From positions 1 through 41,107 of the IMG/VR virus record IMGVR_UViG_3300047320_000339: DNA of 41,107 nt, one strand, 5' to 3'. Position numbers and translations under genes: made by a program. Shown here piece after piece: positions 1-41,107 of this stretch. The stretch comes from a virus. The notes beneath the pieces were generated by a model. It saw nothing but the letters and a program-made list of their open reading frames with translations, searched no databases and had not been told where the DNA came from. The stretch's first letter is position 1, and every line of letters starts with the position of its first letter.

Positions 1-1170
1 GTGGCGCTGAGTGACACCAAATTAAGAAGCATCAATGGCAAAGCTTACAACGGACCAGCGGAACTAACCGATGGTGACGGTCTGAGCGTTCGCATCACTC
101 CATCTGGCACAATTACATTTCAGCACCGCTACCGCTGGAATGGAAAGCCTGTGCGTCTCACTGTCGGTCGCTACCCTTCAACATCGCTGAAAGATGCCCG
201 CATTGCCGTGGGCGAGATGCGTGGATTGTACACGAAGGGGGTTAACCCAAAAACCTATTTTGCCGGAAGCACTGATGAGCTGACTCTGAAAGAGTGCCTG
301 GATAACTGGTGGGAAAAATATGTTAAAGACCTAAAGCACAATACACAGGTGCTTTACAAATCGGTTGTGTACAACACCATGTACAACGAGTTTGAAGATG
401 TGCCTGTTGCCAACATCCCTGTATCAGCGTGGGTCCAGTTCTTTGATAAACAGGAAAAGCTAAATAAGAAGAAAGCCCGCGTTCTGCTGCTTCAACTGCG
501 ATCAGTCATTCACTGGTGCATCAGCCGGCAGCTGATACCTTCATGTGAGATCACTAAACTGAGTGTCAAGAATATTGGCAAGAAACCGGACGTTGGTGAT
601 CGCGTTCTGACCTACAGCGAGCTCGCTAAAGTATGGCTGGCGCTTGAGAACAGCAAGGTCGTTACATCAAACAGGTTACTGCATCAGATGCTGTTGCTGT
701 GGGGTGCTCGCCTGTCTGAGCTTCGCCTGGCAAATGCTGCAGAATTTAATACCACTGATTGGATATGGACTACCCCATCTGAACATTCAAAGATGGGGAA
801 CATCATCCGGCGTCCGATCTTTGAACAAATGAAGCCTATGGTTGAGCGTCTTCTCAATAATGGGAATAAGATTTTGTTTCCTGGGCAGGAGTTAGATAAA
901 GCCATCGACCGCTCTTCATCAAATCTGTACATGCGGAAACTGAGAGAGAGTATTGATATACCTGAATGGCGCACCCACGACTTCCGCCGTTCTTTGGTGA
1001 CTAACTTATCAAGCGAAGGAATCATGCCCCATGTCACTGAGAAAATGCTGGGGCATGAACTTGGTGGTGTCATGGCTGTGTACAACAAACACGACTGGCT
1101 GGAAGATCAAAGAAAGGCGTATGAGCTGTACGCAGATAAAATATTCTGGCACGTTAAACAGCTCGGTTAA
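1..1170 (+). CDS. int: Tyrosine-recombinase phage integrase
   Basis: Site-specific recombinase that would integrate and, with an excisionase, excise the prophage. The N-terminal 85 residues look like the arm-type DNA-binding domain of P4-type integrases (DUF4102), followed by a core-binding region (about 95-185) and a catalytic domain. The catalytic residues are visible: Arg237 in GARLSEL, His326 and Arg329 in HDFRR, His352 in LGHE and Tyr361 in AVYNKHDW. The 389-residue length is normal for the family. The start is GTG at the first base of the window, so its promoter and any attachment site to the left are not visible. The gene runs convergently with the leftward early operon, and its last 17 bases overlap the excisionase-like gene. 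Confidence 0.95.
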   Translation: MALSDTKLRSINGKAYNGPAELTDGDGLSVRITPSGTITFQHRYRWNGKPVRLTVGRYPSTSLKDARIAVGEMRGLYTKGVNPKTYFAGSTDELTLKECLDNWWEKYVKDLKHNTQVLYKSVVYNTMYNEFEDVPVANIPVSAWVQFFDKQEKLNKKKARVLLLQLRSVIHWCISRQLIPSCEITKLSVKNIGKKPDVGDRVLTYSELAKVWLALENSKVVTSNRLLHQMLLLWGARLSELRLANAAEFNTTDWIWTTPSEHSKMGNIIRRPIFEQMKPMVERLLNNGNKILFPGQELDKAIDRSSSNLYMRKLRESIDIPEWRTHDFRRSLVTNLSSEGIMPHVTEKMLGHELGGVMAVYNKHDWLEDQRKAYELYADKIFWHVKQLG

Positions 1171-1336
1171 TCCCTCCATCACAAATCCATTTCTCCACCG
1201 CTCTGCGGCTATATCGCGCCGGATGTGTTAGCACTGGCGCAGGAAAGCCATGCTGCTTACGCAGCCGCCAGAGTGCCGTTCTCGCCTTACCAATTTCGTC
1301 CATAACTTCTTTTTCACTCATAAAGTCGTGGTGCAT
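1154..1336 (-). CDS. AlpA-like excisionase / DNA-binding protein
   Basis: Small 60-residue protein of AlpA/MerR-like winged-helix type. The pattern ARTALWRLRKQHGFP followed by a basic turn and RRAVEKWI matches the helix-turn-helix and tryptophan signature of AlpA family excisionases. The ATG at 1336 is chosen over an in-frame upstream ATG at 1363 because GGAG of a TGTGTGGAGAA element lies six bases before it. It is the last gene of the leftward early operon and overlaps the end of the integrase gene tail to tail. Role in directional excision is inferred from family and position. Confidence 0.75.
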   Translation of the reverse strand: MHHDFMSEKEVMDEIGKARTALWRLRKQHGFPAPVLTHPARYSRRAVEKWICDGGINRAV

Positions 1337-1340
1337 ATTA

Positions 1341-1352
1341 TTCTCCACACAT
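1341..1352 (-). repeat. GTGTGTGGAGAA element, copy 1
   Basis: On the minus strand this reads ATGTGTGGAGAA, four bases before the excisionase-like start codon. It supplies the Shine-Dalgarno GGAG. One of seven near-identical copies in the early regions. Confidence 0.7.
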
Positions 1353-1386
1353 TCCCGCTGCATCAGGTTTGCTTAGCCGTGACAGG

Positions 1387-1734
1387 TCACGGCGTATCGA
1401 TCTTCAATTTAAGTTTGTGCCAACCGCTGGTGGCCCAGCACGCAGCCTCACCCTGGCAAGGGCAGGACTGCACCGGCAGCTGCTCTTTGCATTTCCCGCA
1501 CTGCTGGCGGGCCAGCGCCTCAAGTTGCTGCGCCAGCTCAGCGGAGTCTTTCCGGATTAACAGCGCGATATACTCGTTCAGCTCATACGGTTCACGACCG
1601 GGTCGGCGTGCGGCGCAGTTCTGCGCCAGCATCTCCAGTTCCTTACTATCCAGCGCCAGCTCCAGCTTTTTACCACCGGCAGCGGCCTGGCGGGCACGCT
1701 GCGCTGCTTTGCGTTCGGCCGGGGATTTAGGCAT
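1387..1734 (-). CDS. Small conserved phage protein with Cys cluster
   Basis: 115 residues. The N-terminus is Ala/Arg/Lys-rich (PKSPAERKAAQRARQ), then a helical segment with CAARRPGREPYELNEYIALLI, and a C-terminal CGKC...C.C...C cluster (about residues 79-99) that could bind a metal. It resembles small unnamed proteins common in enterobacterial prophages, but I know no function. Its ATG directly follows the stop codon of the upstream gene, and GGAGG lies inside the end of that gene, so translation is probably coupled. Part of the leftward early operon. Confidence 0.7.
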   Translation of the reverse strand: MPKSPAERKAAQRARQAAAGGKKLELALDSKELEMLAQNCAARRPGREPYELNEYIALLIRKDSAELAQQLEALARQQCGKCKEQLPVQSCPCQGEAACWATSGWHKLKLKIDTP

Positions 1735-2493
1735 TTACACCTCCAGTGCCATTTGCAGCGAAATGCGATCCCGCTGCTCGCAATAGACCAGCGAACCCTG
1801 GCTGTTATGCGACTCGATACGCTCAACTAACAAAGCTGCACGGGTTTCTTTAGATGCCGGCGCATATGCGCCAGACCATGCTTTATCAATCCCGATGTTA
1901 CGCGCTACGTTGGTACTGTCAGCGCTCGCCAGCGGGAGCTTTGTAAAAATCTGAGGGTTGAGCATTCGCAGACCATGGAGCTTAGCGATTGGCTGCCCAT
2001 GATCGTCAGTAATATGGCGAATAAGGTCTTTCATCCGCGCGACTGCAAGGTTTGGCCGCTTCACGTCATACTCACCGCAACTCCCGATTGCCACTCGCGG
2101 ATACTCATTACAAAGCCGGATAAAGCGTTCATCACTCTCGTTCATGTGCCAGACGGGCACGCCGTAGAAATCACCGTGAGGCCACTCATCCAGCAGCGCC
2201 TCGTTTTCCCCTTCGCCACCGTCGATGACATCAGGAATAATTGCAAAGTCAAAGCCTGGATGATTTTTCCAGCGTGCTACAAACTCGTAATAGTCGGCCC
2301 AGTCTATTTTGTTTCGGCCAGCTGCTTTCCATGCAGTGAATGCGCCATTGTCCAAAGCGAATGACTGGCAAACTTCAGACGCCAGCCCGAGCTGTTCAGG
2401 ATGAGCAAACGATATGAATGCATGTTTACCGCGCCATGCTTTCAACGCGGCAAGGTCAGGCGTGATAGGCCCGCCGTGATAGTGGATCATCAC
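1735..2493 (-). CDS. Phage protein, possible TGT/DpdA-like barrel enzyme
   Basis: 252 residues, starting MMIHYHGGPITP. Conserved-looking blocks are HGGPI (6-10), LDNGAFTAW (about 47-55), DFAIIPDVID (about 82-91), VWHMNES, IGSCGE and KLHGLRMLNP followed by SADSTN. Their repeated beta-strand plus acidic or histidine pattern suggests a TIM-barrel enzyme. I recall members of this family in many prophages, and a relation to queuine tRNA-ribosyltransferase/DpdA-type base-exchange enzymes is possible but not proven here. No deazaguanine synthesis genes are present in the window, so such an enzyme would need a host precursor. The start overlaps the upstream stop by four bases, which indicates translational coupling in the leftward operon. 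Confidence 0.75.
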   Translation of the reverse strand: MMIHYHGGPITPDLAALKAWRGKHAFISFAHPEQLGLASEVCQSFALDNGAFTAWKAAGRNKIDWADYYEFVARWKNHPGFDFAIIPDVIDGGEGENEALLDEWPHGDFYGVPVWHMNESDERFIRLCNEYPRVAIGSCGEYDVKRPNLAVARMKDLIRHITDDHGQPIAKLHGLRMLNPQIFTKLPLASADSTNVARNIGIDKAWSGAYAPASKETRAALLVERIESHNSQGSLVYCEQRDRISLQMALEV

Positions 2494-2912
2494 TCCACCT
2501 CCGGCGCTGCTTCCAGCATGGCGTCGTAAGCATTACCCAGACTCGACAGACCATCCATGAACTGATCGCCAGCAGCAATCATCTCCTCTGTCGGTTCGAC
2601 CGGCACCATTTTCCATCCCTCTGGCACCAGGTCTGCGGCGGGCGCTGACTTAATACGCATTGGGTCATCGTAGCAATCTGACAGGAACATCCGACCGAGC
2701 TTTGTCACTCGGTGAGCTTTCGGGGTAATAAGCCCCAGCTCAACCATGATTGTCGTAATGGTGTGGCCACAATGCCAATGACACGCCTTCTTCAGCACGC
2801 TGTAACCGAGGAATGCCCGATAATCAGTGCGTCCGAAATTGGTTCCTTCGAATGCGATCATGATTACTTCATCAGTCATCTCTGGTAGGTGTAAGCAGTT
2901 AACTCCCATCAC
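2490..2912 (-). CDS. Hypothetical phage early protein
   Basis: 140 residues of two parts. The first (from residue 12, MTDEVIMIAFEGTNFGRTDYR) includes KKACHWHCGHTITTIMVELGL, which looks like a small helical DNA-binding or regulatory fold. The second, PEGWKMVPVEPTEEMIAAGDQ to AMLEAAPE, is a tail shared by many unrelated lambdoid early proteins. The ATG at 2912 is favoured because it overlaps the preceding stop by four bases; ATG at 2879 matches the conserved domain start but has a poor ribosome site. No function is assigned. Confidence 0.65.
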   Translation of the reverse strand: MMGVNCLHLPEMTDEVIMIAFEGTNFGRTDYRAFLGYSVLKKACHWHCGHTITTIMVELGLITPKAHRVTKLGRMFLSDCYDDPMRIKSAPAADLVPEGWKMVPVEPTEEMIAAGDQFMDGLSSLGNAYDAMLEAAPEVE

Positions 2913-3310
2913 TCACCATCCTTACCGGCGCGGAGTTTGGCTGCAATTTCTTCGCAGACATGTGTGAGGTTGCAGAGAGTTACCGCTGGATGAGACTTAA
3001 CCATCTCCACACCCTCAGCCCGCACAGAGTTGAGATAGGCGTCGGTGGGAAGTGAAGCCTCATGTGCGCGCTTTGAGGCAGATAGCAGAGCACCTAACGA
3101 GGTATTAACGCCATCGAGCCTTATCGTGTTATGGATGGCTGCCATGCTTTCGCGTAATTCAGAATGAGCAGCCGCCAGCGCGTCACGCTCTGTGTGCAGG
3201 TTTGTGAATTTACGAACCAGATAAGCGGCAAGACTCTCACCCACAAAAATATCTGCAGGCATGGCTTTACCGGTGATCAGCCCGCGCATTTCCGTTTCAG
3301 TAATTTTCAT
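2909..3310 (-). CDS. Ead/Ea22-like early protein
   Basis: 133 residues, mostly helical, with a central stretch (TERDALAAAHSELRESMAAI) likely to form a coiled coil. The segment DAYLNSVRAEGVEM is typical of Ead/Ea22-like proteins of lambdoid phages, whose function is not established. Start ATG at 3310 is preceded by GGGGGA at good spacing; an upstream in-frame ATG at 3355 would overlap the neighbouring gene and lacks such a site. Its stop overlaps the next start by four bases. Confidence 0.65.
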   Translation of the reverse strand: MKITETEMRGLITGKAMPADIFVGESLAAYLVRKFTNLHTERDALAAAHSELRESMAAIHNTIRLDGVNTSLGALLSASKRAHEASLPTDAYLNSVRAEGVEMVKSHPAVTLCNLTHVCEEIAAKLRAGKDGE

Positions 3311-3320
3311 AGCTTCCCCC

Positions 3321-3725
3321 TCATCCCATGCATTCCAGATACAGCCCGCTGGCAATCAGACGAGCACGGCGTGCAGCTGCTTCACGATGGCGCTTTATAG
3401 CCTCTTCAGAACGGGCGTTGCTGTAGTTGATAACCATTGGCTTACATGGCGGGGGAGCAACACGGCGTGGATTTCTGACCAGGGTGTAAGTGCGGTCAAT
3501 TGATCCGCCACCGAGACAGACCTGATTTGATGCCTCAACCTGAAGTGTTTCACCACCGCGGCGCATGATGTGAAGCACCAGGCGATTAAATTCACTCAGC
3601 GTCATACCAAGACGAACTGCCAGCTCGCGGCCTGTAGTTGGGCTTTTTGATAACTGCCAGGCCAGCTTTTCACTGAAACCGGAATTTGGGCCATTGCTGC
3701 GGCGAAATTGGGCGACTTTTTTCAT
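3321..3725 (-). CDS. Hypothetical protein with HTH-like segment
   Basis: 134 residues. Residues about 21-55 (LAWQLSKSPTTGRELAVRLG, then MTLSEFNRLVLHIMRRGG) read like a winged helix-turn-helix, and the C-terminal third is very basic (EEAIKRHREAAARRARLIAS). A DNA-binding role is therefore plausible but unproven. The ATG overlaps the stop of the upstream gene as ATGA. It lies in the accessory part of the leftward early operon. Confidence 0.65.
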   Translation of the reverse strand: MKKVAQFRRSNGPNSGFSEKLAWQLSKSPTTGRELAVRLGMTLSEFNRLVLHIMRRGGETLQVEASNQVCLGGGSIDRTYTLVRNPRRVAPPPCKPMVINYSNARSEEAIKRHREAAARRARLIASGLYLECMG

Positions 3726-4165
3726 GACACCACCTTCAGCGTAACCGTGCGTGAGCGGAGCAAATCCATTTCCATTTGGGAAATGATGTTGATCGCTTGT
3801 AAAGTTCCGGGCATCTGTTGATTACCCATAGTTGCTACAGCCCGGCGCGCCTCACCGAGTGCTTCACAGCGCAGTGTTCGAATCCACTGGTCGCAGGCTG
3901 GCGTAGCAAGCGCTGCATTCAGATCATCAATCAGCGTTAGGTCTGCGCCTGCTGCCTGTAGGGCTGAAATAGTGTCAGGAAGCACGCTGTTGATACGCAG
4001 CACTTCTGAAGCCATCAGATTGGCACGAACGGTGGCAACGTCGAGACGCGACGACAGCTCAGTCACCATCTTTGCCATTTCGATCAGAGGAGTATCCATC
4101 CCGATGTTCTTAGCGAACTGGTGGCCGGCAGCGACGACCTCTTTATTCGATTTGAAATGATGCAT
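3722..4165 (-). CDS. Hypothetical helical early protein
   Basis: 147 residues predicted mainly helical: AKMVTELSSRLDVATVRANL, ASEVLRINSVLPDTISAL and QAAGADLTLIDDLNAAL. The region around residues 25-60 has the spacing of a coiled coil, as in Ea22-like proteins, but I do not recognise the family. The start has GAGGGC upstream at acceptable spacing, and the stop overlaps the next gene by four bases. Part of the leftward operon. Confidence 0.6.
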   Translation of the reverse strand: MHHFKSNKEVVAAGHQFAKNIGMDTPLIEMAKMVTELSSRLDVATVRANLMASEVLRINSVLPDTISALQAAGADLTLIDDLNAALATPACDQWIRTLRCEALGEARRAVATMGNQQMPGTLQAINIISQMEMDLLRSRTVTLKVVS

Positions 4166-4175
4166 GTTATCGCCC

Positions 4176-4334
4176 TCAGTGAATGGTGATGGTGCTGTTA
4201 AGGCGCTCAGCTTCGTTCTGCGCCTTAATTGGATTGGTGACTACTGAGCCGTCAGGCAAAATCCAGCCGTTCAGGATATGGCTATAGGGCAGGGTGATAA
4301 TGCCTACGGTAATATGGTCGTTCGGCTTTTCCAT
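4176..4334 (-). CDS. Small hypothetical early protein (52 aa)
   Basis: 52 residues beginning MEKPNDHITVGIITLPYSH, with an amphipathic C-terminal helix (NPIKAQNEAERLNSTI). The ATG at 4334 is placed by a perfect GTGTGTGGAGAA element four bases upstream; longer in-frame starts would run through the element. It lies just downstream of the C4-type RNA region and is the first gene whose translation that RNA could control. Function unknown. Confidence 0.6.
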   Translation of the reverse strand: MEKPNDHITVGIITLPYSHILNGWILPDGSVVTNPIKAQNEAERLNSTITIH

Positions 4335-4698
4335 GAAATTCTCCACACACGATTTTTGGTTGCATGAATCCCTTGCCAGTGATGGCAATAAAAAACTTTT
4401 GGGATTCGTTTAAGTTGGCTGGTGGGTTACTGCAATAACCCACAGCCCGATTACTCCACACACTTGAAAGGTTGCTGCGGTGCCGGGTGCCTCCCGGTGC
4501 TCTGGTCAGACTGACAAACACCAGAGCGGAAACTCTTAGACTGTGTGCAATCTTTGTCAGTCTTCCGCGCGCGCTGGCCGCATTCACCACAACGGATAGA
4601 GTATTCATCAACGGCTTAGTGGTGCGCCTCCAAATACTCTTTCCTGTTGTGTGCCGGTCTTTCCCGGCTGCCAGTTCTTTATTGCCATCTGAACTCAT
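4282..4698 (-). CDS. Possible Ash-like or C4-overlapping ORF
   Basis: 138-codon frame running through the C4-type RNA region. Segments such as TKPLMNTLSVVVNAASARGR, KIAHSLRVSALVFVS and RAPGGTRHR recur in annotated enterobacterial prophage ORFs, some of them called Ash family. Part of that conservation may reflect selection on the RNA rather than the protein, because the GTRHR segment is encoded by the CCGGG/CCCGG hairpin. The ATG at 4698 has only a weak ribosome site, and the frame overlaps the start of the 52-residue gene. It may be a translated leader, a true Ash-like protein or not a gene. Confidence 0.35.
   Translation of the reverse strand: MSSDGNKELAAGKDRHTTGKSIWRRTTKPLMNTLSVVVNAASARGRLTKIAHSLRVSALVFVSLTRAPGGTRHRSNLSSVWSNRAVGYCSNPPANLNESQKFFIAITGKGFMQPKIVCGEFHGKAERPYYRRHYHPAL
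4339..4350 (-). repeat. GTGTGTGGAGAA element, copy 2
   Basis: Exact 12-base copy on the minus strand, four bases upstream of the start of the 52-residue gene; it contains the ribosome-binding GGAG. Confidence 0.7.
4423..4442 (-). other. Hairpin downstream of the C4-type RNA
   Basis: A 7-bp perfect stem TGGGTTA/TAACCCA with a six-base loop directly 3' of the C4 hairpins on the minus strand. It could be a processing or attenuation signal; no T-run follows directly, although a T-rich stretch lies about 35 bases further. Confidence 0.4.
4451..4463 (-). repeat. GTGTGTGGAGAA-like element, copy 3 (diverged)
   Basis: Reads GTGTGTGGAGTAA on the minus strand. It is the only copy without an obvious start codon just downstream, and it sits immediately 3' of the C4-type RNA hairpins. 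Confidence 0.5.
4465..4565 (-). ncRNA. C4-type antisense RNA region
   Basis: On the minus strand two hairpins follow each other: CTCTGGT/ACCAGAG (4500-4526) and CCGGG/CCCGG (4483-4497) with the loop and flanks GGAGGCA and GGCACC typical of C4 RNAs of phages P1, P4 and relatives. The loop of the first hairpin holds an 11-base sequence (4508-4518) perfectly complementary to a stretch upstream in the same transcript (4553-4563). That is the a/a' pairing expected of C4. Known C4 RNAs are processed from a leader and silence translation of downstream antirepressor or inhibitor genes. Ends are approximate. Confidence 0.6.
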
Positions 4699-4932
4699 CG
4701 GCCTAACGAGTTTTAACGACCTTTACCGTTTGCATAATCTTGTCGCCGCTAATATCGGTAGCAGTACCGCTACTTGGTGGACATTTATTGAGACCGTCTT
4801 GAAGTAGTAAGCCATCCAGTCTCGTTCAAAGAACTTTCGAAAATTCTTTCAGCGAGGCTTGCTCTAATCTTCTTAAAAAAGACGGTTAAACAAACCCTCA
4901 TGAGTAACCGCCAACACAGCAATTCCGTACTC

Positions 4933-5088
4933 TTAAAACGCTTGTCCGCGAACCACGTTTTCAACATCACACTGCACACTCACCACACCGGCATCACCAC
5001 AACAGACAACATCAGCATCAGGGAAGAGCCTCAAAAAGGTAATCAGGTCCCGGACCGTTGTGTTCGACATGTTTTTAATTAGCTTCAT
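4933..5088 (-). CDS. Small first gene of the leftward operon (51 aa)
   Basis: 51 residues, MKLIKNMSNTTVRDLITFLR and on to a Cys/Val-rich end (DADVVCCGDAGVVSVQCDVE). It occupies the position of lambda N, immediately downstream of the putative pL, but it is neither Arg-rich nor N-like, so antitermination is not supported. ATG at 5088 is set by a CTGTGTGGAGAAG element just upstream; a longer frame to 5217 would run through the operators and is rejected. Function unknown. Confidence 0.6.
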   Translation of the reverse strand: MKLIKNMSNTTVRDLITFLRLFPDADVVCCGDAGVVSVQCDVENVVRGQAF

Positions 5089-5091
5089 TTC

Positions 5092-5103
5092 TTCTCCACA
5101 CAG
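5092..5103 (-). repeat. GTGTGTGGAGAA element, copy 4
   Basis: Reads CTGTGTGGAGAA on the minus strand, three bases before the ATG at 5088, and provides its Shine-Dalgarno sequence. Confidence 0.65.
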
Positions 5104-5140
5104 TAGACAGTTACGCCTGCGAACGTTTGTGCTGTCTTGA

Positions 5141-5176
5141 TGAAGAAACAATAAATCGAATATGCGATATTCGCAA
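5141..5176 (-). promoter_or_regulatory. Putative leftward early promoter pL
   Basis: On the minus strand TTGCGA, which is part of the operator at 5162-5176, is followed after 17 bases by TATTGT. The position between the repressor terminator and the first leftward gene fits pL, and the operators overlap it. Start site not proven. Confidence 0.45.
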
Positions 5177-5199
5177 GTGTTAAATTGCGCAATATGCAA
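5162..5199. promoter_or_regulatory. Left operator cluster (two CI/Cro sites)
   Basis: Two 15-bp sites matching TTGCG-N5-CGCAA: ATGCGATATTCGCAA (5162-5176) and TTGCGCAATATGCAA (5185-5199), centres 23 bp apart. The same site type occurs three times between the repressor and cro genes, which makes CI and Cro the likely ligands. Confidence 0.7.
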
Positions 5200-5219
5200 A
5201 TATAATGCGGCAGGCACAA

Positions 5220-5247
5220 AAAAACCCGGACAAGCCGGGTGTTTTTT
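5220..5247. terminator. Bidirectional terminator after the repressor gene
   Basis: Stem ACCCGG/CCGGGT with a five-base loop, with a T-run on both strands (GTTTTTT on plus; seven T on minus). On the minus strand it lies directly downstream of the repressor gene and should end its transcript before pL. Confidence 0.8.
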
Positions 5248-5261
5248 GAACTGGAAAGGAT

Positions 5262-5957
5262 CTAAGCGTGGCGCTTGAAAGCTTGAGACTGGCTAATCAT
5301 GACTTTGCCAAATATGTAGAACCTGTGTTCATTTGCCTCGTCAATGAACCAGTCGCGATAGCGTGTGTTATCGGAGATCACCAGCAGTTTATCCGGGATC
5401 ATTTGAAGTCGCTTAATATGCACTTTACCGTCAAAGCCAAACACATAGATGCCGTCACTATCGAATTTATTCACTGATATATCTACGAAAACTAAATCAC
5501 CTGGCTCAATAGTACCTGACATACTATCACCGCCAACGTTGACCATTTTCACCATCTTCGCAGGCTTCCCGCTGAAGAAAGATTTAGCGTGCTCAGAGTT
5601 ATATTCAATAGAACGAATGACATCCACGGTGTCACTACTTACGAATGCACCAGGTCCAGCGCTCACGGTTATATCAAGTAAGTCGACACGATACACATCC
5701 TCCCCCTTGCCATCCTTTACATTATCCTTACTGTGATTATATACAGTAATTTCAGGAGGGGTGGGAGTAAATAATTCAAAAAGACCTACTTCAAGAGCCT
5801 CAGCTATTTTAATAAGCGATTGCTCCGTAAATGATTTTTGTTTTCCTGTCTCAAGTCTGGAGATATTTGCCTGATCCACGCCAACAGCTTCGGCCAGATC
5901 GCTCATTTTCATACCTCGCTGTAAGCGAAGCTCTCTGATGCGGTTTCCTATGTTCAT
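5262..5957 (-). CDS. cI: CI-like phage repressor, S24 autopeptidase
   Basis: 231 residues. Residues 1-60 are an XRE helix-turn-helix (LAEAVGVDQANISRLETGKQ). Residues about 95-231 are a LexA/UmuD-type S24 domain with the self-cleavage pair Ala100-Gly101, nucleophile Ser145 in GGDSMSG and general-base Lys182 in VHIKRL. It should bind the TTGCG-N5-CGCAA operators, keep pL and pR silent and be inactivated by RecA-stimulated self-cleavage during SOS. It diverges from the cro-like gene in the classic lambdoid order. No ribosome-binding site is evident before the ATG. Confidence 0.93.
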   Translation of the reverse strand: MNIGNRIRELRLQRGMKMSDLAEAVGVDQANISRLETGKQKSFTEQSLIKIAEALEVGLFELFTPTPPEITVYNHSKDNVKDGKGEDVYRVDLLDITVSAGPGAFVSSDTVDVIRSIEYNSEHAKSFFSGKPAKMVKMVNVGGDSMSGTIEPGDLVFVDISVNKFDSDGIYVFGFDGKVHIKRLQMIPDKLLVISDNTRYRDWFIDEANEHRFYIFGKVMISQSQAFKRHA

Positions 5958-5960
5958 GAC

Positions 5961-5994
5961 CCTATTTAAATGTTGGTTTGCACGAAACGCAAAT
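5961..5994 (-). promoter_or_regulatory. Putative repressor-maintenance promoter
   Basis: On the minus strand TTGCGT, inside operator OR3, is followed after about 18 bases by TAAATA, placing the start site at or very near the repressor ATG. This would give a leaderless message as for lambda cI from pRM, in keeping with the missing ribosome site. TTGATT with AACATT is an alternative. Confidence 0.35.
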
Positions 5995-6040
5995 CAACTT
6001 GCGCAATCCGCGTGCATGCAATATTATGCGTATTACGCAA
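5978..6040. promoter_or_regulatory. Right operator cluster (three CI/Cro sites)
   Basis: Three 15-bp sites: TTGCACGAAACGCAA (5978-5992), TTGCGCAATCCGCGT (5999-6013) and ATGCGTATTACGCAA (6026-6040). Centres are 21 and 27 bp apart. The middle site covers the -35 box of pR, and the right-hand site overlaps the last bases of its -10 box and the start point. The left-hand site covers the putative repressor promoter. Confidence 0.75.
5999..6027 (+). promoter_or_regulatory. Rightward early promoter pR
   Basis: TTGCGC (5999-6004), 17-base spacer, TATTAT (6022-6027), directly before the cro-like gene and flanked by operators. This is the best promoter match in the immunity region. Confidence 0.75.
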
Positions 6041-6055
6041 TTAAAGGAGGTATTT

Positions 6056-6310
6056 ATGATCACACCGTTAAGAAGCTTGCGTAAGGCGCAAGGAAAAACA
6101 TTGAGCGATGTAGCTACAGCGATCCGTCTTGATGTTGGCAACCTGAGCCGTATTGAACGAGGTATCCAGGTCGCCTCGCTGGAAGTCGCTGAGAAGCTGT
6201 CGGTCTTCTTCAAAGGCGAAATTAGCGAGCTGGAAATTCTTTATCCGCAGAGATACCAAACCGGCAATGAAAATGTATCACCCGTTTCGTTGACAGCAAA
6301 ACCACAGTAA
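6056..6310 (+). CDS. cro: Cro-like XRE regulator
   Basis: 84 residues with an XRE helix-turn-helix over about residues 4-58 (SDVATAIRLDVGNLSRIERG). It is divergent from the repressor and is the first gene from pR, so it is assigned the Cro role of lowering repressor synthesis early in lytic growth. The start ATG at 6056 has a perfect AAAGGAGG five bases upstream; a longer frame from 5978 would read through the operators and is rejected. Confidence 0.85.
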   Translation: MITPLRSLRKAQGKTLSDVATAIRLDVGNLSRIERGIQVASLEVAEKLSVFFKGEISELEILYPQRYQTGNENVSPVSLTAKPQ

Positions 6311-6323
6311 GAGGATTCAAGCA

Positions 6324-6872
6324 GTGGGTAAACCAGAGTGGCAAATTGAAAGACAACCGGCATGGCTGGTGGCAGCAATCAAGAAGACTATTTCAAGTCT
6401 ACCGGGCGGGTATGCAGAAGCAGCTGAATGGCTGGGTGTGACTGAAGATGCACTGTTCAATCGCCTGCGTACTAATGGCGATCAGATTTTCCCAATGGGC
6501 TGGGCGATGGTTCTGCAGCAGGCAAGCGGCACCAAGTACATCGCTAATGCTGTATCCCGTCAGTCAAACAGTGTCAACGTTCCGCTGGTGGACATTGAAG
6601 ATGTTGATAACGCGGATATCAATCAGCGCCTGATGGAGTCAGTTGAGTGGATTGGCAAGCACTCAGCCTACATCCGCAAAGCAACAGCTGATGGCGTGAT
6701 TGATGCAAATGAACGTGAGCAGATCGAAGAGAACAGCTATCAGGTTATGGCTAAGTGGCAGGAGCATCTGACGTTGCTGTATCGCGTATTTTGCCCGCCA
6801 GAAAAGGTGAACGCCGCAGGATTGCAGCCCGCGGCGTTCGATGCGACTAAATCAACGTGTGTGGAGAACTAA
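6324..6872 (+). CDS. ymfL: YmfL-family regulatory protein (CII position)
   Basis: 182 residues starting at GTG with AGAGGA upstream. The N-terminal part (QPAWLVAAIKKTISSLPGGY, then AEAAEWLGVTEDALFNRLR) is a helix-turn-helix, and the rest (IEDVDNADINQRLMESVEWI, then SYQVMAKWQEHLTLLYRVF) matches what I recall of YmfL from the E. coli element e14. It sits immediately after cro, the place of lambda cII, so a role in the lysis-lysogeny choice is likely but inferred from position. Confidence 0.8.
   Translation: MGKPEWQIERQPAWLVAAIKKTISSLPGGYAEAAEWLGVTEDALFNRLRTNGDQIFPMGWAMVLQQASGTKYIANAVSRQSNSVNVPLVDIEDVDNADINQRLMESVEWIGKHSAYIRKATADGVIDANEREQIEENSYQVMAKWQEHLTLLYRVFCPPEKVNAAGLQPAAFDATKSTCVEN
6857..6868 (+). 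repeat. GTGTGTGGAGAA element, copy 5
   Basis: Exact copy inside the last codons of the ymfL-like gene. Its GGAG is ten bases before the GTG start at 6877. Confidence 0.65.
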
Positions 6873-6876
6873 TCGC

Positions 6877-7227
6877 GTGATCAATTTAATCAGATTATCA
6901 GGGTTACCGCAATTCCGTTGCCTCCCTTCAGCTGGTGGCCGCTTCAGCAGTGAGCCGCTGCGGTATGTGCTTAATGTACCAGGCGGCGCAGAGGAAGTTA
7001 ACCACAGCTTTGTTGACTGGGCTGTGGGCGATGCTAACCAGCGAATTAAGGCGACCAAATGCGAGAGCTTGACCGAATCTTCCGCGATAAGCGCGGCGTC
7101 CCTTTGCGGGTCATACGCTGGGAGCCAGAGAACGACCGGGTTATCTACCTGCGTGACGACTATGAACATGGTGAGTGCTTCAGTTCTCTCGAACGGTTCA
7201 AGCAGTATTTCAGGGAGGTCGAAGTAA
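6877..7227 (+). CDS. Hypothetical early protein, possibly frameshifted
   Basis: GTG start after a GTGTGTGGAGAA element. The first 60 residues (MINLIRLSGLPQFRCLPSAG, later YVLNVPGGAEEVNHSFVDWA) look like genuine protein. The second half is Ser-rich and lies entirely over the DUF4222 gene in another frame, so it is probably not ancestral. A stop codon in the neighbouring frame at 7047-7049, just before the DUF4222 start, suggests that the original gene ended there and a frameshift extended it. Confidence 0.45.
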   Translation: MINLIRLSGLPQFRCLPSAGGRFSSEPLRYVLNVPGGAEEVNHSFVDWAVGDANQRIKATKCESLTESSAISAASLCGSYAGSQRTTGLSTCVTTMNMVSASVLSNGSSSISGRSK

Positions 7228-7253
7228 TTCATGAGCCTACTTCTGAAAGTTAA
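7059..7253 (+). CDS. DUF4222 family protein
   Basis: 64 residues, MRELDRIFRDKRGVPLRVIR to the C-terminal FREVEVIHEPTSES, with the YLRDDYEHGECFSSLERFKQ block of DUF4222 proteins common in lambdoid phages. AAGG lies seven bases before the ATG. Function of the family is unknown. It overlaps the replication gene start by 23 bases. Confidence 0.75.
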   Translation: MRELDRIFRDKRGVPLRVIRWEPENDRVIYLRDDYEHGECFSSLERFKQYFREVEVIHEPTSES

Positions 7254-8115
7254 ACCATTGGTGATAAGCCCTGAGCTTGCGCAGCGCATTGGCCTGAATG
7301 AGGCTATTGTGCTGCAGCAGATTTGTTATTGGCTGGAAGACACTACATCCGGCGTGGAATATGACGACAAACGCTGGGTTTATAACAGCATTAACGCCTG
7401 GAATGAGCAGTTTCCATGGTGGACAGGCAAGACGATACAAAGAACGGTTTCTTCATTAAGAAAAATGGGTCTGATTTATGTTGAGCAGCTTAAAAAGAAG
7501 CAGCACGACCAGACTAATTATTACGCTATTAACTACGCAAGCCCTTTATTGACCGATAGGGACAATTTGTCCCTATCGAGAGAGACAAATTGTCCTGATC
7601 GAAAAGGCCAATCTGTCCTTATGGATAAGGTCAAGTTGTCCCAATCCATCGGGTCAATTTGTCCCACTCTTACAGAGAATACAACAGAGATTACTACAGA
7701 GATTACAACAACCCCTTCTTGTCAGGTTGCGGGGCAACCCGACCATGCCCCTGATGCAAATCAGGCTGCTTTTAGCGTGCTGGAGCATCTGAACCGCGCA
7801 GCAGGAATGCGCTTTCAGAAATCAAAATCCTCACTGGCACCAATTCGCGGTCGCCTGGCTGAAGATTTCACTGCTGATGAACTGATCCTCACTGTGGATT
7901 ACTCAATCGCGAAGTGGGCTGAAGACCCTAAAATGTGTGAGTACGTCCGACCAGAAACAATTTTCCGTCCGGGTAAGTTCCCCGGCTATCTGAGTTCCGC
8001 GCAGAAGTGGGATAAAGCGGGGCGGCCTAAGTGCATCAACGGTAAGTGGCAGCGTGATGTGATGGCTATCTCATCAATGGACTATGAAATTCCTAACGGA
8101 TTTCGCGGCGCATAA
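7231..8115 (+). CDS. Phage replication initiator (lambda O-type role)
   Basis: 294 residues. The N-terminal domain (about 1-105) is a DnaD/RepA-like winged helix: SPELAQRIGLNEAIVLQQIC, then TGKTIQRTVSSLRKMGLIYV. A Ser/Thr-rich linker is encoded by the iteron array. The C-terminal part (about 180-275: SVLEHLNRAAGMRFQKSKSS, then VRPETIFRPGKFPGYL) matches the conserved C-terminal domain of phage replication proteins that binds helicase or DNA. By analogy with lambda O it should bind the iterons within its own gene. No recognisable helicase-loader gene follows, so it may recruit host DnaB by another route. Confidence 0.82.
   Translation: MSLLLKVKPLVISPELAQRIGLNEAIVLQQICYWLEDTTSGVEYDDKRWVYNSINAWNEQFPWWTGKTIQRTVSSLRKMGLIYVEQLKKKQHDQTNYYAINYASPLLTDRDNLSLSRETNCPDRKGQSVLMDKVKLSQSIGSICPTLTENTTEITTEITTTPSCQVAGQPDHAPDANQAAFSVLEHLNRAAGMRFQKSKSSLAPIRGRLAEDFTADELILTVDYSIAKWAEDPKMCEYVRPETIFRPGKFPGYLSSAQKWDKAGRPKCINGKWQRDVMAISSMDYEIPNGFRGA
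7558..7665. other. Replication origin: five 23-bp-spaced iterons
   Basis: TGTCC begins at 7568, 7591, 7614, 7637 and 7660, exactly 23 bp apart each time. The units share a CAA-N-TTGTCC core, with variants. The first is a perfect inverted repeat, GGGACAATTTGTCCC. Because 23 is not a multiple of three, the repeat is selected as DNA and not as protein. It lies in the linker of the initiator gene, as in lambda ori. A short direct repeat, ACAGAGATTAC, and an AC/AT-rich stretch follow (about 7671-7715), a possible unwinding region. Confidence 0.8.
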
Positions 8116-8127
8116 GGGGATAGAGCG

Positions 8128-8562
8128 ATGATTAACCACGAATCAAAAATCCTTGAACTGATTACCCGCAATGGCCCGCTGAAGGTGCGCGAACTCTGCA
8201 AGCTTACCGGCCTGCATGAGACCTCAGTGAAGCGCTCTATCAAACCGCTTTTCACCAGAGGGACTCTGAAGCGTGCCAGCGACTGGAGTTATTCGATCAA
8301 CACTGCTCCTGTGCCAGAAGAGAGCGAAAAGCATCGCCAGCTGGCGAAGCAGGCTACCGAATTGGAGGCTAAAGGGTTCTGGCTGCGTGCTGCACAGGTC
8401 TGGCGTGAAGCGATGCTGGTGGCCCGGTTCGATGCACCCCGCAACGCAGCCAAAGAGAACTGCGACCGCTGTGCCGCAAGAGGCTCACTTAACTGTGGCA
8501 GCTATGGCGGCCTTGATACAGGCCGTATTGGCGAAAGCTTCCTGAGTGAGGATCGCCAATGA
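8128..8562 (+). CDS. HTH and PerC-like domain protein
   Basis: 144 residues. Residues 1-60 form a winged helix (VRELCKLTGLHETSVKRSIK), followed by a PerC-like helical segment (ATELEAKGFWLRAAQVWREA) and a C-terminal CDRCAARGSLNCG motif that may bind metal. e14 has a similar gene after ymfL. PerC-type proteins act as transcription regulators, so a regulatory role is suggested. GGGGATAGAGCG precedes the ATG; its end overlaps the next small gene by four bases. Confidence 0.7.
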   Translation: MINHESKILELITRNGPLKVRELCKLTGLHETSVKRSIKPLFTRGTLKRASDWSYSINTAPVPEESEKHRQLAKQATELEAKGFWLRAAQVWREAMLVARFDAPRNAAKENCDRCAARGSLNCGSYGGLDTGRIGESFLSEDRQ

Positions 8563-8681
8563 AAGCGCACCTGAAGAGCCACTACCAACGCAATGAGATT
8601 TTCTACCAGGCCATCCGCACCGCAGCGGTGATGATTGCCGCCCTAATTATTGTCCTGACATGGGAGCTGACCACAGCATGA
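8559..8681 (+). CDS. Single-pass membrane peptide (40 aa)
   Basis: 40 residues: a basic N-terminus (MKAHLKSHYQRNEIFYQAIR), one hydrophobic segment (AAVMIAALIIVLTW) and a short tail. It starts as ATGA over the stop of the PerC-like gene and stops as ATGA over the ParB-like start, so it is tightly coupled in the operon. This packing is the main support for it being real. Function unknown. Confidence 0.55.
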   Translation: MKAHLKSHYQRNEIFYQAIRTAAVMIAALIIVLTWELTTA

Positions 8682-9526
8682 GCACATTAGCGCGCATTTA
8701 CGACGACAAGAAAAATAGCGATACCGATATCACTACCCGCAAAACCTACCTGCTGGGCGTTGATGAGCTGTATGTCGAAACTAATTACAACATTCGTGAT
8801 ATCGATCAGACCCATGTCGAGGAGTTCCGCGACGCTTTTATCGCTGGTGAACATGTGCCTCCGCTGGCTGTTAAGGTCACCGAGAAGGGCATTAAGATCA
8901 TCGATGGCCATCACCGCTATTACGGTGCGAAGCTGGCTCAGGAAGCGGGCTATACGCTGCGCCTTGAGTGCAAAGACTTCGTGGGGAGTGAGGCGGACAG
9001 CGTGGCTTTCATGGTCACCAGTAGTCAGGGTCGCGCTCTGTTGCCGCTGGAACGTGCAGCCGCCTATCAGCGTCTCGTTAACCAGGGCTTAGAGCCAGCC
9101 GAGATTGCCGCAAAGGTGAAACGTTCGATCACCGACGTTGAACAGCACCTGCAGTTGCTGACCGTTGGCGAACCTCTGATTGAAATGGTGAAGTCCGGTG
9201 AAGTGGCCGCCACTACTGCGATTGCTCTACAGCGTGAGCACGGTGCGAAGGCATCCAGCTTCGCTCAGCGGGAAATGGAAAAGGCAAAAGCCGCGGGCAA
9301 AAATAAACTGACTAAAGCTGCTGCGATGCCTCAATTTAGCGCTGCTAAGGCGCGTCGGCTGGTGGAACTGCTTTGCGATGGGCAGTCAGTCGACGAAGAA
9401 GATGGTCTTACAGCGCTGTATCATAATTCCAGCTACACCGATGAAATTAAGTCAATCTTGGCAGAGTACCGTGAAGGACTTCACGGCTGCGAAAGCCTTG
9501 TCAGTGGAGTAGTTCTAAAATTATAG
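8678..9526 (+). CDS. ParB-like nuclease-domain protein
   Basis: 282 residues from the ATG at 8678, chosen because it overlaps the upstream stop; ATG at 8660 is possible. A ParB/Srx fold is seen with IIDGHHRYYGAK (about 74-85), then a ParB-type helix-turn-helix (LEPAEIAAKVKRSITDVEQH). In phages such proteins occur near replication genes and may bind DNA or act as nucleases or CTP-dependent clamps. No parA or centromere-like array is visible, so plasmid-type partition is unlikely. Confidence 0.8.
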   Translation: MSTLARIYDDKKNSDTDITTRKTYLLGVDELYVETNYNIRDIDQTHVEEFRDAFIAGEHVPPLAVKVTEKGIKIIDGHHRYYGAKLAQEAGYTLRLECKDFVGSEADSVAFMVTSSQGRALLPLERAAAYQRLVNQGLEPAEIAAKVKRSITDVEQHLQLLTVGEPLIEMVKSGEVAATTAIALQREHGAKASSFAQREMEKAKAAGKNKLTKAAAMPQFSAAKARRLVELLCDGQSVDEEDGLTALYHNSSYTDEIKSILAEYREGLHGCESLVSGVVLKL

Positions 9527-9548
9527 GTCAGGTATAGTGATTGTGATG

Positions 9549-9584
9549 AGTGTGAATTGAATATTATTTTTTTCAATTCACACT
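9549..9584. terminator. Long hairpin between convergent genes
   Basis: A 13-bp perfect stem, AGTGTGAATTGAA pairing with TTCAATTCACACT, and a ten-base T-rich loop. It lies between the end of the ParB-like gene and the end of the leftward island. Probably a terminator, although no T-run follows the stem on either strand. Confidence 0.5.
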
Positions 9585-9616
9585 TACTTATAGATATTCT
9601 TAAAAATAAATATAAG

Positions 9617-10366
9617 CTATGGTTTGAATTTACTCCAATCATCCTTTCTTGGATTAGGTTTAGGCTTGTCACTCATAGCCCACTGATACAAACTTTCAAT
9701 CGAATTGAACGTTAAATCAACAGCGTATTTTTCGGAGGTGGCATAGATAGTTGAAAAGAATGTATCCTCCTTATCTTTTTTAATGTCAGTTGTATTATCT
9801 TGGCAAACTTCACTTCCATTATTACAACCTCTTGAGTTTAATAGCCAATCTAAATATGTTTTAAACTCTGTTGCATTCAAGCCAGCGCTATTATTTCCTG
9901 CATGGTAAGCTAGTAATTTGCTCGGCTTGGTTTCTGGAAGCAGATTCATATCTTTTGCGCCTTTGCAATTTGGCAGGATAGATGTGTTGCACACAACATT
10001 TCTATAAATATCATAATTAGCTTCTAAACCTAGGCCTCTTATTTTATTCCCCCACATTAAGAAATGACAGGAGTCGTGGAGTGCAGTTATGAAATCATCT
10101 GAAGACAACCCGCAACATAACAAACAGACTGCTGGTTTTTTTTGTTCGTCTTTAATGTTGCCTTTATAAGATTTAAATTCTATCAAAAAGAAATTTTCAA
10201 AATTAGAATATAAAGTGTCGGCATTGAATCTATTGTCAAGGCCATTGAGGTGAGCCAATAGATCGATCTTTCCATGATGATCGCAGGAACTGCGAAATAC
10301 TCTGTCAAAATATTCCTTTACACTTTCCTCCCTACCGTTTCCTGAAGTTTTTTTTTCTTCTTTCAT
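9617..10366 (-). CDS. Putative PD-(D/E)XK-like protein of AT-rich island
   Basis: 249 residues, AT-rich codons unlike the neighbours. Asp50 in FNAD, then a strand ending IEFKS (Glu63-x-Lys65) and helix-forming DEQKKPA, give the D...ExK layout of a PD-(D/E)XK nuclease core. Several Cys residues follow (CLLCCG, C100, C126, C134). No closer family is recognised. AAAGGA lies six bases before the ATG. It is transcribed leftward, against the early operon, downstream of the FRG gene, with which it may form a defence or exclusion cassette. The nuclease assignment is inference from a short motif. Confidence 0.7.
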   Translation of the reverse strand: MKEEKKTSGNGREESVKEYFDRVFRSSCDHHGKIDLLAHLNGLDNRFNADTLYSNFENFFLIEFKSYKGNIKDEQKKPAVCLLCCGLSSDDFITALHDSCHFLMWGNKIRGLGLEANYDIYRNVVCNTSILPNCKGAKDMNLLPETKPSKLLAYHAGNNSAGLNATEFKTYLDWLLNSRGCNNGSEVCQDNTTDIKKDKEDTFFSTIYATSEKYAVDLTFNSIESLYQWAMSDKPKPNPRKDDWSKFKP

Positions 10367-10652
10367 ATTTATTCCTTTTTAAAGATTTTATGAAGTATTT
10401 TTCGGCTTGTAATCGAAAAGATTAATTTTTTTATGAAATTCCAGCCTTAAAAATATATCGACAGGGTCGATGTCAGCCGAACCCTTGATAAAACTCAACT
10501 TGATGATTTGTATTTTTATAAGTAAACTTAGGGGTTGGCCAAGGGTAATGAAAACTTAAAAGGCTGATACATATAGAATGCCGTGGTATAATTTTTCAGT
10601 TTTGAGATTAATGTGAGTGTTTATGTTTTATTAATAAACGCATTAAACAATG
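10367..10652. other. AT-rich spacer with small palindrome
   Basis: No gene seen. Contains a perfect inverted repeat ATCGAC-AGG-GTCGAT (10457-10471) that could be an operator for the downstream leftward gene, and a palindromic TTTATTAATAAA close to the end of the FRG gene. The 286-base gap suggests that the two island genes have separate promoters. Confidence 0.4.
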
Positions 10653-12014
10653 CTAAAAAATGTTTTTCCTGAAAGTATCATATTTTTTTGCTATTTCGCC
10701 AGCTGCTTTTTCAATTCCGGGATATACTGTGCTTTCATTTATCCCAAAACGAGCTAATTGCTCCATTATAGCTCCTTTGTTACCAATGCGAAATTTTCTT
10801 ATTCTAAGTTCGCTGTAACCAGTTTCAGGTAAAATTGCATCCTCACCAAATATGAGAAATGCGCCAGACTGTGAATTAATACGTGGGTTGGTCATTCTGC
10901 CTTTTACTACAATGATTCGTTTCAAATCCTTCGGTTCTATAATGTGCTTGAAGTAAGATTTTTCGTCCTTAATTAGATGCAGTAACTGTTCACATGCATC
11001 AGTGCTGTTGAATAAATCTTTATCAAGCTTGTAATCCAGAAGTTTTTTTTGATGTTCAGGTAAGCGCGAGAGGTTTGCAATGCAGCTTACGGTATCAGAA
11101 TCAAAGAATTTTATTTGATTCTTAGGGGTCGTCATTATTATGACATTCCCATCTACCTCTATGCCGTTTTCTGACTTGATGCTTGAGCAGGCAAAATAAA
11201 GTGCAATAAGCGGATTTGTCGTTACATCCAATAAACGAGTTGGTAGGCCGTAGTGTTGCATTCTTACCAATTTATCAAGCATATATCTATCGCTCATAAA
11301 CTCAGCGGGTTGAACAGTCAAAAGTTCTGTGATCATCTCCGATTCGTTTTGACGGTAACGAAAGTTTCCTTCAACACTTTTTCGGTAAAGCGATGGTGTA
11401 AGTTCATATCTAAAATCAGAATGACCACGATAAAAAACTTCTTCGTTTTCTCCGAACTCATGTTTCAATATTAGATTCAGATATGAACTAACGTTTGAAA
11501 TAATTTCTTTTTCATGCGGCTTATCTGGTGGGTTTATATTTGTAGCTGGCAAGGGCGGTAAGAATATATCTATTCCTAATACATTTAAGACTTTTTTTAG
11601 TTCAAGGTCTTTAACGGACCAATGCGTTCTATGAAGACCAAACGAACCTAATTGAAGAATTTGAGAGTATATAAGTTCTGAAGCGAGTTTACATCGACCC
11701 AAATTCGTAAGGATTGTGAACTTAAATTCGATAACTGTCTCGTTTTTTAGCTTTTTAACTTTTGAGTTTGATATAAAACCAATCCTAACTTCGGAGTAAT
11801 CCGCTATGCGATCATCATCTTTTTCTGGCTCAGTAATAAATAGGACTGGTAAAGATTCGAGGTAAGCTAACGATTCTGGATAGAGTGGCAGGAGTTTACT
11901 CCTTATATCCTCAGCGGTAGATTCGAACAAGCGAGAAACTGGAAAAGTCTCTTGCCCTTCATCGGCCTGAAAAAAATGATAGACATCTCCAGCTACAATC
12001 AAATTAAACATCAT
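10653..12014 (-). CDS. FRG domain-containing protein
   Basis: 453 residues. The C-terminal half has the FRG-domain signature: VFYRGHSDFRYELTPSLYR (about 193-211), then QHYGLPTRLLDVTTNPLIAL (about 253-272) and later INSQSGAFLIFG (about 379-390). The N-terminal 150 residues are mixed alpha/beta without a family I recognise. FRG proteins are of unknown biochemistry and frequently sit in mobile or defence loci. AAGGA stands before the ATGATG start. The gene is strongly AT-rich and runs against the surrounding early operon, so it is probably acquired cargo expressed from the prophage. Confidence 0.85.
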   Translation of the reverse strand: MMFNLIVAGDVYHFFQADEGQETFPVSRLFESTAEDIRSKLLPLYPESLAYLESLPVLFITEPEKDDDRIADYSEVRIGFISNSKVKKLKNETVIEFKFTILTNLGRCKLASELIYSQILQLGSFGLHRTHWSVKDLELKKVLNVLGIDIFLPPLPATNINPPDKPHEKEIISNVSSYLNLILKHEFGENEEVFYRGHSDFRYELTPSLYRKSVEGNFRYRQNESEMITELLTVQPAEFMSDRYMLDKLVRMQHYGLPTRLLDVTTNPLIALYFACSSIKSENGIEVDGNVIIMTTPKNQIKFFDSDTVSCIANLSRLPEHQKKLLDYKLDKDLFNSTDACEQLLHLIKDEKSYFKHIIEPKDLKRIIVVKGRMTNPRINSQSGAFLIFGEDAILPETGYSELRIRKFRIGNKGAIMEQLARFGINESTVYPGIEKAAGEIAKKYDTFRKNIF

Positions 12015-12322
12015 TCATCCTTGCCCTCAGGGGCTCCATGAAACAAGATAGGTCTTTAGTTTTGATAAAAAAACATGATTGGTCAACTGATAATTTTGCT
12101 AGTTAATGATGATTATATAAAGTTAGAATTTAAGCATTTCTTTTCAAAATAACCATTTATGTGTGATCTTTCATATCTCTTGTGTCGAAAGACATTTGAA
12201 TTTATTAAGGTTATAGTAACCAGCCCAGCAAATGAGTTGCAGCTTTTGCTGGTAAAGCTTGGCCCCGTTCATTTGCAGATGATGGGGCGTTGCCGTTTAA
12301 AACAGTGTGTGGAGAAGAAAGC
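12015..12322. other. Spacer and structured leader before the KilA-N gene
   Basis: No gene seen. The left part is AT-rich and must hold the promoter of the FRG gene. The right part has two hairpins on the plus strand: CCAGCAAA/TTTGCTGG (12225-12232/12245-12252) and GCCCC/GGGGC (12262-12266/12284-12288). They precede a GTGTGTGGAGAA element and may be an attenuator or the edge of the insertion. Confidence 0.5.
12305..12316 (+). repeat. GTGTGTGGAGAA element, copy 6
   Basis: Exact copy, six bases upstream of the KilA-N gene start codon. Confidence 0.7.
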
Positions 12323-13102
12323 ATGAATCAGCTTTTAGTGATTGATGGTGTTTCCGTTCGTCAGGACAACTCCGGCCGTTATTTCCTTAACGATCTTTAT
12401 CGTGCAGCAGGCGTAGAGCGCAGACATGAGCTTTCCTTGTGGCGCAACATTCAACAGACCAATGAACTCGTTCAGCTTCTGAGCGATACAGGAATTCCTG
12501 TATCGGTAATTAAGGGCGGAATGAACCAAGGCACGTTCGTATGCAAAGAGCTGGTCTACTCATATGCGATGTGGATCAGCGCCGAATTCAGTTTAAAAGT
12601 AATCCGCACGTACGATTCTCTGGCATCAAAGCCCCCCGTAGTTTCAATGCCAGAAGAAGTGCAGACCAGCATCATACTGCTTGAATCAGCCTCCCGAATG
12701 CTGAACTTTTCAAATTCCTCAAAGCTTGGCGCATATCAGAAGATTCAACAACATTACGGTATCCCCAACATGATGCCTGCGTATGCTATTGATGCACCCA
12801 TTGACGCACAAGACGGGTCAAGCCGTCCCACGCTCTCACTGAGTGCGCTTCTTAAGGCCAACAGTATTCGAATGAATGCGAGCCAGGCCTATCGTCAGCT
12901 TGAGAAGCTGGGGATCGTTGAACATAAAAGTAGAGCCAGCCGGTCAGGCACCGATGGTGTAAAGCTATTTTGGTCACTGACGGCTAAAGGCTGCATGTAC
13001 GGTAAAAACATCACCAGCCCGGCTAATCCGCGTGAAACCCAGCCTCATTTCTTCGAATCAAAATTTGCCGAGCTTCTCCGCCTGCTCGACACCGTGCATT
13101 GA
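12323..13102 (+). CDS. KilA-N domain protein, antirepressor-like
   Basis: 259 residues. The N-terminal 105 residues are a KilA-N domain (SGRYFLNDLYRAAGVERRHE, then TFVCKELVYSYAMWIS). The C-terminal half carries a winged-helix-like segment (IRMNASQAYRQLEKLGIVEH). KilA-N proteins of phages bind DNA and often act as antirepressors or toxic early proteins. The ATG at 12323 follows the GTGTGTGGAGAA element; an earlier in-frame start would lie within the leader. The gene resumes rightward early transcription after the AT-rich island. Confidence 0.85.
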   Translation: MNQLLVIDGVSVRQDNSGRYFLNDLYRAAGVERRHELSLWRNIQQTNELVQLLSDTGIPVSVIKGGMNQGTFVCKELVYSYAMWISAEFSLKVIRTYDSLASKPPVVSMPEEVQTSIILLESASRMLNFSNSSKLGAYQKIQQHYGIPNMMPAYAIDAPIDAQDGSSRPTLSLSALLKANSIRMNASQAYRQLEKLGIVEHKSRASRSGTDGVKLFWSLTAKGCMYGKNITSPANPRETQPHFFESKFAELLRLLDTVH

Positions 13103-13109
13103 GGTGACT

Positions 13110-14126
13110 GTGAGAGCATTACTTACGCCAGAGGTAGCACCGCGCACAGGGATTGTGTTGCTGAAGCCAGGGCCAGACCTATTGAAGCTGTTTAAGGGCA
13201 GGGTGGTGATCAGCACACCTACAGTGGATATGGCAGACCTGCCATCAGGGCGGCTGAATGACGGCACACAGCCGTTACTTGATGAGCCCTCACTGATTCC
13301 CTTCTTCAGTCACGAACGCGTGATAAAGGCCGCTGGTGGACCGAATGCGCTGGCATCTTTTGTCCAGTTCTTCGGGTGCTGCCAGTGGGAGCAGTTGGGA
13401 GTGTGGCATCACCATGAATTCACAGTGTCAGAAATCGAAAACGGCCTGGTGTCTCTTTGCTATAGCCACGATAATGAGTTCAGGGAAAACGGCGTACCTG
13501 TTAGCCTGGAGAATATCGCCAAAGGTAACAACGCACTCTGGATAATCAGGGCGGCATGCAGCCAGATGGCGCTAAACGGTGACCATCAGCTGACCCTGCC
13601 GGAACTGTGCTGGTGGGCAACCCTGAATGATGTGATTGACCTGATACCAGAGGCACCCGCACGGCGCGTTCTGCGTATGCCGAAAGAAAGTATCCAGAGC
13701 GGCGAGCTGAAAGAGGCCAGCATTGTTCCGGTGCGACCGGCGCGGGAGGTTATTCAGGATGCAGCGCAGATCGTCAAAAAGATAATCAGCCTCAATGCAG
13801 ACCCGGAATCACCAGAATCTTTCATGAAGCGCCCCAAGCGTAAGCGCTGGGAAAGTGAGAAGTACACACGATGGGTAAAGTCGCAGACTTGCGCATGTTG
13901 CGGCATACAGGCTGACGATCCTCATCACATCATCGGACACGGACAGGGGGGAATGGGAACGAAGGCGCATGATTTATTTGTGATACCGCTATGCAGAGCG
14001 CATCACGATGAACTGCACCGGGATATGAGAGCGTTTGAAGCGAAATACGGCAGTCAGATAGAGCTGCTGTTCAGGTTCCTCGATCACGCGATTGCAGTCG
14101 GAGTGATTGGGACAGACAAAAAATAA
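13110..14126 (+). CDS. DUF968 protein with HNH-like zinc motif
   Basis: 338 residues beginning MRALLTPEVAPRTGIVLLKP, the usual start of this family. The GTG at 13110 has GAGG five bases upstream. The C-terminal 85 residues hold a treble-clef HNH-like motif: C261-x-C-C264, HH272-273, then C295 and HH298-299. DUF968 proteins lie next to Q in many lambdoid phages, in place of recombination nucleases such as Rap/NinG, so a role as DNA junction or structure-specific nuclease is plausible but not established. Confidence 0.85.
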   Translation: MRALLTPEVAPRTGIVLLKPGPDLLKLFKGRVVISTPTVDMADLPSGRLNDGTQPLLDEPSLIPFFSHERVIKAAGGPNALASFVQFFGCCQWEQLGVWHHHEFTVSEIENGLVSLCYSHDNEFRENGVPVSLENIAKGNNALWIIRAACSQMALNGDHQLTLPELCWWATLNDVIDLIPEAPARRVLRMPKESIQSGELKEASIVPVRPAREVIQDAAQIVKKIISLNADPESPESFMKRPKRKRWESEKYTRWVKSQTCACCGIQADDPHHIIGHGQGGMGTKAHDLFVIPLCRAHHDELHRDMRAFEAKYGSQIELLFRFLDHAIAVGVIGTDKK

Positions 14127-14127
14127 A

Positions 14128-14139
14128 GTGTGTGGAGAA
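14128..14139 (+). repeat. GTGTGTGGAGAA element, copy 7
   Basis: Exact copy lying two bases after the DUF968 stop codon and seven bases before the Q start codon. Confidence 0.7.
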
Positions 14140-14146
14140 GGTGAGT

Positions 14147-14929
14147 ATGAAAATTGAATCGGCGCTGAAGCACTTCAATCCGAAGAGCCTGCAGATTAGT
14201 GACTCATCCCGTGCTACGGGAAGTGAGGGGCTTACGGGTACAGACCTGATGGCCGCTATCGGGATGTGTCAGTCAAAGTCTCCGATGGGGATTGCAGCCG
14301 TTCTGGCTAAGTCCGGGGTCAGCGAAGGGGATAAAGATCGCGTCATAGGTCTTCTGATGGTGCATGCCCGGCGCTTAACGCCAAAGCTCGTTCTGAAAGG
14401 AGCTGGCTCAAAGCTGCCTTCCTGTATCAGAGTTCTATCCAAGCTGGCATATGAAGATTATGTCCGCTCTGCATCAACTACCCACTCATGCCCCGACTGT
14501 GATGGCCGTGGCATTATGAACAGCATTGAGCATGTGATGATTCACCCTGGCTGCTCAACGCCTGATAACGATAATTACGTTCCTCCAAAATACCGGCTGG
14601 AGACGCTGGAAAAGATATGCGTGACATGTCACGGCAAGGGCACAGTGACAGAGCGGTGCCGCTGTAATGGTACTGGCCGCGTGCGTGATATCGAGATGTC
14701 CAGGCAGACTAATTCCATCGTTGAGAAGAATTGTGATCGGTGTGGTGGCAGAGGATTTGCGCGTTCGCCCGGTACAAAAGCATTCAGAGCGATCCGGGTG
14801 CTGATACCTGACCTGCAGGAGAGAACCTGGAACCGCAACTGGAAGCCTTTCTTTGATTCGCTGGTGGTTAAGCTGGAGGAGGAAGAGTCTCACGCTGACC
14901 AGACCTTCCAGAAAATCACCCGTGCATGA
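14147..14929 (+). CDS. Q: Late antiterminator Q, zinc-finger type
   Basis: 260 residues of the Antiterm family. Four CxxCxGxG-like motifs typical of DnaJ zinc fingers are seen: CPDCDGRG, CVTCHGKG, CRCNGTG and CDRCGGRG (about residues 114-206). The C-terminus (PGTKAFRAIRVLIPDLQERT, then NWKPFFDSLVVKL) is conserved in Q proteins of the phage 21/82 groups. It should load on RNA polymerase paused near the late promoter and allow it through the terminator at 15075. The ATG at 14147 follows a GTGTGTGGAGAA element. Confidence 0.9.
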   Translation: MKIESALKHFNPKSLQISDSSRATGSEGLTGTDLMAAIGMCQSKSPMGIAAVLAKSGVSEGDKDRVIGLLMVHARRLTPKLVLKGAGSKLPSCIRVLSKLAYEDYVRSASTTHSCPDCDGRGIMNSIEHVMIHPGCSTPDNDNYVPPKYRLETLEKICVTCHGKGTVTERCRCNGTGRVRDIEMSRQTNSIVEKNCDRCGGRGFARSPGTKAFRAIRVLIPDLQERTWNRNWKPFFDSLVVKLEEEESHADQTFQKITRA

Positions 14930-14953
14930 AAAGTATCAGACCAAAGATAACTG

Positions 14954-14981
14954 TTGCTTTTGTCCGGGAATGGATTAATAT
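14954..14981 (+). promoter_or_regulatory. Putative late promoter pR'
   Basis: TTGCTT (14954-14959), 16-base spacer and TAATAT (14976-14981), about 25 bases after Q and about 95 bases before a strong terminator. This is the arrangement of the lambda late promoter and tR'. Confidence 0.55.
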
Positions 14982-15074
14982 CTTCTCATAGTGGGGATTT
15001 TATGAGTCTCCCGCACTAAAAAGAATTATCTGGTTCGCTGATGGCGGGTCAGTTGCATATTAAGTTGATGTCAG

Positions 15075-15111
15075 AAAGCCTCGCAGCCTCACCAGCTTGC
15101 GGGGCTTTTTT
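15075..15111 (+). terminator. tR'-like terminator of the late leader
   Basis: An 11-bp stem, AAAGCCTCGCA with TGCGGGGCTTT (one G-T pair), followed by TTTTTTA. In the lambdoid scheme this ends the short late leader RNA unless Q has modified the polymerase. Confidence 0.85.
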
Positions 15112-15117
15112 ATTGGT

Positions 15118-15163
15118 TTATCCCCTGCAAGGGATGAGTAAAAGATTATCCCCTGTAAGGGAT
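15118..15163 (+). repeat. Two tandem palindromic repeats
   Basis: Two near-identical units of TTATCCCCTG(C/T)AAGGGAT, 28 bp apart, each able to fold as ATCCC/GGGAT. A third, shortened copy, TTACCCCTGT, starts at 15171. They lie between the two late terminators. Confidence 0.6.
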
Positions 15164-15172
15164 AGAAGAATT

Positions 15173-15226
15173 ACCCCTGTTGCCGACGGGCAAGGCACTT
15201 ACCGCTTTTGCGTCAGGGGTTTTTTA
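15173..15226 (+). terminator. Second late-leader terminator
   Basis: Outer stem ACCCCTG (15173-15179) with CAGGGGT (15214-15220), an inner stem TGCC/GGCA, and a run of six T. A second barrier for transcription that lacks Q. Confidence 0.6.
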
Positions 15227-15242
15227 GTTAAAAAGACAGTTG

Positions 15243-15848
15243 TTATTTGAGTTTTAATAATTGTGCATCCATTGCTTCATAAGCACTGAACGAGCCGAAA
15301 CCAAAAGCTACAAGTGAAATAAATCCTGATATACATGCTAAAACGTTTAAAATCTGCCCACTCAGGGCCCATTTTTTGTTTTTGGCAAGCTCAGAGTTTC
15401 CGTATGCACTCTGCGCAAAATACGTTAGGCCCGCACATAACCCTGACGCTAAAACCCCAGCACAAAAAATTGCTAAAGAAAGCGCTATTGCTTTTGAAGC
15501 AGCTGGCGCAGAGTCTTTTTCCCAAATGTTGCCGAGAAAAGCCAAAAGTGCGATTGCTGCGCCTCCGTTCATGATCATAAATGCACGGCAAGCATTGGCT
15601 CCAACAGTGATCACTGATTTGAAAGTCTCGATCTGAAAAGCATTTATTGTTTTGTATTCTTCAAGCGATGCTTGATTCGTATGCTTCATTATTTCGAGAT
15701 CAAATTCAGGACGATCATTAAAGCTATCAACGTCAATGCCTCGCAAGTATGTTAATAGATTCTCCGTTTCTATAGCAGCTACTCTCGATTCTTTTACTTC
15801 TTCTACATCATTTATAATTGCGTCTAATAATTTTTTTGCGTCCATCAT
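15243..15848 (-). CDS. Multi-pass membrane protein, leftward cargo gene
   Basis: 201 residues. The N-terminal 75 residues are charged and helical (KKLLDAIINDVEEVKESRVA, later FDLEIMKHTNQASLEEYKTI), followed by about three membrane segments: residues 88-108, 116-142 and 160-188. AGGA lies before the tandem ATGATG; spacing slightly favours the second ATG (15845). It is reversed relative to the late operon, lies between Q and the holin, and is AT-rich. This fits a gene expressed from the prophage, for example for superinfection exclusion, but no family is recognised. Confidence 0.75.
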   Translation of the reverse strand: MMDAKKLLDAIINDVEEVKESRVAAIETENLLTYLRGIDVDSFNDRPEFDLEIMKHTNQASLEEYKTINAFQIETFKSVITVGANACRAFMIMNGGAAIALLAFLGNIWEKDSAPAASKAIALSLAIFCAGVLASGLCAGLTYFAQSAYGNSELAKNKKWALSGQILNVLACISGFISLVAFGFGSFSAYEAMDAQLLKLK

Positions 15849-15933
15849 TTTTTCCTAAGAAATTAGGGAGCTCTAATTATCTCAATAATTCTTTACAAAG
15901 AGAACCTTTACGATTTTTTAGCTCGCACTTTAT

Positions 15934-15964
15934 TGCACCCCCCCCTTTATCAGGCTCGGGTGCA
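15934..15964. other. Inverted repeat upstream of the holin
   Basis: TGCACCC (15934-15940) and GGGTGCA (15958-15964) separated by 17 bases. The site lies between the divergent membrane-protein gene and the holin; possibly a hairpin or an operator. Confidence 0.35.
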
Positions 15965-16011
15965 CTTACTTCAAACAACAGACAGCACCGACCGTAATCA
16001 CGGAGGTGAGG

Positions 16012-16374
16012 ATGAAACGCATGCCGGACAAAGACGTTGGGTTCTGGGCAAGCCTGATTGCCTGGCTATATGCCCACAAAAACGAATCCGGCTATGCGGG
16101 TCTGGCCGGAGTCATGGCAATTCTGAGAGCTACTTATGTTGGCAAAGACACATGGTCACGACGTCTGCTTGATGCGGCCATGTGTAGTGTCTTTGCATTC
16201 TTCCTGCAGCCAACACTGCAGGTCATTGGGTCGGCACTCAACTGGCATTTCGGCGAAGACATTACGCGGGTTGCGGCGGTCTTCCTTGGCTTCCTCGGTG
16301 TGGACTATGTCTCATCGAAGATTCGCCACCAGATAGATAAGCGATTGGGAGACAGTAATGCTGACAGCCAGTAG
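16012..16374 (+). CDS. Phage holin, lambda-type family
   Basis: 120 residues. Residues from about 10 to 95 give three hydrophobic stretches (VGFWASLIAWLY, YAGLAGVMAILRATYVG and LLDAAMCSVFAFFLQPTLQV) plus VAAVFLGFLGVDYVSS, with a charged end. This matches the phage holin family found before GH19 or transglycosylase lysins in enteric prophages. It would form inner-membrane holes that release the endolysin. GGAGG five bases upstream selects the ATG at 16012. Its end overlaps the endolysin gene by 17 bases. Confidence 0.85.
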   Translation: MKRMPDKDVGFWASLIAWLYAHKNESGYAGLAGVMAILRATYVGKDTWSRRLLDAAMCSVFAFFLQPTLQVIGSALNWHFGEDITRVAAVFLGFLGVDYVSSKIRHQIDKRLGDSNADSQ

Positions 16375-16990
16375 TTTTCAGCGTGCCACCGGCGTAAGCA
16401 ATGCGCTGCGTGATGCCTGGTATCCACATATAGCGGCAAGTCTCTCAGCGTTCCAGATAAGCACGCAATTACGGCAGGCTCACTTTCTGGCGCAGACGGG
16501 GCATGAGTCAGCCGGGTTCCTGAAGGTGGAAGAAGGGCTGAACTATAGCGAGAACGCACTGACTGCAATGTTTGGCAAGCGCATCACTGCCGAACAGGCC
16601 CGCGCTTATGGTCGTAATGCGATGCACCCAGCTAACCAGAAGATGATCGCCAGCATCATTTACGCAAACCGTAACGGTAATGGTGATGTTAATTCGGGAG
16701 ATGGTTACCGCTATCGTGGTCGTGGTCTGATTCAAATAACCGGCAAGGCAAACTATGAGGCGCTGGTTAAACAACTGGGCGCTGATGTAGTGGCAAACCC
16801 TGATTTATTGCTGGGCTATCGCTTTGCTGCGATGTCAGCAGCGGCATGGTGGAAGAATCACGGATTAAACGAGCTGGCAGACTCTGATGATGTTACCCGC
16901 ATCACCAGACTCATTAACGGTGGCACCAATGGTCTGGACGACCGGAAATCCCGCTTATCAAAATCTAAGGGGATTCTATGTTCAACGTAA
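16358..16990 (+). CDS. GH19 (chitinase-like) endolysin
   Basis: 210 residues. The catalytic glutamate is probably Glu50 in the TGHESAGF motif, with a second acidic pair at Glu58/Glu59. The YRGRGLIQITGKANY block (119-133) and RITRLINGGTNGLDDR (181-196) are family hallmarks. It cleaves the peptidoglycan glycan chain during lysis. There is no signal peptide, so export depends on the holin. The last dozen residues (SKSKGILCST) differ from the usual helical ending and overlap the i-spanin start, suggesting a slightly altered C-terminus. Confidence 0.92.
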   Translation: MLTASSFQRATGVSNALRDAWYPHIAASLSAFQISTQLRQAHFLAQTGHESAGFLKVEEGLNYSENALTAMFGKRITAEQARAYGRNAMHPANQKMIASIIYANRNGNGDVNSGDGYRYRGRGLIQITGKANYEALVKQLGADVVANPDLLLGYRFAAMSAAAWWKNHGLNELADSDDVTRITRLINGGTNGLDDRKSRLSKSKGILCST

Positions 16991-17433
16991 TCGGCTTTAT
17001 CCGAAACAATTCAGGTCTGGTCATCATCGGTCTTATTTGCGTGGCGCTGTGGGGACTGAACGCCAGTAATTCACAGCTGAAGGCAACGAACGACAGGCTT
17101 GAGAAGTTGGCAAACAGCAAAGACGAGCAGATTAACGACCTGCGCTCTAAGAACGATGGACTGGCATCAAGCGTCACTGAGCTGGTAACAGCAGTTAAGC
17201 AGCAAAACGATGTGATGAGTCAGGTCACCGAGCAGCGTGCTGTAACAGCCCAGCAGAACCGGAAACTACAGAATGAAATTAAGCGTTACCTTACGGCGGA
17301 CAAGTGTGCTGTTGCTCCTGTTCCCCCTGATGCTGCTGACAGGCTGCGCGACGCAGCAAAAGCCGCTGGTGGAGTACCGGACAGTAAAGCAGCATCAGCT
17401 AAGCCTGCCAGCGGAGCTAACCAGTCCGATTAA
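16978..17433 (+). CDS. i-spanin (Rz-like)
   Basis: 151 residues. A membrane anchor at residues 12-30 (NSGLVIIGLICVALWGLNAS) is followed by a long periplasmic coiled coil (QLKATNDRLEKLANSKDEQI, then VTEQRAVTAQQNRKLQNEIK). It pairs with the lipoprotein o-spanin to fuse inner and outer membranes in the last lysis step. The o-spanin start lies inside this gene in another frame, the classic Rz/Rz1 nested arrangement. Confidence 0.88.
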   Translation: MFNVIGFIRNNSGLVIIGLICVALWGLNASNSQLKATNDRLEKLANSKDEQINDLRSKNDGLASSVTELVTAVKQQNDVMSQVTEQRAVTAQQNRKLQNEIKRYLTADKCAVAPVPPDAADRLRDAAKAAGGVPDSKAASAKPASGANQSD

Positions 17434-17557
17434 TATTCCGGCCGTTCCTGACCTAATGAGCTTTGGCGACAGCGTTGGGCTTAATGCAGAGCTTTATGGG
17501 GCGCTCGGTCAGTGCAACATTGACCGCGCTGCGATCAGGTCGCTGGAGCAGAAATGA
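17273..17557 (+). CDS. o-spanin lipoprotein (Rz1-like)
   Basis: 94 residues with a basic, hydrophobic signal sequence and the lipobox LLTGC (lipidated Cys25), followed by a Pro-containing segment (LSLPAELTSPINIPAVPDLM). It would be anchored in the outer membrane and contact the i-spanin. It begins within the i-spanin gene in another frame and extends 124 bases beyond it, as in Rz1 proteins of the overlapped class. Confidence 0.88.
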   Translation: MKLSVTLRRTSVLLLLFPLMLLTGCATQQKPLVEYRTVKQHQLSLPAELTSPINIPAVPDLMSFGDSVGLNAELYGALGQCNIDRAAIRSLEQK

Positions 17558-17687
17558 CTAATTTGGCATTAGGGTATTAACGATCAATTTAAAGTGGATT
17601 GTTGCGCAACCTCTTGAGGTAGGGATGAGTCTTCTCAATCACTAAACATGATTGTAGAATCATGCCTCCAATACAGAGGGGAAACTA

Positions 17688-18095
17688 ATGTTTTTAAACA
17701 ACTTCAGGAAATGGGATAGTTATGGGAAATACGACTTACTCCTTTTAAAGCATGATTTAAGTGGAAGCACGCGTTATATCTATGTTGATTTGACCAATCA
17801 AAATTTAAGCCAAGTCAACTACTTAAATGACCTTGTCTCTACAGCACAGTATTTTAATTCAAATTGGTTTTTTGTGAACGTCAATGCTGTGTCTGAATCC
17901 TTAAGGCTGAACATTCCTGCAAACCTGAATGTTCATTTTTTAGATGCCAGTCGGCCCTTCGAACGCAATGAAGATGATTTTGAATTTCATTATTGCGTCT
18001 ACGAACCTGAGCTGGGTAATGAACCTTATGGTTACGTTCCACAAGCAAATCAATTCATGACTATCACGGCTTTTGAGCACTATGATTACAACTGA
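17688..18095 (+). CDS. Hypothetical cargo protein (135 aa)
   Basis: 135 residues, rich in aromatic residues and Asn, with no signal peptide or membrane segment. Blocks such as DLLLLKHDLSGSTRYIYVDL and FNSNWFFVNVNAVSESLRLN suggest an alpha/beta fold; no family is recognised. GAGGGG before the ATG gives a good start. A possible own promoter has TAGAAT at 17653-17658. Together with the next gene and the terminator at 18476 it looks like a moron inserted between lysis and packaging genes; its AT content is higher than that of its neighbours. Confidence 0.65.
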   Translation: MFLNNFRKWDSYGKYDLLLLKHDLSGSTRYIYVDLTNQNLSQVNYLNDLVSTAQYFNSNWFFVNVNAVSESLRLNIPANLNVHFLDASRPFERNEDDFEFHYCVYEPELGNEPYGYVPQANQFMTITAFEHYDYN

Positions 18096-18215
18096 TATTT
18101 AAGATACCTCTAAGCGGTTTGTTGGTATCTTATCTATCTTCGAAGAGTAATGGTTAGCCACGCTGTGAAGAGCTGAGAAACTGATGTAAGCTTCTTTTTT
18201 CTAAAGGAGATTTAT

Positions 18216-18464
18216 ATGAAAAACCTTCCGGACCAAGGCAAATGCCACTTTAGTGACATGTCAAATTTTGATGAATTTAAACGTGAACTAAAAAACGCTT
18301 TCCGTAACTCAGATCTTCATGATGTAACAGTCAATCAAGTTTTTGACGATGTTCTCGTGGTGTTTGAATGGGCTGAAAGTAAGTCTGATTTAGAAGCGTC
18401 ACATACGATAACCAAAAATTTGGTACAGCAATTCGGTGGGGAATACCTACCCGGGAATAGTTAA
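18216..18464 (+). CDS. Hypothetical cargo protein (82 aa)
   Basis: 82 residues, acidic, likely alpha/beta (FDEFKRELKNAFRNSDLHDV, then VFDDVLVVFEWAESKSDLEA). AAAGGAG stands before the ATG, a strong ribosome site. It lies 120 bases after the previous cargo gene and just ahead of a strong terminator. No family recognised; a partner of the upstream protein is possible from their pairing. Confidence 0.65.
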   Translation: MKNLPDQGKCHFSDMSNFDEFKRELKNAFRNSDLHDVTVNQVFDDVLVVFEWAESKSDLEASHTITKNLVQQFGGEYLPGNS

Positions 18465-18475
18465 CAGTAACAGCT

Positions 18476-18502
18476 AAAAAGCCGCTAATCAGCGGCTTTT
18501 TT
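18476..18502 (+). terminator. Rho-independent terminator closing the cargo pair
   Basis: Stem AAAAAGCCGCT/AGCGGCTTTTT with an AATC loop followed by more T. It is inside the late operon, so late transcripts must be Q-modified to pass it. Confidence 0.9.
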
Positions 18503-18620
18503 ATTTTGTGCTTAAAACTGCATTCACTTAGTACATTCTTCAGCATAAACACGAAGAATCATCGGCTGGTGGTCTCACCAGTTCCGGGGGTTTAACGCAT
18601 CCAGCCAGCAGGAAACTCTG

Positions 18621-18959
18621 ATGTCCGGGCCACGCATCTATAACAGCCGCTGGGATAAAGCCAGACTCTCATTCCTCAAATCGCATCCTCTCTGCGCCAT
18701 GTGTCACCGGCAGGGCAGAGCAGTGGCTGCTGCTGTCGTTGATCACATCAAGCCACACAGGCTCAAGGAAGCCATCAATGGCGGCAAGCAGGACGAGATA
18801 GCGAAGGCTCAGAAGCTATTCTGGGACAAGGCCAACTGGCAACCCCTCTGCAAGCAGCATCATGACTCGACCAAGCAACGTGAAGAGAAGCGCGGACACG
18901 TCATAGGGTGCGATGAGAACGGCATGCCACTCGACCCGTCATCACATTGGCGCAAATGA
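18621..18959 (+). CDS. HNH endonuclease beside terminase
   Basis: 112 residues. Cys25 and Cys28, DHIKPH (41-46), Asn72 in NWQPLC, Cys77 and HH80-81 form a complete HNH motif with its zinc-binding cysteines. In HK97-type cos phages an HNH protein encoded next to the terminase genes works with TerL at cos cleavage, and the position here agrees. AGGAA lies upstream of the ATG at suitable spacing. Confidence 0.88.
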   Translation: MSGPRIYNSRWDKARLSFLKSHPLCAMCHRQGRAVAAAVVDHIKPHRLKEAINGGKQDEIAKAQKLFWDKANWQPLCKQHHDSTKQREEKRGHVIGCDENGMPLDPSSHWRK

Positions 18960-19022
18960 GAATGAATATCATTTATCATTGAGGGCGATGAGAGGCGTGG
19001 TCAGATGAGAACGATTATCATC

Positions 19023-19087
19023 ACCATCGGGGAGGGCGGGTGCAGAGTTCAGGGGCTAACGACCTCCTGACCGCCCGCCCCCCTTTT
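19023..19087. other. GC-rich inverted repeat, cos candidate
   Basis: Arms around GGGCGG and CCGCCC flank an inner CAGG/CCTG pair, followed by CCCCCCTTTTTA. It lies between the HNH gene and terS, where cos sites of HK97-like phages lie. It could equally be a terminator. The cleavage point cannot be read from sequence. Confidence 0.35.
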
Positions 19088-19131
19088 TATGCACAACCGC
19101 GAAATGAAAAGTTTTTTTCTGGGAGGTTTTT

Positions 19132-19596
19132 ATGGCCGGAAGACGACCAAAGCCGACCCACCTTAAGGTCGTTACCGGCAATCCGGGTAAGCGAAAACTC
19201 AACGACAAGGAACCTGCACCCGCACGAGAAATCCCGAGCCCGCCTTCACACCTCACCGACTGGGGAAAGGTTGCGTGGGGAAAGCTGACCGTTCTGCTTG
19301 ACGGTATGGGCGTGCTGACCGTTGCCGATGTGCTGGCGCTGGAAAGGCTCTGCGATATCTACGCCGACATTCTTCAGTTACGGATCACGATTGCTGAGGA
19401 AGGCAGAACCTATACAGTTCAGACCGAAGGCGGATTTCTGATAAAGGCCAACCCGGCTGTTTCAATGCTGGCTGATGCAGACCGGCGATTTAAAAGCTAC
19501 CTGGTAGAGTTCGGCCTGACACCGGCTGCCCGGTCAAAGGTGAACGTGAATGGTGGAGAAAAAGAAGAAGACCCGCTCAACCAGTTCTTCGGTTGA
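19132..19596 (+). CDS. terS: Terminase small subunit, P27 family
   Basis: 154 residues: MAGRRPKPTHLKVVTGNPGK is the standard start of P27-type small terminases, followed by a helix-turn-helix-like region (ADVLALERLCDIYADILQLR) and an ending typical of the family (VEFGLTPAARSKVNV). It recognises the packaging site and delivers DNA to TerL. GGGAGG is upstream of the ATG. It overlaps terL by 47 bases. Confidence 0.92.
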   Translation: MAGRRPKPTHLKVVTGNPGKRKLNDKEPAPAREIPSPPSHLTDWGKVAWGKLTVLLDGMGVLTVADVLALERLCDIYADILQLRITIAEEGRTYTVQTEGGFLIKANPAVSMLADADRRFKSYLVEFGLTPAARSKVNVNGGEKEEDPLNQFFG

Positions 19597-21295
19597 TCCG
19601 GCGACGCAATATGCAATGGATGTAACCAGCGGAGCGGTAATAGCCGGGCCAGACATCCGCGCTGCCTGCGCACGCCACCTTCGCGATCTGGAAGAGGGTC
19701 CGAAGCGTGGCCTGTTCTGGGATGTTGAAGCTGTAACTCGCGTCGTTAATTTCTTCGCTCAGGTTCTGAAGCTCAACGGCGGTGAGCATGAGGGTAAACC
19801 TTTTATCCTGCTACCGTGGCAGTGTTTCATTGTTGGCTCCCTGTTCGGCTGGAAGGCGGAAGACGGAACACGCCGCTTTCGCATGAGTTATATCGAGTCG
19901 GGTAAAGGTTCCGGTAAATCGCCTCTGGCAGGTGGTGTAGGTCTTTACCTGCTGATGGCAGACAAAGAGCCCCGCGCCGAAGTCTACGCGGCGGCCACGA
20001 AAAAAGACCAGGCCATGATCCTGTTCCGCGATGCGGTAACGATGGTCGATCAGTCGCCCGCGCTGGCACAGCGCATCACTAAATCCGGCACCGGGCTTAA
20101 CGTGTGGAACCTTGCGTTCCTGCAGACAGGCTCTTTCTTTAAGCCGATCAGCTCTGATGATGGTCAGTCAGGCCCGCGCCCGCACGGCGCACTGATTGAC
20201 GAAGTGCATGAGCACAAAACAAACGCCGTTGTAGAGATGATGCGCGCTGGTACAAAGGGCCGCCGTCAGGCGCTGATGTTCCTCATTACCAACAGCGGCC
20301 ACGATAAAACCAGTGTCTGTTTCGAATATCACGAATACGGTCGCAAGGTGGCAGCGGGTGATTTGGTCGATGACAGCTTTTTCAGCTTCATCTGTTCGCT
20401 GGATGAGGGCGACGACCCGTTTAAAGATGAAGCCTGCTGGGGTAAAGCTAACCCGTCGCTGGGTCAGACTTTCACGCATAAATACCTGCGGGAGCAGGTG
20501 ACGCAGGCCCGCGGCATGCCATCAAAAGAGAGCATTGTCCGACGCCTGAACTTCTGCCAGTGGGTGGAAGCGTCCGATCCGTGGATTGACAGCGACACCT
20601 GGATGAAGTGCGAACAGGAGTTTGACCCGGAAGATTTGGCGGGCGAAGAGTGCTATGGCGGGCTGGACCTCTCAGGCTCCCGCGATCTGACAGCGTTGGC
20701 GCTTTACTTTCCGAAATCCAAAAAGCTATTAGTTGAGTTTTGGACGCCGAAAGATTCCCTGCTGGAGAGAGCCAAAACTGACCACGTTCCCTATGACGCC
20801 TGGCTGCGTAATGGCTTCATTCACGCACCACCGGGTAAGGCAGTCAACTACGGTTTTGTGGCGGTGCGCATCGGTGAGCTGGCAGCCAGATATGATATTA
20901 AGTGCATCGCGTTTGACCAGTACCGTATCAAGTATCTGGAACCAGAGCTCGAAAGCGAGTCTGTGAGCGTTGACCTTGTTCCACACGGACAAGGGTTTTA
21001 TAAGGCGCAGGAGTCCGGGCTTTGGATGCCGCGATCAATTGAGTTGTTTGAAGAACACCTGAATAACCGGGTTCTCGTTATCCGGCCTAATCCCTGCCTG
21101 CGCTGGAATGCAGCCTCTGCGGTTCTTGAGGCTGACCAGAAGGACAACCGCATATTTGCCAAGAAGAAAAGTACCGGCCGTATCGACGGCGTGGTGGCTT
21201 CCGCTATGGCAATCGGTGCAGCAGAGGATGCGGTGCTGGTGGACAGCGGCGATCCTGATGACTTTTTTGATGACCCGATCATGGTAGGTATCTGA
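19550..21295 (+). CDS. terL: Terminase large subunit
   Basis: 581 residues. The ATPase domain has Walker A ESGKGSGKSP (116-125) and Walker B ALIDEVHEHK with Glu218. The nuclease domain begins near GLDLSGSRD (Asp373, Asp379), and the C-terminal GRIDGVVASAMAIG supplies a further acidic residue. It translocates DNA into the prohead and cuts at cos. The ATG at 19550 has AGGTG at good spacing inside terS. It overlaps the portal start by one base (TGATG). Confidence 0.96.
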   Translation: MVEKKKKTRSTSSSVDPATQYAMDVTSGAVIAGPDIRAACARHLRDLEEGPKRGLFWDVEAVTRVVNFFAQVLKLNGGEHEGKPFILLPWQCFIVGSLFGWKAEDGTRRFRMSYIESGKGSGKSPLAGGVGLYLLMADKEPRAEVYAAATKKDQAMILFRDAVTMVDQSPALAQRITKSGTGLNVWNLAFLQTGSFFKPISSDDGQSGPRPHGALIDEVHEHKTNAVVEMMRAGTKGRRQALMFLITNSGHDKTSVCFEYHEYGRKVAAGDLVDDSFFSFICSLDEGDDPFKDEACWGKANPSLGQTFTHKYLREQVTQARGMPSKESIVRRLNFCQWVEASDPWIDSDTWMKCEQEFDPEDLAGEECYGGLDLSGSRDLTALALYFPKSKKLLVEFWTPKDSLLERAKTDHVPYDAWLRNGFIHAPPGKAVNYGFVAVRIGELAARYDIKCIAFDQYRIKYLEPELESESVSVDLVPHGQGFYKAQESGLWMPRSIELFEEHLNNRVLVIRPNPCLRWNAASAVLEADQKDNRIFAKKKSTGRIDGVVASAMAIGAAEDAVLVDSGDPDDFFDDPIMVGI

Positions 21296-22599
21296 TGAAG
21301 GAAAAAAAACAGCCGGGTCGCATTAAGAGCGCGATTGTTAACTGGCTCGGTGAGTCAATCGGACTGAACGATGCTGCGTTCTGGCAGGAATGGTACGGCA
21401 CAAGCAGCAGCGGAAAGGTAGTGACAGCAGAGAAAGCGCTGGCGCTGGCCTCTGTCTGGGCCTGTGTACGCCTGCTGAGTGAGTCAGTTTCAACTCTGCC
21501 GATGAAAGTATATGAAAGAGCAGCTGACGGCTCCCGCAAGCTGGCGCTTAATCATCCGGCCTATCAGTTACTGTGCCGCCGTCCGAACAGCGAAATGACG
21601 CCTTCGCGCTTCATGCTGATGGTGGTTGCCAGCATCTGCCTGCGTGGTAATGCCTACGTTGAGAAAAAGATGATCGGCCTGAAGCTGGTCTCTCTGGTTC
21701 CGCTACTTCCTCAGTGTATGAAGGTTGAGCGGCTCGACAGCGGCGAACTGCAGTACACCTACACAGAGAAGGGCGTGAAGCGCATCATCCCGGTTAAAAA
21801 TATGATGCACATTCGGGGCTTTGGTCTGGATGGCGTCTGCGGGATGATGCCGATGCGCACAGGGCGCGACGTGTTTGGCGCAGCGATGGCGGTCGAAGAA
21901 TCAGCCGCAAAAATTTTTGAAAACGGTATTCAGACGTCAGGCTTCTTTCTGTCAAAGAACCTACTGACCAAAGAGCAGCGCCAAAAAAATCGCGAAAACC
22001 TTAACCGGTTCGTCGGTTCGAAAAACGCGGGCAAGGTGATGGTTCTTGAGGGCGACATGTCCTACCAGGGCATCACCCTTAACCCTGAAGATGCTCAGAT
22101 GCTGGAGTCACGATCATTCAGTATTGAGGAAATCTGCCGCTGGTTCCGCGTGCCGCCGTTTATGGTCGGTCACGTTGATAAGCAGAGTAGCTGGGCGTCG
22201 AGCGTTGAAGGCATGAACCTGCTGTTCCTGACAAATACGCTTCGGCCGATGCTTGTGAACATTGAGCAGGAGATATCACGCTGCCTGCTGAACGGTGATG
22301 AAGACCTGTTTGCTGAGTTCTCCGTTGAAGGCTTGCTTCGTGCCGACAGCGCCGGACGCTCCGCTTATTACACCACCGCGCTGCAGAACGGCTGGATGTC
22401 CCGTAATGACGTGCGCCGTCTGGAAAATCTGCCGCCGATTGAAGGTGGTGATATCTACACCGTGCAGCTGAATCTGACACCGCTTGAAGACTTACGCAAA
22501 AACAGCACCGCCGCAAGGGCCACGCTGTTGCGTGAAGTTCACAACGCCGTTTTCCCGGACATTCCTTTCGAACAATCACCGCTTAAACAGGCGGCTTAG
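21295..22599 (+). CDS. Portal protein, HK97 type
   Basis: 434 residues with family blocks VWACVRLLSESVSTLPMKVY (about 54-73), LCRRPNSEMTPSRF, RGNAYVEK, SIEEICRWFRVPPFMVG (about 275-291) and GWMSRNDVRRLENLPP near the C-terminus. It forms the dodecameric ring through which DNA enters and to which connectors bind. It follows terL directly and precedes the protease and capsid, the HK97 order. Confidence 0.95.
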   Translation: MKEKKQPGRIKSAIVNWLGESIGLNDAAFWQEWYGTSSSGKVVTAEKALALASVWACVRLLSESVSTLPMKVYERAADGSRKLALNHPAYQLLCRRPNSEMTPSRFMLMVVASICLRGNAYVEKKMIGLKLVSLVPLLPQCMKVERLDSGELQYTYTEKGVKRIIPVKNMMHIRGFGLDGVCGMMPMRTGRDVFGAAMAVEESAAKIFENGIQTSGFFLSKNLLTKEQRQKNRENLNRFVGSKNAGKVMVLEGDMSYQGITLNPEDAQMLESRSFSIEEICRWFRVPPFMVGHVDKQSSWASSVEGMNLLFLTNTLRPMLVNIEQEISRCLLNGDEDLFAEFSVEGLLRADSAGRSAYYTTALQNGWMSRNDVRRLENLPPIEGGDIYTVQLNLTPLEDLRKNSTAARATLLREVHNAVFPDIPFEQSPLKQAA

Positions 22600-22610
22600 G
22601 AGCACCCCCA

Positions 22611-23459
22611 ATGACAGTAAAAAGTCTTCCGGCAGCGCCGGAGGGGCGGCCTTTTGCGCGCGAAAATCGCGATCTGCCGTCTTCTGCAATGGAGCGCTGG
22701 AACGGCGGCATCAAGGCCGCAAAGAGTGATGACAACAGCATTTCGGTATTCGACGTCATTGGCGCTGACTGGTACGGCGACGGCGTTACCGCCAGTCGCA
22801 TTGCTGCCGCGCTCCGATCAATCGGCGGTTCTGACGTAACCGTAAATATTAACTCGCCAGGCGGCGACATGTTTGAAGGCCTGGCGATTTATAACCTGCT
22901 GCGTGAGTACGAAGGGAAAGTCACCGTCAAGGTGCTGGGCCTCGCTGCTTCTGCAGCGTCGATTATCGCGATGGCCGGTGATGAGGTGCAGATCGGTCGC
23001 GGTGCTTTCCTGATGATCCATAACTGCTGGGTGTATGCGATGGGCAACCGTCACGACCTGCAGCAGATTGCGGCGGACATGGTGCCTTTTGATAAGGCGA
23101 TGAACGATATCTATAGCGCTCGGACCGGTCTGGATGCCGCCACCATCGACGCGATGATGGATGCGGAAACCTATATCGGCGGCAGCGATGCGGTTGAAAA
23201 AGGTTTTGCAGATCGCCTGCTGGCGGCAGATGAGATTGCTGACGGCGACGATAGTCCTGCAGCTGCGCTGCGCAAGCTGGACGCGATGCTGGCAAAAACC
23301 GATGCACCGCGCTCCGAGCGTCGAAAACTTCTTAAAGCATTAACCGGCGGCAAGCCTGGCGCTGCTGCCACCCCTGAAGGTATGCCGGGCGCTACCGACG
23401 AAATCAACCCCGAAAATATTGCACAACTTAAAAACGCGCTGGCCGCGTTCGGCAAATAA
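22611..23459 (+). CDS. ClpP-like head maturation protease
   Basis: 282 residues. A ClpP-type core is seen with INSPGGDMFEG (80-90), nucleophile Ser114 in GLAASAAS and His137 in LMIHNCW; an Asp later in the domain should complete the triad. The C-terminal 60 residues are a charged, Ala/Gly-rich extension. It should cleave the delta domain of the capsid protein encoded next, and usually itself. Confidence 0.93.
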   Translation: MTVKSLPAAPEGRPFARENRDLPSSAMERWNGGIKAAKSDDNSISVFDVIGADWYGDGVTASRIAAALRSIGGSDVTVNINSPGGDMFEGLAIYNLLREYEGKVTVKVLGLAASAASIIAMAGDEVQIGRGAFLMIHNCWVYAMGNRHDLQQIAADMVPFDKAMNDIYSARTGLDAATIDAMMDAETYIGGSDAVEKGFADRLLAADEIADGDDSPAAALRKLDAMLAKTDAPRSERRKLLKALTGGKPGAAATPEGMPGATDEINPENIAQLKNALAAFGK

Positions 23460-23468
23460 GGATCAACA

Positions 23469-24683
23469 ATGTCTGAAGTAAATGAAGTACTGAAGCAGGT
23501 TACTGCCAGCATCAACGAAGCCAGCGGCAAGTTTAATGCGAAAGCTGAGGAAGCGCTGACTGAGGCGAAAAAATCTGGTTCGCTGTCAACTGAGACCAAA
23601 GCGGCAGTGGATAAAATGGCGAGTGAGCTTAACGCCATGCGTGAAGCAGAAAAAACGCTGAAGGCCGCGCTTGGTGATCTGGAACAACACGTTGCGCAGA
23701 TGCCGCTGGCAAATGCTAAAGGCGTTATCGAAACCGTAGGTAGCCAGGTTATTTCTTCCGAAGCGCTGAAAGCTTTTTCGGCGAGTATCGAAGGTAACAA
23801 GCGCCTTAGTATTCCGGTTAAGGCCGCGCTGCTGTCCGTTAACGTGCCGGGTCAGGTCGTAGCGCCAGACCGCCTGCCGGGCATCGATCAGCAGCCGAAA
23901 CAGCGCCTGTTTATCCGCGACCTTATTGCACCGGGGCGCACTGAGTCCAATACCATCTACTGGGTTCAGCAGACCGGCTTTACCAATAATGCAGCGACGG
24001 TCGCTGAGAACACCACCAAACCGTATAGCGGTATCACTTTTGCGGAAAAAATCACGCCAGTCCGTACCATCGCGCACCTGTTCAAAGCCGCAAAGCAGAT
24101 TCTGGATGATATGCCACAGCTGCAGTCGACGATTGATGCTGAGCTACGCTACGGCCTTAAGTACGTTGAAGAGCAGGAGATTTTGTTCGGTGACGGCACC
24201 GGCACGCACCTGAATGGCATCGTGCCGCAGGCATCTGCATATGCTCCCGCTTTCAGTGTGGCGAATCAGACCGGTATCGACGACCTGCGACTGGCTATGC
24301 TGCAGGCGCAGCTGGCACGCTTCCCGGCGTCCGGCCATGTACTGCACTTCATGGACTGGGCGAAGATCGAGCTGACTAAGGATTCTCTGGGGCGTTACAT
24401 TCTGGCGAACCCGGCTGGGCTGGCCGGTCCTACGCTATGGGGGCTGCCGGTAGTCGCGACCGAAGCGGCTGCTTTCCAGGGTAAATTCATGACCGGCGCA
24501 TTCAATGCCGGTGCGCAGATTTTCGATCGCGAAGATGCCAACGTGGTTATCTCCACTGAAAACGCCGACGACTTTGAGAAAAACATGATCTCAATCCGTT
24601 GTGAAGAGCGTCTGGCGCTGGCCGTTAAGCGTCCTGAAGCGTTCGTTTACGGTTCCTTCACCGCACCTGCTGCAGCTGCATAA
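23469..24683 (+). CDS. Major capsid protein, HK97 fold
   Basis: 404 residues. The first 100 or so form a helical delta domain (VLKQVTASINEASGKFNAKA, then LNAMREAEKTLKAALGDLEQ) that acts as a fused scaffold and is removed by the protease. The mature part (from about 110) has typical HK97-family blocks such as RLFIRDLIAPGRTESNTIYW, RTIAHLFKAAKQILDDMP and FGDGTGTHLNGI. It builds the icosahedral head. Whether HK97-like lysine-asparagine cross-linking occurs cannot be judged from sequence alone. Confidence 0.96.
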   Translation: MSEVNEVLKQVTASINEASGKFNAKAEEALTEAKKSGSLSTETKAAVDKMASELNAMREAEKTLKAALGDLEQHVAQMPLANAKGVIETVGSQVISSEALKAFSASIEGNKRLSIPVKAALLSVNVPGQVVAPDRLPGIDQQPKQRLFIRDLIAPGRTESNTIYWVQQTGFTNNAATVAENTTKPYSGITFAEKITPVRTIAHLFKAAKQILDDMPQLQSTIDAELRYGLKYVEEQEILFGDGTGTHLNGIVPQASAYAPAFSVANQTGIDDLRLAMLQAQLARFPASGHVLHFMDWAKIELTKDSLGRYILANPAGLAGPTLWGLPVVATEAAAFQGKFMTGAFNAGAQIFDREDANVVISTENADDFEKNMISIRCEERLALAVKRPEAFVYGSFTAPAAAA

Positions 24684-24724
24684 CAGCAACGGCGGCCTCT
24701 GGGCTGCCTTTCCGGGAGTTACAT

Positions 24725-25018
24725 ATGAAACTGCTTTTGATTAAACCGAATTACTTCGGCGGCACGGTTGTGTCCGAAGGCAACACCATTGAGACCACCG
24801 AACAGCACGGTCGCGAGCTGATTAAGCTGGGCTATGCCAGTGAGGTGGATGACAACGCAGCAGAGAAAGTGGCAGCTGAGGCGAAGGAAAAAGCCGAAGC
24901 GCTTACGAAGGCTGAAGAAGAGGCCAAAGCAAAGGCCGCTGCTGAAGCGCAGGAAAAAGCGGATGCTGAAGCCAGCGCGAAAGCTGCAGCTGAGGCGAAG
25001 GAAAAAGCCAAAAAATAA
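24725..25018 (+). CDS. Small head-region protein with Ala/Lys/Glu tail
   Basis: 97 residues. The first 45 (KLLLIKPNYFGGTVVSEGNT, then GRELIKLGYASEVDD) form a compact beta domain seen in small proteins beside phage capsid genes. The remainder is an A/E/K-rich helix of AEAKEKA-type repeats, probably a long single helix or coiled coil. An exact 24-base direct repeat underlies it (24872-24895 and 24986-25009). Probable role in head assembly or decoration, inferred from location. Confidence 0.75.
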   Translation: MKLLLIKPNYFGGTVVSEGNTIETTEQHGRELIKLGYASEVDDNAAEKVAAEAKEKAEALTKAEEEAKAKAAAEAQEKADAEASAKAAAEAKEKAKK

Positions 25019-25027
25019 GGCGTTGTC

Positions 25028-25357
25028 ATGCTGCTGACACTTGAAGAAATTAAACAGCAGTGCCGACTGGAGAGCGATTTCACGGAAGAAGATAGGCTGC
25101 TTGAGCTTTTTGCGCTGGCCGCTGAGGCAAAGGCTGTGACCTACCTCAACCGCAATCTTTATAAAACGGTGGCAGATATTGCACCGCTTGATACGGACGG
25201 CATGGTCATTACCGAAGATATCCGGCTTGCCCTGCTGATGCTGGTCAGTCACTGGTATGAGCATCGCAGTTCAGTGTCAGAGCTGGAAATGACGGAGACG
25301 CCGCAGGCGTTTGAGTTCCTGCTCTATTCGCGGCGTCTGCCGGTGTCGGGGTATTAG
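25028..25357 (+). CDS. Head-tail connector, HK97 gp6-like
   Basis: 109 residues, all helical: TLEEIKQQCRLESDFTEEDR, LLELFALAAEAKAVTYLNRN and RLALLMLVSHWYEHRSSVSE are the standard blocks of gp6-like connectors. It should form the ring docking onto the portal. GGCGTTGTC precedes the ATG, with no strong ribosome site, so coupling to the upstream gene is likely. Confidence 0.9.
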   Translation: MLLTLEEIKQQCRLESDFTEEDRLLELFALAAEAKAVTYLNRNLYKTVADIAPLDTDGMVITEDIRLALLMLVSHWYEHRSSVSELEMTETPQAFEFLLYSRRLPVSGY

Positions 25358-25358
25358 C

Positions 25359-25748
25359 ATGCAGCGACGCTCATCAAATACCAGTGCCGTTTACACGCTG
25401 CCCGATCCCGGTGAGCTGAATAAGCGTATTCACCTGCGCCAGCGCATCGACCAGGCAGCAGCTGATTACGGTACAGAGTCGGTCTATCAGAATGAAAAGG
25501 GCGTGTGGGCGAAGGTCCGGCAGGTGGGTGCTACCACCTATCACGAATCCGTTCAGGCTGATGACACCATAACCCACTACATGACTATCCGTTACCGCCG
25601 GGGCATCACTTCCGATTTTGAGGTGGTTTACAGCGGCTACGTGTATCGAGTTAAGCGCTTGCGCGACCTCAACTCTGCCGGTCGCTATCTGCTGCTGGAG
25701 TGCGAGGAGCTGGGCGATGTGGAGCGTGAAGGAGAGATTTATGGCTAA
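25359..25748 (+). CDS. Head closure / head-tail adaptor
   Basis: 129 residues of the SPP1 gp16-like adaptor family: LPDPGELNKRIHLRQRIDQA, then GVWAKVRQVGATTYHESVQA, THYMTIRYRRGI and YRVKRLRDLNSAGRYLLLEC. It caps the connector and stops DNA leakage. The ATG at 25359 comes one base after the upstream stop; longer frames overlap the connector gene and are not needed. Confidence 0.88.
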   Translation: MQRRSSNTSAVYTLPDPGELNKRIHLRQRIDQAAADYGTESVYQNEKGVWAKVRQVGATTYHESVQADDTITHYMTIRYRRGITSDFEVVYSGYVYRVKRLRDLNSAGRYLLLECEELGDVEREGEIYG

Positions 25749-26247
25749 GCCGCTTCTGCACGTTGATTTTCAGCAGCCAAAAGACCTCGTTTTCAACCGG
25801 GCCAAAATGCGCCGCGCCTTTATTCAGATTGGTCAGGTGCATATGCGTGATGCCCGGCGCTTGGTCATGCGTCGTGGCCGTTCTGCTCCGGGCGAGTATC
25901 CGGGATTCAGAACCGGCAGGCTGGCGCGGTCCATCGGCTATTACGTTCCCCGCGCATCAAAAAGCCGTCCGGGCCTGATGGTGCGCATAGCGCCAAACCA
26001 GAAGCGGGGCGAGGGCAACCGCCTCATTGAGGGTGACTTTTACCCCGCGTTTCTGTTCTACGGCATCAAGCGTGGGTCTAAGCGCAAAAAGAGTCACCAC
26101 AAGGGCAAGTCCGGTGGCAATGGCTGGCTTGTTGCGCCACGCAAAAACTACATGACCGAAGTGCTGGAGGCGCGCAAAACGTGGACACGTTATGTGCTGA
26201 CCCGTGCGCTACGCACCTCCCTTCGTCCTGAAAGGAAAAAGAAATGA
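25741..26247 (+). CDS. HK97 gp10-like neck protein
   Basis: 168 residues, strongly basic. FIQIGQVHMRDARRLVMRRG, then APGEYPGFRTGRLARSIGYY and a Lys/His-rich loop (KRGSKRKKSHHKGKSGGNGW) match HK97 gp10-like morphogenesis proteins that join neck and tail. GGAGAG at the end of the preceding gene is the ribosome site; the two genes overlap by eight bases. Confidence 0.82.
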   Translation: MAKPLLHVDFQQPKDLVFNRAKMRRAFIQIGQVHMRDARRLVMRRGRSAPGEYPGFRTGRLARSIGYYVPRASKSRPGLMVRIAPNQKRGEGNRLIEGDFYPAFLFYGIKRGSKRKKSHHKGKSGGNGWLVAPRKNYMTEVLEARKTWTRYVLTRALRTSLRPERKKK

Positions 26248-26804
26248 AGCTATCACTGGTGATCGCCGCTCTCCGGGCACGATGTCCGATGTTCGTGGGT
26301 AACGTAGCCGGGGCGGCTGAATTCAAGTCTATCCCCGAAACCGGAAAGATGCGTCTGCCGGCGGCGTATGTCGTGCCGACAGAAGACGTCACTGCAGAGC
26401 AGAAGTCTCTCACTGACTACTGGCAGAATGTGACCGAAGGATTTGCGGTAGTCGTGGTGCTGGACAATACGCGCGACGAGCGCGGTCAGGCAGCCGGTTA
26501 TGACGCCGTGCATGATGTCCGGCAACAAATCTGGAAGGCGCTGCTGGGCTGGGAACCTGATTCAGATGCAGGCCCGGTGGCGTATTCCGGCGGACAGCTT
26601 CTGGATATGGACCGGGGCCGACTCTACTACCAGTTTGAATTCATGCTGACGCGGGAAATCACTGAAGAGGACACGCGCCAGCAGGATGACCTTGACGCCC
26701 TGGATGAATTGAAAACGGTCGAAATCGACGTTGACTATATCGATCCGGGTAACGGGCCTGACGGCATCATTGAGCACCACACCAAAATCAACCTCAGCGA
26801 GTAA
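26244..26804 (+). CDS. Tail terminator (Gp37-like)
   Basis: 186 residues. LSLVIAALRARCPMFVGNVA, LPAAYVVPTEDVTAEQKSLT, then GFAVVVVLDNTRDERGQAAG and VRQQIWKALLGWEPD match Mu-type tail terminator proteins that cap the finished tube and sheath. It begins as an ATGA overlap with the neck gene, the seam where the HK97-type head module meets the Mu-type tail module. Confidence 0.85.
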   Translation: MKLSLVIAALRARCPMFVGNVAGAAEFKSIPETGKMRLPAAYVVPTEDVTAEQKSLTDYWQNVTEGFAVVVVLDNTRDERGQAAGYDAVHDVRQQIWKALLGWEPDSDAGPVAYSGGQLLDMDRGRLYYQFEFMLTREITEEDTRQQDDLDALDELKTVEIDVDYIDPGNGPDGIIEHHTKINLSE

Positions 26805-26807
26805 ATC

Positions 26808-26996
26808 ATGCAACTCAGACCCAAACGCGGGCGGTCAGTCCCTGACCCTGTCCGGGGCGATCTGCTGCCTTCAGAAGGCCGGAACGTCGAAGAGAGCAGC
26901 TACTGGCACCGCCGCATTGCGGATGGTGATGTCGAAGAAGTCAGTGCGGAAGAAGAAAAGCCCGCAGCTGACGCCAAGAAAAAGGGCGGTGAATAA
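26808..26996 (+). CDS. DUF2635 small tail protein
   Basis: 62 residues: MQLRPKRGRSVPDPVRGDLL, then LPSEGRNVEESSYWHRRIAD, followed by an acidic and Lys-rich end. DUF2635 proteins lie directly before the sheath gene in Mu-like phages; function unknown. Its stop overlaps the sheath ATG by one base. Confidence 0.85.
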   Translation: MQLRPKRGRSVPDPVRGDLLPSEGRNVEESSYWHRRIADGDVEEVSAEEEKPAADAKKKGGE

Positions 26997-28504
26997 TGTC
27001 AGTCTCGTTCCCCAATATTCCGTCAGACCTCCGTGTGCCATTGTTCTGGGCGGAGATGGACAACAGCGAAGCGAACACCACGCAAGATAGCGGCCCATCG
27101 CTGCTGATTGGCTTTGCCTCTGCCGACAGCTCCATCGTTAAAAATAAGCTCACCATCATGCCGTCAGCGGCACTGGCGGGTAAGGTTGCAGGTCGAGGCA
27201 GCCAGTTAGCCCGTATGGTGGCGCGCTATCGTGCCGTCGATCCATTTGGTGAGCTGTGGGTTATCGCGGTAACTGAGCCTGATGGCGAGACCGCCAAAGG
27301 GACTGTGACGCTAACCGGCAACGCACAGGCGTCAGGTTCGCTGAGCCTTTATATTGGCGCGGTACGCGTTCAGGCCGATGTGGTAACCGGCGATTCCCCT
27401 GCAGCAGTGGCCGCCACACTTGCAGCCGCAATTAACGCTAACGCAGACCTGCCCGTGACAGCAGCAGCAGCAGCAGCAGCAGCAGCTGGTGTGGTGACGC
27501 TCACTGCCCGCCACAAGGGGCTTACCGGCAACAGCATTCCTCTGGCGCTGAACTACTACGGCACCGTAGGGAGCGAAACCACGCCTGACGGGGTTAACGC
27601 TGTTATTGCTGCGATGGCAGGCGGTACGGGTTCACCGTCACTGACTGCAACCGTGGCCGCGATGGGCGATGAGCCGTTTGACTTCATCGGCACGCCGTTC
27701 AGTGATTCCGCCTCGCTGGCGACGCTGGCGCTGGAAATGAACGATTCTTCCGGGCGCTGGGGCTATGCACGACAGCTTTACGGTCACGTCTACACGGCAA
27801 AAATCGGCACGCTCTCCGACCTGGTGACCTTCGGTGACACTATGAACAACCAGCATATTACCGTTGCCGGTTATGAGCTTGCTGTTCAGACAGCAGCAGA
27901 TGAGCTGGTCGCGCTGCGTACCGCCCGTAACGCGGTATTTATCCGCAATGACCCGGCCCGACCGACTCAGACCGGTGAGCTGAACGGCGCATTACCGGCA
28001 CCGGCAGGCAGCCGTTTTACCCTGACTGAGCAGCAGTCGCTGCTGAAGCACGGTATTGCCACGGCCTACGCTGAGAGCGGCGTGCTACGCATTCAGCGCG
28101 ATATTACCACCTATCAGAAAAACGCCTATGGCGTGGCGGACAACAGCTACCTGGACAGTGAAACGCTGCATACCAGCGCTTACGTTATCCGTCAGTTGAA
28201 AAGCATCATTACCAGTAAGTACCCGCGCCACAAGCTGGCGAATGACGGTACGCGCTTCGGTCCGGGTCAGGCCATTGTGACGCCTGCAGTGCTGAAGGGT
28301 GAGATGTGCGCCAGCTACCGCACGATGGAGCGGGCGGGGATCGTGGAGAACTTCGATCTCTTCAAGCAGCATCTTGTGGTAGAGCGCAACGTCAGTGACC
28401 CAACCCGTGTGGACGTCCTGTTCCCACCGGATTACGTCAACCAGTTGCGCGTGTTTGCGCTGCTTAATCAGTTCCGTCTGCAATACAGCGAGGAGACCGC
28501 GTAA
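26996..28504 (+). CDS. Contractile tail sheath protein, Mu gpL type
   Basis: 502 residues. Family blocks include LLIGFASADSSIVKNKLTIM, LFVV-type beta segments around residue 80 and the C-terminal VERNVSDPTRVDVLFPPDYV, LRVFALLNQFRLQY. An Ala-rich linker near residues 154-163 is encoded by a (CAG)9 run (27459-27485). The sheath shows that the particle is a myovirus, although the head genes are HK97-like. It starts at the stop of the DUF2635 gene and ends where the tube gene starts. Confidence 0.95.
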   Translation: MSVSFPNIPSDLRVPLFWAEMDNSEANTTQDSGPSLLIGFASADSSIVKNKLTIMPSAALAGKVAGRGSQLARMVARYRAVDPFGELWVIAVTEPDGETAKGTVTLTGNAQASGSLSLYIGAVRVQADVVTGDSPAAVAATLAAAINANADLPVTAAAAAAAAAGVVTLTARHKGLTGNSIPLALNYYGTVGSETTPDGVNAVIAAMAGGTGSPSLTATVAAMGDEPFDFIGTPFSDSASLATLALEMNDSSGRWGYARQLYGHVYTAKIGTLSDLVTFGDTMNNQHITVAGYELAVQTAADELVALRTARNAVFIRNDPARPTQTGELNGALPAPAGSRFTLTEQQSLLKHGIATAYAESGVLRIQRDITTYQKNAYGVADNSYLDSETLHTSAYVIRQLKSIITSKYPRHKLANDGTRFGPGQAIVTPAVLKGEMCASYRTMERAGIVENFDLFKQHLVVERNVSDPTRVDVLFPPDYVNQLRVFALLNQFRLQYSEETA

Positions 28505-28860
28505 TGGCAAAAATTGCGGGTACAGCATACGTCAAGGTGGACGGCCAGCAGCTGTCGCTGACCGGCGGCATTGAGGTGCCGATGAACACCAAAGTGCGTG
28601 ATGACGTGATCGGCCTGGCCGGTGACGTGGATTACAAAGAAACGCACCGTGCGCCTTACGTCAAAGGCACCTTCAAGGTTCCGAAGGCGTTTCCGGTCAC
28701 CAAGCTGATGGATTCAGACCAGATGACCATCACTGCCGAACTGGCTAACGGCATGGTTTACGTGCTGTCCGAAGCGTTCCAGTTCGGTGAAGCTAACCAC
28801 AATGCGGAAGAGGGTACGGTAGACCTCGAATTCCACGGCTCAGAAGGATTTTATCAGTGA
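28504..28860 (+). CDS. Tail tube protein, Mu gpM type
   Basis: 118 residues: YVKVDGQQLSLTGGIEVPMN, then IGLAGDVDYKETHRAPYVKG and a C-terminal LEFHGSEGFYQ are typical of Mu-like tube proteins. It polymerises into the inner tube around the tape measure. It overlaps the sheath by one base and the chaperone by four. Confidence 0.93.
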   Translation: MAKIAGTAYVKVDGQQLSLTGGIEVPMNTKVRDDVIGLAGDVDYKETHRAPYVKGTFKVPKAFPVTKLMDSDQMTITAELANGMVYVLSEAFQFGEANHNAEEGTVDLEFHGSEGFYQ

Positions 28861-29180
28861 GTGAACTGAAACTTTCAAAACCTATTACGGCACATGACGA
28901 AACCCTTCATGTGCTGGAGCTGCGTGAGCCATCTTTCGATGAGATTGAGCAGATCGGCTTTCCGTTCACCATTGGCAGTGAAGGAAATATCAAAATCGAT
29001 AGTTCGGTATCGCTGCGCTATATCCCGGTGCTGGCCGGGGTTCCGCGTTCATCTGCCAGCCAGATGGCGAAGATTGATATTTTCAAAGCCTCAATGACGA
29101 TTCTGGGTTTTTTTACCGGCTCGGAAGCGGGAGAAATCTCCGGCAGCGATGTTACAACGTCGCTCACTTCTGGCGAATAA
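28857..29180 (+). CDS. Tail assembly chaperone, short form
   Basis: 107 residues. LSKPITAHDETLHVLELREP, then SFDEIEQIGFPF match tail assembly chaperones of Mu-like phages (Mu gp41 role). It coats or prepares the tape measure during tail assembly and is not part of the virion. The gene contains a -1 slippery site near its end, so this is the unshifted product. Confidence 0.88.
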   Translation: MSELKLSKPITAHDETLHVLELREPSFDEIEQIGFPFTIGSEGNIKIDSSVSLRYIPVLAGVPRSSASQMAKIDIFKASMTILGFFTGSEAGEISGSDVTTSLTSGE

Positions 29181-29272
29181 ACCCTCTTGAACTGAAGCGG
29201 TCAGCTCTTTCCGATTTTCTGGAGCTTGAGGAAGAAGCAGTACGCATAAGCGAGGAAATAAAGAATGGCTGA
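28857..29272 (+). CDS. Tail assembly chaperone, -1 frameshift product
   Basis: At 29105-29114 the sequence G GGT TTT TTT (zero-frame codons shown) offers two overlapping -1 slippery heptamers, GGGTTTT and TTTTTTT. Slipping here opens a frame without stops until TGA at 29270-29272, giving about 138 residues. The added tail reads FWRINPLELKRSALSDFLEL then EEEAVRISEEIKNG, which is protein-like and ends just at the tape-measure start. Known tail chaperones of lambda and Mu use the same strategy. The shift itself is inferred. Confidence 0.8.
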
Positions 29273-31163
29273 CAGCTTCCAGTTAAAGGCCATAATCACA
29301 GCCGTTGATCAACTCACCGGCCCGATGAAAGGCATGCAGCGCCAGCTGAAGGGGTTTCAGAAGGAATTCTCTTCGCTGGCTGTTGGAGCAACTGCTATTG
29401 GCGCATCCATCCTGGGTGCGCTGGCTATCCCTGTAAATCAGGCCATTAAGTTCGAATCAACAATGGCTGATATCCGCAAGGTCGTTGACGGTCTGGATAA
29501 CGCTGACGCTTTCAGGAAAATGAGCCAGGACGTTATTGATCTGTCAACAAAACTGCCGATCACGGCAGACGGTATCGGTCAGATTGTTGCCGCAGCAGGT
29601 CAGGCTGGCATCTCCCGAGGTGAACTTGTCAGATTTGCAGAAGATGCGGCCAAAATGGGTATTGCGTTTGATCAGACTGCGGAAGAGTCCGGTCAGATGA
29701 TGGCGACCTGGCGAACCGCTTTCAAAATGACGCAGAAAGATGTTGTAGGACTGGCGGACAAGGTGAACTACCTCGGTAATACCGGCCCTGCCAGCGCAGC
29801 TAAAATCTCTGAAATAGTCACGAGCGTGGGCTCACTCGCGGCGGTCAACCACGTTTCAACGGGAAATCTTGCCGCGCTGGGTGCAACCATCGCAGGGATG
29901 GGTGTCCAGTCTGAAGTAGCCAGTACCGGCATTCAGAACTTCATGCTTTCGCTCTCCAATGCCAATACCGGTAATGCTAAAAAGGTCCTGAAAAAAATCG
30001 GGATGACGCCTAAGTCTCTCGCCAGTGGCATGGTGAAGGACTCAAAAGCGACCATGCTTAAGGTGCTGGAAGGGATTAAAAATCTTCCTGAAGAAAGCAA
30101 ATCAAAAGCACTCGAATGGCTGTTCGGAAGAGAGTCGATAAAGGCTATTGCACCGCTTCTTAACAATCTCGACCTGCTTCGCAAAAACTTCGGTAAGGTT
30201 GCTGATGCACAGCAGTATGCTGGCTCAATGCAAAAGGAGTATGACTCCCGTGCAGACACTACCGAAAACAAACTCACGCTGATGCAGAATGGCATAACTG
30301 CTGTAAGCCTGGCGCTGGGTGATGCACTCACACCTCAGCTTAAGCAGGGCGTTGTTGCGCTCATGCCCTACATAAAGCAAACGGAAAAGTTTGTCAGGGA
30401 TAACCCAGAGCTGGTCAGGTCGGTTGCGAAATTCGCTATCTCTCTGATTGCAGTGGGTGCGGCGGTCGGGACCGTTTCGCAGTCTTTCAAAGTGCTTAAT
30501 ATGGTAATGAATCTGTCGCCTGCCAAATTGGCTATAGCTGCACTTGCTGCCGGTGCCTTGCTGATAATCAACAACTGGGATCAGGTTGGCCCGGTCGTTA
30601 AACAGGTCTGGACTGAAATAGATAATGTCGCTCAGGAAATGGGGGGATGGCAAACCGTTATTGAGGGAATCGGTGCGGTAATGGCCGGTTCTTTCGCCAT
30701 TAAAACGATTGGATCTCTCCAACAGGCAGTAACTCTTGCGAGTTCGTTTTCTGGCTTGCTGGGTACAATCAGCCGGTTTGGCGCAATGACCATCACGATT
30801 GGCATAGCTATCTCACTTCTGAAGCAGTTGCAGGATTTGGACAAACAGGCAACTGCGCAGGGCGTAAGCAAGGGCGAATTTCTGGTTAATCGCATGCAGT
30901 CACAGGAGCGGGAGAGAGGATATAACGGCTTTTTCCCGAGACTGCGTGAAATTCTGGGAATGGATAATCCTATCCCTGAAGGACGGTACGATCCAAAAGT
31001 AGGCCTTGATCGACCATCCTCTGCTGGTCGACCGCAGGCGGGAGAGTTGAAGGTCAATTTTGAGAATGCGCCACAGGGCATGCGTGTTGCTACTCCAGCA
31101 GGAAATGCGACTCCATGGCTTAGCTATGATGTTGGGTATAATCGTTTTAGCGGTAACAATTAA
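29265..31163 (+). CDS. Tail tape measure protein
   Basis: 632 residues, TP901-like core: helical N-terminus (ITAVDQLTGPMKGMQRQLKG), then FESTMADIRKVVDGL, LSTKLPITADGIGQIVAAAG and MGVQSEVASTGIQNFMLSLS. Several hydrophobic segments (about 36-58, 388-408, 421-437, 498-516) could reach the inner membrane during DNA entry. Its length sets tail length. It overlaps the frameshifted chaperone end by eight bases and ends at a short intergenic space holding a secreted cargo gene. Confidence 0.93.
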   Translation: MADSFQLKAIITAVDQLTGPMKGMQRQLKGFQKEFSSLAVGATAIGASILGALAIPVNQAIKFESTMADIRKVVDGLDNADAFRKMSQDVIDLSTKLPITADGIGQIVAAAGQAGISRGELVRFAEDAAKMGIAFDQTAEESGQMMATWRTAFKMTQKDVVGLADKVNYLGNTGPASAAKISEIVTSVGSLAAVNHVSTGNLAALGATIAGMGVQSEVASTGIQNFMLSLSNANTGNAKKVLKKIGMTPKSLASGMVKDSKATMLKVLEGIKNLPEESKSKALEWLFGRESIKAIAPLLNNLDLLRKNFGKVADAQQYAGSMQKEYDSRADTTENKLTLMQNGITAVSLALGDALTPQLKQGVVALMPYIKQTEKFVRDNPELVRSVAKFAISLIAVGAAVGTVSQSFKVLNMVMNLSPAKLAIAALAAGALLIINNWDQVGPVVKQVWTEIDNVAQEMGGWQTVIEGIGAVMAGSFAIKTIGSLQQAVTLASSFSGLLGTISRFGAMTITIGIAISLLKQLQDLDKQATAQGVSKGEFLVNRMQSQERERGYNGFFPRLREILGMDNPIPEGRYDPKVGLDRPSSAGRPQAGELKVNFENAPQGMRVATPAGNATPWLSYDVGYNRFSGNN

Positions 31164-31224
31164 TTCCGCTGAATATTGATATGGTATAAATACTGATAAA
31201 CATGACTATTTATTGGCGACAGGC

Positions 31225-31680
31225 ATGAAAAAATTAGCTATAGCTATGGTTTTATCAGCTCTAACAACATCTTCGTTTGCAAAAGATAACAAATTAACGA
31301 CAAGTTTTGTTAATGAAATCAAATCATCAGTGGATAGCAATGAGCCAGTATCAATATCACTGGAGCTGTCTTGCTTAGCTCCATCCGCGAGCGGCAGGCT
31401 TATTGTAACCAAGCCGTCTTATACTATTGGCGAGAGCATTGGGACGTATTTATTTGAAAGTGGCTCACCGAAAAACGCTGACCTAAGCTGGCTTACATTT
31501 GAACATCCAAATGACGACTGGGATTCAAAAGAGGTTAGTGGAGTTAATTTCGGGCTTACCATGCCTGGCGGCCAGTTTTTTATCACCATTATGAAAAGTG
31601 GCAAAGTAAAAGCTGGCGTTAGTTCAAATGCTAAAAGCGGCATTCATGAAGTTGAATGCACCGCTTCAGAACCCAAATAG
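31225..31680 (+). CDS. Secreted cargo protein within the tail operon
   Basis: 151 residues with a signal peptide (MKKLAIAMVLSALTTSSFA, cleavage before Lys20). The mature part is small and beta-rich, with two Cys (ELSCLAP and EVECTAS) that could form a disulfide. No family recognised. Start ATG at 31225 is chosen because it gives a clean signal peptide; ribosome site weak. It is AT-rich, has a TATAAA-like box about 40 bases upstream and its own terminator at 31701. It is therefore a likely moron whose product acts in the periplasm. Confidence 0.65.
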   Translation: MKKLAIAMVLSALTTSSFAKDNKLTTSFVNEIKSSVDSNEPVSISLELSCLAPSASGRLIVTKPSYTIGESIGTYLFESGSPKNADLSWLTFEHPNDDWDSKEVSGVNFGLTMPGGQFFITIMKSGKVKAGVSSNAKSGIHEVECTASEPK

Positions 31681-31700
31681 CTAAAGCTTATTTTCAAAGC

Positions 31701-31723
31701 AACCCGCTCCGGCGGGTTTTTTT
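31701..31723 (+). terminator. Terminator after the secreted cargo gene
   Basis: Stem AACCCGC/GCGGGTT with a TCCG loop, followed by TTTTT. It ends the cargo transcript; Q-modified late transcription should pass. Confidence 0.88.
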
Positions 31724-31739
31724 ACGCCCGGAGCTAGCC

Positions 31740-33116
31740 ATGAGCTGGAAAGACAATCTGCAGGATGCCTCACTGCGGGGCATTGCGTTTAAGGTAGACA
31801 GCGATGAGGCAACCTTTGGCCGCCGCGTACAGGTGCATGAGTACCCCAATCGCGACAAACCGTGGGCGGAAGATTTGGGCCGCGCGACACGCCGATTCAG
31901 CGTTCAGGCTTATCTGGTTGGCGATGATTTCTTTGAGCAGCGTAACCGGCTGATTGAAGCTATTGAAAAGCCGGGATCATGCACGTTGGTTCATCCTTAC
32001 TACGGCGAGATGACCGTGGTAGTAGATGATGCCGTTCGCGTCAGCCATTCGCAGAGCGAAGGACGTATGTGCCGCGTCAGCTTCAGCTTCGTTGAATCCG
32101 GTGAATTGTCGTTCCCCACCGCTGGACTGGCAACCGGACAGAAACTCACCTCGTCAGTTTCATTCCTGGATGATGCCATTTCATCGGCGTTCGGTGCCTT
32201 TGGTATGGATGGCCTGCCGGACTTCCTGCAGGACGGTGTGCTGGATGAGGCGACAGGCATGTTCAGTACCGTAACCAGCGCCTTTCAGTATATTGATTCT
32301 GGTATCAGCGCCGCATCACGTCTGATGCAGGGCGATTTATCGGTGCTGCTCAGCCCGCCGTCGAGTGGCATGAGCTTTGTTAACCGGTTGCAGACCATGT
32401 GGCGCGCCGGAACGCGGCTGACGGGTAACACTTCTGACCTGATGTCGATGATTAAGGGGCTGACCGGCGTCACGGTTGATTCGGGCCTGGCCCCGCGCGG
32501 CGTCTGGAAAACCGACAGCAAGACAGCACAGGCACAGGCCACGCAGCGCAATTACGTTGCGCAGGCGGTGCGAACCACGGCCATCAGCGAGGCGGCCGCA
32601 ACGGTCACCAGTCTGCCGCAGCCTGTAAACCGGACAGTCACGCGCCAGCAGGACCCGCAGCAGCCGGTCGTGGTATCGCATCCTGCTGTCAGCAACATAC
32701 GGACTGATTCAGGCAGTGCGGCTTCAGATACTGATACCACAGCGACAGCCACCGTTTCCGCATCTTCCGGCGTAACCACCTCTATTGATAACAGCACCGT
32801 CATTTCCTGGGATGATCTCGCGCAGGTGCGTGACAGTCTCAATGAGGCCATTGACCTTGAGATGGAGCGCGTTTCAGATGATGGGCTTTACCAGGCGCTG
32901 GTCACCGTGCGCACTGACGTTAACCGTGATATCTCTGCGCGCCTGGAGCAGGTCGAGCGCATGACGGAGCGCACACCTTCGCAAGTTACGCCCGCACTGG
33001 TACTGGCTGCCGACTGGTACGACTCAGCATCCCGCGCCGGTGACATAACGGCGCGTAACGGCATACGCCATCCCGGTTTCGTACCGGTTCAGTCACTAAG
33101 GGTGCCGGTACGATGA
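31740..33116 (+). CDS. DNA circularisation / baseplate protein, Mu gpN type
   Basis: 458 residues. The N-terminal 95 residues (MSWKDNLQDASLRGIAFKVD, then FSVQAYLVGDDFFEQRNRLI, KPGSCTLVHPYYGE) are the DNA_circ_N domain. The middle is Ala/Ser/Thr-rich and less conserved. It is a baseplate component in Mu-like tails. ATG at 31740 follows GGAG; a longer frame from 31656 would cross the cargo terminator. Confidence 0.92.
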   Translation: MSWKDNLQDASLRGIAFKVDSDEATFGRRVQVHEYPNRDKPWAEDLGRATRRFSVQAYLVGDDFFEQRNRLIEAIEKPGSCTLVHPYYGEMTVVVDDAVRVSHSQSEGRMCRVSFSFVESGELSFPTAGLATGQKLTSSVSFLDDAISSAFGAFGMDGLPDFLQDGVLDEATGMFSTVTSAFQYIDSGISAASRLMQGDLSVLLSPPSSGMSFVNRLQTMWRAGTRLTGNTSDLMSMIKGLTGVTVDSGLAPRGVWKTDSKTAQAQATQRNYVAQAVRTTAISEAAATVTSLPQPVNRTVTRQQDPQQPVVVSHPAVSNIRTDSGSAASDTDTTATATVSASSGVTTSIDNSTVISWDDLAQVRDSLNEAIDLEMERVSDDGLYQALVTVRTDVNRDISARLEQVERMTERTPSQVTPALVLAADWYDSASRAGDITARNGIRHPGFVPVQSLRVPVR

Positions 33117-34183
33117 ACAATACTGTGATTCTTCGCGTTAACGGTCAGGAGTGGGGCGGCTGGACATCGGTGAGGATCGCGGCTGGCATTGAGCGTATTG
33201 CCCGCGACTTCACCGTTGAGATTACCCGCAGCTGGCCTGGCGATACCGATCAGGCGGTGCGCAGTACCCGCATTAAAAACGGCGACATGGTTGAGGTGCT
33301 GATAGGCACCGATAAAGTGCTGACCGGCTACGTTGAGGCTACGCCGGTCCGGTACGACGCACGCAGCATTAGCACCGGGATTTCAGGGCGCAGCAAAACG
33401 GCTGATCTTATCGACTGCTCAGCCACGCCGTCACAGTATGCCGGTCGTTCGCTGGCACAGGTGGCAGCTGAGCTGGCGAAGCCGTTCAGCATTACGGTGG
33501 TGGATGCGGGCGGCGCATCCGGTGCGCTTCAGGGAATTCAGGCCGACCAGGGCGAAACGGTCATGGACGTGCTGAACAAGATGCTCGGACTGCAGCAGGC
33601 GCTGGCATATGACAACGCGCAGGGCAATCTGGTTATCGGTGGCATCGGCAGCCAGCAGGCACATACCGCGCTGGTGCTGGGTAAAAACATTCTTTCCTGC
33701 GACACCGAAAAAAGCATTCGGGACCGTTTCAGCGACTATCAGGTTTCCGGGCAGCGTAAGGGTAACGACGACGACTTTGGCGAGGCCACCACTACGGCCA
33801 TTCGCTCAAAAACCATTGATGGCGGACTGAAGCGTTACCGCCCGATGATTATCCGCCAGACCGGCAACGCCACCACGGCAACCTGCAGCGCACGCGCAGA
33901 ATTTGAGATGCGCCAGCGTGCAGCGCGTACCGATGAGGTGACCTACACCGTGCAGGGCTGGCGACAGGGTGACGGCTCACTCTGGCTGCCTAACCTGCAG
34001 GTTATTGTCTTCGATCCCATCCTTGGTTTTAACAATCGCCAGATGGTGATCGCTGAGGTGACCTATCAGCAGGATGAAAACGGCACCGTGACCGAAATCC
34101 GCGTCGGGCCGCCGGATGCTTATCTTCCTGAACCGGCGAAACCCGGCAAGCGTAAGAAAAAGAAAGAAGAGGATGATTTCTGA
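33113..34183 (+). CDS. Baseplate hub protein, Mu gpP type
   Basis: 356 residues. ILRVNGQEWGGWTSVRIAAG, ARDFTVEITRSWPGDTDQAV, then VRYDARSISTGISGRSKTAD and DLIDCSATPSQYAG follow the Mu gpP / gp27-like hub pattern; the end is highly charged (KPGKRKKKKEEDDF). It should form the hub beneath the tube and hold the spike. ATGA overlap with the upstream gene; one-base overlap with the next. Confidence 0.92.
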   Translation: MNNTVILRVNGQEWGGWTSVRIAAGIERIARDFTVEITRSWPGDTDQAVRSTRIKNGDMVEVLIGTDKVLTGYVEATPVRYDARSISTGISGRSKTADLIDCSATPSQYAGRSLAQVAAELAKPFSITVVDAGGASGALQGIQADQGETVMDVLNKMLGLQQALAYDNAQGNLVIGGIGSQQAHTALVLGKNILSCDTEKSIRDRFSDYQVSGQRKGNDDDFGEATTTAIRSKTIDGGLKRYRPMIIRQTGNATTATCSARAEFEMRQRAARTDEVTYTVQGWRQGDGSLWLPNLQVIVFDPILGFNNRQMVIAEVTYQQDENGTVTEIRVGPPDAYLPEPAKPGKRKKKKEEDDF

Positions 34184-34740
34184 TGGCTAACCCGATTTCA
34201 GGTATGGGACGTGCGCTGTCAAACCTTCTGGCCCGCGCCGTGGTTCGGGGACTGAACACGGCTACAAAGTGCCAGATGCTTCAGGTTGAAATGGCTGGGG
34301 GCGAGGGGAAAAGCGATATAGAACACATGGAGCCTTATGGCTTTACCGCAGCGCCGCTTACCGGTGCAGAGGCCGTGGCCGCCTACTTTGACGGTGACCG
34401 ATCTCACGGTGTGGTGCTGGTCGTCTCTGACCGTCGCTTCCGCATTAAAGATCTTAAGTCCGGTGAGGTGGCGGTGTATGACGATCAGGGGCAGTCAGTC
34501 ACGCTGACCCGGGCAGGGATTATCGTCAATGGCGCGGGAAAGCCAATTACTTTTACCAATGCGCCAAAGGCACGATTCGAAATGGACATCGAGTCCACTG
34601 GTGAAATTAAAGATAGGTGCGACTCAGGCGGCCTGGCGATGTCAGCAATGCGAGAGACCTACAACGGGCATACGCATGAAGAGAACGGCGATGGCGGCGG
34701 CACTACTGACGCGACAACGCAGAAAATGGAGGCGTCATGA
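34183..34740 (+). CDS. Baseplate spike protein, Mu gp45 type
   Basis: 185 residues. MLQVEMAGGEGKSDIEHMEP, then GVVLVVSDRRFRIKDLKSGE and GEVAVYDDQGQSVTLTRAGI are the OB-fold and beta-helix parts of Mu gp45 (gpV-like) spikes. The end has NGHTHEENGDGGGTTDATTQ; its HTH motif is reminiscent of the iron-binding tip of gpV spikes (HxH). It pierces the outer membrane on sheath contraction. Confidence 0.92.
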   Translation: MANPISGMGRALSNLLARAVVRGLNTATKCQMLQVEMAGGEGKSDIEHMEPYGFTAAPLTGAEAVAAYFDGDRSHGVVLVVSDRRFRIKDLKSGEVAVYDDQGQSVTLTRAGIIVNGAGKPITFTNAPKARFEMDIESTGEIKDRCDSGGLAMSAMRETYNGHTHEENGDGGGTTDATTQKMEAS

Positions 34741-35150
34741 TTATTGTCATCAACGGCATTCAGCGTGACGTAACGTGGCCGCCTGACCCACTCACCCGCG
34801 CCGTGATTATCTCCCTGTTCTCCTGGCGAAAGGCCGAGCCTGACGACAACCCTGAGCAGGATAACGGATGGTGGGGCGACAGTTTCCCGACCGTCCAGAA
34901 CGACCGTATCGGCTCGCGCCTCTATCTCCTTAGTCGCCAGACGCTCACCAATAAAACACCATTGAAAGCGCGCGAATATATCAGCCAGGCGCTTAAGTGG
35001 CTGGTGGATGACGGGGTGGCGGTGCGGGTGGATGTGAAGGCCGAGCGAACCGGAATTAATACGCTAAGCGCCTCAGTGGTTATCAGCCAGAAAGACGGCA
35101 ACCGCACGGCTTTTTCCTTTGATGATTTATGGAGTGAACTTAATGGCTGA
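34737..35150 (+). CDS. Baseplate wedge protein, Mu gp46 type
   Basis: 137 residues. DGGWGD-like segment DNGWWGDSFPTVQNDRIGSR, then LYLLSRQTLTNKTPLKAREY and ALKWLVDDGVAVRVDVKAER are the hallmark blocks of the GP46 family, related to T4 gp25. It links the sheath base to the wedges. Overlaps its neighbours by four and eight bases. Confidence 0.92.
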   Translation: MIIVINGIQRDVTWPPDPLTRAVIISLFSWRKAEPDDNPEQDNGWWGDSFPTVQNDRIGSRLYLLSRQTLTNKTPLKAREYISQALKWLVDDGVAVRVDVKAERTGINTLSASVVISQKDGNRTAFSFDDLWSELNG

Positions 35151-36210
35151 CAGTGGATTTACCCGTCCGACACTCCCTCAGTTAATCACCACCGTCCGCA
35201 ACGATATCCTTACCCGCCTAGCAGCCGATACTACGCTGGCAGTATTGCGACGTACCGACGCCGAAGTTTACGGACGTGTGCAGGCGGCGGCGGTGCATAC
35301 CGTATATGGTTACATCGACTATCTGGCGCGCAACCTTCTGCCAGACCTTGCGGATGAGGACTGGCTGACGCGACACGCGAACATGAAGCGATGCCCGCGC
35401 AAGGCGGCCACGTTTGCAACGGGGTTTGCGAGATGGGACGTTGCAACGGACGGCATCCCCATTCCTGCAGGCGTGACTATTCAGCGTGACGATCTGACTT
35501 CCTTCACCACATCAGCAAAAGCCGAATCGGCAGGCGGTGTCCTGCGCGTTCCTGTTATCTGTGATACGGCAGGGAAAGCTGGCAACACCGATGACGGGCT
35601 GGCCATGCGACTTGTCAGCCCAATTACCGGCCTGCCTTCTGCAGGCGAGGCGGACAGTATTCAGGGTGGCGCAGATATCGAAGATATTGAAGTGTGGCGG
35701 GCGCGTGTCATCGAGAGATGGTACTGGACTCCACAGGGCGGTGCTGACGGAGATTATGAAGTCTGGGCTAAGGAAGTGGCTGGCGTAACGCGTGCCTGGA
35801 CATACCGGCACTGGAGCGGACGGGGAACGGTCGGGGTCATGGTTGCCAACAGCGACCTGATGAATCCCATCCCTGACGCTGCAACAGTAGCAGCTGTGCA
35901 GTCTTATATTGAACCGCGCGCACCGGTGGCCGGGGCTGACATTTATGTGTTTGCTGCGACGCCCCATGTCGTGGATTTTCATATACGGCTTAACCCCGAT
36001 ACTCCGGAAGTGCGATATGCCGTTGAGGCTGAGTTGCGATCAATGATGCTGCGCGATGGCGTGCCAGAAGGTGTGCTTAAACCTTCACGCATCAGTGAGT
36101 CAATCAGTATCGCAACGGGTGAATACAGCCACACGCTGGTCAGTCCGGCAGCCGATGTGTCGATTGCAAAAGGTGAGGTCGGCGTAGTAGGGACTATTTC
36201 ATGGACATGA
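35143..36210 (+). CDS. Baseplate J protein, Mu gp47 type
   Basis: 355 residues from the ATG at 35143, which overlaps the previous stop. [56 protein letters not shown] and [35 protein letters not shown] are the baseplate J blocks (T4 gp6 role). It forms the ring that holds the wedges and carries the fibre network. Confidence 0.94.
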
Positions 36211-36782
36211 CAGCTCAGTACCGGCAGATGCTTGGTGCGCTACTTCCGCGCGGCCCTGCGTGGGATGCAGACGATCTGCTGCTGACGGGATTTGCACCTT
36301 CACTGGCAGCAGTTCACGGTCGCGGCGACGCACTTATGCTGGAAATCGACCCCCGATCGGTAACGGAGTTGATTGACCGTTATGAAGAGATAAGTGGGCT
36401 TCCCGACAGTTGCGCCCCTGCTGGCGTTCAGACACTTCAGCAGCGTCGCCAGCGTTTGGATGCAAAACTGAATCTGCCTGGCGGTATCAACGAGGCTTTT
36501 TATCTCGGGCAGCTTGAAGCGCTTGGCTATACCGGGGTGACTATTACCCGTTACAACAAGAGCCAGTTCACCTGCCTCTCTGACTGTACAGACTCTCTTT
36601 ATAGCGACGACTGGCGTTACTACTGGCAGGTCAATATGCCAGTGGCCACACAGATAACGCCGATGACGGCAATCAGTAACTGCACAGACAGCCTGCGCAT
36701 CTGGGGAGATACCGTCGCAGAGTGCGTACTGGAAAAGCTCGCTCCCTCTCATACCTACGTAATTTTCAGATATCCGGAGTAA
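36201..36782 (+). CDS. Tail protein YmfQ / Mu gp48 type (DUF2313)
   Basis: 193 residues. [16 protein letters not shown] is the standard start of DUF2313 proteins, followed by [20 protein letters not shown] and two CTDSL repeats (about 130 and 162) near the C-terminus. It joins the baseplate to the tail fibre, by analogy with Mu gp48. Starts within the last codons of the J gene. Confidence 0.92.
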
Positions 36783-36784
36783 AC

Positions 36785-37585
36785 ATGCATCGTATCGACA
36801 CATCTACCGCACAGGTGGATAAATTTGGCGCGGGTAAAAATGGCTTTACTGGTGGTAATCCACAGACCGGCGAACTGCCTACAGCGCTTGATGCCGATTT
36901 CTTTGATTCAGTACAGGAAGAGATCGCAGCCGTTATCGAGAGCGCCGGTATCGCTCTGGATAAATCAAAAAACAATCAGCTTGCAGCAGCTATCAAATCC
37001 CTTTTTGGTGCTGGACGCTTAATTGGGGTGAAAGTATTCGCTACTCCTGGAACATTCACATATACGAAAAGCCCAGGCGCTAAGAAAGCACGTGTATTTG
37101 TTACCGGTGCAGGCGGTTCTGGAGCCCGAGGCTCGTCTGCCACGGCACCTCCAGGAGGAGGTGGTGGTGCCGGCGGAACTGCTATTAAATTAGTGACGCT
37201 CACTCAGGATGCGTACACCTTAGTCGTAGGTGCAAGGGCTGTGGGTGGATCGCCAGGCGGCAGCAGTTCCTTTGGCACAGAATGCGCTGCCACAGGTGGT
37301 GGTTACGCAACTGGCGGTGGCGGTGGCGCGCCAGGCGTTGGGTCTGGCGGCGACATTAACTTGTCAGGTGGTTACGGCAGTGACGCGACAGACTCATCAC
37401 TGGGAGGCTATGGAAGTGGTGATGGTGGCGCTTCTTATTGGGGAGGAGGCAGGAAAGCAGGAACAGGAACAGGTCAATCTGATTATGGTGCTCCGGGCTC
37501 AGGTGGCGGCGGCAACCAGGCTGCAAACACAGCAGGTCAGAACATGGGTGCACCAGGAATCATCTATCTTGAGGAATACTCATAA
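36785..37585 (+). CDS. Tail fibre with glycine-rich tip
   Basis: 266 residues. The N-terminus (RIDTSTAQVDKFGAGKNGFT, then GELPTALDADFFDSVQEEIA) is a virion-attachment domain found in Mu- and P2-like fibres. The C-terminal 160 residues are extremely Gly-rich (for example PPGGGGGAGG, ATGGGYATGGGGG and GSGGGG). They resemble the polyglycine-helix receptor-binding domains of T-even-type adhesins and the glycine-rich domain of many short fibres. It probably recognises the cell surface, with specificity in the loops between Gly runs. ATG at 36785 is two bases after the gp48 stop. Confidence 0.87.
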   Translation: MHRIDTSTAQVDKFGAGKNGFTGGNPQTGELPTALDADFFDSVQEEIAAVIESAGIALDKSKNNQLAAAIKSLFGAGRLIGVKVFATPGTFTYTKSPGAKKARVFVTGAGGSGARGSSATAPPGGGGGAGGTAIKLVTLTQDAYTLVVGARAVGGSPGGSSSFGTECAATGGGYATGGGGGAPGVGSGGDINLSGGYGSDATDSSLGGYGSGDGGASYWGGGRKAGTGTGQSDYGAPGSGGGGNQAANTAGQNMGAPGIIYLEEYS

Positions 37586-37971
37586 TGGCTTTGTATGCGC
37601 GTATAGAAAATGATTTAGTCGCTGAGATATTTGAAACCGATGGCGACATGAAGGAAATGTTTCCTGAATCATTTACCTGGGTAAATGTGACAGAAGAAAA
37701 AAATCAGCCCGAATATGGGTGGAGTTATCTCAAAGGTAAGTTTACTGCGCCAGTTATCGATTATGCCTCTATAGCAGATCAGGAAAGGCAATATCGGTTG
37801 AATGTCGCCACTGATGCGATCAGTATCTGGCAGACAAAACTTTTGTTAGGAAGACTGAGCGATAGTGATAAGGCAAAGCTGAATTCATGGCTGGATTATA
37901 TTGACTCATTAAATGAACTTGATATGAAAACTGCTCCAGAAGTATCCTGGCCTGATACTCCTGCCATCTGA
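37585..37971 (+). CDS. Tail fibre assembly chaperone
   Basis: 128 residues of the Caudo_TAP family: a variable N-terminal half, then ADQERQYRLNVATDAISIWQ and LLLGRLSDSDKAKLNSWLDY, DYIDSLNELD, PEVSWPDTP, the conserved C-terminus. It folds or trimerises the fibre encoded just upstream. Its stop lies inside the hairpin that ends the late operon. Confidence 0.93.
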   Translation: MALYARIENDLVAEIFETDGDMKEMFPESFTWVNVTEEKNQPEYGWSYLKGKFTAPVIDYASIADQERQYRLNVATDAISIWQTKLLLGRLSDSDKAKLNSWLDYIDSLNELDMKTAPEVSWPDTPAI

Positions 37972-37995
37972 GCTTAGACGGCAGGAGTTTCTTTC
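37957..37995 (+). terminator. Late-operon terminator
   Basis: A 9-bp perfect stem ACTCCTGCC (37957-37965) / GGCAGGAGT (37980-37988) followed by TTTCTTTC, placed over the stop codon of the fibre chaperone and before the convergent acyltransferase gene. Confidence 0.8.
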
Positions 37996-37996
37996 A

Positions 37997-39121
37997 TCAA
38001 GGAGCTTTTGCCGTCACCTTTGGAATTTTCTTCCAAGCATATCTAAACTTGTTCTCTACAAGTCTAAAGCTAAACTCAGACATCGCGATAGTTAGAATTA
38101 TAAAGAAAGGGAATTTTAAAAAGCTAAGCTCTTTGATAATTACACTATCATCCAAAATAAAAACGTACTTCGTTATCGAAAGGGCGATGAAGTGTGTGAG
38201 ATAAATAGAGTAAGATCTCGACCCAACATATAGACACACTTTCTCAAACTTTTCACTGAACAAAAAGTAGCTCCGGTTATAGCTTGCAATGAATACCATC
38301 ACTCCTGAAAGCAGTGCAACCACTCCCACCTGAAAACTAACGATAGGATTGGGGTCCGTAAAAATGCAAAGCAAGAAGGTCAGAACAAGCAGCACTGCCA
38401 AAGCCAGTACTTTGTGGGACATAAATTTAGGATTAAACCTCTGGTAGGTTTCTTTTGTGCTTAACACGGCAATGATTACCCCTAACGCAATAGCATCTGT
38501 TCGAAGCGGCCAGCCCATAGGAGTATTCGAATTCAATGTCCTCGGGATAAAGAATTGAGCCACAATAATTATTGCCATCACAATGCACAAGTTTCTGTTC
38601 TTGAACATAAACAGAAAAATTGGCAGCAAGAGATAAAACTGATTTTCTAAAGAAAGGCTCCAATAAACCCCAAGATTTCCGCAGTTTCCTGCTGGTCTGC
38701 AAGAAATAAAGTAAAAATTACTTGTTTGTGTTATCGCGAAAAATGCCGACTTTAACATTTCTGGTAAAGGCAGGAATGCTTGATAGTTGTTAACCGCTAT
38801 AGTCAAAGCTATTGATATGGCTATCCAAAAAAACGCGGCAGGCAAGAGCCTGAATGCTCTTTTAATATAAAACATTTTTGACTGTAACAAGAAATCAGAA
38901 CGATTCATTTTGTGGAAATCTTTGTTGATTAGACTTCTCGTTACTATGAATCCTGATACGCAGAAAAATAAATCAACACCACTTCCAAACTTACTAATAT
39001 TTAGTATTTTAAAATAAAATGAATCTGGAGGAAGTATTAACGGAATGTGAGCTAGCATCACTGTAACAATCGCAATTGCCCTTAAAACCTCAATGTCTTT
39101 GTTAATCTCTTTATCAAGCAT
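37997..39121 (-). CDS. OafA-like acyltransferase (O-antigen modification)
   Basis: 374 residues with about ten membrane helices, Acyltransferase_3 family. The N-terminus has the conserved IEVLRAIAIVTVMLAHIPL with Arg14 and catalytic-type His25, then FGSGVDLFFCVSGFIVTRSL; GVYWSLSLENQFYLLLPIFL is a second family block. It would transfer acetyl or another acyl group to surface polysaccharide from the inner membrane. It is reversed and AT-rich, in the fibre-proximal place where SfV-type and P22-like phages keep gtr or oac serotype genes. It therefore probably changes the phage receptor and the host serotype. Substrate unknown. Confidence 0.9.
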   Translation of the reverse strand: MLDKEINKDIEVLRAIAIVTVMLAHIPLILPPDSFYFKILNISKFGSGVDLFFCVSGFIVTRSLINKDFHKMNRSDFLLQSKMFYIKRAFRLLPAAFFWIAISIALTIAVNNYQAFLPLPEMLKSAFFAITQTSNFYFISCRPAGNCGNLGVYWSLSLENQFYLLLPIFLFMFKNRNLCIVMAIIIVAQFFIPRTLNSNTPMGWPLRTDAIALGVIIAVLSTKETYQRFNPKFMSHKVLALAVLLVLTFLLCIFTDPNPIVSFQVGVVALLSGVMVFIASYNRSYFLFSEKFEKVCLYVGSRSYSIYLTHFIALSITKYVFILDDSVIIKELSFLKFPFFIILTIAMSEFSFRLVENKFRYAWKKIPKVTAKAP

Positions 39122-39249
39122 CGCTTATTCACTGTTAGTTTTAGTATATTTAATAGGACTCATGAGTGTGAGGCTATTAAGTTTAAGTGGATAATAATTT
39201 AATAAAATATATTAATCAATTGGTCGTTGATCTTTTGGTCACCAAACCA

Positions 39250-39273
39250 TAAAAAAGCCCCGGCGACGGGGCA
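39250..39273 (-). terminator. Leftward terminator
   Basis: Stem GCCCC/GGGGC that on the minus strand is followed by TTTTTTATGG. It would stop leftward transcription from the right-hand end before the acyltransferase promoter. Confidence 0.7.
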
Positions 39274-39424
39274 GATAAAGACCGCGCCAATCTCAGCAGG
39301 CTGCGGGATGGGTGATTTGAGATTAGTCACTCACCATCGCAAGCGCCAACTAAAAACCCTTTCGCCTCAACCCCTTTACAAATCTGTGAGCCGCTCCGCC
39401 TTGATCAAATCTATCGATTGATAT

Positions 39425-39444
39425 TACTGTTTATCCATACAGTG
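39425..39444 (+). promoter_or_regulatory. LexA (SOS) box
   Basis: TACTG, ten bases, CAGTG: it has the CTG-N10-CAG core and agrees with the 20-base enterobacterial consensus at 16 positions. It lies 22 bases upstream of the ATG at 39466. Confidence 0.85.
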
Positions 39445-39465
39445 TTTATCAGAGGGGGATTTATC

Positions 39466-39705
39466 ATGGCGAGAGAGAATGACATACACGCGGCATTCAC
39501 TGGAGCGATAACGAAGGACGGCCGGGGGCGGCAGATTGTCACCACTGCGGCATTCCAGAAGCGGCTGGATGACCTGAACCACGTATGGACGCTGCAGGAG
39601 TGCAACCGGTGGATTCGACGTTACCAGAATTTCTTCTTCGAGCTGGTCACAGAGGAAAGCGAGAATAAGACCTGGTCGTTACGCAACATGGGATACGTGA
39701 GGTAG
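39466..39705 (+). CDS. SOS-controlled small protein
   Basis: 79 residues: MARENDIHAAFTGAITKDGR, then GRQIVTTAAFQKRLDDLNHV, WTLQECNRWIRRYQNFFFEL and a conserved-looking end SENKTWSLRNMGYVR. I recall this protein as a frequent upstream partner of UmuD-like genes in enterobacterial prophages, without a known function. AGAGGGGG stands upstream of the ATG at 39466 and the LexA box is directly upstream, so damage-inducible expression is expected. Confidence 0.75.
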   Translation: MARENDIHAAFTGAITKDGRGRQIVTTAAFQKRLDDLNHVWTLQECNRWIRRYQNFFFELVTEESENKTWSLRNMGYVR

Positions 39706-39707
39706 CC

Positions 39708-40031
39708 ATGGGATTTCCATCACCAGCTTCAGATTACATAGAGCGGCGCATCGACCTGAACGATGTACTGATGCCTCACCGCAACAACATGATCCTGATT
39801 GAGACGCCTGACGGGTTCGTGCTGGCGGACAAATCTCTGAAGCCAGCGCCGGGCGACAAGGTCGCATTCCAGATAGGCGAGTACCCGCAACTTGGAAGAC
39901 TCTTTCGTACAGGCATCATCACTTCAGAGGGTGAGACGATTGATGGAGTAGGGCTGGATGGGATTATCATTATAGGTAAGGTAACTGCTGAAATATTAAC
40001 TGTGTACGAACCGTATAGACCAATTATTTAG
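39708..40031 (+). CDS. UmuD-like protein lacking catalytic residues
   Basis: 107 residues. The first 18 (MGFPSPASDYIERRIDLN) closely match the start of mature UmuD-type proteins, and GDKVAFQIGEYPQLGRLF to GLDGIIIIGKVTAEIL follow the S24 fold. The catalytic Ser of the GDSM motif is replaced (TPDGF, about 33-37), and no Lys is found in the VKKL position (LGRLF). It is therefore probably not an autoprotease; it may act as a ready-made UmuD'-like partner or a decoy. GAGG precedes the ATG; co-transcribed with the SOS-controlled gene. Confidence 0.78.
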   Translation: MGFPSPASDYIERRIDLNDVLMPHRNNMILIETPDGFVLADKSLKPAPGDKVAFQIGEYPQLGRLFRTGIITSEGETIDGVGLDGIIIIGKVTAEILTVYEPYRPII

Positions 40032-40052
40032 AATGAAAGGAATTATATTTTT

Positions 40053-40078
40053 AAAAGCAGCTTTTAATGCTGCTTTTA
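40053..40078. terminator. Bidirectional terminator
   Basis: Stem AAAAGCAGC/GCTGCTTTT with a seven-base loop, T-rich on both sides, between the convergent UmuD-like gene and the last gene. Confidence 0.85.
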
Positions 40079-40111
40079 GTTTAAAAGAGCCGCGCATAAA
40101 GCTTACGGTTT

Positions 40112-41107
40112 TCAGGGCTTAATGAGTGTTCTAATATGGTTTATTTCATCATCATTGAATAAGTCTTTAATGTCATCATCAAGTTTAGATAAAACTTTTT
40201 CAATTAACTTTTTCTGTAACGTTTGGTGAGTTTTATCTTTAGTGGGAACTGTTAGTGCTCTCGTAACTAACTCTTTGATTTCCTTGATATCAATATACTC
40301 CTTACAAATTAGCGTGTAACAAGCTAGGTTATAGAGTAGTACCGGGTTGCTATTGTCATTCTTTACTAGCTCTTTAATTATTTTAAGAGCTCCCTGTACG
40401 TCATTGATACGTTTTAGTACGAAGGCTTTAAGTACTAGGAATTTATCATAAAGCTTATAATTTGATTTCTTATCAATCAACTTCAAGCCTTCATTGATAA
40501 AAGAGATGGCATCATGATATTTCTTTTGAGATGCAAGCTTGGCTTCATCAGTGATCGGTTTTTGTTGACTATATCGCTGAGCTGCTTCAACAGCATCTTT
40601 AGCTTTGATATAAAGAAGGTCAATTCTTAATTCAATATCGCGTTGTTTCAGTTCTTTATTTTCACGCTGTAATGAATCAATGTCATGTTTGGTTTCTTTA
40701 CTTTCTTCGTTAAGCACTTTCACTTCACTTTGAAGAACCTTATTTGCAATATTATCAAGTAACCCATATCCAAGGTAAGAAGCAATGCCAGCAAGAGAAA
40801 TCAACATAAAAATTTGTTCAATAAAAACCGAAGGTGATTTATCACCTAAAGGTAGCAGGATAGATTCATAGTTTAGATGCAAAAATGATGCAATGAATGG
40901 CAGGCATATGAATGCGGAGCCAATCCCTATTGAATGAGAACTTAGTATTTTTAGATTTTTATCTTCTTCTGTAATAGAAATTTTACCTCGCCTAAGATTA
41001 CTTCCTAAAATAGCGCCGGCTAGTATTATCAATACTAGAAAACCAAAATTAAGAAGCACTTCAACCGTAGGGTGTTTGATTAAAGAAAAATACGAGTTTT
41101 TATCCAT
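40112..41107 (-). CDS. Membrane, coiled-coil and helical-repeat protein
   Basis: 331 residues; the ATG lies at the very edge of the window, so the start is plausible but upstream sequence is unseen. Three membrane segments (about 15-37, 56-79, 94-118) are followed by a coiled coil (KVLNEESKETKHDIDSLQRE, about 128-165). A helical-repeat region of TPR type (about 170-300) contains YHDAISFINEGLKLI and VQGALKIIKELVKNDNSNPV, LLYNLACYTLI. No family name recognised. It is AT-rich and convergent with the SOS pair; it may be prophage cargo or the first host gene beyond the prophage. The plan, a membrane anchor with an interaction scaffold, is common in prophage defence proteins. Confidence 0.7.
   Translation of the reverse strand: MDKNSYFSLIKHPTVEVLLNFGFLVLIILAGAILGSNLRRGKISITEEDKNLKILSSHSIGIGSAFICLPFIASFLHLNYESILLPLGDKSPSVFIEQIFMLISLAGIASYLGYGLLDNIANKVLQSEVKVLNEESKETKHDIDSLQRENKELKQRDIELRIDLLYIKAKDAVEAAQRYSQQKPITDEAKLASQKKYHDAISFINEGLKLIDKKSNYKLYDKFLVLKAFVLKRINDVQGALKIIKELVKNDNSNPVLLYNLACYTLICKEYIDIKEIKELVTRALTVPTKDKTHQTLQKKLIEKVLSKLDDDIKDLFNDDEINHIRTLIKP

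Follow-up and report, generated by a model that had tools for sequence, protein, structure and literature searches.

An AT-rich two-gene island in the early region of a lambdoid prophage: two candidate single-gene defence cargoes at a hypervariable site

Introduction

Between the ParB-like and KilA-N genes of a lambdoid prophage lies an island of two minus-strand, AT-rich genes, encoding a probable nuclease (P0001) and an FRG-domain protein (P0002). Do these genes work together as one defence system, as an earlier sequence-only reading had proposed, or are they separate cargo that happens to share a site, and what may each of them do? The window, meaning the whole analysed stretch of 41,107 nucleotides, is a virus record whose first gene encodes an integrase, and the closest phage record across the island region is that of Pantoea phage AH07. 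The reading favoured here, which is considered moderately probable, is that the island consists of two single-gene defence candidates, each mobile on its own, at a hypervariable site, P0001 being the nuclease and P0002 the FRG effector.

The island and its borders

The features of the island and its surroundings, with the evidence for each in brackets, are as follows.

8660-9526, plus strand: ParB-like gene, bounding the cargo site on the left (HTH_ParB in Pfam, E=4e-8; 76 sibling contigs)
9374-13110, no strand: region differing from Pantoea phage AH07 (alignment; flanks 92% and 96% identical)
9549-9584, no strand: perfect 13-bp inverted repeat in the gap where the ParB-like and P0001 genes converge (sequence)
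9617-10366, minus strand: P0001, 249 aa, probable standalone PD-(D/E)XK nuclease (invariant residues, structure model)
10367-10652, minus strand: spacer between P0001 and P0002, 286 bp (comparison with the sibling prophage L002)
10653-12014, minus strand: P0002, 453-aa FRG-domain protein (PF08867, PDC-S15, phrog_4962, alignment)
12290-13102, plus strand: KilA-N gene (PF04383, E=2.8e-17)
13032-14126, plus strand: DUF968/HNH-type gene, bounding the cargo site on the right (annotations of the phage and E. coli genes that match it)

The placement of two leftward, low-GC genes between ParB-like and KilA-N genes, as given by the sequence-only reading, holds: the coordinates are exact, Pfam confirms the flanking genes, and the GC gap has been measured. 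The P0001 and P0002 genes have GC contents of 0.357 and 0.366, against 0.528 for the ParB-like gene and 0.535 for the DUF968 gene, and the island as a whole (0.355) lies below every 2.4-kb segment elsewhere in the window (minimum 0.385, median 0.523). The mechanically called KilA-N frame starts at a TTG codon at 12290, while the ATG at 12324 is the likelier start. Conservation on the right-hand side of the cargo site resumes at about 13110.

Comparison with L002 indicates purifying selection on both island genes (dN/dS of about 0.15 and 0.08). Chance open reading frames were rejected as an explanation on these values (0.08-0.15) and on the existence of distant homologues. The inverted repeat is likely a terminator region, and L002 has a similar repeat at the equivalent place. 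The spacer between the two genes is 289 bp long in L002 and clearly diverged in sequence from the 286 bp of the window. Within it, a promoter scan returned a promoter-like site at 10413-10385 (minus strand), sites of this kind being no more frequent than in shuffled sequences. Probably, P0001 is transcribed separately from P0002.

A cargo hotspot between the ParB-like and DUF968 genes

AH07 matches the window at 92% identity up to 9373 and at 96% from 13111 onward; in the interval it lacks both P0001 and P0002 and carries transglycosylase-like and RusA-like genes instead. The site was surveyed in 80 viral contigs with the ParB-like gene plus the window (81 in total), and the DUF968 gene lies downstream of the ParB-like gene in 76 of them, the window included. 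The interval ranges from 0.9 to 5.3 kb across the 76 sibling contigs, and leftward open reading frames longer than 100 residues, mostly of 33-38% GC, occur in about 30 of the 76; these frames are mechanical calls, of which a few are probably spurious, and some contigs are near-duplicates. Because both the length and the gene content of the interval vary between siblings, it is a cargo hotspot of enterobacterial lambdoid prophages.

The cargo is diverse. A P0002-type FRG gene sits at the site in the window, L002/L107 and L003/L152, a second FRG type in L176 and L182, an Mrr_cat nuclease in L002/L163, and a PDC-S31/DUF2971-like protein in L129, L157 and L158, and several other cargo proteins appear to be membrane-anchored with coiled coils. 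When ten cargo proteins of the site were scanned with PADLOC, two gave strong matches to its candidates, namely the PDC-S31/DUF2971-like protein and the second FRG type, and most of the other leftward cargo scanned gave none.

Leftward cargo is found elsewhere in the window, too. A further insertion at 15219-15965 contains a leftward gene for an apparent membrane protein of 201 aa (15243-15848) that is absent from AH07; the two phages are otherwise collinear there, with about 750 bp in the window and about 100 bp in AH07. At 37997-39121, a leftward AT-rich gene encodes an acyltransferase (PF01757; the phrog is O-antigen acetylase/O-acetyltransferase), likely surface-modifying cargo, and at the end of the record (40112-41107) stands a leftward AT-rich gene for a 331-aa protein with no clear family match.

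P0002, an FRG-domain protein

P0002 is, by its sequence, a member of the FRG family. The domain read earlier from the motifs FYRGHSD and GLPTRLLD, both of which are present, is confirmed by PF08867, whose match (E=7.7e-22, 78.4 bits) is well above the curated Pfam cut-off of 25. The protein consists of an N-terminal region of about 165 aa, the FRG domain (192-282) and a conserved C-terminal region reaching to about residue 446. The PADLOC PDC-S15 model PDLC04936 matches residues 168-446 (E=1.3e-100), and phrog_4962 matches the full length (E=4.5e-79). In an alignment of 12 relatives, F194-Y-R196-G-H-S and Q253-H...L257-P-T-R-L-L-D are invariant or nearly so, and S381-Q-S-G-A-F is invariant.

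The sequence-only reading had called FRG proteins uncharacterised, a description that is now dated: published work counts FRG as part of the ADP-ribosyltransferase superfamily and puts it forward as an anti-viral effector, possibly an NADase (PMC9503650). The fold of P0002 is taken from this literature since our own single-sequence model reached a mean pLDDT of 31.7. A search of the literature on PDC-S15 and FRG found no functional test.

Relatives of P0002 occur in 29 of 392 sampled Enterobacteriaceae genomes, as solitary genes with unrelated neighbours. These neighbours, whose identities were read from sequence, apparently include a P4-like primase, a P2 tail gene end and plasmid mobilisation genes. 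ADP-ribosyltransferase-type enzymes can be toxins, and the window also carries the O-antigen acetylase-like acyltransferase; both facts would suit an explanation in which either island gene has nothing to do with phage exclusion and serves in lysogenic conversion or as a toxin, the FRG protein for example being a host-directed toxin. However, FRG genes of this architecture are found repeatedly as solitary genes, in phages, in mobile elements and in what appears to be a P4-like satellite; no antitoxin or secretion partner is evident near them, and PADLOC lists such genes as defence candidates. Toxin cargo is thus regarded as quite unlikely, and defence is preferred.

P0001, a putative PD-(D/E)XK nuclease

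P0001 has the residues D50, E63 and K65, on which the proposal of a nuclease had been built, and none of them varies among the aligned relatives. A conserved D...(D/E)-x-K triad is typical of the PD-(D/E)XK superfamily, and a Glu in helix A often accompanies it. Among ten relatives with 22-79% identity, E13 is invariant together with these three, and so are E74, K77, C84, H97, C100, H101, Y121 and C126, of which C84, H97, C100, H101 and C126 make up a Cys/His cluster. Neither Pfam, NCBIfam nor PADLOC matched P0001 and its relatives as a group with any family, and PHROGs gave P0001 a non-significant match only. The P0001 family is therefore described here as new on the ground that four libraries hold no match to it. 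A link to HEC-02B was rejected as too weak, being seen for one member only (E=0.0015).

The AlphaFold2 model of P0001 has a mean pLDDT of 77, with core blocks mostly at 79-96. DSSP places helices and strands in the order helix 12-30, strands 36-39, 51-54 and 59-67, helices 68-100, and strands 101-109 and 113-120, which reads as alpha-beta-beta-beta-alpha-beta; D50 stands at the start of the second strand (51-54), and E63 and K65 are in the third (59-67). A structure prediction had been suggested as a check on the nuclease core, and its outcome is divided: the predicted core order fits PD-(D/E)XK, while Foldseek returned no fold match at E<=0.001 (best in PDB, Hjc at E=3.5; best viral, E=0.33). 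Among the weak matches, all below significance, Hjc, RecE, VRR-NUC and a restriction endonuclease come up repeatedly. Profile comparison of the family with Mrr_cat and VRR_NUC gave no match, nor did sequence searches of solved structures. Because the catalytic residues are invariant and the predicted topology fits, the nuclease proposal is supported, and membership of P0001 in the PD-(D/E)XK class appears quite probable.

Distribution and neighbours of P0001 relatives

By tblastn, relatives of P0001 were found in 111 plasmid records, chiefly of Klebsiella and Raoultella and mostly conjugative. Many of these records come from clinical Klebsiella, and the gene is annotated there as a hypothetical protein. 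Relatives also occur in a few chromosomes, in viral contigs and in P2-like prophages or their remnants. When P0001 by itself was used to scan viral contigs for close relatives, nothing was found; the relatives in viral contigs were recovered only with an alignment query.

The neighbours of several relatives are known or suspected defence genes. In Trinickia (L016) the relative adjoins ZorA and ZorB, in Achromobacter AbiH (L015) or Mrr_cat (L008) is nearby, and in the viral contig L020 the relative adjoins GmrSD_N. Furthermore, relatives lie beside a methyltransferase and a type II endonuclease on a Leclercia plasmid (L004), DUF2971 on a Pantoea plasmid (L005), a caspase on a Klebsiella plasmid (L010) and N6_Mtase in Pectobacterium (L007). 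Taken as individual loci rather than against a random-gene baseline, these neighbours look like defence-island company. Other relatives are located at the P2-like tail gene end (L019, and L011 by sequence), and the copies on Klebsiella-group plasmids are near a Rep3-type initiator gene.

This last position is what a backbone gene would have, and P0001 might accordingly be a nuclease for element maintenance, acting in plasmid replication or recombination or in Hjc-like resolution, rather than in defence. The weak resemblance of its fold to Hjc resolvases is in line with such a role, and so is its site in the early region of the prophage, a place that RusA takes in a sibling phage. But relatives also occur in chromosomes and in remnants of P2-like prophages, defence genes adjoin several of them, and in the window P0001 is leftward cargo outside the rightward operon. 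Maintenance is hence judged unlikely, and a defence nuclease remains the preferred reading of P0001.

There are also divergent members. In Kluyvera, a relative beside UmuDC-like genes is split over two frames (L014:6001-6605) and is probably a decayed gene. Two remote relatives (L025:1180-1785, E 7e-4; L050:207-848, E 1e-5) keep the Glu...Asp...E-F-K pattern, while much of the Cys cluster is missing from them; they may form a broader family with P0001.

One system or two genes

P0001 and P0002 were found side by side in just two prophages, the window and its relative L002, at the same site. The proteins of these two prophages are 79% (P0001) and 78% (P0002) identical, and the synonymous distance is about 0.9-1.8. 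Gene order, strand and the near-identical spacing (286 and 289 bp) have thus been kept in two diverged prophages, so some linkage between the genes is possible, and it could be explained by one cooperative system with the FRG protein as sensor or signal maker and the nuclease as effector.

The search for conserved adjacency across genomes, which had been proposed as a check on the pair, speaks against such a system, for beyond the window it found L002 only. In the sibling L003, the FRG gene occupies this site and P0001 is missing. Twenty of 21 viral FRG loci are without P0001, the exception being the L002 contig, and so are all eight FRG loci of the widened genomic set. Conversely, no FRG gene was found within the 3-6 kb searched on each side of the 16 non-sibling P0001 loci, and among seven genomes with P0001, none has a close FRG relative and one has a weak FRG match. 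In the 392 Enterobacteriaceae genomes, FRG genes were found in 29 and P0001 relatives in two, never together. The spacer, moreover, is long and diverged. The pair as one conserved system was therefore rejected, and cooperation between the two proteins is highly improbable; since adjacency is rare, the partner is missing elsewhere and the spacer has diverged, the genes look like two separate cargo genes sharing a hotspot.

Proposed roles of the two genes

A prophage-borne defence function of the island genes is plausible in view of the PADLOC matches, the neighbours and the hotspot. P0002 would be an effector of the FRG type, with an ADP-ribosyltransferase fold and an N-terminal region of its own, and would most likely be triggered by this region or by the phage context. 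Once activated, it may consume NAD+ or modify a target, and the infected cell would then no longer support the invader. P0001 would be a small standalone PD-(D/E)XK endonuclease that may cleave the DNA of invading phages or competing elements, its conserved Cys/His cluster presumably serving as a metal site. The two would act independently, each neither needing the other nor usually having it nearby.

More tentatively, P0001 could found an undescribed single-gene PD-(D/E)XK family with a metal-binding Cys/His cluster that attacks invading DNA, distributed on enterobacterial prophages and large conjugative resistance plasmids, possibly as a weapon between elements. If P0001 is a DNA-cutting defence gene, it would help to account for the way in which these plasmids and prophages keep rivals out. 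The lambdoid site from the ParB-like to the DUF968 gene is also a practical place for mining phage-carried defence genes.

Comparison with known systems

P0002 resembles PDC-S15, a single-gene phage defence candidate, in being a solitary FRG gene of a type found on mobile elements, and differs in its N-terminal region of about 165 aa, which extends beyond the PDC-S15 models. P0001 shares the conserved E...D...E-x-K residues and, in its predicted model, the alpha-beta-beta-beta-alpha-beta core with PD-(D/E)XK nucleases such as the Hjc and VRR-NUC groups; unlike these, it carries a C-terminal region and a C/H/C/H/C cluster that is invariant, and no significant structural or profile match joins it to them. 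As for the site, the gpA-gpQ interval of P2 and the psu-int interval of P4 are prophage defence hotspots that have been surveyed systematically (PMC9122126). Like them, the lambdoid site is a small (1-5 kb) interval of high turnover between conserved phage genes with candidate defence genes inside, whereas its location in the early region and its ParB-like and DUF968 borders set it apart.
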